From: Bacteriovorax sp.
Lineage (GTDB): Bacteria > Bdellovibrionota > Bacteriovoracia > Bacteriovoracales > Bacteriovoracaceae
Direction of reading: 5' to 3'
Length of the DNA stretch: 64,000 bases
Assembly: GCA_014378525.1 (NCBI GenBank)
Contig: JACMNL010000020.1
Location: forward strand, 1 to 64,000
Of this stretch, positions 1 to 64,000 are shown piece after piece. The translations under genes and the position numbers were made by a program. Position 1 is the stretch's first letter; each line of letters begins with the position of its first letter. The notes below the pieces were generated by a model, which was given only the letters and a program-made list of their open reading frames with translations, was not told where the DNA came from and searched no databases.

Positions 1-2
1 CG

Positions 3-1169
3 AAGTTCTTCGAGAGAAGACAAACTTTAGTGAACGCTGAGAGATACACAACTCCGGATTTAATCCAGCTGGAAAAAGAAACAATCACAGCTCAGACAAA
101 ACTGGAAAAACTTGAAAGAGAAATCTTCAAAGGTTTAATCAACGCTGTTTCAGACATGAACCACTCTGTATTAATCATGTCAGAGCATATTGCTTTCATA
201 GACAGTTTCCAGAGTCTGGCAACGATTGCACTTGCTGAAGGATTTACACGTCCGACTCTTCATCCGAACAAACAAATCTTAAATATTAAACAGGGTTTTC
301 ACCCGTTGATTAAATCACTGATCAAAGACCAGTTCGTTTGCCACGACTTAAACTTAGATAACAAAGCTTACTTCGGTCTGATTACAGGACCCAACATGGC
401 CGGTAAGACGACAGTCATGAGAGAAGTAGCGATCATCCAGCTTCTTGCACAGATCGGATCTTTTGTTCCTGCAAAAGATGCTCAGTTAAGCATGTGCGAT
501 TTTCTTTTCTCAAGACTGGGAGCAAGCGATGACATCTTAAAAGGCCAGTCAACATTTATGGTAGAGATGGCAGAAACTGCAGAAATTCTTCGTCACGCGA
601 GCGAAAAATCTCTCATCATTCTGGATGAAGTCGGCCGCGGGACTTCTACTTACGATGGCCTTTCCATCGCATGGGGACTCGTTGAACATTTCATTGAAAA
701 AACAAAAGCACTTACACTTTTTGCAACTCACTATCACGAGTTGATCGAAGTTGTTGAAGGATACAAAACTGCAAAAAATTTAACGGTGGAAACTGTAAAT
801 CACAACGGAAACGTTCAGTTCCTTTACCGCTTGATTGAACAGCCTGCTTCTCAGAGTTTTGGTATCTATGTAGCAAAACTTGCAGGCCTTCCTGCCTCAG
901 TTTTAAAGCGCTCGGAAGAGATTTTAAACCAGCTTGAAAGACATCATCACAACCCTGTTACTGCGAGTATTGCCCAGTCCCCAGCGGCAACAAAGCAAAA
1001 CAAGAATACTCAACTATGCTTTCTGGATGACATCATTTCTGAAGTGGAAATTCCCCAACATCTTAAGCAATTAGAGGAAGATCTGATGAAGATTGACGTC
1101 ATGAAGATGACTCCTATCGATGCTCTTATAAAGTTAAATGAACTAAAAAATAATCTCGATTTGCACTAA
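3..1169 (+). CDS. mutS: DNA mismatch repair protein MutS, C-terminal part (5' truncated by the window)
   Basis: The reading frame is open from base 3, and its first residues (KFFERRQTLVNAERYTTPDL) match the clamp region of MutS, so the gene starts upstream of the window. What follows is the end of the lever/clamp region and the ABC-type ATPase. That ATPase has a Walker A of the form GPNMAGKTT near base 392 and a Walker B with signature (LIILDEVGRGTST) near base 613. MutS recognises mismatches and small loops and recruits MutL. The gene ends 52 bases before the RDD gene, with a long inverted repeat in between. The identification is secure; only the N-terminal mismatch-binding domains are missing from view. 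Confidence 0.97.
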   Translation, partial: KFFERRQTLVNAERYTTPDLIQLEKETITAQTKLEKLEREIFKGLINAVSDMNHSVLIMSEHIAFIDSFQSLATIALAEGFTRPTLHPNKQILNIKQGFHPLIKSLIKDQFVCHDLNLDNKAYFGLITGPNMAGKTTVMREVAIIQLLAQIGSFVPAKDAQLSMCDFLFSRLGASDDILKGQSTFMVEMAETAEILRHASEKSLIILDEVGRGTSTYDGLSIAWGLVEHFIEKTKALTLFATHYHELIEVVEGYKTAKNLTVETVNHNGNVQFLYRLIEQPASQSFGIYVAKLAGLPASVLKRSEEILNQLERHHHNPVTASIAQSPAATKQNKNTQLCFLDDIISEVEIPQHLKQLEEDLMKIDVMKMTPIDALIKLNELKNNLDLH

Positions 1170-1173
1170 TCTA

Positions 1174-1219
1174 TTTCTCCTCCGGTGACGATAAGAACTT
1201 AAGTTCACCAGAGGAGAAA
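1174..1219 (+). promoter_or_regulatory. Long inverted repeat that covers the Shine-Dalgarno of the RDD gene
   Basis: The arms 1174-1188 and 1205-1219 pair over 15 bases with one mismatch and enclose a 16-base loop. The right arm contains the GAGGAG ribosome binding site (1211-1216) of the gene starting at 1222. The hairpin starts five bases after the mutS stop and has no T-run on its 3' side, so it does not look like an ordinary terminator. It could hold the RDD ribosome site closed unless something opens the stem. The pairing is directly visible; a regulatory role is inferred. Confidence 0.6.
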
Positions 1220-1221
1220 GC

Positions 1222-1770
1222 ATGAAATCAGAAATCTCAATTTTACAAAAAAGAGTCTATGCTTTTACTGCCGACCTGGCGATCATCACAACCTGCAATT
1301 ACTTTTTAATGGCCGCAGGAAAAAGTTTCATCAGCACAATGTTCTTTCACTTCCCCGTAAAGTTCCAGCTTATTTTGATTGATAAAATAGAAGTAATGTC
1401 TTCAATTTCCTTAATGTCACTGTCGTTTGCTTATTTTTCATTATTCTATTTTTTAACCAACGGTCACACGATGGGAAAAAGTTTTTTCGGTCTTCGCGTA
1501 AAAAACGAAGACGGATCTGAAATGACTTTAAACCAGTCTATGTACAGAGCTCTTGCCTATTTCACTTGCGCCATGACAGGTTCATTCCTGTTTGCTCTTT
1601 CATTCATCCGAAAAGATGAAAAGAGCCTTGCAGATGTTTTCTCTGGAACATTTGTAGTGAGCGACAAGCTTGCAGAAAGTGTTGGAACAGAGTTTCAACT
1701 TACGCTTGTTAAGGAATTAGCTGCTTCAGAAGAAGAGACTGAATACTTTGAAGAAAATAAAGCTGCCTAA
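1222..1770 (+). CDS. RDD family membrane protein
   Basis: This 182-residue protein has the RDD-family layout. An R..A...D motif lies at the start of the first membrane segment (KRVYAFTADLAII). Hydrophobic segments follow at about 14-35, 65-85 and 108-128, and the family hallmark GHTMGKSFFGLRV sits at about 87-99. RDD proteins are small inner-membrane proteins, some linked to ion or solute transport, but most have no known function. An acidic tail of about 40 residues follows the last membrane segment. The ATG at 1222 follows an AGGAG site at good spacing. The 3' end overlaps the convergent gene by the stop codons only. Confidence 0.85.
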   Translation: MKSEISILQKRVYAFTADLAIITTCNYFLMAAGKSFISTMFFHFPVKFQLILIDKIEVMSSISLMSLSFAYFSLFYFLTNGHTMGKSFFGLRVKNEDGSEMTLNQSMYRALAYFTCAMTGSFLFALSFIRKDEKSLADVFSGTFVVSDKLAESVGTEFQLTLVKELAASEEETEYFEENKAA

Positions 1771-2207
1771 TAAGAAAGATAGCCAATATAATCTATGTTT
1801 TTAGTCTGATCGACATTCCACATGTAGATTTTTTTATTATCAGTGTCTTTGTAGATACCTAAAAGTCTAAAAGATTTTTGGGAGACATAGGGCATGGTGT
1901 TTTCATGGATCTGCTTTAGATATTCAGCAGGAATATCCTTATTTGAAAAATAAATTTCCGTTTTATTTGATAATAACGAGAGACCCAAAATTCCTGGTTC
2001 ATGAGCATAATCTTTTTTTAATTTAAAATACTTTTCTTCTGCTATAGCAAGGTTAGATAATGCCGTTTTCGTTTCTGTAAACTGCACTTCAGGTGTTTTC
2101 GTAGAAAAATATCTATAAAACAACCAGAAGAACAGCCCCACTATGATCATAGCTGAAAATGCTTTTTGTAGATTGTTAATTTTTATCGCACTTTCTTTTA
2201 GAATCAT
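1767..2207 (-). CDS. Membrane-anchored protein of unknown function
   Basis: The 146-residue product has one membrane helix at about residues 17-33 (AMIIVGLFFWLFYRYF), preceded by a short charged tail, and a soluble domain of about 110 residues that should face the periplasm. The layout is pilin-like in outline: an N-terminal helix, a helical AIAEEKYFKLK stretch and a small globular end. There is no prepilin peptidase site, so I do not call it a pilin. It starts three bases after the stop of the preceding membrane-anchored gene, and the two probably form an operon. Function unknown. Confidence 0.65.
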   Translation of the reverse strand: MILKESAIKINNLQKAFSAMIIVGLFFWLFYRYFSTKTPEVQFTETKTALSNLAIAEEKYFKLKKDYAHEPGILGLSLLSNKTEIYFSNKDIPAEYLKQIHENTMPYVSQKSFRLLGIYKDTDNKKIYMWNVDQTKNIDYIGYLSY

Positions 2208-2210
2208 TCT

Positions 2211-2774
2211 TCAATCATTCTTAAAGATAAACGTTTTCAAATTTTGATCATTTTCAAATTTCTTCATATCTATTTTATCCACATCTGCACCATACCAGTA
2301 TTGAATATTATATACATTAGCAGTTAATTTTTTTGTAACTTTCTTCAACCTGAAAACATCAGATCCATACGGGTATGACCCCTGCTTATTCTCCGGAAAA
2401 ACGATTGTCTTGTTAATCGCACTTACGCAGTCAATAATTCCAATTTCCGGTTTTCCATAAACCGGGCCTGTCGTATAAAATAGTTTATTGCCAATAACTT
2501 TATAACTATCAATATCGATCAGCTTTAACTTATCAATGACCAGAGCTTTTGGTTCATTATTATTTCCAGGTTCAATTCTAAAATTGCATTCCCTCGTGGC
2601 AATATCATTTGTCGTTATCAGCTTTTGATCTACAAGACCATCTTTTGTGGAAGGAACAACAGTTGCTCTTCTGCTATTGTCATTGCCTATATAATATCCG
2701 ATAGTGAAGGCCGCTAGAAGGGCCACTACACTAAAAATTATTATTCGAGTCATTGAAAAATTTTCTTTATTCAT
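2211..2774 (-). CDS. Membrane-anchored protein of unknown function
   Basis: I chose the ATG at 2774 (MNKENFSMTR), giving 187 residues. The longer frame to 2816 begins inside the dps terminator. One membrane helix lies at about residues 9-27 and ends in GYYIGND. The rest is a charged, probably periplasmic domain with two cysteines that could form a disulfide. I recognise no family. It lies just downstream of dps and just upstream of another single-pass protein, so it may be expressed by read-through or from its own weak promoter. No convincing ribosome site is visible. Confidence 0.65.
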   Translation of the reverse strand: MNKENFSMTRIIIFSVVALLAAFTIGYYIGNDNSRRATVVPSTKDGLVDQKLITTNDIATRECNFRIEPGNNNEPKALVIDKLKLIDIDSYKVIGNKLFYTTGPVYGKPEIGIIDCVSAINKTIVFPENKQGSYPYGSDVFRLKKVTKKLTANVYNIQYWYGADVDKIDMKKFENDQNLKTFIFKND

Positions 2775-2782
2775 AAAGTCCC

Positions 2783-2815
2783 AAAATAAAAAATGCCCCA
2801 GAATATTCTGAGGCA
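2783..2815 (-). terminator. Rho-independent terminator of dps
   Basis: Read on the minus strand, an 11-base-pair stem (TGCCTCAGAAT / ATTCTGGGGCA, one G-U pair) is followed directly by TTTTTTATTTT. It lies 30 bases after the dps stop. Confidence 0.85.
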
Positions 2816-2844
2816 CTCTTTAAAATAATATTTTCTTTAAAAAA

Positions 2845-3321
2845 TTAAGCTTCCAGCATCGATCTTAACATCCACGCTGTTTTCTCATGAGACTGCATTC
2901 TTTGAGTTAATAAATCGGCAGTCGGCTGGTCATTACATTCATCTGCAATCGCAAATGTCGCGCGTGCAGTTCTAACAACTGATTCCTGGCCTGAAACAAG
3001 TTCAGCAATCATCTGTTGAGCTGACAGATCACCGTGAGTTTCTTTAATTGAAGAAAGTTTTAAAAATTCAGCATATGTAGCTGGAGCTTTAACACCAAGA
3101 GCTCTGATTCTTTCTGCCACCTGGTCTACTGCAAGGGCAAGTTCGTTGTATTGTCCTTCGAACATCAGGTGAAGAGTTTGAAACATCGGTCCTGTTACGT
3201 TCCAGTGATAGTTATGAGTTTTTAAATATAGTGTGTAAGTGTCTGCCAGAACTTTGGAAAGGCCAGCAGCAATTTCTTCGCGGTGTTTTTCATCAATTCC
3301 AATGTCGATTTTTGATTTCAT
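2845..3321 (-). CDS. dps: Dps-like ferritin (DNA protection during starvation)
   Basis: This 158-residue protein is a Dps family member. Dps forms a dodecamer that oxidises and stores iron using hydrogen peroxide and so protects DNA from Fenton damage. The inter-subunit ferroxidase residues are present: the H..HW stretch in [10 protein letters not shown] (about 35-44), with the aspartate and glutamate of the following helix ([20 protein letters not shown]). The N-terminal tail is short and only weakly basic, so strong non-specific DNA binding is doubtful. An AAGGGAG ribosome site precedes the ATG, and a strong terminator follows. AT-rich dyads lie upstream. Confidence 0.93.
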
Positions 3322-3673
3322 AATTTCTCCCTTATCGTTTATATAACTAGAACTATAATTATTTATGATAACTAATGCTACTACAGTATCGCGCTTATAT
3401 TGATTTTGATAAAATCGATTAATACAATTTATCGATCGAGGTTATTGATAGACCTATACATGCTGTTTTTATGACTAACTGGTCTATGAAAAGCGACGTT
3501 ATCCCAATGATAATTGCTTTTCAGAGGCCCGCATTAAGTTACCGTTATGCCGTCTTGCCTCAAGAAACTCCAGTGATTCTTGAGACAAAAAAATTCAAAA
3601 TTAAGGTTCCTTTGAGCGACAAAATTCGCGAAAAAATCATATACTTTTCGCTCTTAAACATTAATGGAAACTA
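3322..3673. promoter_or_regulatory. Divergent intergenic region between dps and the hybrid kinase
   Basis: This 352-base region has no confident gene. It holds two AT-rich dyads. One is GATTTT-GAT-AAAATC at 3402-3416. The other is ATCGATTAA / TTTATCGAT at 3414-3436, with eight of nine positions matching and a five-base spacer. They lie 80-115 bases upstream of dps, where a stress regulator could act. A hairpin with 8-base arms (CTCAAGAA / TTCTTGAG, 3559-3566 and 3577-3584) lies nearer the kinase gene and has no T-run. The role of each is inferred. Confidence 0.4.
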
Positions 3674-3674
3674 A
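3471..3674 (+). CDS. Doubtful 67-residue ORF before the hybrid kinase
   Basis: An ATG-started frame of 67 codons ends in TAATGG, overlapping the kinase start by one base, as coupled genes often do. I recognise no family and see no clear ribosome site. The composition is not unlike coding sequence, but the frame also contains the 3559-3584 hairpin. It may be a translated leader, a real small gene or chance. I list it only because its stop/start overlap with the kinase is exact. Confidence 0.2.
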   Translation: MTNWSMKSDVIPMIIAFQRPALSYRYAVLPQETPVILETKKFKIKVPLSDKIREKIIYFSLLNINGN

Positions 3675-6600
3675 TGGAATTTAGCGAACTAACAACTATT
3701 CAAAAGAATCGCAATAATCTTTTGCATTATCTGGATAAATCTCCGGTAGGTCTTTGTATTTTTTCCGGGCCCGATAATGTTTATACGATGGTCAATGAGC
3801 AGTACAAAGCTTTCCTCGGAGATCGCAATTTTATCGGACGACCTGCTCGCGAAGTTGTACCTGAACTTGCCGATCAAGTCTTCGGAGAAATTTTAAAAAA
3901 TATTTATGCGACAGGTGAAGTCTTTAGTGAAAGAGAAATGCCTGTCACATATATTCATGCTGACGGTCTGGAGAGAACTTCATATCTCGATCTGACTTTT
4001 CAACCTATTTTTACTGATGGAAAAGTTACAAGCGTTATTCAGATTTCCCTCGATGTCACTGATCATGTAATGACAAAAAAAGTAGTAGATGAAAATTTTT
4101 CCTGCATGAAATCTCTTGCAGATAATATGCCTCAGATTGTATGGAAAGCCGATAGTAACGGTCTCACTTATTATCTGAATAAAGTCTGGAATGAATATAC
4201 CGGTTCTTCTGAAGTTGAAAAATGGTGTGAGAATATCCACCCGGATGATTACGCACGCACAAAAGAAGTATGGGCCGAAAGTATTCAAAGTGGTAAAAAA
4301 CTTGAAACTGAATTTCGCTTGAAGAGAAAAGACGGAGTTTATGAGTGGCACCTCACCCGAGCTAATCCTGAGATCTCTGCCGAGGGAAAAATTACTCACT
4401 GGTACGGAACATCAACCAACATTGAAGAACAAAAAGTTCTGGCCAATGAACTTTCAACGGCCCATTTAACGGTTGAATCTGAAAGACAAAAATTCGAAAC
4501 TCTATTTCATAATACACCAGCAGCAATGGCGATTTTAAAAGGACCGAATTTAATTTTCGAGCGCGTCAACGATGAATATCTTAAGCTCGTCAATCATCGC
4601 GACATCATCGGTAAACCAATGGCCGAAGCCTTGCCGGAAATTTTAGTGCAGCCAGGATATTTTCAGAGGATGAAAGATGTTTTCATTACCGGAGAAACCT
4701 ATACTGCAAAAGAAACCAAGACTGTTCTTACTCATTCCCAGACCGATTCCAATGCGCTCTTCATCGATGTTACTTATAAACGAATGAATTTTCACAACGG
4801 TGGTCCTTATGGAATTTTCATTTACGCCAGTGAAGTGACAGAAAAAGTTCAAGCAATAAAGAAGATCCAGGAAAGTGAAAAAGAATTCAGGGCCCTTGCA
4901 GATGCTATGCCTCAAATTATTTTTACTGCTGATGCCGGCGGAGACGTTACTTATTTTAATGAAAGATGGGAAGAGTATACAGGTTATTCACCTTCAGAAA
5001 GTTTAGGATGGAAATGGAGTCACGTTCATCACCCGGAAGATATTGATCGCGTAATGCAGACCTGGAAAAACTCGCTGATGACCGGCAAACCTTATCAGTG
5101 CGAATATCGTATCAAAGGAAAAGACGGACAGTATCGCTGGTTCCTGGCACGGGCCCTACCAACCAGAGACTCCATTGGCAATATTACAAAATGGATTGGA
5201 ACGAATACTGATATCAATGATCAAAAAGTTATTTCTCAAAAACTGGAATTTATTCTCGATGAAGTTAAATCGAGTAAACTCCTTGCTGAAAGTGCCAACG
5301 ATGCAAAATCGGCCTTCCTTGCAAACATGTCCCATGAAATCAGAACTCCACTAGGATCCATCATGGGATTTATCGGGCTCATGAGAAATCCGGATCTTTC
5401 TCATTTTGATTTAAATAAATATATTTCGATTGCAGAAAGAAACTCCGAGCAGCTACTTCGGATCATCGATGACATTCTCGATCTCTCAAAAGTTGAGGCC
5501 GGAAAGCTTGTCATCGAAAAAATTGATTTTAACTTAACTGACATCCTTGCCGACATTGCTTCTCTTATGGAATTTCGTGCACAGGAAAATGGAATCAAAT
5601 TTGAGATCCGTGCGATGACTGAGCTTCCGGAAATTGTTAATTCAGATCCAACGAGAATCAAGCAGATCCTCATGAATGCAGTCGGGAACGCTATCAAGTT
5701 CACTCAACGTGGAACTGTTGAACTTCAGGTAAGTTATATTAATCAACGATTGAAATTCGCCATTATCGATTCAGGTGTTGGTATTTCTGAAAAACAGGCA
5801 GCGCAACTCTTTCAGCCTTTTACTCAGGCAGATGTTTCAACAACGAGAAAATACGGTGGAACAGGTCTAGGTCTTACACTGACAAAACTTCTTTGTGAAA
5901 CAATGAACGGAGAATTTTACCTGCAAAAAAGTCAATTAGGTATAGGTAGTACATTTATTGCAACTGTTAAAGTTGACCTGATCTCCGATACGAAATTTTT
6001 CACTGAAGCCCGCTCTCACTTTTATAAACCTGCAGTAAAAATTGCAGATAAAAATGCTCTTCATGATTTAAATATCCTGGTCATCGATGACCTGGAAGAC
6101 AATCTTACTTTAATCCGCGTATTACTTTCTGATGTCGGTGCTGAAGTCACAACTATCAGCGATCCTTATATAGGTATCAGCGCTGCACTGGAAGGTGAAT
6201 TTGATATTATACTTATGGATATACAGATGCCATTGATGAATGGATATGAAGTTACAAAACGAATCAGACAGGCCGGAAAGTCACTGCCAATCATTGCCCT
6301 AACTGCTCACGCTATGAAAGAAGAAAAAATGCGGGCGTTGAATTTTGGTTTCTCCGGATTTTTAGCGAAACCAATCAATGCCAATGAACTGATCCAGACA
6401 ATCCAGAAATTAACTGAAGACCAGATTGAAATGCAATCGATCAATCGCAAGGTTGCTATCGTAGAAGATGATCCTGATCTACGTGATCTTCTGGAGGCCA
6501 TGCTTCAAAACCAACGCCTGGATGTCATCTTCTGCGAGACAGGTGAAGAACTAATTGAGCACTTAAAAACAAACCATACACCTGAACTTATCCTGGTTGA

Positions 6601-6802
6601 TTTATTTTTACCGAAAATGTCAGGGTCAGAATTGATTCCGCTTTTAAACGCAAGAGCTGACCGCGAAAAATTCAAAGTCGTGATTGCTTCAGGTAGTGAT
6701 GATATCTCTGGGAAAGTGAAGAACTTGAGAGCCGACGGCTATTTGAAGAAGCCGTACAACTCTCGAAGTATTGTTGATTCAATTAAGGCATTTTTACTTT
6801 AA
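3674..6802 (+). CDS. Soluble hybrid sensor histidine kinase with four PAS and two receiver domains
   Basis: The 1042-residue protein has no membrane segment, so it should sense a cytoplasmic signal. In order it has PAS domains at about 15-130, 145-255, 275-395 and 402-515, with the second and fourth closely alike ([11 protein letters not shown] / [11 protein letters not shown]). A HisKA domain follows with phospho-acceptor His554 in MSHEIRTP, then a HATPase with N-box [16 protein letters not shown] and GGTGLGL. Two receivers end the protein, with phospho-acceptors Asp849 (LMDIQMP) and Asp976 (LVDLFLP). Both receivers keep the acidic pair and the C-terminal lysine. No output domain or partner regulator lies nearby. 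The ribosome site is weak. Confidence 0.93.
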
Positions 6803-8613
6803 GCTTTCGTTGTCCAGTTAAAATGAAGTTCTTTTAATTGTACTTCACTAGGGCGTGAAGGGGCCTGTGACATTAAATCACTTGCAGACGCCGTCTTAGG
6901 GAAAGCAATTACATCTCTGATTGAATCTGTGCCCGTAAGAATCATAATCAATCTATCCAACCCAAAAGCTAATCCGGCATGCGGAGGTACACCATATTTT
7001 AGTGCTTCAATGAAAAAACCAAATTGAGCTTTTGTTTCTTCCGGTGTGAAGCCTAAAACTTTAAACATTCTGTCCTGAACAGAGTTATCAAAAATTCTGA
7101 CAGACCCGCCACCGATTTCATATCCGTTACAAACAACGTCGTAGGCTTCAGCAGTTAAACCTCTCAGTGGCCCGTTTGGATTAGTATGATCTGAGTTCAT
7201 GAATACATCCATCTTCGTTCGTGATGGCATTGTGAATGGATGGTGAGCTGCTGTATATCTTCCCGGCTCGCCCTTATCTCCTTCACTCCATTCAAGAAGT
7301 GGGAAGTCGTATAACCAAAGGAAAGCATCTTCTTTTCCAATGATATTTAATTTTTGTCCTAAGTTCCTGCGAAGAGCATCTGCACTTGCATGAGCGACGT
7401 TGTGATTGTTATCAGCGAAGAACAACCATGTCCCGTCACCTTTCTCTTCTGAATTTTCAAAAAGGTTTGTTTCTATTTCCGGTGTAATGAATTTTGAAAT
7501 ACCAGTGCTTCTCTCACCTTTTGAAAGTTTATAGAAGGCCACACCTTTTCCACCGTATGGTTTTACAATTTCAACAAATCCATCTGTATCTTTTCTCGTG
7601 AACTGTCCCATCGATTCAGGAACGAACATCGCTTTAATAATTCCACCGTTGTCACCAACAGAAGCGAAAGTTGCGAACTCTGATCCTTTGAAAACATCTG
7701 TCACGATCATTTGTTTTAAACCAAAACGTAAATCTGGTTTATCACATCCGTAAGTATTCATTGCATCCACATATTTCATCATTGGAAGCTTGAAACTTTC
7801 AGGCTTGTTGAAAACAGCTATAAGAATTTTTTCGACAAGATTTTTCATATACTCTTGAGTAGCAAATGAAACTTCAATATCAACCTGAGAAAATTCAGGC
7901 TGTCTGTCTGCACGTAAATCTTCATCTCTAAAACATCTGCAGATCTGGAAATATTTATCTGTTCCACCAATCATTAAAAGCTGTTTTAGCGTTTGCGGTG
8001 ATTGTGGAAGAGCGTAAACCTGTCCCGGGTGTACACGTGATGGAACAATATAATCGCGCGCTCCTTCCGGAGTCGACTTATAAAGAATCGGTGTTTCAAC
8101 TTCGATGAAATCTTCTGATGATAAAAGCTGACGAATCGTATTCATCGTCTTTGATCTCAGTTTTAAAATGTCCTGAAGTTTTTTTGTTCTTAAATCAAGG
8201 TATCTGTATTTTAGACGTAAATCTTCGGTTGCCTCTACAGAACCAAAAGGTAAAAACGGCATTGAATCGATGTCTGATTTTGAAAGAACTGTTAATTCTT
8301 CAACCTGAACTTCAACGAGCCCTGTATCCATATTGGCGTTCTGTGCTTCTTTCGGACGAGAAGAAACAATTCCTTTCACCATGATGACTGACTCAAGCGA
8401 GCATCTTTTCAGGTCATCAAAGTTTCCTTTAAAGTCTACGAATCCTAATTGTGAGATACCGTATTTATCGCGAAGGTCGATGAAGTGAAGACTTCCTAAA
8501 TTTCTATATTTATTAACCCAACCGCAAAGCACAACACTCTTGCCGATGTCAGAATCTCGCAACTCTCCACAGTGATGTGTTCTTAAGAGTCCTTCGATTT
8601 TTGATGTGGCCAT
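6799..8613 (-). CDS. aspS: Aspartyl-tRNA synthetase
   Basis: This enzyme charges tRNA-Asp with aspartate. I chose the ATG at 8613 (MATSKIEGL) because AGGGAG precedes it at good spacing, giving 604 residues. That length is normal for the bacterial type, with an N-terminal OB-fold anticodon domain, a class II core and an inserted GAD domain. Motif 2 ([20 protein letters not shown]) and motif 3 ([13 protein letters not shown]) are intact. In the OB fold the sequence RNLGSL has leucine where non-discriminating enzymes usually carry histidine. I infer a discriminating, tRNA-Asp-only enzyme. The 3' end overlaps the kinase gene tail to tail by four bases. Confidence 0.96.
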
Positions 8614-8670
8614 TGCATTCTCCCTGCGTTTTAGAGACAATTCCAAGAAAACTATTTCCTAGGAATACTA

Positions 8671-9186
8671 ATGATCACTATATATCAAAAGAGCTCAAAG
8701 CTCATTAAAAATCTCCTGCTAATTGCTGTACTGGTACCGGCATTTGCATTGGCAAAAAGTGATTATAATATTCAAAATCCCAAAGGATTAAAAATCGCAT
8801 TGCGTTTAGCAATCACTCAGGATGAACACGCGAAAGGCCTAAGCGGTTTGAAGCAAAAGCAATTTACCAATAAAGAAGGGATGCTTTTTGTAAATGATGG
8901 GATGGGAACCCGCCGTTTTTGGATGCCGGACACTTATTTTAATTTAGATATTATTTTTTTAGACCAGGATCTTGCGGTCGTCGATCTTGAAAAAAATGTT
9001 CCCTCACACCCGGGTATGATTGAACCACCAGTCATCTACCGAACAAAAAGTTACCAGGCCCAGTTTGTACTGGAGACCAATGCCAAATCACCATTCAGCA
9101 AAGACTTGAAGCCCGGTGATAAATTAAAATGGATCAGCAAGACGCCTATTTCGGAAATAGTACTAAAAACTCATCGGCCGCGATAA
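8671..9186 (+). CDS. Exported DUF192 family protein
   Basis: The 171-residue protein has a signal peptide (hydrophobic residues about 12-26, cleavage near FALA-KS) followed by a DUF192 domain. The domain carries the usual ITQDEHAKGLSGL start, the GMLFV and FWMPDTYFNLDIIFLD core, and the LKPGDKLKWIS end. DUF192 proteins are small beta-rich proteins without an assigned reaction. The last 13 codons run past the domain and overlap the convergent FtsB-like gene by 41 bases. The gene is divergent from aspS, with about 57 bases shared for both promoters. Confidence 0.85.
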   Translation: MITIYQKSSKLIKNLLLIAVLVPAFALAKSDYNIQNPKGLKIALRLAITQDEHAKGLSGLKQKQFTNKEGMLFVNDGMGTRRFWMPDTYFNLDIIFLDQDLAVVDLEKNVPSHPGMIEPPVIYRTKSYQAQFVLETNAKSPFSKDLKPGDKLKWISKTPISEIVLKTHRPR

Positions 9187-10042
9187 AACCTAAATTGTCG
9201 CGAACAAGTTTTTTCTGAAATCCAGTATCAGATCTCATGCGCTCAATCTCGCGCACTAACTGCATATTTTCTTTTTTAATGTCTGAAAGCTCTGCAACTC
9301 TATCTCTTACTGAATTTTTTTGTGAATAGAAATCTGTCACTCCGCCCGCTGCGAAGATCAATCTTAGAACCATGATTCCGCAAAAGATCCATGCACCTTT
9401 TACTAACCATCCTTCATATTTTGGATCGAGAGACTTTTGTTTTTTTCTCGTCGACGTTGTCGTGTAGCTGATCTGTGAAGCCACTTTTCTTGCTGGTCTT
9501 TTTGTTGCCGGAACAAATTCTGTGTCTTCGGGTTTTGCAACTGAACGTCTGCTTACAACAGTTGTTCCTATTGGTGGAGGTGGTGGTGTTGGTGTTGAAA
9601 CTCTTTCACGCGCTCTGATACGTGCCGATGGTCTTTGAACTGGTTCTTCTTCATATTGAGGAGCTTCAGTTTGTGTTGCTTGAGCATGTTGAGCGCGGGC
9701 TGCATTGATTGCATCTTGATTAAAAAACGAGGCCTGCTCGTGTGCCTGCGGTTGTGCCGCTTGTGGTTCCTGATATTGCGGCCCTGAAGTTTGTGGTTGT
9801 GCTTGTTGAGCAGTTGCAGCTGGTTGTGGAGTTCTAACCCCCTGCTTCGCTCTATTTCTTTCAATTGCTTTACGAAGTCTTTCATTCGCAATCGTTGATG
9901 GATCGATAGTATTTAAATCAGGGCCTGCGCGAACGCCTGCTGGTTGTTGTGATGGTTGTTGTTGGGGGTGAGCTTGACTCGTTGTTCTCTCTTCCGGTTT
10001 ACGTAAGTGAGAATCTTTCGAACGATCGTATGAGAATTCCAA
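9146..10042 (-). CDS. FtsB/DivIC-like cell-division protein with a long Pro/Gln-rich cytoplasmic tail
   Basis: The C-terminal 87 residues look like the septum-formation initiator family (FtsB/DivIC/FtsL-B). There is a membrane helix at about 214-233 (WIFCGIMVLRLIF), then a periplasmic coiled coil with heptad spacing (VAELSDIKKENMQLVREIERM). The family-like end RDNLGFIAADEFLVLFP closes the protein. Family members act in the FtsQLB divisome complex and are usually near 100 residues. Here about 210 residues rich in Pro, Gln and Ala precede the helix and should be cytoplasmic and disordered. Translation starts at TTG 10042 behind an AGGA site; I see no in-frame ATG nearby. Confidence 0.7.
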   Translation of the reverse strand: MEFSYDRSKDSHLRKPEERTTSQAHPQQQPSQQPAGVRAGPDLNTIDPSTIANERLRKAIERNRAKQGVRTPQPAATAQQAQPQTSGPQYQEPQAAQPQAHEQASFFNQDAINAARAQHAQATQTEAPQYEEEPVQRPSARIRARERVSTPTPPPPPIGTTVVSRRSVAKPEDTEFVPATKRPARKVASQISYTTTSTRKKQKSLDPKYEGWLVKGAWIFCGIMVLRLIFAAGGVTDFYSQKNSVRDRVAELSDIKKENMQLVREIERMRSDTGFQKKLVRDNLGFIAADEFLVLFPK

Positions 10043-10059
10043 AGCAACATCCTGTTGTT

Positions 10060-10083
10060 AAAAAAAAGCTAACATCCTGTTAG
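10060..10083 (-). terminator. Rho-independent terminator after the 320-residue gene
   Basis: On the minus strand CTAACA-GGA-TGTTAG is followed by C and eight T residues, 11 bases after the upstream stop. The core AACAGGATGTT recurs at 10046-10056, overlapping the FtsB-like ribosome site, so the element is duplicated at a 25-base interval. Confidence 0.65.
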
Positions 10084-10093
10084 TAGTTTAATT

Positions 10094-11056
10094 TTAACCT
10101 AGCTTTGTTTTGACTTCAATCCAAAATTTACGAACAATAGCGAGTTCGTGAAAATAATAAAAAAGAGTTCTTCCCATGGAATTATCGGGGAAATTTTCGA
10201 GCTCAGTATTGTTGATTCCTTCAAGAAAAATGTTCTTAAAAGAGATGAAACTTAAATGATCAGGCTTTTGAGAAGCGACTGTAAAGCTCTTATCATCGCA
10301 TGAAAATTCGCTAATCGGAAATGAACTACGAAGTAAGGTTCTCGCCTGATTCATTCTTAAAGCAGCAATTCCACCGTCACCTATAGGCCCTAACTGGATA
10401 TATTTTTCTGCGCGATTGATTCCATGTGAGCGGAAAAAAATCTCGAAACGGCCTTGCTTTAATCCGTTCTCCTGTGCTTCTCTTACGTCCATCCACCAGC
10501 TAAAACCAGGGTCGCTGATGTTGCAAACGGCATCTTCCTGATGTGGAAAACGACGGTTGATAATCTGCTCGCGAACGGCCTCTGCCAGTTCAAAAGTTTT
10601 GGTTTCAAAAAACATCACGCTCGATCCGTCTTCATCTTTTAAAAGCTTGAGTACCGGTCGCTTGGCCGAATCTACGTTTTTTAATTCCTGAAATGCTTCT
10701 CTGATATTGCCCGCAGAATATCCGCGGACACAGAAAGTGCTGGCACCATTATCGATTTTATAAATAATCCCCGGAGCCTCAGGGTAAACAAAAAGTGCGG
10801 CCTCTCTTTCTTCCTGGTCATGAGCAAATATTTCCATTTGAGTAATTTGCTCGGGAATTTCCGGCAATTCAACTTCATCCGAAATCATGCTGTCAGCAAG
10901 ATCAAGTAAATAATCTGTATCGTCTTCCATTGGTAAAAAAGACGTCTGGACAGGGCCTTCTTTCTTTTTTTGAGGAGGAGTGTTTGAACGAAGGTACTCA
11001 GTGAGCGCCAATGTTTCTTGAAGAAGTAAATCTAAACTCAGGTCATTCTGGTCCAT
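10094..11056 (-). CDS. Protein of unknown function, 320 residues
   Basis: This soluble protein has no signal peptide or membrane segment. The first 90 residues are acidic and probably flexible (LPMEDDTDYLLDLADSMISDEVELPEIPEQ). After that comes a compact mixed alpha/beta part with aromatic-rich blocks (FSWWMDVREAQENG, FEIFFRSHGINRAEKYIQLG). I recognise no family. The ATG at 11056 has a good AGGA site, and a terminator follows the gene, so it is probably transcribed alone. It sits next to the FtsB-like gene on the same strand, which is too little to suggest a role. Confidence 0.7.
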   Translation of the reverse strand: MDQNDLSLDLLLQETLALTEYLRSNTPPQKKKEGPVQTSFLPMEDDTDYLLDLADSMISDEVELPEIPEQITQMEIFAHDQEEREAALFVYPEAPGIIYKIDNGASTFCVRGYSAGNIREAFQELKNVDSAKRPVLKLLKDEDGSSVMFFETKTFELAEAVREQIINRRFPHQEDAVCNISDPGFSWWMDVREAQENGLKQGRFEIFFRSHGINRAEKYIQLGPIGDGGIAALRMNQARTLLRSSFPISEFSCDDKSFTVASQKPDHLSFISFKNIFLEGINNTELENFPDNSMGRTLFYYFHELAIVRKFWIEVKTKLG

Positions 11057-11133
11057 TCATATCCTATGAAAGGAAAGTTTTTTAATCTCAGTATTAATTG
11101 TAAAAATAAATGACTCTTATGACAAGTCTCTTA

Positions 11134-11376
11134 TCACCAGAGATAAGTAAAAACTTCGATGAATACAAAGATGAAAAAGACAGCGATCACTGGAGAAAGA
11201 TCAACAGGAAGAGTAACTGGTAGATATTTTCTGATCGGATCGCAGGTAATATCACTCCACTTTTTTATTTTTCTTCGCCATTCGTGTTTCATGGTCTCTG
11301 GAAAATAACTTAAAATGGCATCAATCAGAATGAGAAATGCATAAATTTTAATAAAAAAACGAATGTAACCTTTCAT
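11134..11376 (-). CDS. YggT family membrane protein
   Basis: This 80-residue protein has two membrane helices (about 7-23 and 62-79) around a short loop with the family signature CDPIRKYLPVTLPVDLSPVI. YggT/YlmG proteins are small inner-membrane proteins linked in some bacteria and plastids to cell or nucleoid division; their mechanism is unknown. The start codon directly abuts the stop of the YihY-like gene, so the two are probably translated in a coupled way as the last genes of a polB-yihY-yggT unit. Confidence 0.85.
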   Translation of the reverse strand: MKGYIRFFIKIYAFLILIDAILSYFPETMKHEWRRKIKKWSDITCDPIRKYLPVTLPVDLSPVIAVFFIFVFIEVFTYLW

Positions 11377-12312
11377 CTAATACCTGCGGTTCGCGATTTC
11401 TCTTCTCTGGCGATAAACATGGCAAACGCATGCTCCATAAAAGAAAAAGCACATTAAATAAAAGAGCCAGATAACTCCGACAACAGACGTATAAAGATCC
11501 CCGTAATTTCTCATGAGGCTTCCGCGAACATAATAAATATAGATCCAGAAAATCGATTTACCGATGAAAACTGAGAATGAAAATGCAATGGCCGCGATGA
11601 ATCCTTCTTTTAGCTGAATCTTCCATGAAAATAACCAGCGGTATAAAATAGTGAAATAAAGAATCAAAAGAGATATCTGCAGAAAACTCGAATTTAGCCA
11701 GTAAGATCTTCTTAAATTTATCGATTTAATAAAAGTTAAAAATGGTCTGAGCAAATCAAAGTTTTCATAAAAAAACTGAGTGATGACATTGGTCTGGATA
11801 AATTTAATGACGAAAATAATCAAGGGCGGCATCGTAAATAAAATGAGAACCATAAACAGGGTGATCCCGATGATCACGAAGCCTTTTAAGATTCTCCATA
11901 GGGAAAGAATGCTTTTATCTTCGGTGATAAAATAAATTCCCATCCAGATTGAATTCAAAAATGTGATGGTCGACACAGATAAAACGATGAAGTTTAAGAT
12001 TGTGAACTGGGTTCCAGCAAATAGCGGCCCTTTAATCAAATTCTGGATCGTAAGTAAAAATTGAGGAGCTACTTCCGGAAAAAATCTTCCGCCTAAAACA
12101 AAAATATACTTCTGCGTGCGGTTGATGTTCCCTAAAAAGTACCCGATCCCTCTGACGGTTAAAAGAAGGAATGGAACAATCGTAATCAGTGCATAAAATG
12201 TCGATGATGAAGCAAGCGTTGTCCCCTTCTTCTCATGAAACAATAAGGCACCATTGTACAAATTCTTTGCACCATCTTTGGCGTTTCTTACTAAATCATG
12301 GAAAAACTTCAT
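11377..12312 (-). CDS. YihY/UPF0761 family inner-membrane protein
   Basis: The 311-residue protein has about six membrane helices and the YihY/BrkB family pattern: an early TLASSSTFYALITIVPFLLL block and a late GDLYTSVVGVIWLFYLMCFFFYGA block. The family was once mis-named ribonuclease BN. It is an integral membrane family of uncertain, possibly transport, function. It follows the DNA polymerase gene by 21 bases and is joined directly to yggT. The ribosome site (GTGGA) is weak, consistent with translation coupled to the upstream gene. Confidence 0.88.
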   Translation of the reverse strand: MKFFHDLVRNAKDGAKNLYNGALLFHEKKGTTLASSSTFYALITIVPFLLLTVRGIGYFLGNINRTQKYIFVLGGRFFPEVAPQFLLTIQNLIKGPLFAGTQFTILNFIVLSVSTITFLNSIWMGIYFITEDKSILSLWRILKGFVIIGITLFMVLILFTMPPLIIFVIKFIQTNVITQFFYENFDLLRPFLTFIKSINLRRSYWLNSSFLQISLLILYFTILYRWLFSWKIQLKEGFIAAIAFSFSVFIGKSIFWIYIYYVRGSLMRNYGDLYTSVVGVIWLFYLMCFFFYGACVCHVYRQRREIANRRY

Positions 12313-12333
12313 TCCACTATGCTAACTGAAAGT

Positions 12334-14616
12334 TTAAAAAAGAGAAAGCTGCGGGCCTCGCATTTCTTCAAAACTTTTTCCGAAAAGTCCGAGAATGCTG
12401 TCAGCAATCGGGGCCAGCTGGCGGTCGAGGTAATAATCATAGTCGATATCTTCATGAGGAAGCTCGATCGGAATCGCTCCTCTGGTGGTCATTACATACT
12501 GGGGGCGTTTTTTCAAAATCCCCAGTTTTTCATAGAGAATTTTGGCCGCACGGGCATGGGGTGGAATGTTTTTAATATATTCATCGAGCGGCTTACTCAA
12601 CCGCTTGCTCAATACCAGCTGGTCATCCAGCTCTTTCCTTTCAAGTTTCTTCAAAGTCTCATCAATATATTCCTGTATGTCTTCGCCTTTAAAAACTCTT
12701 CTAACCAGTTCGTACTGAAAATTTCGGGCAAGCAGTGACCAGTCAGATCTGACGTATTCCATACCAGTTAAGACCATTTCTTCAACGACTTTGCCGTCGA
12801 TATTCTTAATGGCGAGACCTGCATATCTTTTTTTAGCGCCTTCTTCGTTTCCACGCGCACTTGTAAGTATCAACGTCTGAAAAAATTTGTCATATTGAAT
12901 TTCGAGTTTTGATTCAACTTCAAAATCTTTTTTTAACTTGTCCGTCAAAAAAGTATTTACTTCACCGACAAGTTTTTTTGCCTGCCCGTCATAATCTTCA
13001 ATATCTGGAAGTTGAACAAAAAGTGAATCTGTATCACCGTATAAAACATTAAAGCCTCTATTTTCAAGAAACTCGATCACTGTTTTTAAAATCCACTGGC
13101 CACTTCCCGTAATTCCATCGGGAAGATCTTCCTGATAAAAACGACAGCCGCTTGATCCCATGACTCCGTAAAAACTGTTCATGAGAATTTTTACAGCTTG
13201 CGAAAGATTGGTATTCTTTTCTTTTTTCGCCTGACTTCTTCTCTCCAGCAACTCGTGAATTTTCCCCGGAAGAATATGATCGGTGCGCGAAAATTTAAGC
13301 CCTACAGGTGTAGTGAGAGGATTGACCTCTTTATGAAATCTCGAAAGCGGATCAATCATAAAAGTCTGGATCACTGTCGGATAAAGACTTTTAAAATCCA
13401 TGACAAGAACATTGGGATGAATTCCAACTTTGGGATTTAAAACGAATCCGCCTTTCGCCTGCCTTGCCCATCCGATGTCTTCTACATTAGGAGCAACGAC
13501 GCCGGCCTCATGAAGTGGAGGCAGATAAAAATGATCAAAGGAAGCTGTGGACCCACCAACTCTTTCGATTAACATTCCTGAAATAAAAGATCGTGTTAAT
13601 AAAAGATCAATGAGTTTAATTTTTTCGAAAATATCCAGAACCAAAGTGGCGTCCATGACATTGTATTTTGCCAGGGCCATTTTATCTTCGCGGAATCTTC
13701 TTTCAATTTCTCCCCATTTATCAAACTCCTCATCTTCATCTATATCTTTTCCAGATCCGAGTAGTTGTTTGGCCACATTATTCAGTTTATAGCTTTCGAA
13801 AGTAAAAAAGTTCATCTTCATGGCCCAAGGCCCGTCGATGACGACTCTACCTTCAAGCTTAACGTGCCACTCACCTCTCGCTGACTGAAACATATCAAGA
13901 GGTCTGTTATTTCTTCCCAGGCTAATTGGTAATTTTAATTCTTTGGATTTTTTATCGAGGAAATGAAAATCAAAACCGATGACATTCCATCCGGTAAAAA
14001 TATCCGGATCAAGTCTCTTAACGGCCTGCTGGAAAAAATCGAGAATCCCCTCCTGCTTATTTGTAAATTTCACATCGGGAGTTTCAATTCCCTGTCCCAG
14101 TACAATAGTTCTGTCTTCATTATAAGTTTTGGATCTGAAACTATATGCGAGAGATAAAAGTCTTCCGTCTTTGCCCGTTTCAATATCAAAAGATAATATT
14201 TTATATTCGGGATAAAATTTTCCCGGAGTGACCACAGGATTTTCAAATGCAATAAGTCCATCTTTCACATAAGAGTTACCCGAAATATTAATCTGGGCAA
14301 AAATATTCATGTCCATCAGATATCGTTCGAGAGGTTTAATATCTGATTCAAAAGTTTTTAAGCCTTGAGCTGCAAACTCCTGGCATTTTGCTTTCATTTG
14401 TTCCTGAGTATCACAGACGACTTTTTCAACCCAGTGACAATCTAAACTTTTATAAGAAGTCGCCTGTTTTGATTCAACAAAAAAATAATTTTGAAATTGA
14501 TTTATCGTGACAAGAAAAGACCCTTGATTTGACTGGCCGTAAAGCTTGATGACAGTGCGTCCGTCATAATCAAATGTAGATCCTTTGAAAATAAATGCTT
14601 CGATTTGTGTTTGCAT
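12334..14616 (-). CDS. polB: Family-B DNA polymerase (Pol II type)
   Basis: The 760-residue protein carries both activities of a proofreading family-B polymerase. The 3'-5' exonuclease motifs are Exo I SFDIETGKDG, Exo II FTGWNVIGFDFHFL and Exo III YNVMDATLVLD. The polymerase motifs are A (MDFKSLYPTVI), B (KILMNSFYGVMG) and C (YGDTDSLFV). All catalytic carboxylates are present. E. coli Pol II, of similar length (783), acts in damage bypass and replication restart and is SOS-induced. No LexA box of the E. coli type is visible in the 45 bases shared with pip, which does not exclude another repressor. YihY and YggT follow. Confidence 0.93.
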   Translation of the reverse strand: MQTQIEAFIFKGSTFDYDGRTVIKLYGQSNQGSFLVTINQFQNYFFVESKQATSYKSLDCHWVEKVVCDTQEQMKAKCQEFAAQGLKTFESDIKPLERYLMDMNIFAQINISGNSYVKDGLIAFENPVVTPGKFYPEYKILSFDIETGKDGRLLSLAYSFRSKTYNEDRTIVLGQGIETPDVKFTNKQEGILDFFQQAVKRLDPDIFTGWNVIGFDFHFLDKKSKELKLPISLGRNNRPLDMFQSARGEWHVKLEGRVVIDGPWAMKMNFFTFESYKLNNVAKQLLGSGKDIDEDEEFDKWGEIERRFREDKMALAKYNVMDATLVLDIFEKIKLIDLLLTRSFISGMLIERVGGSTASFDHFYLPPLHEAGVVAPNVEDIGWARQAKGGFVLNPKVGIHPNVLVMDFKSLYPTVIQTFMIDPLSRFHKEVNPLTTPVGLKFSRTDHILPGKIHELLERRSQAKKEKNTNLSQAVKILMNSFYGVMGSSGCRFYQEDLPDGITGSGQWILKTVIEFLENRGFNVLYGDTDSLFVQLPDIEDYDGQAKKLVGEVNTFLTDKLKKDFEVESKLEIQYDKFFQTLILTSARGNEEGAKKRYAGLAIKNIDGKVVEEMVLTGMEYVRSDWSLLARNFQYELVRRVFKGEDIQEYIDETLKKLERKELDDQLVLSKRLSKPLDEYIKNIPPHARAAKILYEKLGILKKRPQYVMTTRGAIPIELPHEDIDYDYYLDRQLAPIADSILGLFGKSFEEMRGPQLSLF

Positions 14617-14661
14617 TGAGGTTAGAATACCCCTATCAAATTTGAATTAAAAGGAAATACA

Positions 14662-15603
14662 ATGAGAGAAATGTACCCTGAACTTAAACCTTACAATACT
14701 GGTTTTTTAAAGGTCTCTGACCTGCATAATATTTATTTCGAAGAAGCTGGAAACCCCAATGGAAAACCAGTGGTTTTTCTGCACGGTGGACCCGGCGGTG
14801 GAATTACAGATACAATGCGCAGGTATTTTGATCCGACAAAATGGCGTGTTATTTTATTTGATCAAAGAGGATGCGGTAAAAGTACACCTTTCGCTGAATT
14901 AAAAGAAAACACTACATGGGATTTAGTTGCTGATACCGAAAAAATACGCACGCATTTAAAAGTGGATAAATGGGCAGTCTTCGGTGGTTCATGGGGCTCG
15001 ACGCTGGCACTAGCTTATGCCATTACTCATCCTTCAGTGTGTACGGAATTATTTCTGCGCGGAATTTTTCTACTGAGAAAAAAAGAGATCGACTGGTTTT
15101 ACCAGGATGGTTGTTCAAAAATATATCCGGACGCATGGGAAGGATACGTTGCACCTATCCCTGAAAATGAACGCCATGACTATGTTCAGGCCTTTTATAA
15201 ACGCTTAACAAGCACAGATAAAAAAGTCAGAGCAGAAGCTGCACATGCCTGGTCGGTGTGGGAAGGCTCAACTTCTAAACTTATTCCAGAAACGGGTTTC
15301 ACTCAACGTTTCGGCGAAGATGATTTTGCAGATGCATTCGCACGTATTGAATGCCACTACTTTATCAATAAAGGATTTTTTACTGAAGATAATTATCTGA
15401 TCAACAACATCGATAAAATTCGGCACATACCGGCAGTGATAGTTCAGGGACGTTATGATGTTGTCTGTCCTGCCGACAGTGCATGGGCATTACATCGCGC
15501 TTTTCCTGAAGCAGAACTTCACCTTATTGCAGATGCCGGCCACTCGATTTCGGAGAAAGGAATAACTTCTAAACTGATCGAATACACGGATAAGTGGGTC
15601 TAG
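14662..15603 (+). CDS. pip: Proline iminopeptidase (peptidase family S33)
   Basis: This alpha/beta hydrolase releases N-terminal proline from peptides. The S33 pattern is complete: oxyanion loop HGGPGGG (41-47), nucleophile Ser110 in GGSWGS, Asp266 in GRYDVVCP and His294 in DAGHS. At 313 residues its length is normal, and the absence of a signal peptide implies a cytoplasmic enzyme. The ATG at 14662 follows AAAGGAA. The stop codon touches the start of the following GNAT gene, so the two are one unit. A cytoplasmic proline peptidase fits an organism that imports peptides from degraded protein. Confidence 0.95.
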   Translation: MREMYPELKPYNTGFLKVSDLHNIYFEEAGNPNGKPVVFLHGGPGGGITDTMRRYFDPTKWRVILFDQRGCGKSTPFAELKENTTWDLVADTEKIRTHLKVDKWAVFGGSWGSTLALAYAITHPSVCTELFLRGIFLLRKKEIDWFYQDGCSKIYPDAWEGYVAPIPENERHDYVQAFYKRLTSTDKKVRAEAAHAWSVWEGSTSKLIPETGFTQRFGEDDFADAFARIECHYFINKGFFTEDNYLINNIDKIRHIPAVIVQGRYDVVCPADSAWALHRAFPEAELHLIADAGHSISEKGITSKLIEYTDKWV

Positions 15604-16404
15604 ATGAAACTGAACTCACTTTCACTTCAAACAAATATGATTTTTGCCAGAAATGAAAGTGAGATCATTGAGCGCGAAAGTTACATCGTCGTCAAGACCT
15701 TAAGCAATCCCGGTTTTCACTGGGGAAATTACCTGATATTTAAAAAAGCTCCCGTTGAAGGAGATATCGTGAACTGGATGAATATCTTTGAAAGAAAAAT
15801 GTCTCACTACAAAGAGTTCAAGCATTATGTTTTTGCATGGGATGAACTTTCAGAACCCAGATCAGAAGAATATCTTACTCATGATTTTGAACTGCAGAAA
15901 TCTGTTTCACTTCAAACCTCTACTCTCACGTATCCCAAACATTATAATTCAAAAATTATAGTACGGACTCTTGAATCCACTGAAGACTGGGATGCGGCCA
16001 CTGAATTACAGGTTGCTGCCCGTGAAGAAAGATTTTCCGGTGAAGAATATAGAGAATTTAAAATCAATCAATCCGAATCCTATAAAAAATTAATTAAAGA
16101 AAATCGCGGAGCACGTTTCGGTGCTTTTCTTGAAGGTAAAATCGTAGCAGATTTAGGAATTTATTTTGAAGGTGACCTGGCCCGTTATCAAAGTGCAGTA
16201 ACAGATAACCAATATAGACGCCAGGGTATTTGCGCAACGCTGGTATATGAAAGTGGTATGTACGCCCTGAAAAATTGGCAAATTAAAACTCTAGTCATGG
16301 AAGCAGACCCCGATTATCACGCAGCTAAAGTCTATGAATCAGTCGGTTTTACACCCAAGGAATTCTCTTATAGCCTATACTGGTACAAGCATAAAAACGC
16401 GTAA
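15604..16404 (+). CDS. GNAT family N-acetyltransferase
   Basis: This 266-residue protein has a GNAT fold in its C-terminal half. The acetyl-CoA loop is QYRRQGICATLVYE (about 199-212), followed by the typical end VYESVGFTP. The N-terminal 115 residues are a different, unrecognised domain and may be a degenerate second GNAT unit. The start ATG directly follows the pip stop, indicating translational coupling. The acyl acceptor cannot be read from sequence. I am sure of the fold but not of the substrate. Confidence 0.82.
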   Translation: MKLNSLSLQTNMIFARNESEIIERESYIVVKTLSNPGFHWGNYLIFKKAPVEGDIVNWMNIFERKMSHYKEFKHYVFAWDELSEPRSEEYLTHDFELQKSVSLQTSTLTYPKHYNSKIIVRTLESTEDWDAATELQVAAREERFSGEEYREFKINQSESYKKLIKENRGARFGAFLEGKIVADLGIYFEGDLARYQSAVTDNQYRRQGICATLVYESGMYALKNWQIKTLVMEADPDYHAAKVYESVGFTPKEFSYSLYWYKHKNA

Positions 16405-16412
16405 GGGATTTT

Positions 16413-16961
16413 ATGAAAATACTTTTATTACTTTCGGCCTTGTCGTTCAGTCTTTTTTCCCAGGAAAAACCAAAAACTATTTCTACTCCGCTGGCGAACA
16501 ATGTTGATGCATGCGCATTGAATTTTCCAAAATTAAAAAGTGCTTTCAAGCAGGATCCAGCTTTATATAAAGGCCTGACACCTGTAGAACAGGATTTACG
16601 TTTAAGAACGCTACGTCAGGGGGTGGTGCTAAATAACGGAACAGAAATCCGGATGATTAAATCAGGATGCTCTCACTATATTTTTCTGATTAACATTAGA
16701 CCTACAGAAATAAAATCGATGAAGGCCGAATATCTTTTTGAACTGGCCGTGCTGCAATTGAAATTAATTCCAGTAGAAAAAGATGAAGCATTTAATATAA
16801 AACTAATTACAAATGCACTTGATAAGAGAAACTGGCCTGCAATAAAACTACAAAGTGATATCTACAGTCTTCCTTGTGGTGAAGCACTTTGTACACTCAG
16901 AACAATCCGCGACAACGGAACTCCACGTGATATCGAAATTATTTACGATAAAATTCTGTAA
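16413..16961 (+). CDS. Exported protein of unknown function
   Basis: The 182-residue product has a signal peptide (ILLLLSALSFSLFS, cleavage near residue 16). The mature part is small with four cysteines, two of them close together near the end (CGEALC). It sits eight bases after the GNAT gene and has its own AAGGGA site, so it may be the third gene of the pip unit. No family recognised. The 3' end lies two bases from the end of the convergent lipoprotein gene. Confidence 0.7.
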   Translation: MKILLLLSALSFSLFSQEKPKTISTPLANNVDACALNFPKLKSAFKQDPALYKGLTPVEQDLRLRTLRQGVVLNNGTEIRMIKSGCSHYIFLINIRPTEIKSMKAEYLFELAVLQLKLIPVEKDEAFNIKLITNALDKRNWPAIKLQSDIYSLPCGEALCTLRTIRDNGTPRDIEIIYDKIL

Positions 16962-16963
16962 AA

Positions 16964-17452
16964 TTATTTTACGTTTTTAGTCTGTGACTTGTTGATTAAT
17001 GCCAGAGCAATAGATCCAGTAATTGCTTCTTCGGCAGAACATTTATCATTATATTGATAACTTTCTTCAATCGTAATTTTATCTGTAGTGACTGATGATT
17101 TTACAGTTTTTAAATCTGGGTAAGCTCTGACACCTGTGTAATTGATAATATCTGAAAGTGCATATTTTTCTGCAAAGTGAAGTTCATTGTTTTCAATTTT
17201 TCCCAGTACATCTTCATTGGATAAGACTGTATTATTTTCTCCGAGAGAAATAGTAATTTTATCACAACCTGTATTGTATCCTTTACAACTTCCTTTCCAT
17301 TCAGCTTTTTTCTGGATGACTTCCACTGAGTATGGCCCCCATACTTTCTGCTCTTTCCATACAACGCAGTTTTCATTTTTTTTAATGCTGTCGACAGACG
17401 AACATGAAAAAGTAAATACAGCAGCCATTGTTAACAATAAAAAATTCTTCAT
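16964..17452 (-). CDS. Lipoprotein of unknown function
   Basis: This 162-residue product begins with a lipoprotein signal peptide whose lipobox TFSC places the lipidated cysteine at residue 17. Four further cysteines (about residues 29, 56, 63 and 138) may form disulfides. The C-terminus has a hydrophobic AITGSIALALINKS stretch too short to be a sure membrane helix. No family recognised. The AAGGA site is well placed. It lies 14 bases after kup on the same strand and may be co-transcribed with it. Confidence 0.72.
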   Translation of the reverse strand: MKNFLLLTMAAVFTFSCSSVDSIKKNENCVVWKEQKVWGPYSVEVIQKKAEWKGSCKGYNTGCDKITISLGENNTVLSNEDVLGKIENNELHFAEKYALSDIINYTGVRAYPDLKTVKSSVTTDKITIEESYQYNDKCSAEEAITGSIALALINKSQTKNVK

Positions 17453-17466
17453 AAAAATCCTTTTAA

Positions 17467-19362
17467 TTAAAGTTCGATTTGTACACCGATTTCCATAACC
17501 CGTTTTCTTGGTAGCTGAAAAAATGTTGTTGCATCCTGAGCATTGGCCGTTTGAAAGGCAAAAAGTTTTTCACGCCAGATAGCCATTCCCGGTTTGTCTG
17601 TTGCAAAAAGCTTTTCTTTACCGATAAAATATGTGGCCTCATCAGGGTTTAATAAAATGTCGCCTATCTGAAGCTGATCAAGTTCTTTTGGAATGTTCGG
17701 TCTTTCCATGTATCCGTAATGAACGAAGATTGTATAACAACCGTGCCCGATGTCGTTGACTTCTACGCGGCGTGATTGAGGTACACACGGGATTTGTTCA
17801 GTGACTACCGACAGAAAGATTAATTGCTGGTGAAGCGTTTTAAAATGCTCGTAGTTTTGAATAAGCGCATAAGGTGTATCTTTAACTCCACCCGACATGT
17901 AAATCGCAATTCCAGGATTTCTAAAAGGTTTTTGAGTTTCAACTTTATCCAGGAAAAGGGCAAGTGGAATAACTTCGTCACTGATTCTTTGTCTAATTAA
18001 CTTTCTTCCTTTTTTCCACGTTGTCATCAAGACAAAAATGAATACACCGACGACCAGAGGAACCCAACCCCCATCGACAACTTTTGCAAGGTTTGCACCC
18101 CAGAAAGCAAGATCGACGAATAAAAATCCACCACAGATAAAAAGAGCTTTATATTTATTCCATCTCCATTTTTGTCTGGCGACCAGATAAAAAAGAATGG
18201 TTGTAACGGCCATCGTAGTTGTTACAGCAATACCATAGGCCGCTGCAAGATTGCTGGAAGTTTTAAAAAAGAATACAAGCAGGATACAGGCAACCATTAA
18301 AACTCTGTTCATGCTCTTTACGTAAATCTGTCCGAATTCTTTTTCAGAAGTATGTTCGATCAGAACTCTTGGAATATATCCAAGCTGCACGGCCTGCATC
18401 GTGATAGAGAAAACACCGGTAATTAAGGCCTGTGAAGCAATGACTGTTGAAAGAGTTGCAAGGATTACAAGCGGTGTCAGCATCCAGCCAGGGGCCATTA
18501 GAAAAAATGGATTTTTAACTGCCAATGGATTGTGAGTTATAAGTGCGCCCTGACCGAAATAATTTAAAACAAGACAAGGAAGAACAACAAAAAACCATGC
18601 TCGTTGAATAGGATGTCTTCCGAAGTGTCCGAGGTCAGAATAAAGTGCTTCTCCACCCGTTACCACCAGGAAAACAGAACCTAAAACAAAAAATCCGTTC
18701 CATGAATTCATTATAAAAAACTGCAATGCCCAGTAGGGATTCATTGCCATTAAAACGTCAGGCACTTTTAAAATATTATAAATTCCCAGTCCACCCAGAG
18801 TTAAAAACCAGAAAAGGGTCAAAGGTCCGAAGATTTTTCCAACCAGTTCTGTGCCGTATTTCTGCACAGAAAAAAGTGCGATTAAAATCGCGATCGTAAT
18901 GGGAATAATGTATGGAGAAAAAACCGGTGTAATAAGTTCAAGTCCTTCAACCGCAGACAAAACGGAAATCGCAGGAGTGATCATCCCGTCCCCATAAAGA
19001 AGTGCAGTTCCAAAAAGACCTAAACGAATCAGGTTTTTTCTTTTGCTCGCATGTTTATCAGTTCTCGGAGTTACCAGCGCAGTCAGTGCAAGAATTCCAC
19101 CTTCACCTTTGTTGTCCGCCTTTAAAACATATCTCAAATATTTAATCGAAATAACCAAAATCAGAGACCAGAAAATAAGTGAAAGAATTCCGAAAATATT
19201 TTCCTGCGATAAACCGATGTTGTGATTGTGGTGAAATGATTCTTTAAGTGCGTAGAGAGGACTTGTGCCGATGTCTCCGTATACAACACCCAAAGCAGAA
19301 AGCGCTAAAAGAAATTTGTAGCGATTCGTTTGATTTTTTTCAGTGCCGTGGCCAGGTGACAT
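17467..19362 (-). CDS. kup: Kup-type potassium uptake protein
   Basis: This low-affinity, proton-coupled K+ transporter of the inner membrane has about 12 membrane helices in its first 430 residues and a soluble C-terminal domain. Family marks are ALGVVYGDIGTSPLYALKE near the N-terminus, the KYLRYVLKADNKGEGG loop and LFGTALLYGDGMITPAISVLSAVEGL. The frame extends to a TTG at 19395, but the ATG at 19362 (MSPGHGTEKN) has a weak GGA upstream and gives a usual length of 631, so I prefer it. A lipoprotein gene follows closely. Confidence 0.94.
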   Translation of the reverse strand: MSPGHGTEKNQTNRYKFLLALSALGVVYGDIGTSPLYALKESFHHNHNIGLSQENIFGILSLIFWSLILVISIKYLRYVLKADNKGEGGILALTALVTPRTDKHASKRKNLIRLGLFGTALLYGDGMITPAISVLSAVEGLELITPVFSPYIIPITIAILIALFSVQKYGTELVGKIFGPLTLFWFLTLGGLGIYNILKVPDVLMAMNPYWALQFFIMNSWNGFFVLGSVFLVVTGGEALYSDLGHFGRHPIQRAWFFVVLPCLVLNYFGQGALITHNPLAVKNPFFLMAPGWMLTPLVILATLSTVIASQALITGVFSITMQAVQLGYIPRVLIEHTSEKEFGQIYVKSMNRVLMVACILLVFFFKTSSNLAAAYGIAVTTTMAVTTILFYLVARQKWRWNKYKALFICGGFLFVDLAFWGANLAKVVDGGWVPLVVGVFIFVLMTTWKKGRKLIRQRISDEVIPLALFLDKVETQKPFRNPGIAIYMSGGVKDTPYALIQNYEHFKTLHQQLIFLSVVTEQIPCVPQSRRVEVNDIGHGCYTIFVHYGYMERPNIPKELDQLQIGDILLNPDEATYFIGKEKLFATDKPGMAIWREKLFAFQTANAQDATTFFQLPRKRVMEIGVQIEL

Positions 19363-19425
19363 TTTAAAGTCCAGTTTATGGGAAGACTTGAACAAATATT
19401 GTAGAAGATTTTTTAAAAAATGTCG

Positions 19426-20157
19426 CTATTCCTTTTCAACAATAATGCACATAAAAGTTGCTAGTTTTGAGTATTTTCCGAACTTGTATGGATCAAGTGT
19501 GCGAAGAGCATCAATTGGTTTTAAATCCTCCACTTTAAGAATTTTAAAACCTGCTGTGATAAGTGGATTTATAACTTCTTCGAATGAACGGTAATAATCC
19601 GGCATTGTCACTGGTTCATCTGTAAAACCTTTCCATGATGCTTCAACATATTGAACACCAAAAACAGATGCAGGTTTGTACCAGTTCCACGATCCGATTG
19701 GATGCTGGATTGTAAAAATAAATTTTCCTTTTGGTTTTAACAATCGATTAAATTCACTTAAAGGCACACTCCAGTTCTCGATATAATCAATTGAAAGCGA
19801 CGCCACAACCATATCAAATTGTCCGTTCTGATCTATCGGTAAAGATTTTGCCATATCAGCAACAAAAAAAGTCGCGTTTTTTGGAACCCTTAATTTCGCC
19901 AGTTCAATCATTTTGGGACTGACATCAAAACCTACAACTTTTGCACCTTCATGAACCAGATACTCTGCTAAAATTCCCGGCCCGCATCCAGCTTCAAAAA
20001 TTTTTAATCCGCGAACGTCACCGACAGATCTTCTCATCGCAGGTTGTTCAATATAAGCATTCTCTGCTTTTCTAGGAGCTAATTCTGAAAAACCTTCTGC
20101 GATTTTTTCATAAGCTTCAAGTGCTATTGGTTTTTTAATTTCGTTGTCATCGCTCAT
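19426..20157 (-). CDS. Class I SAM-dependent methyltransferase
   Basis: The 243-residue soluble protein has the class I methyltransferase core. Motif I is FEAGCGPGILAEYL (about 54-67), then VVGFDVSPKMIELA binds the SAM ribose. An acidic FVADMAKSLP follows, and motif IV is FDMVVASLSIDYI. The substrate cannot be read off. Its start overlaps the stop of the LysR regulator gene by four bases (ATGA), so the two are translationally coupled, and the regulator may control this enzyme. Confidence 0.88.
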   Translation of the reverse strand: MSDDNEIKKPIALEAYEKIAEGFSELAPRKAENAYIEQPAMRRSVGDVRGLKIFEAGCGPGILAEYLVHEGAKVVGFDVSPKMIELAKLRVPKNATFFVADMAKSLPIDQNGQFDMVVASLSIDYIENWSVPLSEFNRLLKPKGKFIFTIQHPIGSWNWYKPASVFGVQYVEASWKGFTDEPVTMPDYYRSFEEVINPLITAGFKILKVEDLKPIDALRTLDPYKFGKYSKLATFMCIIVEKE

Positions 20158-21008
20158 TTTATAACCTGTAAAATTTCTTTAAAGTAAGCAGGCATTTCAG
20201 GACGTGGATACCAAACAAGACAAAGGTCTGCTAAATCCAGATGTTTTCCCGGTGCCAGATCAACCAGCAACTTACTATTAATGAAGTCCATTGCCAACTC
20301 TTCCGAAAGAACACTATACCCTGCTCCACCGATTATCATTGAGGCCAGGGCGTCGGTATTGTTCACATAATGCCTCGAAGTAGAAACATCTGTTCGCAAA
20401 TTATATTTATCCAGAAAATCAAAAGTGTAATTATCGTTCTGATCAAAATCAACAATGGTTTCATTCTTTACAATTTCTTTAAGTGATCTCTTCTTCCAGC
20501 TATGGGGCCCGACCAGAATATATTTTTCAGTTTTAAGTATTTTAGAATCCATTTCTAGAGCAACGGATTCACTTCTTACAATTACAATCTGTGACTGCCC
20601 GCCTTTTAATTTGTAAATAGCTGACTGGGAATCCATCAGATCAAACTGCACGCGAAGGAATGGATATTTATTTAAAATGCCTGACACATTTGGTATCACT
20701 CTCGCCCGCATCAAGCTCGAAGGTCCGCTGATTGTAACTTTTATTTCCTGCTGCGTAGACTGGAAAACTAACTGTCCTTCAAGTTCGCTCGCACTCTGAC
20801 AATAACGATGAAGTGATTCACCTTCTGTTGTAAGCTTCATTCCGGTTCTCGAACGTATAAACAAAGTCGTCTGCAGTTCTTTTTCAAGCGCACGAATACG
20901 CTGTGTGACTCCCGTCTGGGTCAATCCTATTTTTTTGGCTGCATCCTGTACGGTCCCTCTTTCAACAATGGCCATGAATGCAATTAAATTTGGGTGAAGT
21001 AAACTCAT
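20154..21008 (-). CDS. LysR family transcriptional regulator
   Basis: The 284-residue protein has an N-terminal winged helix-turn-helix (about 1-60, with VQDAAKKIGLTQTGVTQRIRALEKELQ) and a LysR substrate-binding domain from about 87 to the end. Its N-terminus resembles the ArgP/LysG branch, but I cannot name an effector. It is transcribed away from the exported protein at 21095 and is coupled to a methyltransferase. LysR proteins often regulate the divergent neighbour as well as their own gene, so the 86 bases between them are the likely operator. Confidence 0.92.
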   Translation of the reverse strand: MSLLHPNLIAFMAIVERGTVQDAAKKIGLTQTGVTQRIRALEKELQTTLFIRSRTGMKLTTEGESLHRYCQSASELEGQLVFQSTQQEIKVTISGPSSLMRARVIPNVSGILNKYPFLRVQFDLMDSQSAIYKLKGGQSQIVIVRSESVALEMDSKILKTEKYILVGPHSWKKRSLKEIVKNETIVDFDQNDNYTFDFLDKYNLRTDVSTSRHYVNNTDALASMIIGGAGYSVLSEELAMDFINSKLLVDLAPGKHLDLADLCLVWYPRPEMPAYFKEILQVIK

Positions 21009-21094
21009 TTATAATCATATATAAATCATTATTATGAATTATTCAAACATTAAGTGCTCATATACTTTCATTTAACTTTCAAAAGGGGGTTATT
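21009..21094. promoter_or_regulatory. Divergent promoter region of the LysR gene and the exported protein
   Basis: These 86 very AT-rich bases hold an imperfect dyad around 21014-21033 (TAATCATATATAAATCATTA), of a size suited to a LysR dimer. Near the 21095 start, 8-base arms AACTTTCA (21074-21081) and TGAAAGTT (21096-21103) flank a loop that holds the GGGGG ribosome site. In such AT-rich DNA either could arise by chance. Confidence 0.4.
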
Positions 21095-21799
21095 ATGAAA
21101 GTTTTACTGTCTCTAATTACTGCATGTCTTTTTTCTATGAATGTTTATGCCATGAACGCTACTCACGGAATGGTTATTTTTGGAAAGGAAAAGCTCTTTG
21201 CTTCTCATATGCCAATGTACCATGCTCCTCATGACAAACAGGTCGTTTTTACCTTTGAAGTTGAACAGTCAGTGAAAGACCAGATCATTTCAAACCAGGA
21301 CAAAACTTACTTAACGTTTGTTCCAGCACCATTTGATTTGAATAAATTTGTGGCAACACCATTTGAAATTACAGGTGATCTTTACCAGGGACACTTTGAA
21401 AAAGACGGAGTTTTATTTTTAAGTGGAGTCACTCTAAAAAACCCGAAGATTGAATTTTTGAATGAAAACTTAAAAGTATTATCCGGGCAGAAGACTTATT
21501 CTTCATATAAAATCTTTGGAACAAAAAATGATACCTATGCTTTATTTTTTAACGATGGCCATGGTCTTAACGTGGATGAGATTTTCAAGCTGACTACAGT
21601 ATCAATTACTGATTTTGATTTCGTGACGAAATACCATTATATTTTCAGCGCTGAAGTCACCGCTTCACTGATTATAGGAAATGATTACTCGATCAGTACT
21701 CCACCAGGAAGATGCCCAAGCCGTTTATGTGGCGAACCAGGATATGAGCTTGCTCAATTCAAGGTAGATGCACTTTATTTTAACGATTCACTTATGTAA
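21095..21799 (+). CDS. Exported protein of unknown function
   Basis: The 234-residue product has a signal peptide (MKVLLSLITACLFSMNVYA). The mature protein begins MNATHGMVIFGKEKLFASHMPMYHAPHD, a His- and Met-rich block that might bind a metal. A pair of cysteines lies near the C-terminus (GRCPSRLCGE). I believe similar exported proteins exist in other proteobacteria but can name no function. The strong GGGGG ribosome site decides the start. A bidirectional terminator follows at once. Confidence 0.75.
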   Translation: MKVLLSLITACLFSMNVYAMNATHGMVIFGKEKLFASHMPMYHAPHDKQVVFTFEVEQSVKDQIISNQDKTYLTFVPAPFDLNKFVATPFEITGDLYQGHFEKDGVLFLSGVTLKNPKIEFLNENLKVLSGQKTYSSYKIFGTKNDTYALFFNDGHGLNVDEIFKLTTVSITDFDFVTKYHYIFSAEVTASLIIGNDYSISTPPGRCPSRLCGEPGYELAQFKVDALYFNDSLM

Positions 21800-21827
21800 A
21801 AAAGGCCCTCAATTGAGGGCCTTTTTT
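21798..21827. terminator. Bidirectional terminator
   Basis: The perfect stem GGCCCTCAA/TTGAGGGCC is flanked by AAAAAA on one side and TTTTTT on the other. It serves the plus-strand exported-protein gene and the minus-strand O-methyltransferase gene. Confidence 0.93.
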
Positions 21828-21873
21828 GCTTTAGCCGCGACACATTCAATTTTATAATCAAAATAAATTCAAT

Positions 21874-22542
21874 CTAATTAAGAGATAACATCTTTTGAAC
21901 CAGAAACATCCCGTCTCTGATCGGCATCAATGTCCCGTACAGGTCAGTTGATTCAGCGATATAGTCGTTCACCATACGGATGAATTCTGTATTTCTATCG
22001 CGAAGATCACTTCCAGTAGATTCACTATCTGGAAGCACTTGTCCCCCCCAGAGAACGTTATCAATGACGATCATGCCGTTTGGAGACAACATCGGCACCG
22101 TCAGTTTTAAATAATCAATATAGTTTCTTTTATCAGCATCAATGAAAACAAAATCAAACGGCCCGCTCAGAGTTGGAATAATATCGAGTCCACTACCCAA
22201 CATACTCTTAATCTTGTGGCCGTTTGCCGATTTATCCCAGAACCCCTGAGCAAGGGCCACAGTTACTTTGTTGATATCGACAGTGATAATTTCGCCATTA
22301 TCCGGAAGATGTTCTGCCATTGTTAAAGCTGAATACCCTGTGAATGTTCCAAGCTCCAGAACTCGCTTTGCTTTAATTGAACGAAGAAGAAACCCGATAA
22401 ATGAAGCTTCCATCTTCCCGATCAGCATCCCTGCCCCATGTACATTCGCTCTGGTATACTCTTCAATGCTCAGACAATCCTTAGAAGGTAGGCTACTTTT
22501 TGAAATACAGTACTCTTCTATTTTTTTATCTGTAATCTGCAT
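21874..22542 (-). CDS. O-methyltransferase, family 3 (caffeoyl-CoA O-methyltransferase-like)
   Basis: At 222 residues this protein matches the small bacterial members of the family in length. It contains the SAM motif VLELGTFTGYSALTMAE, the acidic ITVDINK and the catalytic metal-binding stretch FDFVFIDADKRNYIDYL. The family marker MIVIDNVLWGGQV follows. Such enzymes methylate catechol-type hydroxyls with the help of a divalent metal. The ribosome site AAGGAA is good. The gene is divergent from the DAHP synthase gene, with 80 bases between them. Confidence 0.92.
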   Translation of the reverse strand: MQITDKKIEEYCISKSSLPSKDCLSIEEYTRANVHGAGMLIGKMEASFIGFLLRSIKAKRVLELGTFTGYSALTMAEHLPDNGEIITVDINKVTVALAQGFWDKSANGHKIKSMLGSGLDIIPTLSGPFDFVFIDADKRNYIDYLKLTVPMLSPNGMIVIDNVLWGGQVLPDSESTGSDLRDRNTEFIRMVNDYIAESTDLYGTLMPIRDGMFLVQKMLSLN

Positions 22543-22622
22543 ATAAATTCCTTAGGTTTAGAAGAGTGTAACTCTTACTTTTGCCCCTTAACATTAGCCC
22601 ATGAAAGATGTAAGGTACAGTC

Positions 22623-23714
22623 ATGAAGATCGATCCATTACACTCATTTCTGCCAAATTATAAACCAGGAAAACCTCTGATTATCGCAGGCCCGTGTTCT
22701 GCTGAATCACAGGAACAGGTTTTAAAAACAGCTCACGCACTTAAAGAAATTCCGGAAGTTTCAGTCTTCCGCGCAGGAATATGGAAACCTAGAACACGCC
22801 CGAATAACTTTGAAGGCCTTGGAGAAATAGCTCTCCCTTGGTTAAAACAAGTAAAAGAAGAAACAGGTTTATTAGTAACTGCGGAAGTTGCTACAGCAAA
22901 ACATGTTGAGCTTTGTTTAAAAAATGGAATTGATATTTTATGGATTGGTGCCCGCACAACTGCAAATCCATTTTCAGTGCAGGAAATTGCAGATGCACTT
23001 AAAGGCACAAACATTCCTGTCATGATTAAAAATCCGATCAATGCTGATTTACAGTTGTGGATAGGAGCGATTGAAAGATTAAGTCTTGCTGGTATTACAA
23101 AATTAATTGCTATCCACCGTGGTTTTTCTGTCGGTGAAAAACTAGAATTTAGAAACGATCCTCTATGGCGAATTCCGATGGAACTTAAAATGAAGTTTCC
23201 GGATCTGCCGCTGATATGTGATCCATCACACATCACAGGTAAGCGCGAGCTGATCCAGAAAGTCTGCCAGAAAGCGATGGACCTGGATATGAATGGTCTC
23301 ATCATCGAGACTCACCCGGATCCGGATAAAGCATGGTCAGATGCTGCTCAACAAGTGACACCTGAAAAATTAGCAGAAATCATTAGCTCACTTTCTCTTA
23401 AGAAAGAAGACTCGCACGATAAAGTTTTTACCAATCAACTAAATGATCTTCGTGATCAGATTGACCGCCTTGATAATGAACTTATTCATACATTAAAAAT
23501 GAGAAAAAATGTTGTCGAGAAAATTGCGAAAGCAAAAATCGAACAGAATGTTACCGCACTTCAAAGAAACCGCTTTGATCAATTGATGAAAGAAAGAATG
23601 GAAACTGGTGAAAAACTGGGACTTAATCAGGAATTTATTAAAGAGATTTTTTCTACCATTCACGACCAGTCTGTAGAAGTTCAAACCGACCTGTTCGAAA
23701 AAAGCAAAAAATAA
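22623..23714 (+). CDS. Bifunctional DAHP synthase (type I-beta) / chorismate mutase (AroQ type)
   Basis: Residues 1-260 are a DAHP synthase of the KDO8P-synthase-like type. They have the metal-binding cysteine in AGPCSAES, the phosphate-binding RAGIWKPRTRP, the metal-binding histidine in IAIHRGFS and CDPSH. Residues about 275-360 form an all-helical chorismate mutase (LNDLRDQIDRLDNELIHTLKMR). The enzyme makes the first committed shikimate intermediate from PEP and erythrose 4-phosphate and may be inhibited by prephenate through the mutase domain. The same domain order is known in Bacteroidetes. The 3' end lies one base from a convergent gene. Confidence 0.93.
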   Translation: MKIDPLHSFLPNYKPGKPLIIAGPCSAESQEQVLKTAHALKEIPEVSVFRAGIWKPRTRPNNFEGLGEIALPWLKQVKEETGLLVTAEVATAKHVELCLKNGIDILWIGARTTANPFSVQEIADALKGTNIPVMIKNPINADLQLWIGAIERLSLAGITKLIAIHRGFSVGEKLEFRNDPLWRIPMELKMKFPDLPLICDPSHITGKRELIQKVCQKAMDLDMNGLIIETHPDPDKAWSDAAQQVTPEKLAEIISSLSLKKEDSHDKVFTNQLNDLRDQIDRLDNELIHTLKMRKNVVEKIAKAKIEQNVTALQRNRFDQLMKERMETGEKLGLNQEFIKEIFSTIHDQSVEVQTDLFEKSKK

Positions 23715-23715
23715 T

Positions 23716-24222
23716 TTAGATATCGCTGCAAATTGGATGCATTTGAACCAGTTCGCATTGAGCACTGATCTGGTCAGCAAGATTGCCTCGAACTTTTGTA
23801 ATATCTTTTTTCAATACAATAATTTTTGCAAGAAGAACTACGACTTCTTTTTCACTAAGCTTAATAAAACCCCGACTGATTCCTGTAACAGAAATATAAG
23901 CTCCAATCATCGCTCTAAAGCCCGCAGGAAAACGTGCTTTATAACTTCCAATTACGATTCCAACAACAATGATCGCACCGGCTATCGTTTCAAATTTTAA
24001 ATAAATACTTTGCCCGGTTTTTGTTAGCTTCAAATGCTTTTCAAGACTCTCAAGCTCGCGATTCTGATTCAGGGCCTCAGTATACTTCGTTGTTAATTGA
24101 GTAATCATCTGGTCGCGGTCTTCTTCAATCACTGAATCCACTCTTGAAAAAGCAAAAGTCTGCCCAATCAAAAGAGATTGAATCAAGATTACGAATAGTG
24201 ATGTTTTCAGGAAGTTTTTCAT
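23716..24222 (-). CDS. Exported or membrane protein of unknown function
   Basis: I prefer the ATG at 24222 (MKNFLKTSLF), giving 168 residues with a signal peptide that probably ends at TFAF. A helical segment rich in Glu and Gln (about 30-65) follows, then two hydrophobic segments near 75-95 and 100-120, so the protein is likely anchored in the membrane by a hairpin. Two cysteines lie in the last 15 residues. No family recognised. It converges with the DAHP synthase gene with only one base between them. Confidence 0.65.
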   Translation of the reverse strand: MKNFLKTSLFVILIQSLLIGQTFAFSRVDSVIEEDRDQMITQLTTKYTEALNQNRELESLEKHLKLTKTGQSIYLKFETIAGAIIVVGIVIGSYKARFPAGFRAMIGAYISVTGISRGFIKLSEKEVVVLLAKIIVLKKDITKVRGNLADQISAQCELVQMHPICSDI

Positions 24223-24310
24223 TCCTGCCATCTTAAATTAATTTGAATTTCATTGGGGTTCAAAAATACAGAATCATGTAAAAAATTTTAACTGTCTAAA
24301 CTTTATACAA

Positions 24311-25468
24311 CTATTTTAAATCGAAGAACTTCCTGATCTCTTCTTTTTTTGTCATACCGTCTTTATAACCAATTTCAACCAGCTTACTGGTGTAGGCCTT
24401 ATCGAAGGCTATGTAACTAAGCAGATCTGCTCCTCTGTCTCTGGATGCGCCGATTCCCGAAAGTAGATATTTCATCATACGTGGAAAACGGTCGAATTCT
24501 TCAGCGGCCAGAGCTCCAAGATCGACAGAAGGCTGAATCACAAGTGCCGGAATTTTTTTCAATGAAAATACCTGCTTCGCTTTCACTTCCTCACTGATCA
24601 GATCAATCGTCTGATTGATTCTCATCAATCTTTCATAATCAAATTCAATTGCATCAAGAAAGACAGAATGAAACATTGTTTCTGCAATATCACTTAATAC
24701 AATATTATCCATTTTACTGTGAAGGTTCATGTCGCGAACTTCTGCGGTCGAACGCATATACCGTACACCTATAGCAAGAATGCGGTCGGCACCTAAATGT
24801 ATGGCCGGACTAAACGGCGTATTCGATCTGATTCCACCGTCGCCGAAATAATTATTATCAAGCTTGATCGGCTTAAAAAGGAATGGAATGGATGACGATG
24901 CGAGAATATGTTCAGTCGTAATTTTTTCTTTTAATCCAATACGAGAACTTCGGCTCCACTCTGCAGCTTCAAGTGAATCAAAAAATGTAATGCTGGTACC
25001 CGTTCCATAGCTGGTGGTCGTAATTCCCAGACCTGAAATTTTTTTGCTTTGAATATTTTCATGAACTTTATCAAACGAAACATTATCATCTATAAGTTTT
25101 CTGAGTGGAGATGAGTCCACCAGAAAAGTTGATTCCGATTTACCGCTCAATCCGCCAAAACTTAAATCCTTGATCCAACCAAATCCGATTTTAGAAAGCG
25201 AAGAAATATCAGTACGCATGACTTCTTCGTGAGATAGTTCATTCCAGAGTTTCGTTAAATGTTTGGTGTGTGCTGAAAAATCTTTAGTTCCACCAGCGAG
25301 ACTGCTGGCATTGATGGCCCCTGCGGAAATACCGGTGATAACAGAAAAGGGATGATCGCCTTTTTCATTGCCTATGATTTCTGCAATTGCTTCAAGTACA
25401 CCGGCCTGATAAGAACCACGTGCTCCACCGCCGCTTAAAACTAATCCGAATTTAGGAGCTAGTCCCAT
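24311..25468 (-). CDS. Patatin-like phospholipase
   Basis: This 385-residue serine lipase/esterase has the patatin Ser-Asp dyad: oxyanion loop SGGGARGSYQAG (about 11-22), nucleophile in GISAG (about 46-50) and the aspartate in FGDGGIRSN. There is no signal peptide, so it is cytoplasmic or exported by another route. The C-terminal 120 residues after the patatin core are helical and unassigned. It starts three bases after the stop of the WYL-like gene, so the two form an operon. Patatin enzymes act on membrane lipids, either the cell's own or those of another cell. Confidence 0.93.
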   Translation of the reverse strand: MGLAPKFGLVLSGGGARGSYQAGVLEAIAEIIGNEKGDHPFSVITGISAGAINASSLAGGTKDFSAHTKHLTKLWNELSHEEVMRTDISSLSKIGFGWIKDLSFGGLSGKSESTFLVDSSPLRKLIDDNVSFDKVHENIQSKKISGLGITTTSYGTGTSITFFDSLEAAEWSRSSRIGLKEKITTEHILASSSIPFLFKPIKLDNNYFGDGGIRSNTPFSPAIHLGADRILAIGVRYMRSTAEVRDMNLHSKMDNIVLSDIAETMFHSVFLDAIEFDYERLMRINQTIDLISEEVKAKQVFSLKKIPALVIQPSVDLGALAAEEFDRFPRMMKYLLSGIGASRDRGADLLSYIAFDKAYTSKLVEIGYKDGMTKKEEIRKFFDLK

Positions 25469-25471
25469 ACT

Positions 25472-26410
25472 TTATGATGCTTTTTTTGAACCTGCGTTTT
25501 CTTTTTTCAATTCACAGAAATGAGCGAACTCTTTTCTTACGTGACCTGGATCAAGTACTTCCACTCGGTCTCTCATTTTATACAACCAGCTAAAAATGTC
25601 ATCGCACATTTCCAAGGTTGCTGCCCAAATCATATCCCCCTCTGTACTGGTTGTCACAAAAGGATTTCCTAAAAAATGATGTTCCGGTAAAAGATCGGCC
25701 TGGTCCTGGCTATAAATTTTAAGCACAAGTCTTTCTTCTTTGCCGTTAATCAGTCGAAGGTGTCCGATAAATTCATTCACTTCCAGCTGACTTAAATTTG
25801 GTTCATACATATTATCGAGGTTGGTTACATCTTTAATATCTTCAACTCCGAAATAAACCAGGGTTTTGTCATTGATATTTTCTCCTACTACACACAAAAT
25901 TCCGTCGAGGAAAACCATGCGGTGAGGAAAGATGCTGCATTCTTTATGCGAGAAGAATTCAATCTTCATTGATTTTCTGCACACAATATCGTAATCAATT
26001 TTTCTTTTTAAATTTTCAAAAGCATTACCACTGACGACATGTTCATCTGCTTTTTTATAAAGAGTAAACATCGCATTGGCTTTCTGGGCCATCTGCATTT
26101 TATCGTGAACGATCTGCTGATAATAATAAGCAGGAGATTCTTTCGGAAAACTTGCCTGAAGCGCGAGCCATTCAGAAAGTGTGAATTCCATTTTAATTTT
26201 ACATTTCTCTTTTAAAGGATAAACATATTGCTCATCTCTCATCACCGCCACTTTAAAGCGGGTTAAAAATTCACAATAACCTTCCAGAGTTTCTTCATCG
26301 ACCCCAAGTGACGAGCAGAATAAAAAAAGTTCTTTACGCTCTTTTAACTCTTCAAGGGATACTAGAAATTTCCAGAAACTGTTCTCTAAAATAATCTGCT
26401 GGTCCGACAT
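25472..26410 (-). CDS. WYL-domain-like regulator
   Basis: The 312-residue protein ends like WYL-family regulators, with a helical wing and DRVEVLDPGHVRKEF. Its middle has the WYL-like beta core (KIEFFSHKECSIFPHRMVFLDGILCVVGEN, then LVYFGVEDIKDV). The N-terminus has a weak winged-helix-like region (about 25-75) followed by the FTLSEWLALQA helix that often joins the two domains. WYL proteins bind ligands, often nucleotides or nucleic acid, and regulate transcription. Here the helix-turn-helix is too degenerate to be sure of DNA binding. The good AGGAAG site decides the start. A patatin gene follows directly. Confidence 0.7.
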   Translation of the reverse strand: MSDQQIILENSFWKFLVSLEELKERKELFLFCSSLGVDEETLEGYCEFLTRFKVAVMRDEQYVYPLKEKCKIKMEFTLSEWLALQASFPKESPAYYYQQIVHDKMQMAQKANAMFTLYKKADEHVVSGNAFENLKRKIDYDIVCRKSMKIEFFSHKECSIFPHRMVFLDGILCVVGENINDKTLVYFGVEDIKDVTNLDNMYEPNLSQLEVNEFIGHLRLINGKEERLVLKIYSQDQADLLPEHHFLGNPFVTTSTEGDMIWAATLEMCDDIFSWLYKMRDRVEVLDPGHVRKEFAHFCELKKENAGSKKAS

Positions 26411-26506
26411 CGATCTTCCTACGGGAAAGGTTTAAAATCTTACTATTCTTGTCGGTTATTTGGCGGACGTACTTAAATTTTTCTTGATCAAAAAAGTCGG
26501 TCTTTA

Positions 26507-27364
26507 CTACAGGCCTTTGAAATCCTGAGGATATGATTGAAAGTTTTGTTCTTTCCCCTCAATAAGAATCGTATAACTTAGGGCATGCAGGTAAAGTCTT
26601 AGGGCCTTACGACCACCATAAAAAGTATCACCGATTAAAGCATGTCCCATGTGGGCCATCTGAGCTCTGATCTGGTGTCTTAAACCAGTCTTTAAAGTGA
26701 CTTCAACCAAAGTCATATCTTTTTGAGAGTCATACTCCAGCGCCTTTACAGACAGTTCTCCGGCAGTCCCCACTCCGTTGTCACGAACGACTACTTTTTT
26801 TCCTTTCTCATCTCTCGAATCAAAAAAATGCGTGAAGACGCCTTCGAGCTTCATTTCCCCTTCAACCCAGCACCAGTATTTTTTTTCTTTCGCTGATGTT
26901 GAAAAAAATTCTCTGAGCTTTTTATATAATTCATCACTTTTCACATAAATCATCACACCCGACGTTTCGTAATCGAGCCTGTATAAAAGTCCACGGTCAT
27001 AGTTTTGTGAATTTATTTTTAAAAGAGCTGGCCTGGTCTGTCTGATGTACGACAAACAATTATCGCACTCATCGTACGTCAATGGATGGATAAACTGATT
27101 CGGATTTTTATTAAAGACATACAAAGATTCATCTTCATAAATCGTTTCAAGTGGAGCACCGGTATATTCGGGGTTGATCTCACCATCATTAATAAAATTT
27201 AAAGGCAGAGATAAAACAGCTTTTTCTTTAAACGATCTGTTTAAAAAAGATTTTGCAAAATGCTTTTTGATTTTACTACCAGAGGCCTTGAACTGTAGTT
27301 TTAAAAACTCTTCAACAGAAGAGACTGGTTCGAGCAAGCAATAGTCGGTAGTTTTTGGTTCCAT
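26507..27364 (-). CDS. RluA family pseudouridine synthase
   Basis: This enzyme converts uridine to pseudouridine in rRNA or tRNA. The 285-residue protein has the RluA core. The catalytic aspartate lies in LLYRLDYETSGVMI, where tyrosine replaces the usual histidine of HRLD. The C-terminal motifs are TGLRHQIRAQMAHMGHALIGDTFYGG. The N-terminal 70 residues have no clear S4 domain. The nucleotide modified cannot be told from sequence. The gene stands alone, with a weak ribosome site. Confidence 0.9.
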   Translation of the reverse strand: MEPKTTDYCLLEPVSSVEEFLKLQFKASGSKIKKHFAKSFLNRSFKEKAVLSLPLNFINDGEINPEYTGAPLETIYEDESLYVFNKNPNQFIHPLTYDECDNCLSYIRQTRPALLKINSQNYDRGLLYRLDYETSGVMIYVKSDELYKKLREFFSTSAKEKKYWCWVEGEMKLEGVFTHFFDSRDEKGKKVVVRDNGVGTAGELSVKALEYDSQKDMTLVEVTLKTGLRHQIRAQMAHMGHALIGDTFYGGRKALRLYLHALSYTILIEGKEQNFQSYPQDFKGL

Positions 27365-27466
27365 AAACTAGAAAGCCTAGCATAGGCCAGGCTTTTTAGT
27401 AACTAAAACCAAAAGTCCTACTGACAAAAGGTTTAATAATTATTTTTAGAGGCGAGAGCTCCGGAT

Positions 27467-27655
27467 CTAGAAAGTAGCAAGGTAAGCTAGTACTTTCTTT
27501 CTCAATTCTTCTACGCTTAGTTCGTTGTCATCTGAAAGAACGAGTTCTCTTTTGATGTAATCAACAGGAAATCCAGTCATTTCTGCAAGAGACCCTAACG
27601 AAACTTCTGTTTCTGAGTTCTGCTGTACCGAATCCTTTAATCCTAAAGCTCCCAT
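27467..27655 (-). CDS. Small helix-turn-helix-like protein, 62 residues
   Basis: A strong AAGGAG site precedes the ATG, and a sigma-70-like promoter lies about 120 bases upstream, so I take this as a real gene. The middle part, LGSLAEMTGFPVDYIKREL, has helix-turn-helix spacing like the N-terminal helices of small regulators. A second helical segment, LSVEELRKKVLAYLATF, could be a dimerisation helix. No family is named with confidence. The untranslated leader is long (about 110 bases) and can form a small hairpin (TTTGTTG / CGACAAA, one G-U pair). Confidence 0.7.
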   Translation of the reverse strand: MGALGLKDSVQQNSETEVSLGSLAEMTGFPVDYIKRELVLSDDNELSVEELRKKVLAYLATF

Positions 27656-27773
27656 TCAACACTCCTTTGTCTTACTGTAATCCGGCCTGTCCTTTTTAGG
27701 TGTTTGTCGATCCTTCAACAAAGTCCTAAGGGATTTTTCCTGGCCAAAAAGTCAATTATTATGACGCAAAAAA

Positions 27774-27803
27774 ATCATATCGATTGTAAGAAAACTATGT
27801 CAA
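27774..27803 (-). promoter_or_regulatory. Sigma-70 type promoter of the 62-residue gene
   Basis: On the minus strand TTGACA (27803-27798) and TATGAT (27779-27774) are 18 bases apart. The first matches the -35 consensus fully and the second matches five of six at -10. Transcription would begin near 27767. Confidence 0.7.
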
Positions 27804-27856
27804 AGTTTCTTGCTCTTATTACGAGTAATGTAAGTTTTTATTAGAATCGAGTAATT

Positions 27857-29041
27857 TTATAGAGTTAGGATATCTATATAAGAGTCATGTTTGTAAGTCA
27901 TCTCTTCGAACTCAGATTTCACCTCTGACAGAAGTGTAATTCCGCCTCCAGCTTGATAACTCAAAGTAGAGTTTTCGAAATCAATTACACTAGAACGGAT
28001 ATTAATAGATGCTTCAATGGCATGTTCAGAAAAAACAATTGTAGATCCACAATAGAATCCACGCGCGCGCGATTCGAGTTTTTTTAAAATTTGCATCACT
28101 CTTTTTTTAGGAGCTCCGGTAATACTTCCGCCGGGAAAAATTTTTTCTAATATATTTTTTAATGTTACTTCATCACTGAGTTCAACCTGAATCTCTGAAT
28201 ACTGATGAATCAGCCCTGGAACTAAAAGAGGCGCTTTTTTTTTCGTCACAATTGCTCGCGGAAGATCAATCCTGCACAGGTCATTTCTTAAAAGATCAGT
28301 GATCATGTAAAGCTCGCCTTCACTTTTTTTATCATGACGAAGATCATGCCAGAGTTTTGCAATTTCCCTGGAAGATGAGCTCACTCTCTTTAGCGTTCCT
28401 TTTATTGGTCTCGTAAGAAGAGTCCCCTTTGAATACTGAAACAAACACTCCGGCGAATTACTCAAAAACATTTTATCCAGATGTCCGCAATAAGTGGCAG
28501 ATCCATAGGCTCCACGCAAAACTTGATTTTTCCATAGCGCAGAAATAAAATCTTCCGGAGAAAAATCTTCATCAAAGGAATAACGATACTCACCAGTCAG
28601 ATTAAACTGATAACAATTACCTTCAGTGAGTTCTCTATATCCTGAATCAAATTTTTCTTTATACTCTTGAAAATGAGGTGCATCGATAAGAGATAAATTA
28701 ATCTTGTGAGTTCCTGCGAGCTGGTCATAATGATGAAACTTTGTGTACTCGATATCAATGGCCAGCATATCAGTTGAAAGAATTTCTTCAGATAAATTTT
28801 CAAAGAAAAATCCCAGTTCATAAAAAAGATGCATCACTCTTAAATCATTTTTCTGATCAATGACTTTAAACTTCAGAGTTTCAATCCACCCTTCAATCTC
28901 AAATTCATGAGATTCGCCGGTGATCAAATCAATGTAATGATTTTTAAAATATGCACGTGCACTTTTAGCTTCAGTAAATTTTAGAAGTCGATCCTGATAA
29001 GGAATAATGGTGAATAGATTATTGTCCGTCACGGAAAGCAA
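27857..29041 (-). CDS. pabB: Aminodeoxychorismate synthase component I
   Basis: This enzyme converts chorismate with ammonia to 4-amino-4-deoxychorismate, a folate precursor. The 394-residue protein belongs to the chorismate-binding family. The PIKGT lysine motif, typical of PabB rather than TrpE, precedes the DLLRNDL block and the FPGGSITGAPKKRVM block. The final GGGIT and helix are present. The start is uncertain. No ATG is near; TTG 29041 or GTG 29032 are the options, both inside the end of dnaB, so the genes overlap by up to 23 bases and are probably coupled. No pabA or pabC partner is in view. Confidence 0.88.
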   Translation of the reverse strand: MLSVTDNNLFTIIPYQDRLLKFTEAKSARAYFKNHYIDLITGESHEFEIEGWIETLKFKVIDQKNDLRVMHLFYELGFFFENLSEEILSTDMLAIDIEYTKFHHYDQLAGTHKINLSLIDAPHFQEYKEKFDSGYRELTEGNCYQFNLTGEYRYSFDEDFSPEDFISALWKNQVLRGAYGSATYCGHLDKMFLSNSPECLFQYSKGTLLTRPIKGTLKRVSSSSREIAKLWHDLRHDKKSEGELYMITDLLRNDLCRIDLPRAIVTKKKAPLLVPGLIHQYSEIQVELSDEVTLKNILEKIFPGGSITGAPKKRVMQILKKLESRARGFYCGSTIVFSEHAIEASINIRSSVIDFENSTLSYQAGGGITLLSEVKSEFEEMTYKHDSYIDILTL

Positions 29042-30365
29042 GGTTTTCGAAGCTGGTATAAGCTCCTACCCACGCAAGTTTAGCAGTCCCTATTTCACCG
29101 GCACGGTTTTTACCAATGATAATTTCGGCAACACCCGGCTCTTTTGTATCGGGGTAATAAACTTCATCACGGTAAACGAACATTACGATATCCGCATCCT
29201 GCTCAATGGCTCCAGATTCACGAAGGTCGGCAGTTGACGGGCGTTTGTTGGGTCGTGATTCAACACCACGGTTAAGCTGAGAAAGTGCAATGACCGGACA
29301 ACCAAGTTCCTTTGCCATAGTTTTTAAACCACGGGAAATTTCCGCAATCTGTTGCTCTCTTTGAATATTCTTATTCACTGATCCCATAAGCTGCAAGTAA
29401 TCGATGACGATTAAACCAAGCCCCTGATCAGCTTTAATTTTTCTACACTGAGATTGAATATCTAAAATCGTCGTGTTCCCTGAATCGTTGATGAAAATCG
29501 GAAGTGCAGAAAGCTCTTGGGTAGCTTTAGCAATCGATCTTAAATCTGTATCGAGAAATGCTTTTTTACGTACCCGTTTTGAATCTACTTTTGCTCGTCC
29601 TGTTAGAAGTCTCATCGAAAGTTCCGTCGCTAACATCTCGAGAGAAAAGATCGCCACAGGAAGTCCTGATTGAATACATGAACTGACGGCCACGTTCAGT
29701 GCAAGAGAAGTTTTTCCCATTGCAGGACGTGCAGCTAATACGATCAACTGTCCCGGTTGCATACCGAGAAGAAGTTCATCCAGCTTTGGATATCCAGTCG
29801 AGAGACCCGAGATTTCTCCCATGACTCTTGTCGTGTCTTCCAGTTCTTTTAAGTTTGCTTTCAACGTAGCGTTTAGTTTTACCATCCCGCCGGTTTTTGC
29901 ATCGTTAGTTAATTTAAAAAATTTCGACTCTACATCCTGGATAAAATCTTCAGCGTCTCCGGTAAAAGTTTGTCCCATTTGAACAACTCTCATCGCAGTC
30001 TTGATGATCTCTCTGATGGAGTATTTATCTTTTGTGATTTTCGCGTACTCGTAAACGTTAGCTGAAGAGGCCTGGTCTTCTGTTAAAGAAGAGACAAACG
30101 ATTCTCCACCGATGTCTTCAAGTCTGCCCTGGTCTTTTAGTTTGTTACAAACTGTAACGTAGTCGATGGCCCGGTTAGCGAGAGAAAGGTCTCTGATTAC
30201 ATCAAAGATTTTTCCGTAACGAGGGTCATAAAAATGCGCCTCTTCAATTTGCAGGTTGGAGATTTCATCAAAAGCTGATCCATCAATAATTAGACATCCG
30301 ACTAATGCTTTTTCGGCAAGAAGATCGTGTGGAAGTTCATGAGTATTAGAATTGGGGTTCGCCAT
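29019..30365 (-). CDS. dnaB: Replicative DNA helicase DnaB
   Basis: This hexameric 5'-3' helicase of the replisome is a typical 448 residues. The N-terminal DnaG-binding domain begins HDLLAEKALVGCLI. The RecA-like core has Walker A ARPAMGKTSLALN, Walker B GLIVIDYLQLM and the SQLNRGVESRPNKRP block. No intein is present. It follows rplI after a terminator, and a GAGGT site precedes the ATG. The placement of dnaB after the S6/S18/L9 genes is common in bacteria. Confidence 0.97.
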   Translation of the reverse strand: MANPNSNTHELPHDLLAEKALVGCLIIDGSAFDEISNLQIEEAHFYDPRYGKIFDVIRDLSLANRAIDYVTVCNKLKDQGRLEDIGGESFVSSLTEDQASSANVYEYAKITKDKYSIREIIKTAMRVVQMGQTFTGDAEDFIQDVESKFFKLTNDAKTGGMVKLNATLKANLKELEDTTRVMGEISGLSTGYPKLDELLLGMQPGQLIVLAARPAMGKTSLALNVAVSSCIQSGLPVAIFSLEMLATELSMRLLTGRAKVDSKRVRKKAFLDTDLRSIAKATQELSALPIFINDSGNTTILDIQSQCRKIKADQGLGLIVIDYLQLMGSVNKNIQREQQIAEISRGLKTMAKELGCPVIALSQLNRGVESRPNKRPSTADLRESGAIEQDADIVMFVYRDEVYYPDTKEPGVAEIIIGKNRAGEIGTAKLAWVGAYTSFENLAFRDGQ

Positions 30366-30382
30366 GATTATACCTCAGAAAC

Positions 30383-30408
30383 AAAAAGGACTCCGCGAGC
30401 GGAGTCCT
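30383..30408 (-). terminator. Terminator after rplI
   Basis: The stem GGACTCCGC/GCGGAGTCC on the minus strand is followed by TTTTTG. It separates rplI from dnaB by 17 bases, so dnaB either relies on read-through or has a promoter overlapping this spot. Confidence 0.85.
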
Positions 30409-30430
30409 TCGATTGTAGCATTTTTTCTTA

Positions 30431-31048
30431 TTAGAAAGATCTTAGAAGTTTATCAACTTCAGCTTTTAATCTTTGCTCTTCAGTCATTTCTGCAACTGGA
30501 GTAGCAGTTTCACCTGAAGCTTTTGCTTCAGCAGCTGCTTTTTTACGTGCTTCAGAAGCTTTTAGAGCTTCTTCTTGAGCAAGTTTTAGTTCTTCAGCTT
30601 GCTTAGGATCGATAGAAACTTTAACTTTGAAAGTAGCTTCTACATCCTGGAAAATTTTCGCTTTAGCGTTGAATATTCCAAGACCTTTAATAGGTGACTC
30701 TAAGTGAATTAATCTTCTTTCAACAGATACACCGCGGTTTTCTAGTTCTTTAGAAAGCTCAGCGTTTGTAACTGTACCAAAAAGTCTTCCTGAAGCTCCA
30801 ACTTTCTTGATTAGCTCAAGAGTCATACCTTCAACTTTCTTTTTGATTTCTGTAGCAGCATCTCTTTGAGCTTGAACTTTTTTGCCTAAGCTTTTTTGTT
30901 GAGCAGCTAATAATTTTTTGTTTGAATCGTCAGCAACCATTGCAAGACCATTTGGAACTAGAAAGTTTCTAGCGTGGCCTGCAGATACGTTAACGATTTC
31001 TCCGATGTTCCCTAAAGCAGGAACTTTTTCAGTCAAAATAACTTTCAT
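30431..31048 (-). CDS. rplI: 50S ribosomal protein bL9 with a charged C-terminal tail
   Basis: The first 50 residues (MKVILTEKVPALGNIGEIVNVSAGHARNFLVP) are the L9 N-domain that binds 23S rRNA. They are followed by the long helix and the C-domain (ASGRLFGTVTNAELSKELE). L9 lies at the base of the L1 stalk and helps keep the reading frame. The usual length is near 150; this protein has 205 residues because about 55 Ala/Lys/Glu-rich residues are added at the end. The start overlaps the stop of the DUF2232 gene by four bases, and an AAGGAG site is present. Confidence 0.96.
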   Translation of the reverse strand: MKVILTEKVPALGNIGEIVNVSAGHARNFLVPNGLAMVADDSNKKLLAAQQKSLGKKVQAQRDAATEIKKKVEGMTLELIKKVGASGRLFGTVTNAELSKELENRGVSVERRLIHLESPIKGLGIFNAKAKIFQDVEATFKVKVSIDPKQAEELKLAQEEALKASEARKKAAAEAKASGETATPVAEMTEEQRLKAEVDKLLRSF

Positions 31049-32052
31049 ATAGTATCTCCTTCATCTTTTTTCGTTTTTATAAAAAATTTTCTAAAATCAA
31101 ACCATAAATCAAATATTCCCAGGATTGCCAGGAACTTGCTTGCTAAAATAAAAGTAAAAGCGATGAACAAAGTTTTAATGAATCCTCTGATCTTTAAAAA
31201 CTTTAAGAAGTCGTTGTAAACTCCAAACCCCTGGAAGAGATAAAACACTCCGAGGCAGTATAAAAGATTGCGGCCAATCACTTCCGATCCAACAGGTAAT
31301 CCGTAGTCTGCTCCCACCCATAAAACGAGTGAAAGGATCAACGGGTACACGAAGAAATCAGGAACTTTAAAATGAGTCAGGTCTTTCAGCGAGTAGCTAT
31401 AAAGAACTTTGTATCTCCAGATAATTGAGTTGCGTAAAGTTACATACAAACTTACCCACAATCCAAAAAAGGAAACAGCGAAAATAATAAAAGGAAGTGA
31501 GCTGTAGATATCATTCGTCAAAGCTTCTGGCTTACTTACGAATTCATCAAAGGCCCTCTGTTCCTCTCCAGATACTTCTGAAGAATCTACCTTTTGTTTT
31601 TTCAGTTCCGACATAACAGTACTAACTGACTGGCTGATTTCACCTTTAAGTGAAGTCGGGCTCAATCTGTTAAACGCGATTAAAAAAGATCCACTGATCA
31701 CCACTAAAATTAATCCAGCGTAGGTTAAACCTTTCACCGGGTTAATATTGCGGAAAACAATTTCAGCAACTAAAAGCGCATAGAGAAAGGCCATTAAGTA
31801 CATTCCCGCAATAAAAAGCGGAAAGCCCTTAACCGCGATTGAAGCTGCCCACAAAACTGCAAATGAAATCGCTGCTAATGAGAACGTAACAGTACGTCCG
31901 TATAACAGGAAAGCAATTGCAAGAGGCACAGGAGCAACAATGCTCATTGGACCAAATGAACACAGAGCAACTGTTAAGACCGCAAGGAACAACAGTTTTC
32001 CAACTGAAGCATTGTGATCGAAGAGTTGTGAATGTGATTCAACTTTAGTCAT
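31045..32052 (-). CDS. DUF2232 family membrane protein
   Basis: The 335-residue protein has about eight membrane helices. Its size, helix layout and position between the S18 and L9 genes match the DUF2232 (YybS-like) proteins known at this place in many deltaproteobacteria and Firmicutes. A soluble loop of about 50 residues (about 130-180) lies in the middle. Function unknown. Transcription runs from the S6-S18 gene, and the end overlaps rplI by four bases, so the three are one operon. Confidence 0.8.
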   Translation of the reverse strand: MTKVESHSQLFDHNASVGKLLFLAVLTVALCSFGPMSIVAPVPLAIAFLLYGRTVTFSLAAISFAVLWAASIAVKGFPLFIAGMYLMAFLYALLVAEIVFRNINPVKGLTYAGLILVVISGSFLIAFNRLSPTSLKGEISQSVSTVMSELKKQKVDSSEVSGEEQRAFDEFVSKPEALTNDIYSSLPFIIFAVSFFGLWVSLYVTLRNSIIWRYKVLYSYSLKDLTHFKVPDFFVYPLILSLVLWVGADYGLPVGSEVIGRNLLYCLGVFYLFQGFGVYNDFLKFLKIRGFIKTLFIAFTFILASKFLAILGIFDLWFDFRKFFIKTKKDEGDTI

Positions 32053-32065
32053 GACTAATTACCTA

Positions 32066-32710
32066 CTAAGCTCTGTCTGCCGTACGGTTAGACAGGTAAC
32101 TTGAAACACCAAGGTTTCTAGCGTGCTTAATTGCAGAGTTTGCGAATCTTTGGTGTTTTTTAGAAATACCAGAAACGCGTGCCGGAGAAATTTTTCCGAA
32201 CTCAGAAACTAACCAGTTCCAAGTTTGAGGATCTTTCCAGTCTGCTTTGATTTTCTTAGCTGTGAACCAGCAAGATTTTCTTTTAGCGAATTTTCTTCTG
32301 TCGTCTTCCATATCTTCGAATCCACCTTCATCGTCGTCTTCGTTCTTGTTATCAAGAACTGAACCACGGTAAGTTTTAGATAATGGAGACTTGAAGTTTT
32401 TAACTAGTTCGTCTTTGCCAGCATCGTCACCTAGAACGAAAATTGCCTGACGAAGAACACCTTCGTTAATACCAAAACGACGAACTAACTCAGTGTTAGC
32501 TTTTGTGTTTGACTGGTACATGAAGTAATGGAAGTGACCGTGTTTAGCACCACTTTTGTATGGTTGAGCAAGAGCAAGTCTTCCCCAATCATCAGAGATA
32601 AGAAGTTCGCCTTCGAATCCTTTAAGTGTGTCTTTAACGATCTCTGCGATCTGTGCGTGAGCTTCTGCGCCAAGCTCCGGCTTTGTCACTACTGACAACT
32701 CATAAATCAT
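32066..32710 (-). CDS. Fused ribosomal proteins bS6 and bS18
   Basis: A single 214-residue frame holds two ribosomal proteins. Residues 1-100 are S6: MIYELSVVTKPEL at the start, GHFHYFMYQ in the middle, RRFGINEGVLRQAIFVL at the end. Residues 120-137 are an acidic linker (NEDDDEGGFEDMEDD). Residues 138-210 are S18, with KFAKRKSCWFTAKKI, FGKISPARVSGISKKHQRFANSAIKHARNLG. In other bacteria these are the separate genes rpsF and rpsR, whose products bind each other on the 30S platform. The ATG at 32710 follows AGGGGGA; the frame extends to 32752 only through the leader hairpin. No separate copies are in the window. Confidence 0.92.
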   Translation of the reverse strand: MIYELSVVTKPELGAEAHAQIAEIVKDTLKGFEGELLISDDWGRLALAQPYKSGAKHGHFHYFMYQSNTKANTELVRRFGINEGVLRQAIFVLGDDAGKDELVKNFKSPLSKTYRGSVLDNKNEDDDEGGFEDMEDDRRKFAKRKSCWFTAKKIKADWKDPQTWNWLVSEFGKISPARVSGISKKHQRFANSAIKHARNLGVSSYLSNRTADRA

Positions 32711-32762
32711 AAATCCCCCTGGACTAATAAAAATTAGGTTTGGACCCACCATGGGCCCAAAC
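32711..32762 (-). promoter_or_regulatory. Structured leader of the S6-S18 operon
   Basis: On the minus strand a 10-base-pair stem (GTTTGGGCCC / GGGTCCAAAC, one G-U pair, loop ATGGT, 32738-32762) is followed at once by a second small stem, CTAAT-TTTT-ATTAG. The ribosome site and start codon come next. In other bacteria the S6:S18 complex represses its own operon by binding a leader hairpin with a CCG element. I do not see that exact element here, so an autoregulatory role is inferred from position. Confidence 0.55.
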
Positions 32763-32796
32763 GAGTATGTTTTTTAAAACAGGGGGAAATTTAACA

Positions 32797-35670
32797 CTAT
32801 TGGTGCAACATAGGAAGGAATTTCAGAGAGACATCCTTAGATGGAGTCGTGCACAAGAAGGCGTAGTTGTACTGCGACTTATCCTTCATTGGCTCTGGCA
32901 ATAACGGAACACACCCAGCAGGGATACCGATCGAAAGTCTAAGCGGTCTGATGAATCCGTTGTTTTGTGTATCTATCATGCTGTAAAGGCGTTCACCGTA
33001 AATCAATGTCGAGTTAATATAAACTCCAGGTCTCCCTTGAGAGAGAACGGGCGTGAGCGTTTCCGAGAAACTCTGCCCTGGAAAACTGGAGTCTCTATAA
33101 ATCGGAAGCGATAATTTTTCTTCATTGTCACGAAGCAGCGTAAGGCTGGAACGACTTTCTACTAAATAAGATTTCTGGGCAGCTTCATCAAAAGTGGCAA
33201 TTAATCCAATGACCGGATTTTCCCAGTTTTGTTTTAACGTCAGGATTGATCCGATTTCAGAATCATTTTTAACTAAAAATTCTGCTGTTGCTCTATTTAA
33301 TAACGTTGTGAAGATTGCTTCATTCGTTACAGCTCCGGTTTTAGAATCAACCACAGGATAAATTAAAGACTGGTCCACTGATTTTTCAGTGCTCAGTGTT
33401 TTTAAATCTGAATAATGATTTCCTGAAAGAGAAATTTTAGCTTCAGAAAGTTTTGCCACTCCATCTTCAACAACACCAATTAACGATCTGATTGAACCAC
33501 TTCTCGATTCATTTTCAGTTTGAGGAAATGGTTTTAACAGATAGGCCGTTTTAGTATCAAAGTTACCTGCAATTCCTAAATCTTTTTGTAAGGCCGTCAT
33601 CATTTTTACAGAATCAACGACTCGAAGTTCAATTGAAACTTTGTTGTCTTTAACAACAGGATTTAAATAATACTGGTGTGACATTGTATTGATCACACGT
33701 TCAGAAATAACTTTTGAGTTATCTGCTTCCGGCATTGTGTACGATCTGTAAATTGACGGTACCAGAATCGTTCCAAGTTTATCATTTGTAACTTTTAACC
33801 ATTCGAATTTCTCAACTCCGGCATCGATAGGAAGACCTTCGAAAGTTGAAAGTGGCATTGTCCAAGTCGATAGATCTTTAAACAGCGGGTTTAATTTATC
33901 ATCGAGAACTGTGAATACCAGCTGGTCTTTTGAACTTGAAATCGAGTAAATAAAGTAATCCAGTTTTCCATCCATGTTGATGTCCTGGCGGTGGATTGAA
34001 AGAACCTTATTAACTTTTGAAAGAACAATACTCTTCACAAGATACTTTCCATTTTCATTCGTAAGGAGAGAAATATTTGTCTGCGTTTCTGTTTGCTTTA
34101 ATTTTTCAGCGTAAAAATATTCAGGAAAATCAACGTGCTTGTATTTATCAAACACGCGTGACATTCTTGAAAGTTTTCTGTCACCGCTGATTACGGCCAT
34201 ATCTTCAAAACTGGCCTGACCGATTGATTGAGAAATAATTTCTGAATCATTATTTAAATCGCGGCTGAACACCAGACTTGTCTGATAAACGTTCTGGTCG
34301 ATCTGGATTTCAATCATGATATGTGAATCGCTTGCCATATCAACAATCGTTCCTGTTACGGGTAGAAGCAGATTTTTGTGAGCTTCAATTGATTCAACAG
34401 AAACACAGTTCTGGTCCATCTGAATTGCAGTCGACTGCGAACGAAGACAAACAAGACCTTTGTAATTTAAGTTCGAAAGATTTTTTAAATTCAGATTGAA
34501 AGAAAACTTTCTGTCGTTTGCACTGAACTTAACTTCCGTAAGAGTTTTGATCTGTGGATTGATGAAAGCTGTTTCTTCTTCCTTGTTGGCAAGGTCAAGA
34601 AGTGCCTTCATGTCGAGACTTCCGAATTTTACGAAACGGTTGTCTGCATCCTTGTTCGATAATTTTCTACTGCTTCTGAATAAAAGGCTTCTTACCTGAT
34701 CATTCGTAAGACCCGGGTGAAGAAGTTTCAGGTTGGCAATCGCTGCAGTAACATAAGGAGCGGCCTGGCTAGATCCGCGTTTTGATTCATAGTTTTTAAT
34801 TCTGAGTACGCGTGATTCCATTGCAACAGGAAATGTACTGACGATTGATTCACCAGGTGCCACGACATCTACCTTGGATCCGTGATTCGTGAAATCTGTC
34901 AGGTCACCGCGGTTGTCGATAGCACCAACACAGATAACGTTTTCATAAGCACATGGGAAAGTCGGAAGATCTTTATCATTGTTTCCGGCAGCTGCGATAA
35001 CGATAACGTTATTTTTTTCTGCAAGATCGAATGCAGCTTTTACTTTTGCAAGGTCGATGAGTTTCGGCCATCCAAGGGAAAGGTTCACGACTTCGGCACC
35101 GTTTTGAATTGCAAATGTCATCGCATCAGCAATGACATCAGTAATAACTTTTCCGTTATAAACAAAACCGTTTACCTGAGAGTTTAAAACTTTCAGAGGC
35201 ATGATTTTAATACGAGGGTCACCTGCACCGGCGATACCGATTGCATTTCTATTGGCAGCGATAACTCCGGCAACGTGAGTACCGTGTCCTATATCGTCTA
35301 CAACCTGATTGTTGTTATCGAGATAGTTGAATCCGTTGCATGGAAGAATGGCCGCGTTTGGAGCATTTTTACAGCGGGCTTCATTGTACCAGATACGTCC
35401 CTGAAGATCGGGATGAGTGATGTCTACACCACTATCTAAAACGGCAACGATCAGATCTTTTTTAGTTGTAACAATATCTTTTGTATCAACGTAATGAATG
35501 TCAGTTCCGGGAATTCCCTTCACCTGTACACGCTCTAGATCAGAAATATCTTTTAAAATAGTCTGACCTGTATTTTCCAGTGCCCATTGTTTTGTATACA
35601 AGGGATCTGTGCTTCCGGCGAAAGCAGTTAATGATTGAAGAGCAAGTGTTGTTATAATTATTTTTTTCAT
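32797..35670 (-). CDS. Secreted subtilisin-like serine peptidase (S8)
   Basis: The ATG at 35670 (MKKIIITTLAL) follows AAGGTG and gives 957 residues with a signal peptide ending near AFAG. The S8 catalytic set is complete: Asp79 in VLDSGVD, His129 in GHGTHVAG, oxyanion Asn230 in AAAGNND and Ser301 in GSSQAAP (more often GTSMAAP). There is no long propeptide. The remaining 600 residues are mostly beta-rich and unassigned, with calcium-loop-like strings (DINMDGKLDYF) as in FG-GAP/VCBS repeats. It follows a 1028-residue secreted protein by ten bases, so they are likely co-expressed and may act together outside the cell. Confidence 0.92.
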   Translation of the reverse strand: MKKIIITTLALQSLTAFAGSTDPLYTKQWALENTGQTILKDISDLERVQVKGIPGTDIHYVDTKDIVTTKKDLIVAVLDSGVDITHPDLQGRIWYNEARCKNAPNAAILPCNGFNYLDNNNQVVDDIGHGTHVAGVIAANRNAIGIAGAGDPRIKIMPLKVLNSQVNGFVYNGKVITDVIADAMTFAIQNGAEVVNLSLGWPKLIDLAKVKAAFDLAEKNNVIVIAAAGNNDKDLPTFPCAYENVICVGAIDNRGDLTDFTNHGSKVDVVAPGESIVSTFPVAMESRVLRIKNYESKRGSSQAAPYVTAAIANLKLLHPGLTNDQVRSLLFRSSRKLSNKDADNRFVKFGSLDMKALLDLANKEEETAFINPQIKTLTEVKFSANDRKFSFNLNLKNLSNLNYKGLVCLRSQSTAIQMDQNCVSVESIEAHKNLLLPVTGTIVDMASDSHIMIEIQIDQNVYQTSLVFSRDLNNDSEIISQSIGQASFEDMAVISGDRKLSRMSRVFDKYKHVDFPEYFYAEKLKQTETQTNISLLTNENGKYLVKSIVLSKVNKVLSIHRQDINMDGKLDYFIYSISSSKDQLVFTVLDDKLNPLFKDLSTWTMPLSTFEGLPIDAGVEKFEWLKVTNDKLGTILVPSIYRSYTMPEADNSKVISERVINTMSHQYYLNPVVKDNKVSIELRVVDSVKMMTALQKDLGIAGNFDTKTAYLLKPFPQTENESRSGSIRSLIGVVEDGVAKLSEAKISLSGNHYSDLKTLSTEKSVDQSLIYPVVDSKTGAVTNEAIFTTLLNRATAEFLVKNDSEIGSILTLKQNWENPVIGLIATFDEAAQKSYLVESRSSLTLLRDNEEKLSLPIYRDSSFPGQSFSETLTPVLSQGRPGVYINSTLIYGERLYSMIDTQNNGFIRPLRLSIGIPAGCVPLLPEPMKDKSQYNYAFLCTTPSKDVSLKFLPMLHQ

Positions 35671-35680
35671 ATATTTCACC

Positions 35681-38600
35681 TTAGAGTCCCGTGCGAATCC
35701 AGCCACCGCTGAGTTCTCCGCCAGTAAGACCTAGAAGTTCGCGAACGACATCTAAAGGTCCATCCCATTGTTTTGCACCTATTTTTCCGATCGTGTTCGA
35801 GAAAAGAGTATCGTTTAATATTTCAGATTTTTCTCTGAATCCATCGATTGATCCGTATACATAAAAATTGTCTTCACCTAAAAGAGTTCTGAAATCTTTG
35901 AAGTCCAGATCATCCATCAGCTGCTGGAATAGTTTTACACTACAGTCTGCTTTTTCTTCATCGTTAATAGTTTTCTCACATTTTTTAATAACACTCTTCA
36001 CATACCAAAGGTCTCCACAATACGCCGAATGCTTTTGCTGGTTATCGTCCGGGCAAATTCGTGTCGTACTCTGGTATCTTGTCTGGATAGCATCCAGCTC
36101 CGACGACTTGATAGTATGAAGACGTTCAAGTCCTTTGTTGTACATATTCATGTGGTAGCCGATATTGAATAAACGTACTTTCTTAAAATCAACTGCATCC
36201 GGTTCAAACAGATTGTACTGGAATTTTTCATTGGTCTTCTTCATAAAGTTTTTAATTTTCGATTCACTCATTGCCCACCCTTGTTTGATGTCCGAAAGGG
36301 CAAGGAACTTCTGGCCGAATTTTTTATCCGGGCCGACTGTCGCTTCGTAACGAAGTTTTTGTGTATTTGATCTACCGAAGAAACTTTCTCCAGGGTTTTT
36401 GTTCGTTTCTTCGTTTATTGAAACGTCTTTAACATCCTGTTTCTGTAAATAGTAGTTCATCAATTGTTTTGAGAACGATTCAGGGTTTAATCCCGTTAAA
36501 AAATCTTTTTCAAGTGAGTAGTAAGACCCGACAACTCCGTCTTTTGCCTGAATGTCGTAGTATGTTTTACCAGTCAGAGATTTCATTCTCCAGAAAAGTA
36601 ATGATAACGTTTTCGATTTGTCCTTGAATTGAACATCAAGTTTTACCGGTGGATTGTTTTTATCCAGAAGTTCAAAGTCTTTGTTCTTCAGAACGTTATA
36701 AATTCCAAGTGCATTTGAAAACAGGTTCGGGTTTTCAGCTGTATCAGTTGAAAGGTTAACCATGTACGAATTTACGTTGTAGTGACCTTTGTCGTAACCA
36801 GCACTCAATTTAACAAGAGTAAGGTAATTGCTTACAGTTAAACTTAAGTCGATGTTTCTTACGAAACCAGAGTCATCGTAAATCTGAAGCATTTTCGCGC
36901 TTTTTTTGTATAAGTGAATACGTTTTAAAACCGTTACTCCACCTGACACTCCAACACCGGCACCGATAAGTCCCTGGCTGAAACTTAGACGCACACTTGC
37001 AGAAGGAACAAGGCGGTCAGTGATGATTAGTGATTCACCAACATCAAGGTTCTTGTCGATTTCAGAAAATAATTCTTCAATCTTTTTCTTACGCTCTTCT
37101 TTTTTCGTATCACCGTTTGCATCTTTTTCATCTATTTCTTTTAATTCAGAAAGTGAGAAGAATTTATCTTTCAACGATCTCTTTAAAAGGCCAACGAACA
37201 TATTTTTGTATGGCTCTTTTAAACTTTCTTTTAAGTTCTTAACCGGCTTTAAGTGCGTGAATGATCTGACAAGTGAAGTAGAAACTTTTACGCCTCCGCT
37301 TAATCCGGCTCCAATCCCTTCGATCCCTGCGAAAACTCCGATGTCAGCACTTGCACCGAATGTATCAGCGAGCTGAACAAGATTGTCTGTACCTAGGTAG
37401 TTACCGAGAATGATATCTCTTGAAAGTAATAACTGAATGTCTAAAACAGGCGCGTACCATGCTCCCACAGAAATCGGAAGCAGTTCACCAGTCTGTACGA
37501 AATGGTCAAGACCTGTCTTGAATTGTTTTTCGAAATAATCAGTTCTCTTTTGAGTTAAGTCGAATACCGACATTTCACCGTTAAGTTTATTAATAAGGTT
37601 ATCAATTACTGTCGCCTGAATTTTTCCGTAAAGGAAAAATCTTAATTGCTCCAGTGGAGACTCGGCATCACCGTAAGCAAAACGTGAAGCATAGTCAGGG
37701 AAATCTTTCTGGATAACTTTACCTTCTTTAACAGAAGATCCGACGTTGATCATATTATTGAAAGCGATCTCTGAAGTTTTTAAGTTAAATAAACGATTTA
37801 GTGAGTTTCTTCTCGAAATAAGTTTTTCAACCAGTACTGATTCAATTTCTTTCGGGAAATAGGCACCGGCAACAATTTTCTGGTAATCAGCACGCGTAAG
37901 ATTGTTCATCTTATTCAGCATCCAAATGGCATCGTCTACAGTTGTAGCAAAATCATTTCCTGTAAAATGCGGAAGGATTACTGATTTGTTGTCCTGCTTT
38001 CCATCAACGTAACTGAACTTGTTAACACTTTCATAAAGGTCAACCAGTGAATATGGAAGAAGAAGAGCTCTTAGTGATCTGCTGTTAATTGTCTGAGTCG
38101 GTACACCCATTGAAACGTTATAGAAGTCGAATTCATTCGGCTCTGTAATCGCAACGTCTTTAAGAGTTAAAGTTAAATTCGTCGCTTTAGTTAAATCAGT
38201 ATTTGTCCATCTGTCAGCAGCTCCTAAAGTTGCTTCAGGAACTTCGCGTTTAACGAAAGCTTCCATTGCAATTTTTGAACTGAACTGGATTGTGACTTTT
38301 TTAAGGTACTTCATCGCAGGGATTTTATATCCTAGTGTACGAAGAAGATTTTTTCTCATCAGCATTGTGTGAAGAGATTTATCCATATGGATTGTATAGA
38401 TTTTATTTCCGTTAACCGGAATGGCGTTGAATCTGAAAAGACCTGTGTTCGAAAGGATGGCCCCTTCATAACTTAAGACATCATTGTCATTGATAGCAAT
38501 TGATCCCTGGTCATCAACACTTGTAACAGTGTTATCCCAGATATCATTTGATTTCGGATTAAGTTTTGATAAATCTATTTTCTGGGCGTTCCCGAGAACA

Positions 38601-38767
38601 TCGGCATCTCTTGAAGTTAGAATTTGATCCTGATAAATCAAATCATCACTTGCGATCCTTAGACCTTTTTGCAAAGGAACTGAGGACTCTCCTGCTTCAA
38701 CATTTGTGAAGACAGAGCACGCCAATAAAAACGAAAAGCACACGACTTTATAAATTTTATTTTTCAT
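35681..38767 (-). CDS. Large secreted protein of unknown function, 1028 residues
   Basis: The ATG at 38767 (MKNKIYKVVCFSF) has an AGAGG site and begins a signal peptide that ends near VEAGES. No family is recognised. The middle contains two glycine-rich stretches of similar type (IGAGLSGGVKVSTSLV and IGAGVGVSGGVTVLKR) that could be outer-membrane or pore-like hairpins. The first 200 residues are beta-rich and the end is helical, with four cysteines in a short window (CPDDNQQKHSAYCGDLW and CEKTINDEEKADC). The S8 peptidase gene starts ten bases downstream. Function unknown. Confidence 0.75.
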   Translation of the reverse strand: MKNKIYKVVCFSFLLACSVFTNVEAGESSVPLQKGLRIASDDLIYQDQILTSRDADVLGNAQKIDLSKLNPKSNDIWDNTVTSVDDQGSIAINDNDVLSYEGAILSNTGLFRFNAIPVNGNKIYTIHMDKSLHTMLMRKNLLRTLGYKIPAMKYLKKVTIQFSSKIAMEAFVKREVPEATLGAADRWTNTDLTKATNLTLTLKDVAITEPNEFDFYNVSMGVPTQTINSRSLRALLLPYSLVDLYESVNKFSYVDGKQDNKSVILPHFTGNDFATTVDDAIWMLNKMNNLTRADYQKIVAGAYFPKEIESVLVEKLISRRNSLNRLFNLKTSEIAFNNMINVGSSVKEGKVIQKDFPDYASRFAYGDAESPLEQLRFFLYGKIQATVIDNLINKLNGEMSVFDLTQKRTDYFEKQFKTGLDHFVQTGELLPISVGAWYAPVLDIQLLLSRDIILGNYLGTDNLVQLADTFGASADIGVFAGIEGIGAGLSGGVKVSTSLVRSFTHLKPVKNLKESLKEPYKNMFVGLLKRSLKDKFFSLSELKEIDEKDANGDTKKEERKKKIEELFSEIDKNLDVGESLIITDRLVPSASVRLSFSQGLIGAGVGVSGGVTVLKRIHLYKKSAKMLQIYDDSGFVRNIDLSLTVSNYLTLVKLSAGYDKGHYNVNSYMVNLSTDTAENPNLFSNALGIYNVLKNKDFELLDKNNPPVKLDVQFKDKSKTLSLLFWRMKSLTGKTYYDIQAKDGVVGSYYSLEKDFLTGLNPESFSKQLMNYYLQKQDVKDVSINEETNKNPGESFFGRSNTQKLRYEATVGPDKKFGQKFLALSDIKQGWAMSESKIKNFMKKTNEKFQYNLFEPDAVDFKKVRLFNIGYHMNMYNKGLERLHTIKSSELDAIQTRYQSTTRICPDDNQQKHSAYCGDLWYVKSVIKKCEKTINDEEKADCSVKLFQQLMDDLDFKDFRTLLGEDNFYVYGSIDGFREKSEILNDTLFSNTIGKIGAKQWDGPLDVVRELLGLTGGELSGGWIRTGL

Positions 38768-39018
38768 AATAAGCCTCTTAAAGCAAAAAAGAGTCCAACT
38801 CATGGGTATTAATAACCAGATCAATATCAAGAGATTGAGAGATATGAAAAACCAGGATGCTGTCTAAAAACTAGACACCTGTGCTAATGGAATACATAAC
38901 ATATTTATTGATGGGATTAGTCCGTTAGAAAAAATTACCCGTATTTCATGGTGATTTTCAGAAGAAAATCCCTCTCCATTTTACTGGAGAGGGATATCGT
39001 TTTCATTGCAGTTAAAAT
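38768..39018 (-). promoter_or_regulatory. Upstream region of the 1028-residue gene
   Basis: These 251 non-coding bases hold a perfect short dyad TGTCTA-AAAAC-TAGACA at 38861-38877, about 95 bases upstream of the start codon, and the terminator of the preceding gene. I see no clear -35/-10 pair. Confidence 0.35.
38970..38993 (-). terminator. Probable terminator of the caspase-like gene
   Basis: The stem CCCTCTCC / GGAGAGGG has an eight-base loop. On the minus strand it is followed by ATTTTCTTCT, a broken T-rich tail, 25 bases after the stop at 39019. Confidence 0.65.
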
Positions 39019-40227
39019 CTAGTTATTGATTAGAGTTTTGTAACCTTGAAGGTAAGCTTTATACTCACGAACAAGAGTTGTAGGTGCACTAGTAGCATTG
39101 TTTTTAAGAGTACATGTTCCCGGCTTCTGAATGCTTGTGAAAAGAACTTTGTCACAAGTGATTTCAGCTTTACAACCTTTGAAGTCACAATCGATAGCTG
39201 GACGTGTGAATGGATTATAAGTCTGGTCTCCAGTAACTAGTGCTTCTTCAAGTTTCGCTTCACACTCAGCTCTAACATCTGTTTTAGCGTTTTTAGCTGG
39301 AACCGGGCAAAGGAAGTCCATTACACCTTTTTTGTACTCAGCAAGAGTTGAAGTCTTTTTTAAGTTTACAATCAATGAGTGCGATAACATTGCTTTTGTC
39401 ATTACTCTTGTACAATCTTCAGTGCTGTTTTTTGCGCAGAAGAATTTGTAGAATGGAAGTCCGCCCTCAGCGTATTGTCCCCACCATCCGAAATAAGCCG
39501 TATTGTCTGGTTTTAATCTTTCGCAAACACCAGTCTTGCAGTCTAATTCTTTATCAAATGAAAGAGCATTTGTTGTTGCCCAGTCAGAGTTTGGTGCATA
39601 CCCTTCTTCGATAAGATAGAAGTTTCCATCAGAGTGAAGCTTCTGAAAATTTGTCGAAGTCAGTGATCCTGCAACCGGGATACCCCATAAATTAGATAAG
39701 AATGGCGCCAGGTAAAAACCTGAATTACAACCGTGAAGAAAAACATAAGAGTCTTTCATGAAGTTTGGTTTTAAAACTTCAAGTCCTTTTGTTCTTTCGT
39801 TAATGTGGTTTGCTTTACCAGCTAAGTGAGCACCATACTGAGCTGAACTGTGGCTGAAGATATCGATTGACTGAATTTTTTTGAACTGCTGTGCTTCATC
39901 AACGAAAACTTTTCCGTCCATTGTTGATTTATCAGTTCCTTCGATCTTGAATCCCCAACGAACTAATTCGTCCTGAGTTCCAAGTTCTTTATCGTCGAAA
40001 GAAATTAAAACGATTTGATCATTAGGAAAATTTTGTGCGTATCTTAGAGCGCGAGCTTTAGCTACTTCCTGGAATAAAAGTCCCAGTCCATCGCCATCAC
40101 CTGAAACCATAAGTCTTGTCGGCTTACTTTTATCCAGTGAAGGTGTGTTGTAAGAAGCAATGACGTAAGCTGCCTGAGCATTGGTGAAAATCACGCAAGC
40201 TAGTATTGAAACAATATATTTAATCAT
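39019..40227 (-). CDS. Secreted protein with caspase-like (clan CD) His and Cys motifs
   Basis: The 402-residue product has a signal peptide (cleavage near AQAAYV). Two motifs match the clan CD pattern. A hydrophobic strand ends in histidine at 121-127 (IDIFSHS, His126). A second strand ends in cysteine at 160-170 (SYVFLHGCNSG, Cys167), followed by the small residues typical of the pocket. DUF4347 proteins share a similar H-then-GCN layout. I infer a cysteine peptidase-like fold; activity is not shown. Ten or more cysteines in the C-terminal 200 residues suggest disulfides outside the cell. A GGGGA site precedes the ATG. Confidence 0.6.
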   Translation of the reverse strand: MIKYIVSILACVIFTNAQAAYVIASYNTPSLDKSKPTRLMVSGDGDGLGLLFQEVAKARALRYAQNFPNDQIVLISFDDKELGTQDELVRWGFKIEGTDKSTMDGKVFVDEAQQFKKIQSIDIFSHSSAQYGAHLAGKANHINERTKGLEVLKPNFMKDSYVFLHGCNSGFYLAPFLSNLWGIPVAGSLTSTNFQKLHSDGNFYLIEEGYAPNSDWATTNALSFDKELDCKTGVCERLKPDNTAYFGWWGQYAEGGLPFYKFFCAKNSTEDCTRVMTKAMLSHSLIVNLKKTSTLAEYKKGVMDFLCPVPAKNAKTDVRAECEAKLEEALVTGDQTYNPFTRPAIDCDFKGCKAEITCDKVLFTSIQKPGTCTLKNNATSAPTTLVREYKAYLQGYKTLINN

Positions 40228-40311
40228 AAAATCCCCGCTAATTTTTGTACTTCCGGGTTCTACACCCGCGCGGGATTTGAATATAGATAGATAGTAATTT
40301 TTACGGCCTAA

Positions 40312-40336
40312 ACAAAAAGGCCTCCTTGCGGAGGCC
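40312..40336 (-). terminator. Terminator of the first lipoprotein paralog
   Basis: The stem GGCCTCC / GGAGGCC has a four-base loop. On the minus strand TTTTTG follows, 30 bases after the stop at 40365. Confidence 0.88.
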
Positions 40337-40364
40337 CTTTCACGATGATTACAGGTCAGGGAGA

Positions 40365-41294
40365 TTAAAGAGTAATACCAAAAACTTCTGGTAACACTTT
40401 TTGTTCTAGGTTTGAAGCTGATGTTCCAAGCTTCGCTGCGATTTTTGCAATCACGTCTTCTTTAGCAGAAGCAGATTGTGTCGCTTTTTGTATTTCTTCT
40501 AAAGATACACCAGTAAGAGTCTTCATATCGCTAACAAGCGCTAATTGATCTTCCTGAGTCATCTCTCCATTTGTACGAGAAAGCATTTTTTCGATTTTCG
40601 ATCCAAGTGTTACCATTGACATTGAAGTCTCTAAACTAACACTGTAAACGAAAGATACTTTTGCTGCTTTTGCGTAGAATGCTTTTTGTTCAGATTCTTT
40701 GGCCATAAGAGATACGTCTTTTGAACCAACTTCATCTTCATACAGGTAACCAGATTGTCTACCTTCGTAGTATCCAGAAGATTTTAAATCTACAACTTCG
40801 TAGTCGTTACCGTATTTGTCACCGCTAAGGTCACCTTTAACGATATCTCCGTGTTCGATGTTTCTGAACTCAGAAGCTACAGCGCGGTTATTAGCATAAT
40901 AATCGTAATAAACGATTGAACGTACGTATTGAAGGCTTACGGCCTTATATTCGCTGAATTTAGCGTCGTAGATAACGAACCAGTCATCCTGTCCCGCGAC
41001 CGTTGATCTTAGAGTTTCATTTGAATAAAGTTTTACAGCTGATGAGTAAGTTCCATCTACAGAGTTTAGTGATGAAACGAATTCCGAAGCTAGAACGTTT
41101 GGAGATGTATAAGCTCCATATGTAGAAGTTGTAGTACCACCAGTTGATCCTCCAGTTGAACCACCAGTTGATCCACCTGTAGACCCGCCAGTTGATGGTG
41201 GATAATAAACAGTCCCGCCTCCACCGCCGCCGCCTGAACAGCTTGCTAGTGTTGCTAATAGTGCTAGTGCAGATAATTTTAATAACATTTTCAT
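40365..41294 (-). CDS. Lipoprotein of a tandem paralog pair (copy A, with STGG repeats)
   Basis: The ATG at 41294 follows a strong AGGGGGG site and gives 309 residues. A lipoprotein signal ends in LASC, followed by a run of glycines and then five Ser-Thr-Gly-Gly repeats before the folded part, so the protein sits on a flexible stalk. The folded 240 residues are closely similar to the next gene (shared blocks VLYSNETLRS-like, DDWFVIYDAKFSEYKAVSLQY and EFRNIEHGDI). No family is recognised. The last residues (LPEVFGITL) are identical in both copies. Confidence 0.82.
   Translation of the reverse strand: MKMLLKLSALALLATLASCSGGGGGGGTVYYPPSTGGSTGGSTGGSTGGSTGGTTTSTYGAYTSPNVLASEFVSSLNSVDGTYSSAVKLYSNETLRSTVAGQDDWFVIYDAKFSEYKAVSLQYVRSIVYYDYYANNRAVASEFRNIEHGDIVKGDLSGDKYGNDYEVVDLKSSGYYEGRQSGYLYEDEVGSKDVSLMAKESEQKAFYAKAAKVSFVYSVSLETSMSMVTLGSKIEKMLSRTNGEMTQEDQLALVSDMKTLTGVSLEEIQKATQSASAKEDVIAKIAAKLGTSASNLEQKVLPEVFGITL
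41136..41195 (-). repeat. Five tandem 12-base units encoding Ser-Thr-Gly-Gly
   Basis: Units lie at 41136-41147, 41148-41159, 41160-41171, 41172-41183 and 41184-41195. They differ only at third codon positions, so the amino-acid repeat is perfect. The repeat is absent from the sister gene at 41552-42415. Unit number could vary between strains by slippage or recombination. Confidence 0.9.
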
Positions 41295-41495
41295 TGTGAA
41301 GCCCCCCTCAACGTGACTGTCATTCATAGTGACATTAAACTATTTGTAATTGAGATTGAAAAAATAGTCGAGTGTTTCACTCAACTTGTAAGTAATTAGT
41401 ATTTTTCGAAATATTTTCAGAATCCATCTGACACCAATAATGGTTTTTTAGTTTCCTTATGGCACCGATTTATTCTGGTATTTGATTTTTTGAAT

Positions 41496-41520
41496 AAAAA
41501 AAGGCCCGCCGAAGCGAGCC
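41496..41520 (-). terminator. Terminator of the second lipoprotein paralog
   Basis: On the minus strand GGCTCGC-TTCG-GCGGGCC forms a seven-base-pair stem closed by a stable UUCG loop, followed by seven T residues. Confidence 0.9.
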
Positions 41521-41551
41521 CTATTTATAATTCTATAGATGAATTTAAGAA

Positions 41552-42415
41552 TTAAAGAGTGATACCAAAAACTTCTGGTAGAAATTTTTGCTCTAGGTTC
41601 GAAGCTGAAGTTCCGATTTTAGCAGCAACTTTAGCAAGAACGTCTTTCTTAGCAGCTGAGTCTGTAGAAGCTTTTTGGAATTCTTCCATAGATACACCAG
41701 TAAGAGCTTTGATGTCTGAAGTTAATGCAGCTGAATCGTCAGCAGTTAATTCACCGTTAGCACGTGAAAGCATTTTTTCGATTTTTGATCCAAGAGTGAT
41801 CATTGACATAGATGTTTCGATACTTACGTTATACACGAAAGAAACTTTTGCAGCTTTTGTGTAGAATGCTTTTTGTTCTGATTCTTTTGCAAGAAGAGAA
41901 ACGTCTTTTGCAGAAACTTCGTCTTCATATAAGTAACCAGAGTTTCTTCCTTCGTAGTATCCAGAAGAACGTAGGTCAACTACTTCGTAGTCGTTACCGT
42001 AGTAATCACCGTTTAAGTTTCCAGAAATGATATCTCCGTGTTCGATGTTTCTGAATTCAGATGCAACAGCTCTGTTGTTTGAATAGTAGTCATAATAAAC
42101 GATTGAACGGATGTACTGAAGAGAGACTGCTTTGTACTCGCTGAATTTAGCGTCGTAAATTACGAACCAATCTTCTTGACCAGCAACTGATGATCTTAAA
42201 GTTTCGTTTGAGTAAAGCATAACTTTAGTTGAGTAAGTTCCATCAACTGAGTTTAGAGAGTTAACAAATTCACTCGCTAGGATATTTGGTGAGTTGTAAG
42301 TACCGTAAGAAGAACCTCCTCCTACTGATCCACCAACAGATCCACCGCCGCCGCCGCCGCAGCTAGCAAGAGCAAATAACATAGACAGGACAGATAATTT
42401 TAAAAGCGCTTTCAT
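41552..42415 (-). CDS. Lipoprotein of a tandem paralog pair (copy B)
   Basis: The 287-residue lipoprotein has signal LASC followed by six glycines and a short Gly/Ser stalk. From about residue 38 to the end it aligns almost gaplessly with copy A, and the final LPEVFGITL is identical. The stalk is shorter and lacks the STGG repeats. The ATG at 42415 follows AAGGGG. A perfect dyad GTCGAA-TAT-TTCGAC at 42439-42453 lies just upstream, and a related longer dyad lies upstream of copy A. Each copy has its own terminator, so they are separate transcription units that arose by duplication. Function unknown. Confidence 0.82.
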   Translation of the reverse strand: MKALLKLSVLSMLFALASCGGGGGGSVGGSVGGGSSYGTYNSPNILASEFVNSLNSVDGTYSTKVMLYSNETLRSSVAGQEDWFVIYDAKFSEYKAVSLQYIRSIVYYDYYSNNRAVASEFRNIEHGDIISGNLNGDYYGNDYEVVDLRSSGYYEGRNSGYLYEDEVSAKDVSLLAKESEQKAFYTKAAKVSFVYNVSIETSMSMITLGSKIEKMLSRANGELTADDSAALTSDIKALTGVSMEEFQKASTDSAAKKDVLAKVAAKIGTSASNLEQKFLPEVFGITL

Positions 42416-42622
42416 TTAAAAACCCCTTATGTAGTTGTGTCGAATATTTCGACGTATTAAGCCGTTTAGTAGCACATTAAATTTATTTAATCGACCATTT
42501 TAATCAACTGTTAGTTTTTTACACAGCAGTCGAGAAAAATAGTCTCTTTTTGGCACCAAATCTTTAAAGTCCGTGCCGATAAAAGCCGTTAAACCATGGA
42601 GTCGTATGATTAGGAATCGAAC

Positions 42623-45600
42623 ATGAAATTTTTACTCACATTAGCGATGACTGGGCTTACCTTTAGCATTCATGCCGCCGAGCTTGATTCAATTTCATTA
42701 ATCATGCCTGTGTCCTATGCTCGTCCTTCTTCATTCTCACAAACCGTGGGATCAAAAATCATGGCCGGTGCTGCGAGTACTTTTAATATTGATATCGAGA
42801 AAAAAGTTACCGGAAAAATTGCTCCCTACAAGAAGGATCTCGAAGGTTATTTTCCTGGTGCTGGTGAACTTGATGCGTTTGTAAAAAACATTGTACAAAC
42901 GGGTATCAAAAACTACCTTGGACAAGTGACAGATGACAACCTGATTGCGTTTTACGGCTACTTAGGAAACAACCTGATCGGTAAAATGGCCGATAAAATT
43001 TTAGAAAAAGAAGGTGTTTCGGATCCTGCACGTCGCAATTTGTGGATTGAAAAACTGACTACACCGTTTAACAGCTGTATTCAAACGTCGATGAACTCGC
43101 AGTTTGACGCCAATCACTGTATCGATGCACTGACATCAAGTCTTGTTCCTTCAACTGGTATTGGTATCGTGTATGAACTTTCACGTTCAAATTTAAACAA
43201 CTCTCTTCCTGAAAATCAACGTCTTGCTTTTGATAATGAACAAGCTGGTCTTTATAAGGCCTGTATCGCAAAAACAAAAGCTACTGCAGGTGATGTAAAA
43301 AGCTGTGCGCTTTCTTCAATGAAGACCGGAGTTCTTAAAGTAACGGATCTTTCACTATCAAAAACAATTGATAGTAAAGCTTCTTCAAAAACGGCGGCAG
43401 CAACAATTAAAAAGTCAGTGTGGCCGGCATTTAATACTTGTACGAATAGTGTGGGAAATAATCCTGCCGTTAAAACTCCGCTTTCAAGTCAATTCATGGG
43501 CTGTATAGATGACCTGGTTTCAAATACAGGTTCATTAATCGTTTCAGATAAAGTGAATAACACTCCGGCGATCACGGGTCTATTCCCTGCTGCTGAAGTA
43601 AAAAAATTATCTGTTGAAAAGAGCGCGCAGTTTAAGAAGTGTGCTGACGGACAAAAAGCAAAAGGTGCAAAAAAAGACGGTATGCTTGATATTTCACCAT
43701 GCGAGAATACAGTTACGAATGAAATCACTTATAAGGTAGTCTCAGAAACTTTCAGAAATACTGCGATAGACTCACTTAAGACAAATAAAGCACAGGCGAT
43801 TAAAGTTGGTAATGAAGGTGTAGCACTTCTGGATAAATGCTGGGATAACAAACAGTCAGCAGAAGCTCGCGAAGCTTGTCTAAAAAAATCTATTGTTAAT
43901 TACTCGCAGAATGTAGCTACCATAAAACTTGATAGTGCTATTCCTGAAGCAATGCCAGGTAAAGGCGATCTGAACAAAGCTTCAGTTGCAGAACTTGCCA
44001 AATGTCTTGATAAAGAACTTCCGACAAATATTTCAGAGTCCAGTGATTTATCAAAGAGACTCGGAACATGTACGGGCAAGCTTACACATAATGTAGCTTT
44101 AAAAGTCGCTGACTATCAGATCAGAGATACGGCGAAAGGAAATCTTTCTCCGGAAGAAACAGATAAGCTGGTTAACAGCATGGTTAACGATGAGTTTGCA
44201 AAATGTATCGGGAACGCTCCTGATGATGCTACTCTTGAAAAATGTAGTAATGCCCTTACATCAAAAGCTGCAAAACAAATTACAGAAATCAGCTTCGTAA
44301 AGGAAGTGAATTCATATTTAAAGTCTGCCGGTGGTCTTGAAGCTTTAGGCATCACTCAGGCGACAGTAGACTCATTCTTAAAGAATCTAAACAGTACTAA
44401 CCGCGAGTGTATCGATCAGAAAACAGCAGGTCCTGCAATGGATCAGGTTAATACATGCGTAAAAGGTTCTGTTAAAAAAATAGCATTCTTCTTTGGTGAT
44501 TTAAAATTCAACCAGAGTATTGGCGATATGTATAAAGGAAGGAATTCTGATAAAGAAGCTGTTTCATCACAGTTTAAAAAATCTCTGGGGGACTGTCTCG
44601 ATACGAAAGTCGGGAAAGAGTTTTCAATTGGTGACTATACTAAAAACTTATATACCTGTTCAGATAAAGTAGCTGCTTCAACAACTCTGACTGTCGGACA
44701 GGATCAGGTGAACACTGCTCTCAATACTTATCTGAAAGACCGTCCGGGAATGGACCTGTCTGCCAAACGCGACTCTATAAGAAAAGAACTGCTTGTAAAT
44801 TTTCAGGACTGTATGAGTAAGAGTACAAATCAGGCCGCATGTATCGATACACTTAAAAAGAATGCCAACAAGATAATCGTCGTTGAATACGGTCGCATAG
44901 AAACAAAAGTTCAGATGAACGCAGATAAAACTCCGGCGAAACTAAGACCGGTGGAAGATAATTTTATCGCATGTACTGATTCAGATCTTGCCGGTGATGA
45001 ACTTGCAAAACATCTCGATGAATGTACAAAAGACTTCGCTCTGAATTTTGCGAAAGAACTAGGCACACTAAAATTAACTTATCTTTTAAAGCAGACCCTT
45101 GGTACGGCTGACTTCACTGCACAGAAACCTGCGATCGATGAATCAATTGCAAAATACTCTGCCTGCCTTGATGATTTAAAAAAATATAAAATGAGTGAAG
45201 GCCTTACTGACAAACTTACAGTTTGTACTGACGGGCTGACTTCACGAGGTCTTACTATTGTAAGAAGCAATATCAATAACTGGATGAGCTCTGAAGATAA
45301 AGATGCAGCGACGCTGACACTTAAGCGCGAGTTTGCTGTTTTCCTTCCATGTTTAAGTGCTCTGATGCCGGCTTCGCCTTACACTCAGCAATTACAACAG
45401 AACATTGATTCATCTGTAAAACCACTTGCTGTTTTACTTGGACACTACATTGAATACAATCCTGAGAATGCAAAACAAACTCTCGATGGTATCATTCAAA
45501 AACTTAGTGTCGATTTATCTGATGTGGCGAAAACAAGACAAGCTAAAAGCGATCTTCTCGATTTCTTATATAAGAGTGGTGGTTTGGATCAATTCCTGAA

Positions 45601-46147
45601 AGCAATCGTTCGCGGAACAGTTCAGGATGCGCTTGCCGGAATTCCGGATAAAGATGTTTCCCCTGAATTAAAAGCTGCACTTCTAAAAAAACAAAGTTAC
45701 GAAGATGTTTTCAATACTGCAGAAGGATCACGTATAAAAGATGCAGTTATGGAAAAAATCCTGAAACCAATTTTAATGGATAATGCTGATACAAAAGGTT
45801 CTGCTTACAAAACCAACATGGATGCTGTTAAAGACAATGTCATAAAACTTTTAATCAACTCTCCTCAGTTTGGTGAAACGGCCATCTCAATGACGATCCA
45901 GAAACAAATGGACAACATGGGTGGAGTTACGAAATTTTTTGCTAAAACTCTTTACGGTGGTGACTCTCTTAACTGGGAAAAAGTTCGCCTGACTGATGAA
46001 GGGAAAAAAGCCGAAGCTTATATTAAAGACAATGTCCTAGGACCAAAATTCAAGGGAATTGTTCAGTCTGCTGAAGAACAGAAAAAAGCGATGGACTCCG
46101 CTCAAGAGATGGTGACAAAAGCAGTTAAGTCGTATGGGAAAAAATAA
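42623..46147 (+). CDS. Large secreted protein with about twelve paired-cysteine helical repeats
   Basis: The 1174-residue product has a signal peptide (FLLTLAMTGLTFSIHA). From about residue 150 to 920 it has twelve repeats of roughly 60-80 residues. In each, a helix ends in an aromatic or hydrophobic residue and a cysteine (FNSC, FKKC, LAKC, FAKC, YSAC), a loop of 9-21 residues follows, and a second cysteine opens the next helix (HCIDAL, TCTGKL, KCSNAL). A thirteenth cysteine (FLPC) is single. I infer a chain of helical hairpins stapled by disulfides. The last 250 residues lack cysteines. No known family is recognised. The AGGAA site is good, and the stop abuts the next gene. Confidence 0.8.
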   Translation: MKFLLTLAMTGLTFSIHAAELDSISLIMPVSYARPSSFSQTVGSKIMAGAASTFNIDIEKKVTGKIAPYKKDLEGYFPGAGELDAFVKNIVQTGIKNYLGQVTDDNLIAFYGYLGNNLIGKMADKILEKEGVSDPARRNLWIEKLTTPFNSCIQTSMNSQFDANHCIDALTSSLVPSTGIGIVYELSRSNLNNSLPENQRLAFDNEQAGLYKACIAKTKATAGDVKSCALSSMKTGVLKVTDLSLSKTIDSKASSKTAAATIKKSVWPAFNTCTNSVGNNPAVKTPLSSQFMGCIDDLVSNTGSLIVSDKVNNTPAITGLFPAAEVKKLSVEKSAQFKKCADGQKAKGAKKDGMLDISPCENTVTNEITYKVVSETFRNTAIDSLKTNKAQAIKVGNEGVALLDKCWDNKQSAEAREACLKKSIVNYSQNVATIKLDSAIPEAMPGKGDLNKASVAELAKCLDKELPTNISESSDLSKRLGTCTGKLTHNVALKVADYQIRDTAKGNLSPEETDKLVNSMVNDEFAKCIGNAPDDATLEKCSNALTSKAAKQITEISFVKEVNSYLKSAGGLEALGITQATVDSFLKNLNSTNRECIDQKTAGPAMDQVNTCVKGSVKKIAFFFGDLKFNQSIGDMYKGRNSDKEAVSSQFKKSLGDCLDTKVGKEFSIGDYTKNLYTCSDKVAASTTLTVGQDQVNTALNTYLKDRPGMDLSAKRDSIRKELLVNFQDCMSKSTNQAACIDTLKKNANKIIVVEYGRIETKVQMNADKTPAKLRPVEDNFIACTDSDLAGDELAKHLDECTKDFALNFAKELGTLKLTYLLKQTLGTADFTAQKPAIDESIAKYSACLDDLKKYKMSEGLTDKLTVCTDGLTSRGLTIVRSNINNWMSSEDKDAATLTLKREFAVFLPCLSALMPASPYTQQLQQNIDSSVKPLAVLLGHYIEYNPENAKQTLDGIIQKLSVDLSDVAKTRQAKSDLLDFLYKSGGLDQFLKAIVRGTVQDALAGIPDKDVSPELKAALLKKQSYEDVFNTAEGSRIKDAVMEKILKPILMDNADTKGSAYKTNMDAVKDNVIKLLINSPQFGETAISMTIQKQMDNMGGVTKFFAKTLYGGDSLNWEKVRLTDEGKKAEAYIKDNVLGPKFKGIVQSAEEQKKAMDSAQEMVTKAVKSYGKK

Positions 46148-46558
46148 ATGACAATTATTAAAGGGCCTACATTTAAAATATGCATCCTGAGTGAAAACCA
46201 TTCCTTCAAAAATATTCTGGCGGGAAAACTCCGTATGGAAAATTTTGATGTAGAATTTGCCGACGGTGGCTTTCATCTGCTTCATCTTCTGGAGCGGCAC
46301 AGAGATGATTTCAACATGATTATTTTCAATGAAGACATGCAAGACATGCCTGCCTTCGAAGTTATTTCTCTGATAAGACAATCCAAGTCAAAAACTGAAT
46401 TACCAATTTTATTTATTTCAAAAAATGGCAGCGAAGAAGACATTTACGAGATGGTTCTCAGTGGGGCCAACGAATATGTTGTCCAAACGGCCAACTACAA
46501 ACCTATTGTAGAGCGCGCACAAAAATATTCACTGCTAAATCAAAAAAATGCCGCCTAA
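46148..46558 (+). CDS. Degenerate response-regulator receiver (pseudo-receiver)
   Basis: The 136-residue protein has a receiver fold with all helices and strands recognisable, but its chemistry is lost. The acidic pair is replaced by SEN (ICILSENHS). The phospho-acceptor position is Asn in MIIFNEDMQDMPAFEV. The C-terminal Lys-Pro is replaced by Gln-Thr (YVVQTAN). It therefore should not be phosphorylated in the normal way and may work by binding a partner. Its ATG immediately follows the stop of the paired-cysteine protein gene, so expression is coupled. Confidence 0.82.
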   Translation: MTIIKGPTFKICILSENHSFKNILAGKLRMENFDVEFADGGFHLLHLLERHRDDFNMIIFNEDMQDMPAFEVISLIRQSKSKTELPILFISKNGSEEDIYEMVLSGANEYVVQTANYKPIVERAQKYSLLNQKNAA

Positions 46559-46578
46559 ATCATAGCACTGCATATCGA

Positions 46579-46636
46579 CTTATGTTGTTAGTCTCCCCTA
46601 GAATTGGGGTTCAAATTAAGCAACGTACAACATAAG
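46579..46636 (+). promoter_or_regulatory. Nested inverted repeats in the icd leader, outer arm covering the Shine-Dalgarno
   Basis: The perfect 10-base arms CTTATGTTGT (46579-46588) and ACAACATAAG (46627-46636) enclose a second hairpin, CCCC-TAGAATT-GGGG (46595-46609). The right outer arm runs into the AAGGA ribosome site. A shorter alternative pairing (GTTG 46584-46587 with CAAC 46621-46624) competes with it. This could switch translation of icd on and off; that is inference. Confidence 0.55.
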
Positions 46637-46646
46637 GAATATGCGC

Positions 46647-47873
46647 ATGAAGAAGATCAAAGTGGCCAATCCAGTGGTTGAGCTAGATGGCGACGAGATG
46701 ACGAGAATCATCTGGACATTTATTAAGCAAAAACTAATCCTCCCTTACCTCGATGTTGAAATTAAGTATTTCGATTTAGGTATGGAACATAGAGATTTAA
46801 CGAATGACCAGGTGACTGTTGACGCTGCTGAAGCGATCAAAAAATATAACGTTGGCATCAAGTGCGCGACAATCACTCCTGATGAAGAACGTGTAAAAGA
46901 ATTCAAACTAAAAGAAATGTGGAAATCACCAAACGGTACAATCAGAAATATTCTTGATGGTACAGTTTTCCGTGAACCAATCATCTGCAAAAACGTTCCA
47001 AGATTAGTTCCTAACTGGACAAAGCCCATCATGATCGGTCGTCACGCTTTCGGTGACCAGTACCGCGCTACTGACTTCGTAACAAAAGGACCTGGAAAGT
47101 TAACGATGACTTTCGAAGGTGCTGACGGAACAAAGATTCATAAAGAAGTTTACAACTTCAAAGGTGATGGAGTTGCACTTGCAATGTACAACACTGACGA
47201 ATCAATCAGAGGATTTGCTCACTCATGTTTCAACATGGCGATGACAAAAAAATGGCCTCTATACTTCTCTTCTAAAAATACAATTCTTAAAAAGTACGAT
47301 GGTCGCTTCAAAGATATCTTCGAAGAAATTTATCAAGCTGATTATAAAAAGAAATTCGAGTCTCTAGGAATCACATACGAACACAGACTGATCGACGATA
47401 TGGTTGCATCAGCTCTTAAGTGGAATGGAGATTTCGTTTGGGCATGTAAAAACTACGACGGAGACGTTCAGTCAGATACAGTTGCTCAAGGTTTCGGTTC
47501 TCTTGGTCTTATGACTTCTGTTCTAATCACTCCAGATGGAAAAACGATGGAAGCAGAAGCTGCTCACGGAACTGTTACTCGTCACTACAGAATGCACCAG
47601 CAAGGAAAGCCAACTTCAACTAACCCGATCGCTTCTATCTTTGCATGGACGAGAGGACTTGGTCACAGAGCTAAACTTGACGGCAACGCTGAACTTGCAC
47701 ACTTCTCTGAAACATTAGAGAAAGTTTGTGTGGCAACAGTTGAGTCTGGAAAGATGACGAAGGATTTAGCGGTGTGTATTTACGGCGATAAAGTAACTGC
47801 TGATAAGTATCTTACTACTGAGCAATTCTTAGATGCTTTAGATGAAAATTTAAAAAAGTCTCTTAATATGTAA
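46647..47873 (+). CDS. icd: NADP-dependent isocitrate dehydrogenase (eukaryote-like homodimeric type)
   Basis: This citric acid cycle enzyme converts isocitrate to 2-oxoglutarate with NADP. Two ATGs lie six bases apart; the second (46647) has the better distance from AAGGA and gives 408 residues. The sequence follows the cytosolic/mitochondrial NADP-IDH subfamily closely: [25 protein letters not shown], the isocitrate-binding [24 protein letters not shown] and [12 protein letters not shown]. This subfamily differs from E. coli Icd and lacks its phosphorylation loop context. A terminator follows. Confidence 0.96.
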
Positions 47874-47904
47874 AAAAAAAGGGCCTGTAAGGGCCCTTTT
47901 TTTT
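47872..47904. terminator. Bidirectional terminator between icd and a convergent lipoprotein gene
   Basis: The stem AGGGCC / GGCCCT has a six-base loop, with eight As before it and eight Ts after it. It overlaps the stop codons of both genes. Confidence 0.93.
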
Positions 47905-48553
47905 ATCTACAAAGTGATTCGTTATCAGTAATTTTTGAAGTCTCAGATCCGTGTACTGGAAGAGTTGCAACGATTGATGTTGAACCTTCTGCCATAAATT
48001 GAAGCTCGGCCTGACGATCTGTTCTTGAGTAGTGGTATGAAACCATTTTCTCACCTGGGAAAGTTACAGTTACGTCTCTACAAACAACGTCACACTTCCC
48101 TTCTCCTCTGTTGTCTTTTGGATCTTTCACACAAACTTTTTCACAACGGTGTTCAATTCTTTGAATGTCACAACTTTGAGCCTCTGTAGCGTATCCGTAT
48201 TGTTCAACGTCAGTGTGGATTACACCAGTGATGTTAAACGGCTGTTCGATTTTTGCGCTTTCGATATTAATAAGGCCTTCGAATGGAATGTTTAAGCTGT
48301 CATCAGACTTGATTGGAATATTGATTTCTCCAAGTGATCCACCTTTTAAAACTAAAGATACACTCTTTTTAGTCTTAGCATTTAGTTCAGCAGAGTATTG
48401 TCCTGGAGCGATTGTAATTGTTTTTCTTTTAAGGTTTAAAAATCCAGATTTTACTTTTACGTTGAATGCCTGGTTAACATTGATTGTTCCATTCAATTCA
48501 ACACATGACACAGAGAGAAGAAGCACACTTAACATCGTAATCATCATTTTCAT
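47903..48553 (-). CDS. Lipoprotein of unknown function with a cysteine cluster
   Basis: This 216-residue product has a lipoprotein signal (lipobox SVSC, Cys17). A beta-rich first part follows (TITIAPGQYSAEL, SVSLVLKGGSLGEINIPI). The region at about 128-160 has six cysteines in pairs (QSC, HRCEKVC, GKCDVVC), which is a likely disulfide knot or metal site. No family recognised. The strong GGGGGA site decides the start. The gene shares its terminator with icd. Confidence 0.75.
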   Translation of the reverse strand: MKMMITMLSVLLLSVSCVELNGTINVNQAFNVKVKSGFLNLKRKTITIAPGQYSAELNAKTKKSVSLVLKGGSLGEINIPIKSDDSLNIPFEGLINIESAKIEQPFNITGVIHTDVEQYGYATEAQSCDIQRIEHRCEKVCVKDPKDNRGEGKCDVVCRDVTVTFPGEKMVSYHYSRTDRQAELQFMAEGSTSIVATLPVHGSETSKITDNESLCR

Positions 48554-48793
48554 AAAATCCCCCTCAGAATTTTTTTGTTTGCCTCAAGCAGCACACGTGA
48601 CCACTAGAGCAACATGAATGCCAAATATTTAAAATACAGTTTCAGTTGTTTACTTGATTTTGCTGGTCACCTTTTAAACCATTGGGGCCAGAATGCAACT
48701 GGATTTGTGATACCACTAAAAATTTTACAGCCTACCTATCTAATAAAATGGAATGAATATAGAACGCTCTTAATTAAACACGGGGGAAACCAA

Positions 48794-49180
48794 ATGAAAT
48801 ACTTAATGCTATTAAGCGTACTTTTAGCTTTCAATGTAAAAGCAGATACAGAAATTTCAGTATCAGATGATCTATCACTTGCTGATGAAGCGATCTCGGC
48901 TCCAACGATGAATATCGAAGGCCAATATAAAATTCCTGCTCCAGTTGCAGCTCCAGCTCCACAAAGAGTTGTTGTTGAAAGAAGACCAGCTCCAATTGTT
49001 AAGAAACCATTAACATCTTCTGAACGTCTTAAACTTCTTAGAGAAAGACTTGAAGAAAGAAACAAGATCATGGTTGAGAAGAAGATGGAACAAATCCGCT
49101 TTCAACAAGAGATGGCCCTTGCCCGTCAGTTAGAAGCTTCAATGAACAACACTCTTAAAGCTATAGATAACGTAAAATAA
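48794..49180 (+). CDS. Small exported protein with an Ala/Pro-rich and a helical part
   Basis: The frame extends to 48614, but the ATG at 48794 follows GGGGGA and begins a clean signal peptide (MKYLMLLSVLLAFNVKA), giving 128 residues. The mature part starts acidic, then has an Ala/Pro-rich stretch (PAPVAAPAPQ). It ends in a long charged helix (SSERLKLLRERLEERNKIMVEKKMEQ) that is probably a coiled coil. No family recognised. A terminator follows. The 180 bases before it (48614-48793) hold nothing I can call. Confidence 0.72.
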   Translation: MKYLMLLSVLLAFNVKADTEISVSDDLSLADEAISAPTMNIEGQYKIPAPVAAPAPQRVVVERRPAPIVKKPLTSSERLKLLRERLEERNKIMVEKKMEQIRFQQEMALARQLEASMNNTLKAIDNVK

Positions 49181-49204
49181 TTTCTAAGAGTCCAATATCT
49201 TGAA

Positions 49205-49230
49205 GGCCACGGAACCAACGTGGCCTTTTT
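49205..49230 (+). terminator. Terminator of the small exported protein gene
   Basis: The stem GGCCACG / CGTGGCC has a seven-base loop, followed by TTTTTG. Confidence 0.9.
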
Positions 49231-49321
49231 GCGTTCATTTTCCCTGTGTAATCTTTACAATTTCATACTCTTCCTTCTGAATTCTGCCAAAATAAGACAT
49301 TAAACTTTACCGGATCACTAA

Positions 49322-50695
49322 ATGAAAAAAATCGCATTCGCTACAATTGCATTCTCTGCTCTACTTCAGTCTTGTGGTGACCACAAAGCTGCGGTTGATA
49401 GCGGAAGTTATAAAACAACGGTGAAGCTTGGAAAGTATTATGACAATGTTTCGAATTCAACATTTGATGAAGACCAGTTGAAGGACCTGCCTCGTTCGGT
49501 GGATCTTAAGGCCGATATGAGTCCGATAAAAAACCAGAGTGACCGCGGTTCATGCACATTCTTTTCAACAGCGGCCATGCTTGAAGCTACAGTAAAAAAA
49601 GATATGGGTGTTGAAGTCAACCTGTCTGAGGAATATTTAAACTACGCTGCTAAATCAAGCGGATACTTTCCAAAAGATGAAGGTTCATCAGTTCTCTATA
49701 ATGTTTATGCCGTAAGAGCGAAAGGTGTGATGCTTGAGCGAGACTCTGCATTCCAGCCGACATGGTTTAAAAATGGACTTCCTTGCGAAAAATACAAAGT
49801 CACAGATGCGACTGCTCCCGATATTTGTTTTTCTCACAATGCTCCCGATGCGGATGATGCAAAAAAAATCATCAATGCTGAAAAGATAAACTTCACTGGA
49901 ATTGAAAAAAACACAAACGATATTATAAAATTTCTTGCAGAAGAAAAACGTCCCGTTACTGTTGCTATTCCAGTTAACTTTAACGGATGGCCTCAGACAG
50001 GGGACACTTACTATAATGAAGACCTTCGTAAAGAATGTAATGAAAATCCTGATAAGTGCGGTGGACACTCTGTGCTGTTAACCGGCTACGACCTTGATAA
50101 AGGAGTTTTCTACTTTAAAAACAGTTGGGGAACTGACTGGGGACATGAAGGATACGGAACTATGACTATCGATACTCTTGATAGATATGCGGGTTCTGAT
50201 TTTTATTCAGCGAACCTGACTGCACCATTAATTATTCCTGCAGACCATGCTGCTGATTCTCTGGCATTAAAAAGTTTTTCATTTACGACTTCGAAAGATA
50301 AAAATAATAAGCTTGGTATAAACATTTCTGCTGAAGTGACAGGAGCTAAAGGACATCTGATTTATATCAGTACTTTTCTTGCAAAGAAAAATTCCGGTGA
50401 AACGGAAGCAGCTAATGATCATAACGTGGAATTGATTCAGGTTACGGCAGCTGAAACTGAAGCGTCCGGTGAAAGTGCAGTTCGTGCCTTTAAATATGTC
50501 ACAGCACCTGCTGATAACCAGATATGGTCAGAAAGCTTACCATTAGCTTTAAACTTCCTTCCAGGGGTTGATACAACTTATAAAGCTACAATGGATTCAA
50601 GCGATGAGACTCTCCTTAGAACGACGATTTACGTTCATACAGATGATTCAACTTATAAAGTTTTAAAAAGAATTTACTCTCCAGTCACAAAATAG
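49322..50695 (+). CDS. Papain-like cysteine peptidase, lipoprotein (family C1)
   Basis: The 457-residue product starts with a lipoprotein signal (lipobox LLQSC, Cys18). Residues about 55-300 are a C1 peptidase: the oxyanion Gln in IKNQSDRGSC, nucleophile Cys78, His249 in GGHSVLLTGYD and Asn267 in FKNSWGTDWG. An N-terminal segment of about 35 residues precedes the catalytic domain, but there is no classical inhibitory propeptide. The C-terminal 150 residues look beta-rich and may bind a substrate or the cell surface. It is probably anchored to a membrane facing outward. A long hairpin follows the stop. Confidence 0.92.
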   Translation: MKKIAFATIAFSALLQSCGDHKAAVDSGSYKTTVKLGKYYDNVSNSTFDEDQLKDLPRSVDLKADMSPIKNQSDRGSCTFFSTAAMLEATVKKDMGVEVNLSEEYLNYAAKSSGYFPKDEGSSVLYNVYAVRAKGVMLERDSAFQPTWFKNGLPCEKYKVTDATAPDICFSHNAPDADDAKKIINAEKINFTGIEKNTNDIIKFLAEEKRPVTVAIPVNFNGWPQTGDTYYNEDLRKECNENPDKCGGHSVLLTGYDLDKGVFYFKNSWGTDWGHEGYGTMTIDTLDRYAGSDFYSANLTAPLIIPADHAADSLALKSFSFTTSKDKNNKLGINISAEVTGAKGHLIYISTFLAKKNSGETEAANDHNVELIQVTAAETEASGESAVRAFKYVTAPADNQIWSESLPLALNFLPGVDTTYKATMDSSDETLLRTTIYVHTDDSTYKVLKRIYSPVTK

Positions 50696-50700
50696 AAATC

Positions 50701-50747
50701 TGTCTAAAGTTTTAACAGGTAATTTTTATCTGTTAAAACTTTAGACA
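50701..50747. repeat. Long perfect inverted repeat after the papain-like gene
   Basis: The arms 50701-50718 and 50730-50747 are perfect over 18 bases. Most of the 11-base centre can pair too, leaving a loop of about three. The element is AT-rich, begins five bases after the stop codon and has no T-run behind it. It could be a processing or stability hairpin, or an operator for the gene at 50843. Confidence 0.7.
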
Positions 50748-50788
50748 CTATCATTTAATCCCCTTCATACAATCCATACCCTTACCCC

Positions 50789-50805
50789 TTGGCACGTTAG
50801 TTGTA
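50789..50805 (+). promoter_or_regulatory. Sigma-54 promoter of the coiled-coil protein gene
   Basis: TTGGCACG-TTAG-TTGTA matches the sigma-54 consensus TTGGCACG-N4-TTGCW except for one base in the -12 element. The spacing is exact, and the start codon lies about 38 bases downstream with a good AGGGGA site. An enhancer-binding activator would be required. Confidence 0.72.
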
Positions 50806-50842
50806 TTAGATAGCTCATACACTGTCTCACAAAGGGGAATTT

Positions 50843-51862
50843 ATGAAGAAGCAAACTGCTATGGTCTTATCCTTTTCTGCTCTCTTAACAATGGCCGCAA
50901 TCGCTCCACATGTTATCTGGCAAGCTGATAAAACGAACAGAGCACCTTCAAGTGTTGAGCAAAAAGATTTTTTCTCAAACCAGACAAATAAATTATTGAT
51001 AGAAAAAACTGTTGCTCCTAAAAAAGATAAAATGGATAAGCTTCTGGATGATCTGGCCGCTGATACAAAGAAAAAAGAAGAAGAAGCTGCTAAGTCAGAA
51101 AAAGCTAAATCAGATTTCAGACAATCAGAAATTGCTGAACGTAATAAAACTGAAGAAGTTCCACTTAAAAAACTTGAAGAAGTTAAAATCGCATCTTTAG
51201 AAGTAAAGAAAGTCGATGTAGATGCACAGGTTTCTTGTTTAAAAGAAAAACAACCTGCTGACCTTGAAGCACAAATTAAAAAATTAATGGAAGATAAAGA
51301 AGCAGTGGTAAAAGAACTTGCTGAATTAAAGAAATCTAAAAAAGATGAACCAAAAGACGAAGTTGTAAAAGAAAAGAAAGAAAAGAAAGCATCGATCGCA
51401 GATAACACTGAAGATGTTTTAGGAATCATGTCTCAACTAACGAGCTTAATGATTTCTCAACAGCAACAACAGATGCTGATGATGACTCAGATGTTTTCAA
51501 TGTTTCAAATGCAACAACCGAAACAACAGTCTCAACAGTATAATGCTTTCTCACCATTAAGCGAATACATGAGCCCATACGCATTCAATGCAAGCTCATT
51601 TGAATTCCCTAAAAATGAAAGCCCGTATTCACTAAGTGGATTCAATAGCAGAATCGGATTGAACTCTGACTATGGAAGATCATTCTCGAGTTTCGAACGT
51701 GCTCCGGCTTCTCAACAATATGAATCAGGAATAATGTTTGAAAGAGGTGCATTTGACGAAACAGGATCATTCCAGCCGCAAGCTCTACAACCAAGACCGC
51801 ACAATGGTTTTGATTTTAGACAAAACACTAGTGCAATGGACATGCAAAGAGTTGAGTTTTAA
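50843..51862 (+). CDS. Exported or membrane-anchored coiled-coil protein, Lys/Glu then Gln/Met rich
   Basis: The 339-residue protein begins with an N-terminal hydrophobic segment (TAMVLSFSALLTMAAIAPHVIW), either a signal peptide or an anchor. Residues about 55-190 are charged coiled coil (KLLDDLAADTKKKEEEAAK, LEAQIKKLMEDKEAVVKELAEL) with one cysteine. Residues about 193-230 are strongly Gln/Met rich. The last 110 residues are Ser/Phe/Tyr rich without charge blocks and are probably disordered. No family recognised; the layout suggests a structural or adhesive surface protein. It has its own sigma-54 promoter and terminator. Confidence 0.75.
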   Translation: MKKQTAMVLSFSALLTMAAIAPHVIWQADKTNRAPSSVEQKDFFSNQTNKLLIEKTVAPKKDKMDKLLDDLAADTKKKEEEAAKSEKAKSDFRQSEIAERNKTEEVPLKKLEEVKIASLEVKKVDVDAQVSCLKEKQPADLEAQIKKLMEDKEAVVKELAELKKSKKDEPKDEVVKEKKEKKASIADNTEDVLGIMSQLTSLMISQQQQQMLMMTQMFSMFQMQQPKQQSQQYNAFSPLSEYMSPYAFNASSFEFPKNESPYSLSGFNSRIGLNSDYGRSFSSFERAPASQQYESGIMFERGAFDETGSFQPQALQPRPHNGFDFRQNTSAMDMQRVEF

Positions 51863-51897
51863 TTAAAAAATTTTCATAGTTTCTCTTCAAAAATACC

Positions 51898-51936
51898 GGC
51901 CGAAGCATAGCCCCCTCTATTGCTTCGGCCTTTTTT
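51898..51936 (+). terminator. Terminator of the coiled-coil protein gene
   Basis: The stem GGCCGAAGCA / TGCTTCGGCC extends inward by further pairs and is followed by TTTTTT. Confidence 0.9.
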
Positions 51937-51982
51937 ATTTTCATGACTTAAAAAATAAAACCAAATTACTCCAGTATAAATC

Positions 51983-52023
51983 AGGAAAATATTTCCTCTT
52001 TTTCCTAAACATTTTTCCTAAAC
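51983..52023. repeat. Short dyad and tandem 13-base repeat upstream of the zinc-ribbon gene
   Basis: AGGAAA-ATA-TTTCCT at 51983-51997 is followed by two tandem copies of TTTTTCCTAAAC (51999-52010 and 52012-52023). They lie about 90 bases before the gene at 52112. No promoter is certain here. Confidence 0.5.
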
Positions 52024-52111
52024 AAGACGATCTGCTTTTTAAGCTAGCTTGAGCTAAGGAATGTTCAAGTAAATCTGTAAGGATGCAACTCTTCGTGAAA
52101 TAGGAATCATC

Positions 52112-52360
52112 ATGAAAGTAGAATTAAAAGGTCAGACGAAAAACGACAAAATCATTATCAAGAAATGCCACGTATGCGGCCATATTGCTGAGTCTCACCA
52201 GGAACCGCAAAAATGTGTCCAGTGCAAGAAGTCATTCCTGCCTGTCAACTACTTCTCAAAGGTTCACTCTAAATCTCAGTCAGATTACGAAAAACTTTTT
52301 GCCTTCGGTCATGAAATGCATGATGAAGATGTCATAAAAGGTCTTACAGTTCTCTGGTAA
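52112..52360 (+). CDS. Small zinc-ribbon protein, 82 residues
   Basis: Two CxxC knuckles (CHVCG at 19-23 and CVQCKK at 35-40) are 12 residues apart and form a likely zinc ribbon; the rest is a short helix. The ATG has an AGGAA site and the protein sequence is of coding character. Its role is unknown; a nucleic-acid or protein-binding adaptor is possible. It lies 36 bases before recJ and may be in the same unit. Confidence 0.75.
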   Translation: MKVELKGQTKNDKIIIKKCHVCGHIAESHQEPQKCVQCKKSFLPVNYFSKVHSKSQSDYEKLFAFGHEMHDEDVIKGLTVLW

Positions 52361-52396
52361 TGCTCCCTTTTCATAGCAAAAATGTTATGAATAGAT

Positions 52397-54094
52397 ATGC
52401 AGCAACTTCACCCAATTATTCAAAGACTCTTTGATAAAAAAGGATTCAATCACAAAATGATTGAGGATTTTTTATCATGGGATTTAAAAACTATTCCCGA
52501 TATGAGTTCTCTCAAGGATCTTCCAAAAGCCTCGGCAAGAATCATTGAGGCGATCCAAAAAAATGAAAAAATCGGCGTCTATGGCGACTACGATGTAGAC
52601 GGCACGACTTCATGTGCTCTGCTTTATCATTTTTTCAAGATGATTGATGTTGAAATCAACATTGTTCAGCCTTCGCGCTTTATCGAAGGTTATGGACTTC
52701 ATCTTTCTTCCATTGATGAAGCTGTAAAAAACGATATCAAAGTTTTAATCACTGTTGATTGTGGGATTACAAATAATGAAGCTGCCGATTATGCTAAAGA
52801 GCGCGGTGTAGATTTAATTATTACCGACCACCATAAAGATGGCCGCGATAAGATGCCTGATGCTTTTGCCGTCATCAATCCAAACCGTCGAGATGAATTG
52901 GATACTCCTCACCACGACCAGCTTAAAACGCTTGCTGGTGTGACTGTGGCCTTTGCTCTCGCTGTTCAGATCAGAACTGATCTCAACAATGCTGGAAAAA
53001 ATATTCCTTCACTCTATTCACTTCTGCAGTTTGTAGCTATCGGTACAATCTGTGACCTTGCACACTTGAGCCCAATTAATTTAAAGCTTGTCCGACATGG
53101 ACTGAAGCTTTTAAAAGAAACAAACTATCCTGGTCTTCGTGCTTTTTTTACCAGTGAAGAATTAAAGGCAAAAACAATTCCTTCTGAAAAACTTGCTTTT
53201 CATATCGGCCCGTTGATCAATTCCAAAGGAAGACTGGAGCATCCAGAGGCTTCACTACAGTTGCTTATTTCTGACAACGTCGAAAAAGCGCGTGCTTATT
53301 ATGAATTATTAGTAAGTTGTAATCAGGAAAGAAAATTTATCCAAAATGAAGTCTTTAGTGAAGCTCGCGAACAAGTTGTGCGCGAACTGAAAAATACTGA
53401 CGGTGAACATTTAATTACTATCGTCTATCAGCCACACTGGCATGAAGGAGTTATAGGGATTGTAGCTTCCAAGCTAGTAGATGCGTTTAAAGTTCCTGCC
53501 ATCGTTTTCACAGATTCTGAACAACACGGAATTATCAAAGCGTCGTGTAGAAGTGCAGGCAGCCTCGATATGTTTAATGAACTAAAAAAGAATGAATCTC
53601 TCTTCATAAAATTCGGTGGCCATAAAGCAGCAGCAGGGCTTTCAATGCCTAAAGAAAATCTTCGTGCTTTCATTGATGGCATGAATAACTCACTCAAAGA
53701 CATTCCGGCGATCACTCGTACAAGAATGGAATTTTATGACCTGGACATTGATGCCAGCGAAATTAATCCGCAACTGATGCGCGACCTTGATTTACTGGAG
53801 CCTTTTGGAATGGGGAACGAAAAACCAAAATTCAGAATCAAAGGCGTGAAGCTAGTTTCATTTGATCTTATGAAAGATGTACATGTGAGATGGAATCTTT
53901 CTAAAGAAAAAACTAAATTGAAAGGCATCAGTTTTAATTATGTCGGAAAATTTGATACGACTTCACCAGCTGAGATTTATTCCACTCAAGGACTGAAGCA
54001 TGAAGATTTGTCTGTGTATTTTACATTGGGATTAAATCGCTTCAATGGGAATGAGTCGATTCAGTTAATGATTGATAAATTAGAGTTTGATTAG
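52397..54094 (+). CDS. recJ: Single-stranded-DNA exonuclease RecJ
   Basis: This 5'-3' exonuclease is used in recombination and mismatch repair. The 565-residue protein has the DHH set in order: YGDYDVDGTTSCAL (motif I), TVDCGI (motif II) and TDHHKDG (motif III). DHHA1-type motifs near 360-420 include the glycine-rich FGGHKAAAGLSM. It ends with an OB-fold domain (about 440-560). The ribosome site is weak, so translation may depend on the upstream zinc-ribbon gene. A bidirectional terminator follows. Confidence 0.95.
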   Translation: MQQLHPIIQRLFDKKGFNHKMIEDFLSWDLKTIPDMSSLKDLPKASARIIEAIQKNEKIGVYGDYDVDGTTSCALLYHFFKMIDVEINIVQPSRFIEGYGLHLSSIDEAVKNDIKVLITVDCGITNNEAADYAKERGVDLIITDHHKDGRDKMPDAFAVINPNRRDELDTPHHDQLKTLAGVTVAFALAVQIRTDLNNAGKNIPSLYSLLQFVAIGTICDLAHLSPINLKLVRHGLKLLKETNYPGLRAFFTSEELKAKTIPSEKLAFHIGPLINSKGRLEHPEASLQLLISDNVEKARAYYELLVSCNQERKFIQNEVFSEAREQVVRELKNTDGEHLITIVYQPHWHEGVIGIVASKLVDAFKVPAIVFTDSEQHGIIKASCRSAGSLDMFNELKKNESLFIKFGGHKAAAGLSMPKENLRAFIDGMNNSLKDIPAITRTRMEFYDLDIDASEINPQLMRDLDLLEPFGMGNEKPKFRIKGVKLVSFDLMKDVHVRWNLSKEKTKLKGISFNYVGKFDTTSPAEIYSTQGLKHEDLSVYFTLGLNRFNGNESIQLMIDKLEFD

Positions 54095-54101
54095 CAGATA
54101 T

Positions 54102-54135
54102 AAAAAGGGGGAGCTTTTCAGCTCCCCCTTTTTTT
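54102..54135. terminator. Bidirectional terminator between recJ and the porin gene
   Basis: The stem GGGGGAGC / GCTCCCCC has a six-base loop, with AAAAA before it and TTTTTTT after it. It lies at the shared 3' ends. Confidence 0.94.
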
Positions 54136-55165
54136 ACTTTAGAATGTTATAGTTAAAAGCTACGCCAGCAATAATTTTTTGCTCTTCAACTTTTGCACCA
54201 GCTCCAGTTGCTCCTGTAGTCTGATTTTTAGATTCAGAGTTGTTATATACAACATGGTATCTCATATCTTCATCTTTGTTTGGCATGTATTCAACACCAA
54301 CTTCCCATGCAGTTCTTTTTGATTCTGTAGATCCTGCAACAATCCCTTGGTATCCTTTTTTACCTTTTTCAGTGATAAATTTTGCGAAAGGTTGGAAGTT
54401 TTCATGAACGTAACGTAAGTGAGCTACGACTGAATTTAACTTAGCATCGCCAAGTGTTGTAGAAAGTTTTTCTTGTTTTAACATTAAGTAGTCAGCTTCA
54501 AGCATAACTTTTGCAGCTGTTAAACGAAGACCTGCTGAACCAGCATCGTCATAAGCACCAACACGCGATGTTCCCTGCTTGTGGTAAGAAAGGATTGGCA
54601 TAATCATTTTATCCATGAACTCACCGTAGTAAGCTGCACCGATAACTTTCTTATCTGTTAATGGAGTTTTGCGAGCGTCTGTTTGCTGAAGATATTGAAG
54701 GAAAAGATTTTGTCCTGCCATTGAGTATCCAGCAGAAACACCAGTGATGTTATCAACGATTTCACTTTTAAATTTTGAAACTAAATATAGATCTCTAGTT
54801 GAGTAATCGTTTTCACGTCCACCAGTCATTACTGCTTGTTTACCAAACATTAATGTAAGGCCGTGAGCAAAACTTTTTGTAAGATAAGCTTCATCAACTA
54901 GGTTTTGTACGTTGTTGTCGCTGGTTCCATTTGGATTTGGTTGGAAATCTAAAGTTAATTTTGCAGAAGTCGTATCGTTAATTTTAGCATCAGTTACTAA
55001 TCTTAAAAAAGATGTCGTAAGAACTCCTGAGCTTGCTTTACCTGGATTAGAATCTGTTTTTGTGTTGATGTAATCAAAGCGTCCTTTGATTCCCATTACA
55101 GTTTCAACGGCCATTGCTGAAGTTGATGTAGCAACTAGCGCCGCTACAACGATAAGTCGTTTCAT
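54134..55165 (-). CDS. Outer-membrane porin-like beta-barrel protein
   Basis: I chose the ATG at 55165 (MKRLIVVAAL) behind AGGAG, giving 343 residues with a signal peptide ending in AMAVE. The mature protein is a run of alternating beta strands (KAKLTLDFQPN-like, GLTLMFGKQAVM, GLRLTAAKVMLEADYLML, VGVEYMPNKDEDMRYHVVYNNSES) and is charged between strands, as in general or phosphate-type porins. The exact family is not certain. The last strand (IAGVAFNYNIL) lacks the usual terminal Phe. An inverted repeat lies between this gene and the upstream cyclophilin gene. Confidence 0.78.
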   Translation of the reverse strand: MKRLIVVAALVATSTSAMAVETVMGIKGRFDYINTKTDSNPGKASSGVLTTSFLRLVTDAKINDTTSAKLTLDFQPNPNGTSDNNVQNLVDEAYLTKSFAHGLTLMFGKQAVMTGGRENDYSTRDLYLVSKFKSEIVDNITGVSAGYSMAGQNLFLQYLQQTDARKTPLTDKKVIGAAYYGEFMDKMIMPILSYHKQGTSRVGAYDDAGSAGLRLTAAKVMLEADYLMLKQEKLSTTLGDAKLNSVVAHLRYVHENFQPFAKFITEKGKKGYQGIVAGSTESKRTAWEVGVEYMPNKDEDMRYHVVYNNSESKNQTTGATGAGAKVEEQKIIAGVAFNYNILK

Positions 55166-55187
55166 ATTTTCTCCTAGATTAAGACAT

Positions 55188-55225
55188 TGTTTGAGGTGCC
55201 AAACATAATTACAACACCTCAAACA
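55188..55225 (-). promoter_or_regulatory. Inverted repeat upstream of the porin gene
   Basis: Perfect 11-base arms TGTTTGAGGTG (55188-55198) and CACCTCAAACA (55215-55225) are 16 bases apart and end 23 bases upstream of the porin start. No T-run follows, so a protein-binding site or leader hairpin is more likely than a terminator. Confidence 0.5.
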
Positions 55226-55251
55226 TCTGTCAAATAAATTAAGAGTAAATG

Positions 55252-55791
55252 CTATCTTTTAATTGTTACTTTTTCTATTTTTACTTCTTTAATTGGTCGA
55301 TCACCTGCGCCAACTGCTGTCTTACCAATCTTAGAAACGATATCCATTCCACTTGTTACTTTTCCAAACACAGTATGTCTTCCATCAAGATGTGGAGTTG
55401 GAACAAGGGTAATAAAAAATTGAGATCCATTTGTTCCTGGTCCTGCGTTTGCCATAGAAAGAATTCCCGCGCCTGCGTGACGAAGACCTGGTTGAGTCTC
55501 ATCCTGGAATTTATATCCCGGGCCGCCACGTCCTGAACCTTCAGGGCATCCACCCTGAATCATAAAATTATCGATAACACGATGGAAAACTAAACCATCG
55601 TAGTATGGTCCTGTCTTAGCTGGAGTTTCTTGTCTTCCTTCTGCAAGGTTGATGAAGTTCCAGACTGTTTCCGGTGCTTCTTTAGCATAAAGCTCTGCTT
55701 CAAACTCACCCATGTTAGTTGTAAAAACTGCCGTTACGCGGTCTAAATCTTCTTTGTAATCACTTTTCTTTACACTTCCCATTCCAAACAT
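55252..55791 (-). CDS. Peptidyl-prolyl cis-trans isomerase (cyclophilin type)
   Basis: This cytoplasmic folding helper has 179 residues and no signal peptide. The cyclophilin core includes the catalytic FHRVIDNFMIQGG stretch (Arg in the active site), SMANAGPGTNGSQFFIT and LDGRHTVFGKV. The tryptophan that binds cyclosporin is replaced by histidine in PHLDGRH, as in many bacterial members. The AAGGAG site is excellent. It lies just after a lipoprotein gene and before the porin. Confidence 0.94.
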   Translation of the reverse strand: MFGMGSVKKSDYKEDLDRVTAVFTTNMGEFEAELYAKEAPETVWNFINLAEGRQETPAKTGPYYDGLVFHRVIDNFMIQGGCPEGSGRGGPGYKFQDETQPGLRHAGAGILSMANAGPGTNGSQFFITLVPTPHLDGRHTVFGKVTSGMDIVSKIGKTAVGAGDRPIKEVKIEKVTIKR

Positions 55792-55803
55792 ATTGTTCTC
55801 CTT

Positions 55804-56535
55804 TTAATAGTTAGCAGTCTTATATTTGCCCTGAATATCATCCACGGTTTTTTTCTTTGTCTGCATATAAAAAATAATTTTTTGATCGGGCTTAAAAAAT
55901 GAATCAATATTTATATGAAGATTCGGTTTCTTTTCACCGGCTTCATCATAGATTGAAAACATTTCAGCACTGATTGTCTTAATCGAAAGATTAGGAAATT
56001 TTTCTTCAATTTCATTTCTGGTCAGACAAGCTGAAACCAGAACAGGATACCCGTTATCCTGAGTTGAAGAAGAAAGAAAATTTCTCAAACGGTCTTCTGC
56101 TTTTTTTCCGATAAGAGCTTCATCAAGCCAGATAAGGTGAATCTGCTTGAAAGTCGGGGCATCGAAAAAATTAATTTTGCTGTTTACTCTGTCACTGGCC
56201 TTGAAAAATAAAACTTCTTCATCTTTCATCGTTGTGACGATGCCCGGCCTTTTTTTGATGACCAGAAATTCTTCATTGAAAGTGGCCTGAATCTGAATGG
56301 CCTCTGCGTATTTTAGAGAATAGCTTTTCATTAAAGCGTTCAGGTCGAAGTAACGGATTCCTTTAGAACGAAAGCATCCTGCCGACTGGCTGAAGTTGGC
56401 CCATTCAGGAATGTCTGAAAGAAAATATTTCTCAACTCCAGTGCTGGTATAAAACTGTTCCACATCTCTCGATTTCATTCCTGATGAACAAGATGAAAGT
56501 GCGATGAGAATAATAAGTAAGAGTATTTTTTTCAT
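55804..56535 (-). CDS. Lipoprotein of unknown function
   Basis: The 243-residue product has a lipoprotein signal with lipobox LSSC (Cys16). The mature protein is charged, with two further cysteines (AGCFRSK and SACLTR). A strand-rich end follows (PNLHINIDSFFKPDQKIIFYMQTKKK). No family recognised. It starts two bases after the flavoprotein gene stop and lies 12 bases before the cyclophilin gene. The three are probably one transcript. Confidence 0.72.
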   Translation of the reverse strand: MKKILLLIILIALSSCSSGMKSRDVEQFYTSTGVEKYFLSDIPEWANFSQSAGCFRSKGIRYFDLNALMKSYSLKYAEAIQIQATFNEEFLVIKKRPGIVTTMKDEEVLFFKASDRVNSKINFFDAPTFKQIHLIWLDEALIGKKAEDRLRNFLSSSTQDNGYPVLVSACLTRNEIEEKFPNLSIKTISAEMFSIYDEAGEKKPNLHINIDSFFKPDQKIIFYMQTKKKTVDDIQGKYKTANY

Positions 56536-56537
56536 GA

Positions 56538-57737
56538 TTATGCTTTTTTAAAGTAATTAAGAATTTTTTCTTCAATCTGTTTAATTTCAGAAAGAGCAGA
56601 ATCAATATCTGTTGATTGAAGTGTGTAAAAACCAGGTTCATCGGAAGTTAATCCGCTTCCTAGAGTTTCTGTACTGACTCCACGAGCGATACAAAGGGCA
56701 TCCGCTGCCAGAGTCATCATGTCTGTTTCATTGGTATTAAATTCACGAAAAACAGGCGCTTCAATCGTAGCAAAGACTCCTTCGCGGTCTAGAAGACGAT
56801 CGACAGATGTCACGTCATATCCCTGATGAATAATAAGTAGCGGAGTTGGCTCAACAGGTTTTGGAATTTTAACTTTGATGTAATCTTCCAGGTCACGCCA
56901 TTCACGCATTTTCTTTTCAAATTCGAGCTTAGCTTTATCAAACTTAACTTCAACTTCAGTTAAAAGTTTTGCAACTTCAGAATCAAGCCATGCATTTCCA
57001 CATGGTACATTAACCGGTTTATAAGTTACCCAATGAATTTCGTGCCCCGGCGTTTTTAGAAGCCAGTCCTTGAATTTCAAAAGAGCTAACTTTAAAGTTG
57101 CTCCTTCACCGGTGATAACTATTGATTTTTTATTTTCTAAATCGAGTTTAGTAAAAATATCTTTTTCGTAATAAAGCAGAGTGCTTTCTCTGAGGTTGTT
57201 TTCATTTAGAGCGAGACTTCCACCAGCACCGATTGGCATTGGAGTTCTTCCCATCCCTCTCGCTTCAATGACGATATCAAAATCTTCAAAGCTCTCAACG
57301 GGCTTATGAAGCGAATTGATGACATCTTCACCAAGCTGCTTAAAGAAGTCCGGATTTTCTTCCAGTTGCTTTAAAATGGCGTCCTGTGGATTCTGAGAGT
57401 AGATCACGCGGAAGAGATCGAACATGCGTGTGCGGCCGGGAACGGTTTCTTCTTTATGCAGAAATCTTTTATGCACGCGAAGGACATCGCCTTTTTTTGT
57501 CAGTTCAAATTTTTCAAGTTCAACGACAGTGGGAACGATCACGTTTTCAAAAAACTCAGTGATAGTAACTGAATCATTTTTGTACTGGATTTTTAAGTCC
57601 GGAAATTCTTCCATGAGAAAGCGCACGTTGCCACCCAAAGGAGATCTTTGAAATAGAACAACTTCCGCACCGATCTGGTCGAAGTGAGCTGCTGTTAATA
57701 TTGCGAGTGGGCCTGAGCCAACTATGGCCATTTTCAT
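56538..57737 (-). CDS. FAD/NAD(P)-binding oxidoreductase-like protein
   Basis: The ATG at 57737 (MKMAIVGSGPLAIL) has a GGAG site about ten bases upstream and gives 399 residues. The N-terminal GSGPLA is a Rossmann dinucleotide loop, and FQRSPLGGNV has the partner acidic/aromatic strand. A second nucleotide-binding-like segment is VITGEGATLKLAL at about 210-222. The middle and the C-terminal half are helical. Relatives include pyridine nucleotide-disulfide-like flavoproteins, but no redox cysteine pair is present. The substrate is unknown. It heads the flavoprotein-lipoprotein-cyclophilin unit. Confidence 0.75.
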   Translation of the reverse strand: MKMAIVGSGPLAILTAAHFDQIGAEVVLFQRSPLGGNVRFLMEEFPDLKIQYKNDSVTITEFFENVIVPTVVELEKFELTKKGDVLRVHKRFLHKEETVPGRTRMFDLFRVIYSQNPQDAILKQLEENPDFFKQLGEDVINSLHKPVESFEDFDIVIEARGMGRTPMPIGAGGSLALNENNLRESTLLYYEKDIFTKLDLENKKSIVITGEGATLKLALLKFKDWLLKTPGHEIHWVTYKPVNVPCGNAWLDSEVAKLLTEVEVKFDKAKLEFEKKMREWRDLEDYIKVKIPKPVEPTPLLIIHQGYDVTSVDRLLDREGVFATIEAPVFREFNTNETDMMTLAADALCIARGVSTETLGSGLTSDEPGFYTLQSTDIDSALSEIKQIEEKILNYFKKA

Positions 57738-57822
57738 AAGATTTGTACTCCAAAACCTGGAGCACAAATCTATCATATGAATGTTGAAACTGAATAGTGA
57801 TTACGAGAGATAGGAACTAGCG

Positions 57823-58284
57823 TTATCTGAAATAGACCTTAGTGTCACCCTTATCGATCGCTGAGTGCTCTGCAAATCTATAAATGAAATCAATAAAACT
57901 CTGCATAGCTTCAAAACTAGCTACTGTTTTATCGAATTCACAGCCGTATTGCATGTAAGTAATTCCGTCAGAACCAAGGACTTCCTTACCGTGACGAATA
58001 TGCATGATCACCGGAATGTATGAAGCATTTGTAAAATACATGCGCATGTTTACTTCAAAACCTTGTGCAAGTTTTTTATCTTTAGATGGGTTCCATGGAA
58101 CCTGGAATGAGCAACCGTCACCTGCGATATCAACCATCGTTACTGGATAGATTGAACCGTTGTCATCGATTACTGAGTACGCACCCAAAAAATTCTGGAA
58201 AACAATACGATTAAAAGCTCTGCGCTTTTGTTCGATTGTATCTGCTTTTTTCTTGTTGAAATCGAGTACTTTAAATTCAGACAT
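57823..58284 (-). CDS. PilZ-domain-like protein
   Basis: The 153-residue soluble protein matches the PilZ layout: an RRAFNR arginine motif at the start of the domain (about 21-26), then a D-x-x-x-x-G motif in VDIAGDGCSF (about 51-60) and the beta-barrel beyond. PilZ domains bind cyclic di-GMP and control motility or secretion. The second arginine motif is intact, but the second signature lacks the usual serine, so binding is plausible rather than certain. The GGGAG site decides the start. It lies 57 bases after rsgA. Confidence 0.65.
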   Translation of the reverse strand: MSEFKVLDFNKKKADTIEQKRRAFNRIVFQNFLGAYSVIDDNGSIYPVTMVDIAGDGCSFQVPWNPSKDKKLAQGFEVNMRMYFTNASYIPVIMHIRHGKEVLGSDGITYMQYGCEFDKTVASFEAMQSFIDFIYRFAEHSAIDKGDTKVYFR

Positions 58285-58341
58285 AGATAAACTCCCACGT
58301 TAGACTTAAAGTCTTATCGGAGTGACGGTGAATTTATTTGA

Positions 58342-59292
58342 TTATTTTTTTAGGTAACTTGGGGTCTCGGAAATTTCTTCTCTCATTCGCAAATACGACT
58401 CTAAACGAGACATAATAAGTTGAGTTCTGTAATCGTTTTGGTCAAGTTTAGTCCAGAAAAAACACCCTGCTGTCCCTTCTTCATGACTACAATTCGAGAA
58501 CTTGCATTGAACTGCACCTTCTTCGATATCGGGAAAGTACGTTATAAGGTCTTCTTCTAAAAGATCTTCAACTCCGAATGATCTGATCCCTGGAGAATCG
58601 ATTAATGCCATAGTGTCGCAGTCAACAATCTCCGACCATGTAGTCGTATGTCTTCCTTTTCCAACTCTCCCTACTTCCAGTGATAAAAGTTTAATTTTTC
58701 CATCAGATACCGCAGAAATTAATTTACTCTTTCCTACTCCGGACTGCCCCAGGAAAATAGAAGTTTTATGTTGAAGACGATTTTTTAAATCTTCAATTCC
58801 AAGTTTTAAAAAACGTGGTTTGTAATCTTCATGGGCCGCTGAAACTTCAAAACATTCAATCCCTAAATTATCCATGCGATCAAATTCAAATTGAATATCC
58901 AGATCATCACCGTTGTACTCATCCATTTTATTAAAAACCATCAGAGGACGAATCCCCCATTGATGAGCGCGTACTAAAAACCTGTCAACGATGCCTCGTT
59001 TGTATTCCGGACGGGAAACAGAACTTACGATGACTAATAAATCACAATTAGAGGCCGTAACTTTTTTCTTATTTTCACGAATGATAAGGCGGTACATTTC
59101 GTTGGTACGTGGAAGTGATTCAACAATAGTATTTTTTTCATCGATCATGACATAGTCGCCGACTACGATAGAATTCTCATCACCCTTGAGAAGATTTCCC
59201 AAAGCTGTGGCCATAACTGTTTCATGTGTATCTTCAAACTTGCATTCGAATTCACGTTTTCCTGATTTATGAACACGTGCCTTTCTTAGCAT
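58342..59292 (-). CDS. rsgA: Ribosome small-subunit GTPase RsgA
   Basis: This GTPase checks late 30S maturation. The 316-residue protein has the family's circularly permuted order: OB fold, then G4 (NKMDEY), G1 (GQSGVGKS), G3 (DSPGIRSFG) and a zinc-binding C-terminus (CKFSNCSHEEGTAGC). All motifs are intact. The start overlaps the preceding FAD-oxidase gene by seven bases, so they are coupled. In many bacteria rsgA travels with unrelated neighbours, so this pairing need not be functional. Confidence 0.95.
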   Translation of the reverse strand: MLRKARVHKSGKREFECKFEDTHETVMATALGNLLKGDENSIVVGDYVMIDEKNTIVESLPRTNEMYRLIIRENKKKVTASNCDLLVIVSSVSRPEYKRGIVDRFLVRAHQWGIRPLMVFNKMDEYNGDDLDIQFEFDRMDNLGIECFEVSAAHEDYKPRFLKLGIEDLKNRLQHKTSIFLGQSGVGKSKLISAVSDGKIKLLSLEVGRVGKGRHTTTWSEIVDCDTMALIDSPGIRSFGVEDLLEEDLITYFPDIEEGAVQCKFSNCSHEEGTAGCFFWTKLDQNDYRTQLIMSRLESYLRMREEISETPSYLKK

Positions 59293-60593
59293 GTCATGAA
59301 TCCTTCCGGAAAAAACTGTCCCTTTGGATCGTATTTTTTCTTAAGCGCACGGAAAACATTTTTTTGAGTTTCACTATAAAACGGAGCAATGAATTTTCTT
59401 TTTAACAAACCGATTCCATGTTCAGCAAAAGGAGAACCTTTCCACTGTAAAACCTGCTCATATAAACTCTCCAGTTCAGCATTACAGAAATTTTCTTTAT
59501 CAGGCGTCGGCATAAAATTGAAATGCAAATGTGCATCTCCAAAATGTCCGAACAGATTATATGGAACGCCGTGAGTCCCAAGCTTTCTGTAAAACAACAG
59601 CAGCTCTTTAAATTTTTCAGCACTGACCTGAACGTCCGTTCCTTTTTTAGTCACACCCATACGGCTGTTTGCTTCAAACACAGCACGAGGGACACTAACT
59701 CTGAGGTCGCGGCATTTCGTCGCATCCATTTCAAAAATCTGGTCTTCATTTAAAAGAGTCAGATGGCTCAAGAGATCTTCGTAAATATTTTCAAAGTCAT
59801 CTTTTCTGATTTCTAAAAATACGACATCGTTATTTTTTCCGGGATTTTTTTCCGGTGGAAGATATGAGAGCGAATTAGAATCTAAAATCTCACAGGCGCG
59901 TACACGGTCTCTGAATTTCTGAACAGCATTGTACAACTCAAGGTGCGGTTCAAAATTTTCTTCCCATCTTGGAAGCAACATAAAAATATATGTTTCAGGA
60001 AAATGCTCGATCGTTTTCAAAATGGCACTGTCGATAACACCCAACTGCCCTTCTGTCCCCGTCATCAAATCTGTTTCAAATTCCATTCGCGGATAAGGTG
60101 CATTTTTATATTGAGCATAGTGAGAAAAATCTTTCTGGTAATCAGCAAGATCAATTCCAATATCCAGTTTTTTCGTAGCACTTAAAGTATGCTCGACGCC
60201 ATTAAAGTCTAAATAATTGCATTCAACGATTTGTGAACGAAGATTTCTAAATCCAAATGATCTCTCTCCCGTGCAGCTTGTAGCGATCCCTGCGAGAACT
60301 CCAGCAAGTTCTTCAGTCGGCGAAGTCATAATCTCGCGTCCTTTCGAAAGACAAAATTCTTTTGCTTCTTTCCATGTTACAAAACCAGAAATTTTTAAAT
60401 TTCCATTCGCCTGCATTTCAAGCGCGCCTTTAATCGTCGAAAGATTTCCCATCACAGTGTTAGACTTCAGCGCTCCTTCCATCTTTTCAAAAGGAATAAC
60501 TGTCGAAGTTTGTGAAGAATGAAAAAGTGTCGGCATTCCTGTTTGCAAGTGAGCGACAACGTCCGAGTTAGAATAAAAGCTTTTTGTGTTCAT
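59286..60593 (-). CDS. FAD-linked oxidase (PCMH/VAO type, GlcD-like)
   Basis: The 435-residue protein has a vanillyl-alcohol-oxidase-type layout. Its N-terminal FAD-binding half (about 30-215) ends in MTGTEGQLGVIDSAI, and the C-terminal half carries the FGHFGDAHLHFNFMP and GSPFAEHGIGLLKRK blocks. The final KKYDPKGQFFPEGFM is as in D-lactate and glycolate dehydrogenases. It probably oxidises a 2-hydroxy acid, but the substrate is not known. The first FAD-binding motif (usually P-x-x-x-G-T) is unusual and hard to see. It is the first gene of the rsgA unit. Confidence 0.8.
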   Translation of the reverse strand: MNTKSFYSNSDVVAHLQTGMPTLFHSSQTSTVIPFEKMEGALKSNTVMGNLSTIKGALEMQANGNLKISGFVTWKEAKEFCLSKGREIMTSPTEELAGVLAGIATSCTGERSFGFRNLRSQIVECNYLDFNGVEHTLSATKKLDIGIDLADYQKDFSHYAQYKNAPYPRMEFETDLMTGTEGQLGVIDSAILKTIEHFPETYIFMLLPRWEENFEPHLELYNAVQKFRDRVRACEILDSNSLSYLPPEKNPGKNNDVVFLEIRKDDFENIYEDLLSHLTLLNEDQIFEMDATKCRDLRVSVPRAVFEANSRMGVTKKGTDVQVSAEKFKELLLFYRKLGTHGVPYNLFGHFGDAHLHFNFMPTPDKENFCNAELESLYEQVLQWKGSPFAEHGIGLLKRKFIAPFYSETQKNVFRALKKKYDPKGQFFPEGFMTC

Positions 60594-60678
60594 ACCTCTA
60601 GTCTAGGAAAGATTCCCTGATTGGGAAAGAAATATTATATTTCTAAGGACTTAGATGGTGTAAAACATCATCTTTCGC

Positions 60679-60707
60679 TTGACATTAGGCCTTCAAACCA
60701 TTAATTT
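60679..60707 (+). promoter_or_regulatory. Promoter of the tRNA-Arg gene
   Basis: TTGACA at 60679-60684 is a perfect -35 box; TAATTT at 60702-60707 is a fair -10 at 17-base spacing. Transcription would start about 18 bases before the tRNA. Confidence 0.65.
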
Positions 60708-60731
60708 TCTTTCACTTCGAAATTATCCAAT

Positions 60732-60808
60732 GCACCCGTAGCTCAGCTGGATAGAGCAACCGATTTCTAATCGGTAGGTCTCAGGTTCGAATCCTGACGG
60801 GTGCGCCA
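60732..60808 (+). tRNA. tRNA-Arg (anticodon UCU)
   Basis: The cloverleaf is complete: acceptor GCACCCG/CGGGTGC with discriminator G, D-stem GCTC/GAGC, and anticodon stem ACCGA/TCGGT around TTTCTAA (anticodon TCT). The T-stem is TCAGG/CCTGA with TTCGAAT. The 3' CCA is encoded. It reads AGA, a frequent arginine codon in this AT-rich genome. Confidence 0.97.
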
Positions 60809-60967
60809 TTTTATTACAGAACTTCTAAATCCACATATCTATTTTTTTCAAATTATTTCATTTTAGTTTTTTCAATATCGGTCAGGCACTAATTGCCTAT
60901 CCTTAAATCTTATTTAAGCAATTTGCTAACTCTCCGATAATTATTCGAACAAAAAAAGGAATAATTT

Positions 60968-62374
60968 ATGTCTAGAATATTCATTATAACGATATCACTT
61001 TTAATGATCACTTCTTGTATGCCTTCGAAGGTAACAAATTCGAATGGGACAAAAAAATCTACTACTTCATCATCAATGACTACACTTTTACCAAGCGCAA
61101 TTGTAGGGCCAACAAGTGTGGCGCCTGAATTTGTGAATCCACAAATCGCGGCGAATTCTGATGCAACAACTCCTGATTGCACTCTTGACGTGATGGCGGG
61201 ATGGAAATGTTTGAATACGACCATTACCACTGCTGAAGGAAACACATTTAAAGTTGCCATCAAATGGAATAGGCCAAACAAAACTTCTGTCGGTACAGTT
61301 CTTCTCGCAGTAGGTGGAAGTGGAATGGGTGAATCTAGACAAGATCCTCCTTCGAAACAATTTATGGATGAGTTAGATTCACTCGATAACATCAGAACAA
61401 TCGAACTCGAATTCACTGATGCACCAACCGGGTCAAGCCCATGGGGTGGATACTTTTCTCACGTAGGTGGTTATCGTTCGGCCGGATATGCGATGACTTC
61501 TGCAATTGAACTTATTCTTTCGAAAGGTCTTGTTGTCGGAAATTTTTTAAACTACATGGGTGGAAGTAATGGCTCAACTGTTTTCGCCTACGCCATGGCA
61601 AAAATGGGAATCGACCGTTATTTCGATCGCATCGTTTTTCAAATGGGACCTTTCCTTCCCGATCTTGATAAGGCCTGTGCAGTCGCTGGTGATCAATCCT
61701 TCACACTAAGTACACTTCAACAACAACAGAGCATCGCTGAATTACTTAATCTCTGGACGTTTGGAGATAAAAATAAAAGTGTATGCAGTAATAATTTTGG
61801 TGGCACGGATGTAAACTCTATTTTGAAAGGCGGGCGAAATCGTTTTCCGAATTCACACATTCACGTCATCATTGGAGCAAAAGAAGAAACTATCGGTTAT
61901 GGAAAATGGATTCTCGCTTCTAACCTTGCCTGGTACAACGGCATCGAAGCGAAATCAAAATCGAGAATCATTAGACCAAACATGGGACACAACAATAGTT
62001 ACGAAGATATGAGACGCTATTTAAAATTGCGTCCAGATGAGACACCAGAAGAAGCTGCCGATCCAAGCATGAACTGCTCAGCAGATTCACAGGGTACTTT
62101 TCCTGCTGATGGAGGAACAGTTCAGTGGTATTGCAATGGATGTGGAAAAACCACAGCTCCGGCAAGTGACTTGCTGGGATTAGCTTGGAATTCTGTTGGT
62201 GGAAACTGTTTCCATCGTAAATTAAATCCAACAGCACCACAATGTTCTAGCGGGCAATTTTGTGCAAATGGAAACATTATTTTATGGAACTGTGGTTGTG
62301 CAAAAATGGATGCAACTTGGATTGATCAAGGCAGCACTTGTTATCATAAGGCCACTCCGAATTCGTGTAAGTAA
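60968..62374 (+). CDS. Lipoprotein with a hydrolase-like core and two cysteine-rich C-terminal modules
   Basis: The 468-residue product has a lipoprotein signal (lipobox MITSC). After a Ser/Thr-rich linker, residues about 70-345 resemble an alpha/beta hydrolase. The nucleophile elbow is GGSNG (Ser200) after the strand FLNYM, and a late histidine lies in NMGHNNSY. The oxyanion region GGSGMGES is also present. Two similar modules of about 45 residues follow (WYCNGCGKT...GGNCFHRK and WNCGCAKM...GSTCYHK), probably disulfide-bonded binding units. I infer a surface esterase; the catalytic acid is unassigned. The AAGGAA site is good. Confidence 0.7.
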   Translation: MSRIFIITISLLMITSCMPSKVTNSNGTKKSTTSSSMTTLLPSAIVGPTSVAPEFVNPQIAANSDATTPDCTLDVMAGWKCLNTTITTAEGNTFKVAIKWNRPNKTSVGTVLLAVGGSGMGESRQDPPSKQFMDELDSLDNIRTIELEFTDAPTGSSPWGGYFSHVGGYRSAGYAMTSAIELILSKGLVVGNFLNYMGGSNGSTVFAYAMAKMGIDRYFDRIVFQMGPFLPDLDKACAVAGDQSFTLSTLQQQQSIAELLNLWTFGDKNKSVCSNNFGGTDVNSILKGGRNRFPNSHIHVIIGAKEETIGYGKWILASNLAWYNGIEAKSKSRIIRPNMGHNNSYEDMRRYLKLRPDETPEEAADPSMNCSADSQGTFPADGGTVQWYCNGCGKTTAPASDLLGLAWNSVGGNCFHRKLNPTAPQCSSGQFCANGNIILWNCGCAKMDATWIDQGSTCYHKATPNSCK

Positions 62375-62493
62375 ACAAGATTTTCCAATGTCTTCATTTT
62401 TCTCCACACTCTGAAAAGTTGACATTTTTTGTGTCGATGCTTTTATTGATAGAATCGTAAATTGGATGAACATTAAAATTTAGTGGATTCCGA

Positions 62494-62517
62494 AGTCTAT
62501 TCTATGTAGAGTAGACT
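62494..62517 (+). promoter_or_regulatory. Imperfect palindrome immediately before the second GNAT gene
   Basis: AGTCTATTCTAT pairs with GTAGAGTAGACT over all twelve positions if two G-T pairs are allowed. It ends one base before the start codon, where a ribosome site would be expected; only a weak GAG lies inside it. It may be an operator or a translation-blocking hairpin. Confidence 0.45.
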
Positions 62518-62518
62518 C

Positions 62519-63373
62519 ATGATTAAAATTATCACTCACAATTCTCTACAAAACTTTCTTGCGGCAAATGAAGAACTCCTTCTTGCCCAGGAAAGTTTTC
62601 ATAATCTTATTTTGGGACTGGCATACGGCATTCGCGATGGAAAGGTCATTACGTCAGGGCCCTTATACTTTTCGATAGAAGAAAACGGAAAAGTCATTGC
62701 CTGTGCCCTTCGTTCAAATGTGGAACGTCCGTTTATTGTCACTCAATGTCCTGATTATGGAATTGATCAATTAATTAATGTTTTAAATGATGAAAAAATT
62801 AATTTAAAAGCGGTTGTTGGCGAAGAAAAAACTTCAACTTATTTTAAAGACCAGTGGACGAAATTAAATAACCTAAATTTCAAAGTCAGTATCCACCTCG
62901 GCGTTTATCAATGCCACAAAGTTATAATGCCGGAAAACCTGTCTTCGAAACTTATTCAAGGCTCAAAAGAGCATTCTGAAATAATCAGGAAATATATCAG
63001 CGGCTTTTTTGATGACTGCTTTCCCGATAATAAAAATGCCAAGGAAGAAGTGGCGATACTTTTAACAAGGCATCTTGATAACAAAACAGTTTTCCTGCTG
63101 GTAAATGAAAAGAATGAAGTTGTTTCGATGGATGTCCATGCGCGGTCTACCTTGAACGGCGGAACTATATCTCTGGTCTACACTCCTCCTGAATATAGAG
63201 GGCAAGGTTTCGGTAGCACTGTTGTTGCACTCACTGCCCAAAAAATTCTCGATGACGGGAAAAAGTTTGTAACATTGTTCACTGACCTTACGAATCCTAC
63301 TTCAAATTCAATCTATCAGAAAGTTGGTTTTGTAAAAATTGGCCAGAATATTCATTTTGATTTCATCAACTGA
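62519..63373 (+). CDS. GNAT family N-acetyltransferase
   Basis: The 284-residue protein has a C-terminal GNAT domain (about 140-284). It carries SLVYTPPEYRGQGFGSTVVALTAQKIL, with the acetyl-CoA binding loop RGQGFG, and the family end NSIYQKVGFVKIG. The N-terminal 140 residues look like a second, degenerate GNAT unit, as in two-domain members of the family. The substrate is unknown. No good ribosome site precedes the ATG; a palindrome occupies that place. Confidence 0.85.
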   Translation: MIKIITHNSLQNFLAANEELLLAQESFHNLILGLAYGIRDGKVITSGPLYFSIEENGKVIACALRSNVERPFIVTQCPDYGIDQLINVLNDEKINLKAVVGEEKTSTYFKDQWTKLNNLNFKVSIHLGVYQCHKVIMPENLSSKLIQGSKEHSEIIRKYISGFFDDCFPDNKNAKEEVAILLTRHLDNKTVFLLVNEKNEVVSMDVHARSTLNGGTISLVYTPPEYRGQGFGSTVVALTAQKILDDGKKFVTLFTDLTNPTSNSIYQKVGFVKIGQNIHFDFIN

Positions 63374-63472
63374 TAAGCTCGGTTTCTCAAATCACCTGTA
63401 AAAAGCAGTTTTTTGAAGATTAATTTCTCTTTTAATGTCAAAATTAAGTATTCACTTTTTTAAGGGACACCT

Positions 63473-64000
63473 ATGAGATCCATCTTCAATGTCTTTGCCA
63501 GCACTAAAATGCTCGTCGTTCTGGTTTTAGGATTTGCCTCGGGCCTTCCATTAGCACTTACTGCTTCTGTATTGCAGGCGTGGATGAAAACTGAAAATAT
63601 CGATATCGGAACAATTGGATTATTTTCTCTGGTTGGTCTTCCCTATTCATTAAAATTTATCTGGTCGCCCATCATGGACCGTTACGTTCCGCCAATGTTT
63701 GGACGCAGAAGAGGCTGGATTTTTCTTACACAAATTGGATTGATTATTACCATCATCGCGCTGGGATTCTCTGATCCAAAACTTACTCCACAATATGTAG
63801 CTTTCTTCGCTGTGTGCGTGGCCTTTTTTAGTGCCAGTCAGGATATTGCAATCGACGCTTATCGAATTGAAGTACTGGATGAAAATGAACTGGGTGCCGG
63901 TGCCAGCCTCAATGTTATGGGTTACCGATTAGCAATGATTGTTTCAGGCTCACTTGCCTTAATACTTTCTGATCACATTCCGATGTCGAGTGTTTATTTA
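63473..64000 (+). CDS. ampG: AmpG-like muropeptide permease, N-terminal part (3' truncated by the window)
   Basis: A reading frame open from ATG 63473 to the window end encodes 176 residues of an MFS transporter, with about five membrane helices. The start FGSGLPLALT-type block (VLGFASGLPLALTASVLQAWM), FSLVGLPYSLKFIWSPIMDRY and FGRRRGWIFLTQ follow AmpG closely. AmpG imports anhydro-muropeptides from cell-wall turnover. The AGGG site decides the start. In a predator such a permease could also recover prey peptidoglycan; that is inference. Confidence 0.9.
   Translation, partial: MRSIFNVFASTKMLVVLVLGFASGLPLALTASVLQAWMKTENIDIGTIGLFSLVGLPYSLKFIWSPIMDRYVPPMFGRRRGWIFLTQIGLIITIIALGFSDPKLTPQYVAFFAVCVAFFSASQDIAIDAYRIEVLDENELGAGASLNVMGYRLAMIVSGSLALILSDHIPMSSVYL

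What the first reader, a model, noticed from the sequence alone, without database searches (positions are those of the whole stretch)
32066..32710. Ribosomal proteins S6 and S18 are fused in one ORF
A 214-codon frame starts as S6 and ends as S18, joined by an 18-residue acidic linker. It sits where rpsF and rpsR normally lie. The two proteins pair on the 30S platform, so a fusion would force 1:1 supply and stable pairing. I know of no well-studied example.
Basis: partly seen in the sequence, partly recalled or inferred. Interest (0 to 1): 0.8.

Follow-up and report, generated by a model that had tools for sequence, protein, structure and literature searches.

The report
Two ribosomal proteins fused into one
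In almost all members of one family of bacteria (the Bacteriovorax group), two proteins that normally sit side by side in the ribosome, S6 and S18, are made as a single chain; the fusion looks old, functional and still self-regulated, and I found no published description of it.

Summary
The 214-codon ORF at 32066-32710 (minus strand) encodes a complete S6 domain and a complete S18 domain joined by an acidic linker. It is the only S6 and the only S18 found in its 93%-complete genome.

The fusion is not a local oddity. Of 118 genomes of the same family with an S18 hit, 110 carry it in one open frame of at least 200 aa, including assemblies of 1-2 contigs. No S18 hit listed elsewhere in the phylum is fused. 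Five family genomes keep adjacent separate genes, and their S18 retains a CxxC...CxxH zinc-type motif; every fused S18 examined has lost that motif. One further genome has a single stop inside the linker. An RpoB tree allows one fusion event.

The linker evolves as translated protein (pN/pS 0.20). S18 residues that contact RNA in E. coli are invariant in 69 of 69 fused proteins. A strongly covarying hairpin, resembling the E. coli rpsF leader, precedes the gene.

Best explanation: a single-chain S6-S18 subunit that occupies both platform positions of the 30S subunit and represses its own mRNA as one molecule. Linker cleavage, or an extra internal start in this genus, is not excluded. Proteomics would decide.

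The parts
32066..32710 (-). Fused S6-S18 ORF, 214 aa, ATG start, strong Shine-Dalgarno
32441..32704 (-). S6 domain (Pfam PF01250, residues 3-90)
   Evidence: structure match to S6 chains of solved ribosomes
32300..32353 (-). Acidic linker, residues 120-137 (DNKNEDDDEGGFEDMEDD); disordered in the model (123-132 pLDDT below 50); pN/pS of residues 109-140 is 0.20
32108..32257 (-). S18 domain (Pfam PF01084, residues 152-201; TIGR00165 covers 141-205). K195 and R198, equivalents of E. coli RNA contacts K60 and R63, are invariant; the zinc-type motif has been lost
32309..32311 (-). In-frame ATG (Met134) with AGGTGGA upstream: a possible internal start for S18, conserved in this genus only
32733..32767 (-). 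Leader hairpin (stem 32738-32762) with strong covariation across the family; resembles the E. coli rpsF leader hairpin
32714..32721 (-). Shine-Dalgarno CAGGGGGA; in this genus predicted to pair with the upstream CCCCCUG at about 32780-32787
31045..32052 (-). DUF2232 membrane protein, next gene of the cluster (13 bases downstream)
30431..31048 (-). Ribosomal protein L9 (rplI)
29019..30365 (-). Replicative helicase DnaB-like ORF (named from its sequence; conserved neighbour), beyond a terminator-like hairpin at 30385-30410

Best explanation
The gene makes one polypeptide in which S6 and S18, normally a heterodimer that assembles before joining the 30S platform, are covalently linked. The intact chain most likely occupies both binding sites at once, with the flexible acidic linker bridging the S6 C-terminus and the S18 N-terminus. 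Supply is 1:1 by construction, and heterodimer formation becomes an intramolecular event. A conserved leader hairpin upstream most likely lets this single chain repress its own translation, the role played elsewhere by the two-protein S6:S18 complex. SHOWN: the fusion frame, its presence in about 93% of sampled family members, the absence of separate copies, constraint on the linker, invariance of contact residues, and the covarying leader. INFERRED: that the chain stays uncleaved, that it fills both ribosomal sites, and that it binds the leader.
For: Only one S6 and one S18 hit in the genome, both in this ORF. 110 of 118 family genomes with S18 have it in an open frame of at least 200 aa, and S6 hits lie in the same frames. 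Assemblies of 1-2 contigs carry it (G104, G042), so it is not an assembly artefact. Linker pN/pS is 0.20 against 0.24 for S6 and 0.10 for S18; linker lengths vary from 12 to 28 aa, always in frame. K195, R198, W158 and K159 are invariant in 69 of 69 proteins; these correspond to E. coli S18 K60, R63, Y23 and K24, the residues changed in PMC4647458. The AlphaFold model has mean pLDDT 85.6 and pTM 0.81, with only 123-132 below 50; such a pTM is hard to reach unless the two domains are placed confidently relative to each other (inference). Leader hairpin: 98.7% of pair cells form pairs against 70.9% shuffled, 42 double-changed cells against 11.4, covariation score 0.816 against 0.250. A model of it, built from this family, picks the E. 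coli rpsF leader as its best hit in that region (E 0.017 in 301 bases).
Against: No protein-level evidence of an uncleaved chain was available. In this genus Met134 with an SD-like AGGTGGA could give an additional short S18. Separate genes persist in 5 genomes, so the fusion is not essential to the lineage. Leader binding is untested, and the E. coli leader match is weak on its own.
Confidence: 0.82

Rival explanations
1. The fusion is a precursor: the acidic linker is cut during or after translation and separate S6 and S18 enter the ribosome, as ubiquitin-ribosomal protein fusions are cut in eukaryotes.
For: The linker is predicted disordered and is variable in sequence and length between genera (12-28 aa), so a protease could reach it.
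Against: No conserved cleavage motif is visible among 81 linkers. The linker is as constrained as the S6 domain within the genus. No dedicated protease is suggested by the conserved neighbourhood.
Confidence: 0.1
2. S18 is also made separately from an internal start at Met134, so the cell holds both the fused chain and free S18.
For: All 11 genus members examined keep the ATG, most with 4-5 matched SD bases upstream. It sits just before the basic start of S18.
Against: 31 of 82 fused genes have no ATG, GTG or TTG in the linker region and 64 of 82 lack a start with at least 4 SD bases, so the family does not depend on it. Part of the signal is the codons of the acidic linker itself.
Confidence: 0.15
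3. The fusion is a sequencing or assembly artefact, or a degenerate copy with functional genes elsewhere.
For: The window comes from a draft genome of 144 contigs.
Against: No second copy; 110 genomes agree; near-identical genes in independent public assemblies; purifying selection.
Confidence: 0.01

Closest known systems
Bacterial S6:S18 heterodimer (bS6 + bS18) of the 30S platform
   Same: Same two domains, same operon position with L9, and invariant equivalents of the S18 residues that contact RNA and S6 in E. coli
   Different: Made as one covalent chain with an acidic linker; S6 has no free C-terminus and S18 no free N-terminus
rpsF_leader, the S6:S18-binding autoregulatory mRNA element (PMC4647458)
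   Same: Same place upstream of rpsF; hairpin with strong covariation; the family model finds the E. coli leader as its best hit there
   Different: The presumed effector is a single protein; the element is not in the Rfam copy searched as far as hits show, so no formal model test was possible
Zinc-motif (CxxC...CxxH) S18 of the unfused relatives and of many other families in the phylum
   Same: Homologous S18 domain; the first Cys is still present (69 of 69)
   Different: In every fused protein the second Cys and the later CxxH are not kept as a set, so the metal site is lost
Ubiquitin-ribosomal protein fusions of eukaryotes (UBA52, RPS27A)
   Same: A ribosomal protein made as part of a fusion
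   Different: Those are precursors that are cut and join an unrelated protein; here two ribosomal partners are joined

Membership tests
bS18 | Match to S18 family models above cut-off | tested here: met
   Pfam 50 bits against 21; TIGR00165 51.4 against 38.75
bS18 | RNA- and S6-contact residues kept (E. coli K60, R63, Y23, K24) | tested here: met
   K195, R198 and K159 invariant, Y23 replaced by invariant W158
bS18 with zinc motif | CxxC...CxxH | tested here: not met
   Lost in all fused members examined; kept in G019, G058, G059, G060, G064
bS6 | Match to S6 family models | tested here: inconclusive
   Pfam 54.3 bits against 27, met; NCBIfam equivalog 36.1 against 42.9, not met; fold matches S6 chains, TM-score by target up to 0.91
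S6:S18 heterodimer | Both proteins in one complex in the 30S platform | not testable with these tools
   Needs ribosome proteomics or cryo-EM; the model only suggests docking
rpsF_leader | Conserved stem-loop in the 5' leader of rpsF | tested here: met
   Covariation; window match E 2.9e-6, although the window is one of the model's own sequences; fused leaders not used in the model (L029, L040, L093, L025) also match
rpsF_leader | Bound by S6:S18 with repression of translation | not testable with these tools
   Needs binding and reporter assays
rpsF_leader | Shine-Dalgarno placed in the structure | tested here: inconclusive
   Strongly sequestered in the window (P unpaired 0.003 against 0.17 shuffled) but not across the family (0.38 against 0.29)

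The most novel reading that the evidence does not exclude
A whole bacterial family runs its ribosomes with a covalently joined S6-S18 subunit that is at once a two-site platform component and a one-molecule feedback repressor. Its origin coincided with loss of the S18 metal site, so that tethering to S6 may have replaced zinc in stabilising S18.
Probability: 0.4. Interest if true: 0.78.

Novelty: new variant of a known kind. Interest (0 to 1): 0.62.

Why it matters
S6 and S18 are near-universal bacterial ribosomal proteins and a textbook case of heterodimer assembly and two-protein feedback. A natural, family-wide fusion is a ready test of whether they need to be separate molecules, whether heterodimerisation limits 30S assembly, and whether the S6:S18 complex alone suffices as autogenous repressor. 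It also gives a clean family marker and a natural experiment on loss of zinc from the ribosome.

Tried and rejected
(1) Loss of RimK, which in E. coli adds glutamates to the free S6 C-terminus (my own knowledge), was predicted and not found: RimK_N hits occur in 84 of 129 family genomes, this one included. (2) Loss of RimI, the S18 N-terminal acetylase (my own knowledge), could not be judged: the model hits many other acetyltransferases. (3) Internal initiation as the general route to S18 was rejected: start codons in the linker are not conserved. (4) General sequestration of the Shine-Dalgarno by the leader was rejected: observed SDs are slightly more open than in shuffles. (5) Independent fusions: not needed. 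The RpoB tree with all fused genomes plus G071 held together fits better than the tree the free search found (lnL +15, p-AU 0.78); the short S6+S18 tree leaves the base unresolved. (6) G071 as a true ancestral split was rejected: S6 and S18 are in one frame with a single TAA at the position of a linker Glu, S18 has no usual start codon before its conserved part, and its S18 lacks the zinc motif. (7) Rfam search gave no named family for the leader.

Full report
THE OBSERVATION. The ORF at window 32066-32710, minus strand, translates without a break to 214 residues. Residues 3-90 match Pfam Ribosomal_S6 (E 1.6e-14) and residues 152-201 match Ribosomal_S18 (E 3.1e-13). NCBIfam's S18 equivalog is met; the S6 equivalog is found but under its cut-off. 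Between them lies an acidic stretch, residues 120-137. Pairwise, the parts are 43% identical to E. coli S18 over 68 residues and 25% to E. coli S6. Downstream are a DUF2232 protein, L9 and DnaB.

NO SEPARATE COPIES. In the window's own genome (3.6 Mb, 144 contigs, 93% complete) the S6 and S18 models each hit once, both in this ORF.

DISTRIBUTION. Public relatives are titled Bacteriovoracaceae or Bacteriovorax, class Bacteriovoracia, phylum Bdellovibrionota. Of 129 genomes of the class held, all in one family, 118 have an S18 hit, and in 110 of these it lies in an open frame of 203-252 aa. Two more (G110, G120) are cut by contig ends; in G110 the frame still holds the S6 tail. S6 hits lie in the same frames, one per genome, except G074, which has a second S6 on another contig. 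In the rest of the phylum every S18 hit listed lies in a frame of at most 155 aa, that is, separate (that list was truncated). The gene order S6-S18, DUF2232, L9, DnaB is constant in 62 loci of the family, six more show its first three genes, and three of five sampled outgroup loci show S6, S18, DUF2232, L9.

THE EXCEPTIONS. Five family genomes have adjacent separate genes: G019, G058, G059, G060, G064. Their S18 has a long N-terminal extension, rich in acidic residues, ahead of the same basic start, and it retains CxxC...CxxH, as many other families of the phylum do. Every fused S18 examined has lost that set. The association is complete in this sample, but the shared ancestry of the fused group makes it one event, not many. 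Some standalone S18s of the phylum (the f2-f9 genomes sampled) have also lost the cysteines, so loss does not require fusion. In G071 the two parts are in one frame, separated by a single TAA where relatives have a linker Glu; its S18 is of the fused type and it nests inside fused genomes on the S6+S18 tree (97/85). It is a recent interruption or an assembly error.

TREE. With RpoB, fused genomes plus G071 held as one clade fit better than the free search's tree (lnL +15, p-AU 0.78). One fusion near the base of the family is therefore the simplest reading, but the basal order is not resolved.

IS THE LINKER TRANSLATED? Within the genus pN/pS is 0.24 for S6, 0.20 for the linker and 0.10 for S18, with in-frame length changes only. 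Linkers average 20 residues, 33% D/E and 13% K/R. In this genus Met134 with AGGTGGA upstream could start a free S18; across the family 31 of 82 genes have no start codon there, so separate initiation is not the general mechanism.

IS IT STILL S6:S18? K195, R198 and K159 are invariant in 69 of 69, and W158 replaces Tyr in all. These are the equivalents of E. coli S18 K60, R63, K24 and Y23, which PMC4647458 shows to matter for RNA binding or S6 contact. The AlphaFold model has mean pLDDT 85.6 and pTM 0.81; only 123-132 is below 50. The best structure hits are S6 chains, TM-score by target up to 0.91. No solved chain matched both halves among the best 60.

REGULATION. Upstream of nearly every fused gene is a hairpin introduced by CUCG (window 32738-32762). 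On 22 equal-length examples 98.7% of pair cells are paired against 70.9% in shuffles, with 42 double-changed cells against 11.4, and sliding the partner by one destroys it. The hairpins were picked by their pairing, so the percentage is biased upward, but the variety of pair types is not explained by that. A covariance model finds the window element and fused leaders not used to build it (L029, L040, L093, L025), and its best match in the E. coli rpsF region is the rpsF leader (9.3 bits, E 0.017 for 301 bases). PMC4647458 describes that leader as widely distributed and as repressed only when both S6 and S18 are overexpressed. The natural inference is that here one molecule does the job. In the window the SD is predicted to be sequestered (z -4.3), but this is not a family-wide feature.

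MECHANISM. I favour an intact single-chain subunit (0.82). Forced 1:1 supply follows from the gene. Faster or more stable pairing is inferred. Replacement of the zinc site by tethering is speculation that fits the pattern.

NOVELTY. The domains, the operon and the leader are known. The covalent fusion, its family-wide conservation and the link with zinc loss were not found in the literature searched. That library is incomplete, automatic databases may already list the domain architecture, and other phyla could not be scanned.

Noticed in passing
L074 (G071:C61), reverse-strand offset about 2200: Fused-type S6-S18 gene interrupted by one in-frame TAA at the position of a linker Glu, with no usual start codon for the S18 part before its conserved core: recent nonsense change, readthrough or assembly error.
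   Followed up: partly
G000:C30:5493-5774 and 83 other family genomes: RimK-type ATP-grasp proteins persist although the free S6 C-terminus, RimK's target in E. coli, no longer exists; they may act on another substrate.
   Followed up: partly
S18 of G019, G058, G059, G060, G064 against all fused members: Zinc-type CxxC...CxxH motif of S18 is kept only where S18 is a separate gene within this family.
   Followed up: yes
L073, L076, L077 upstream of S6: In the split genera g21 and g22 the leader hairpin differs (GCACAC...GTGTCC or GTGCGC-type arms instead of GCTC...GGGC), suggesting a diverged regulatory element.
   Followed up: no
G074:C102:487-744: A second S6 hit (189-aa frame, stronger than the fused copy) on another contig; contamination or a real extra S6.
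   Followed up: no
loci upstream of the fused gene, e.g. L025, L094: A recurrent TGnTAnnTT (extended -10-like) and ACATTTA motif lie 5' of the leader hairpin; probably the promoter and transcript start.
   Followed up: no
window 30385-30410, minus strand: Strong terminator-like hairpin between L9 and DnaB, probably ending the ribosomal protein operon.
   Followed up: no
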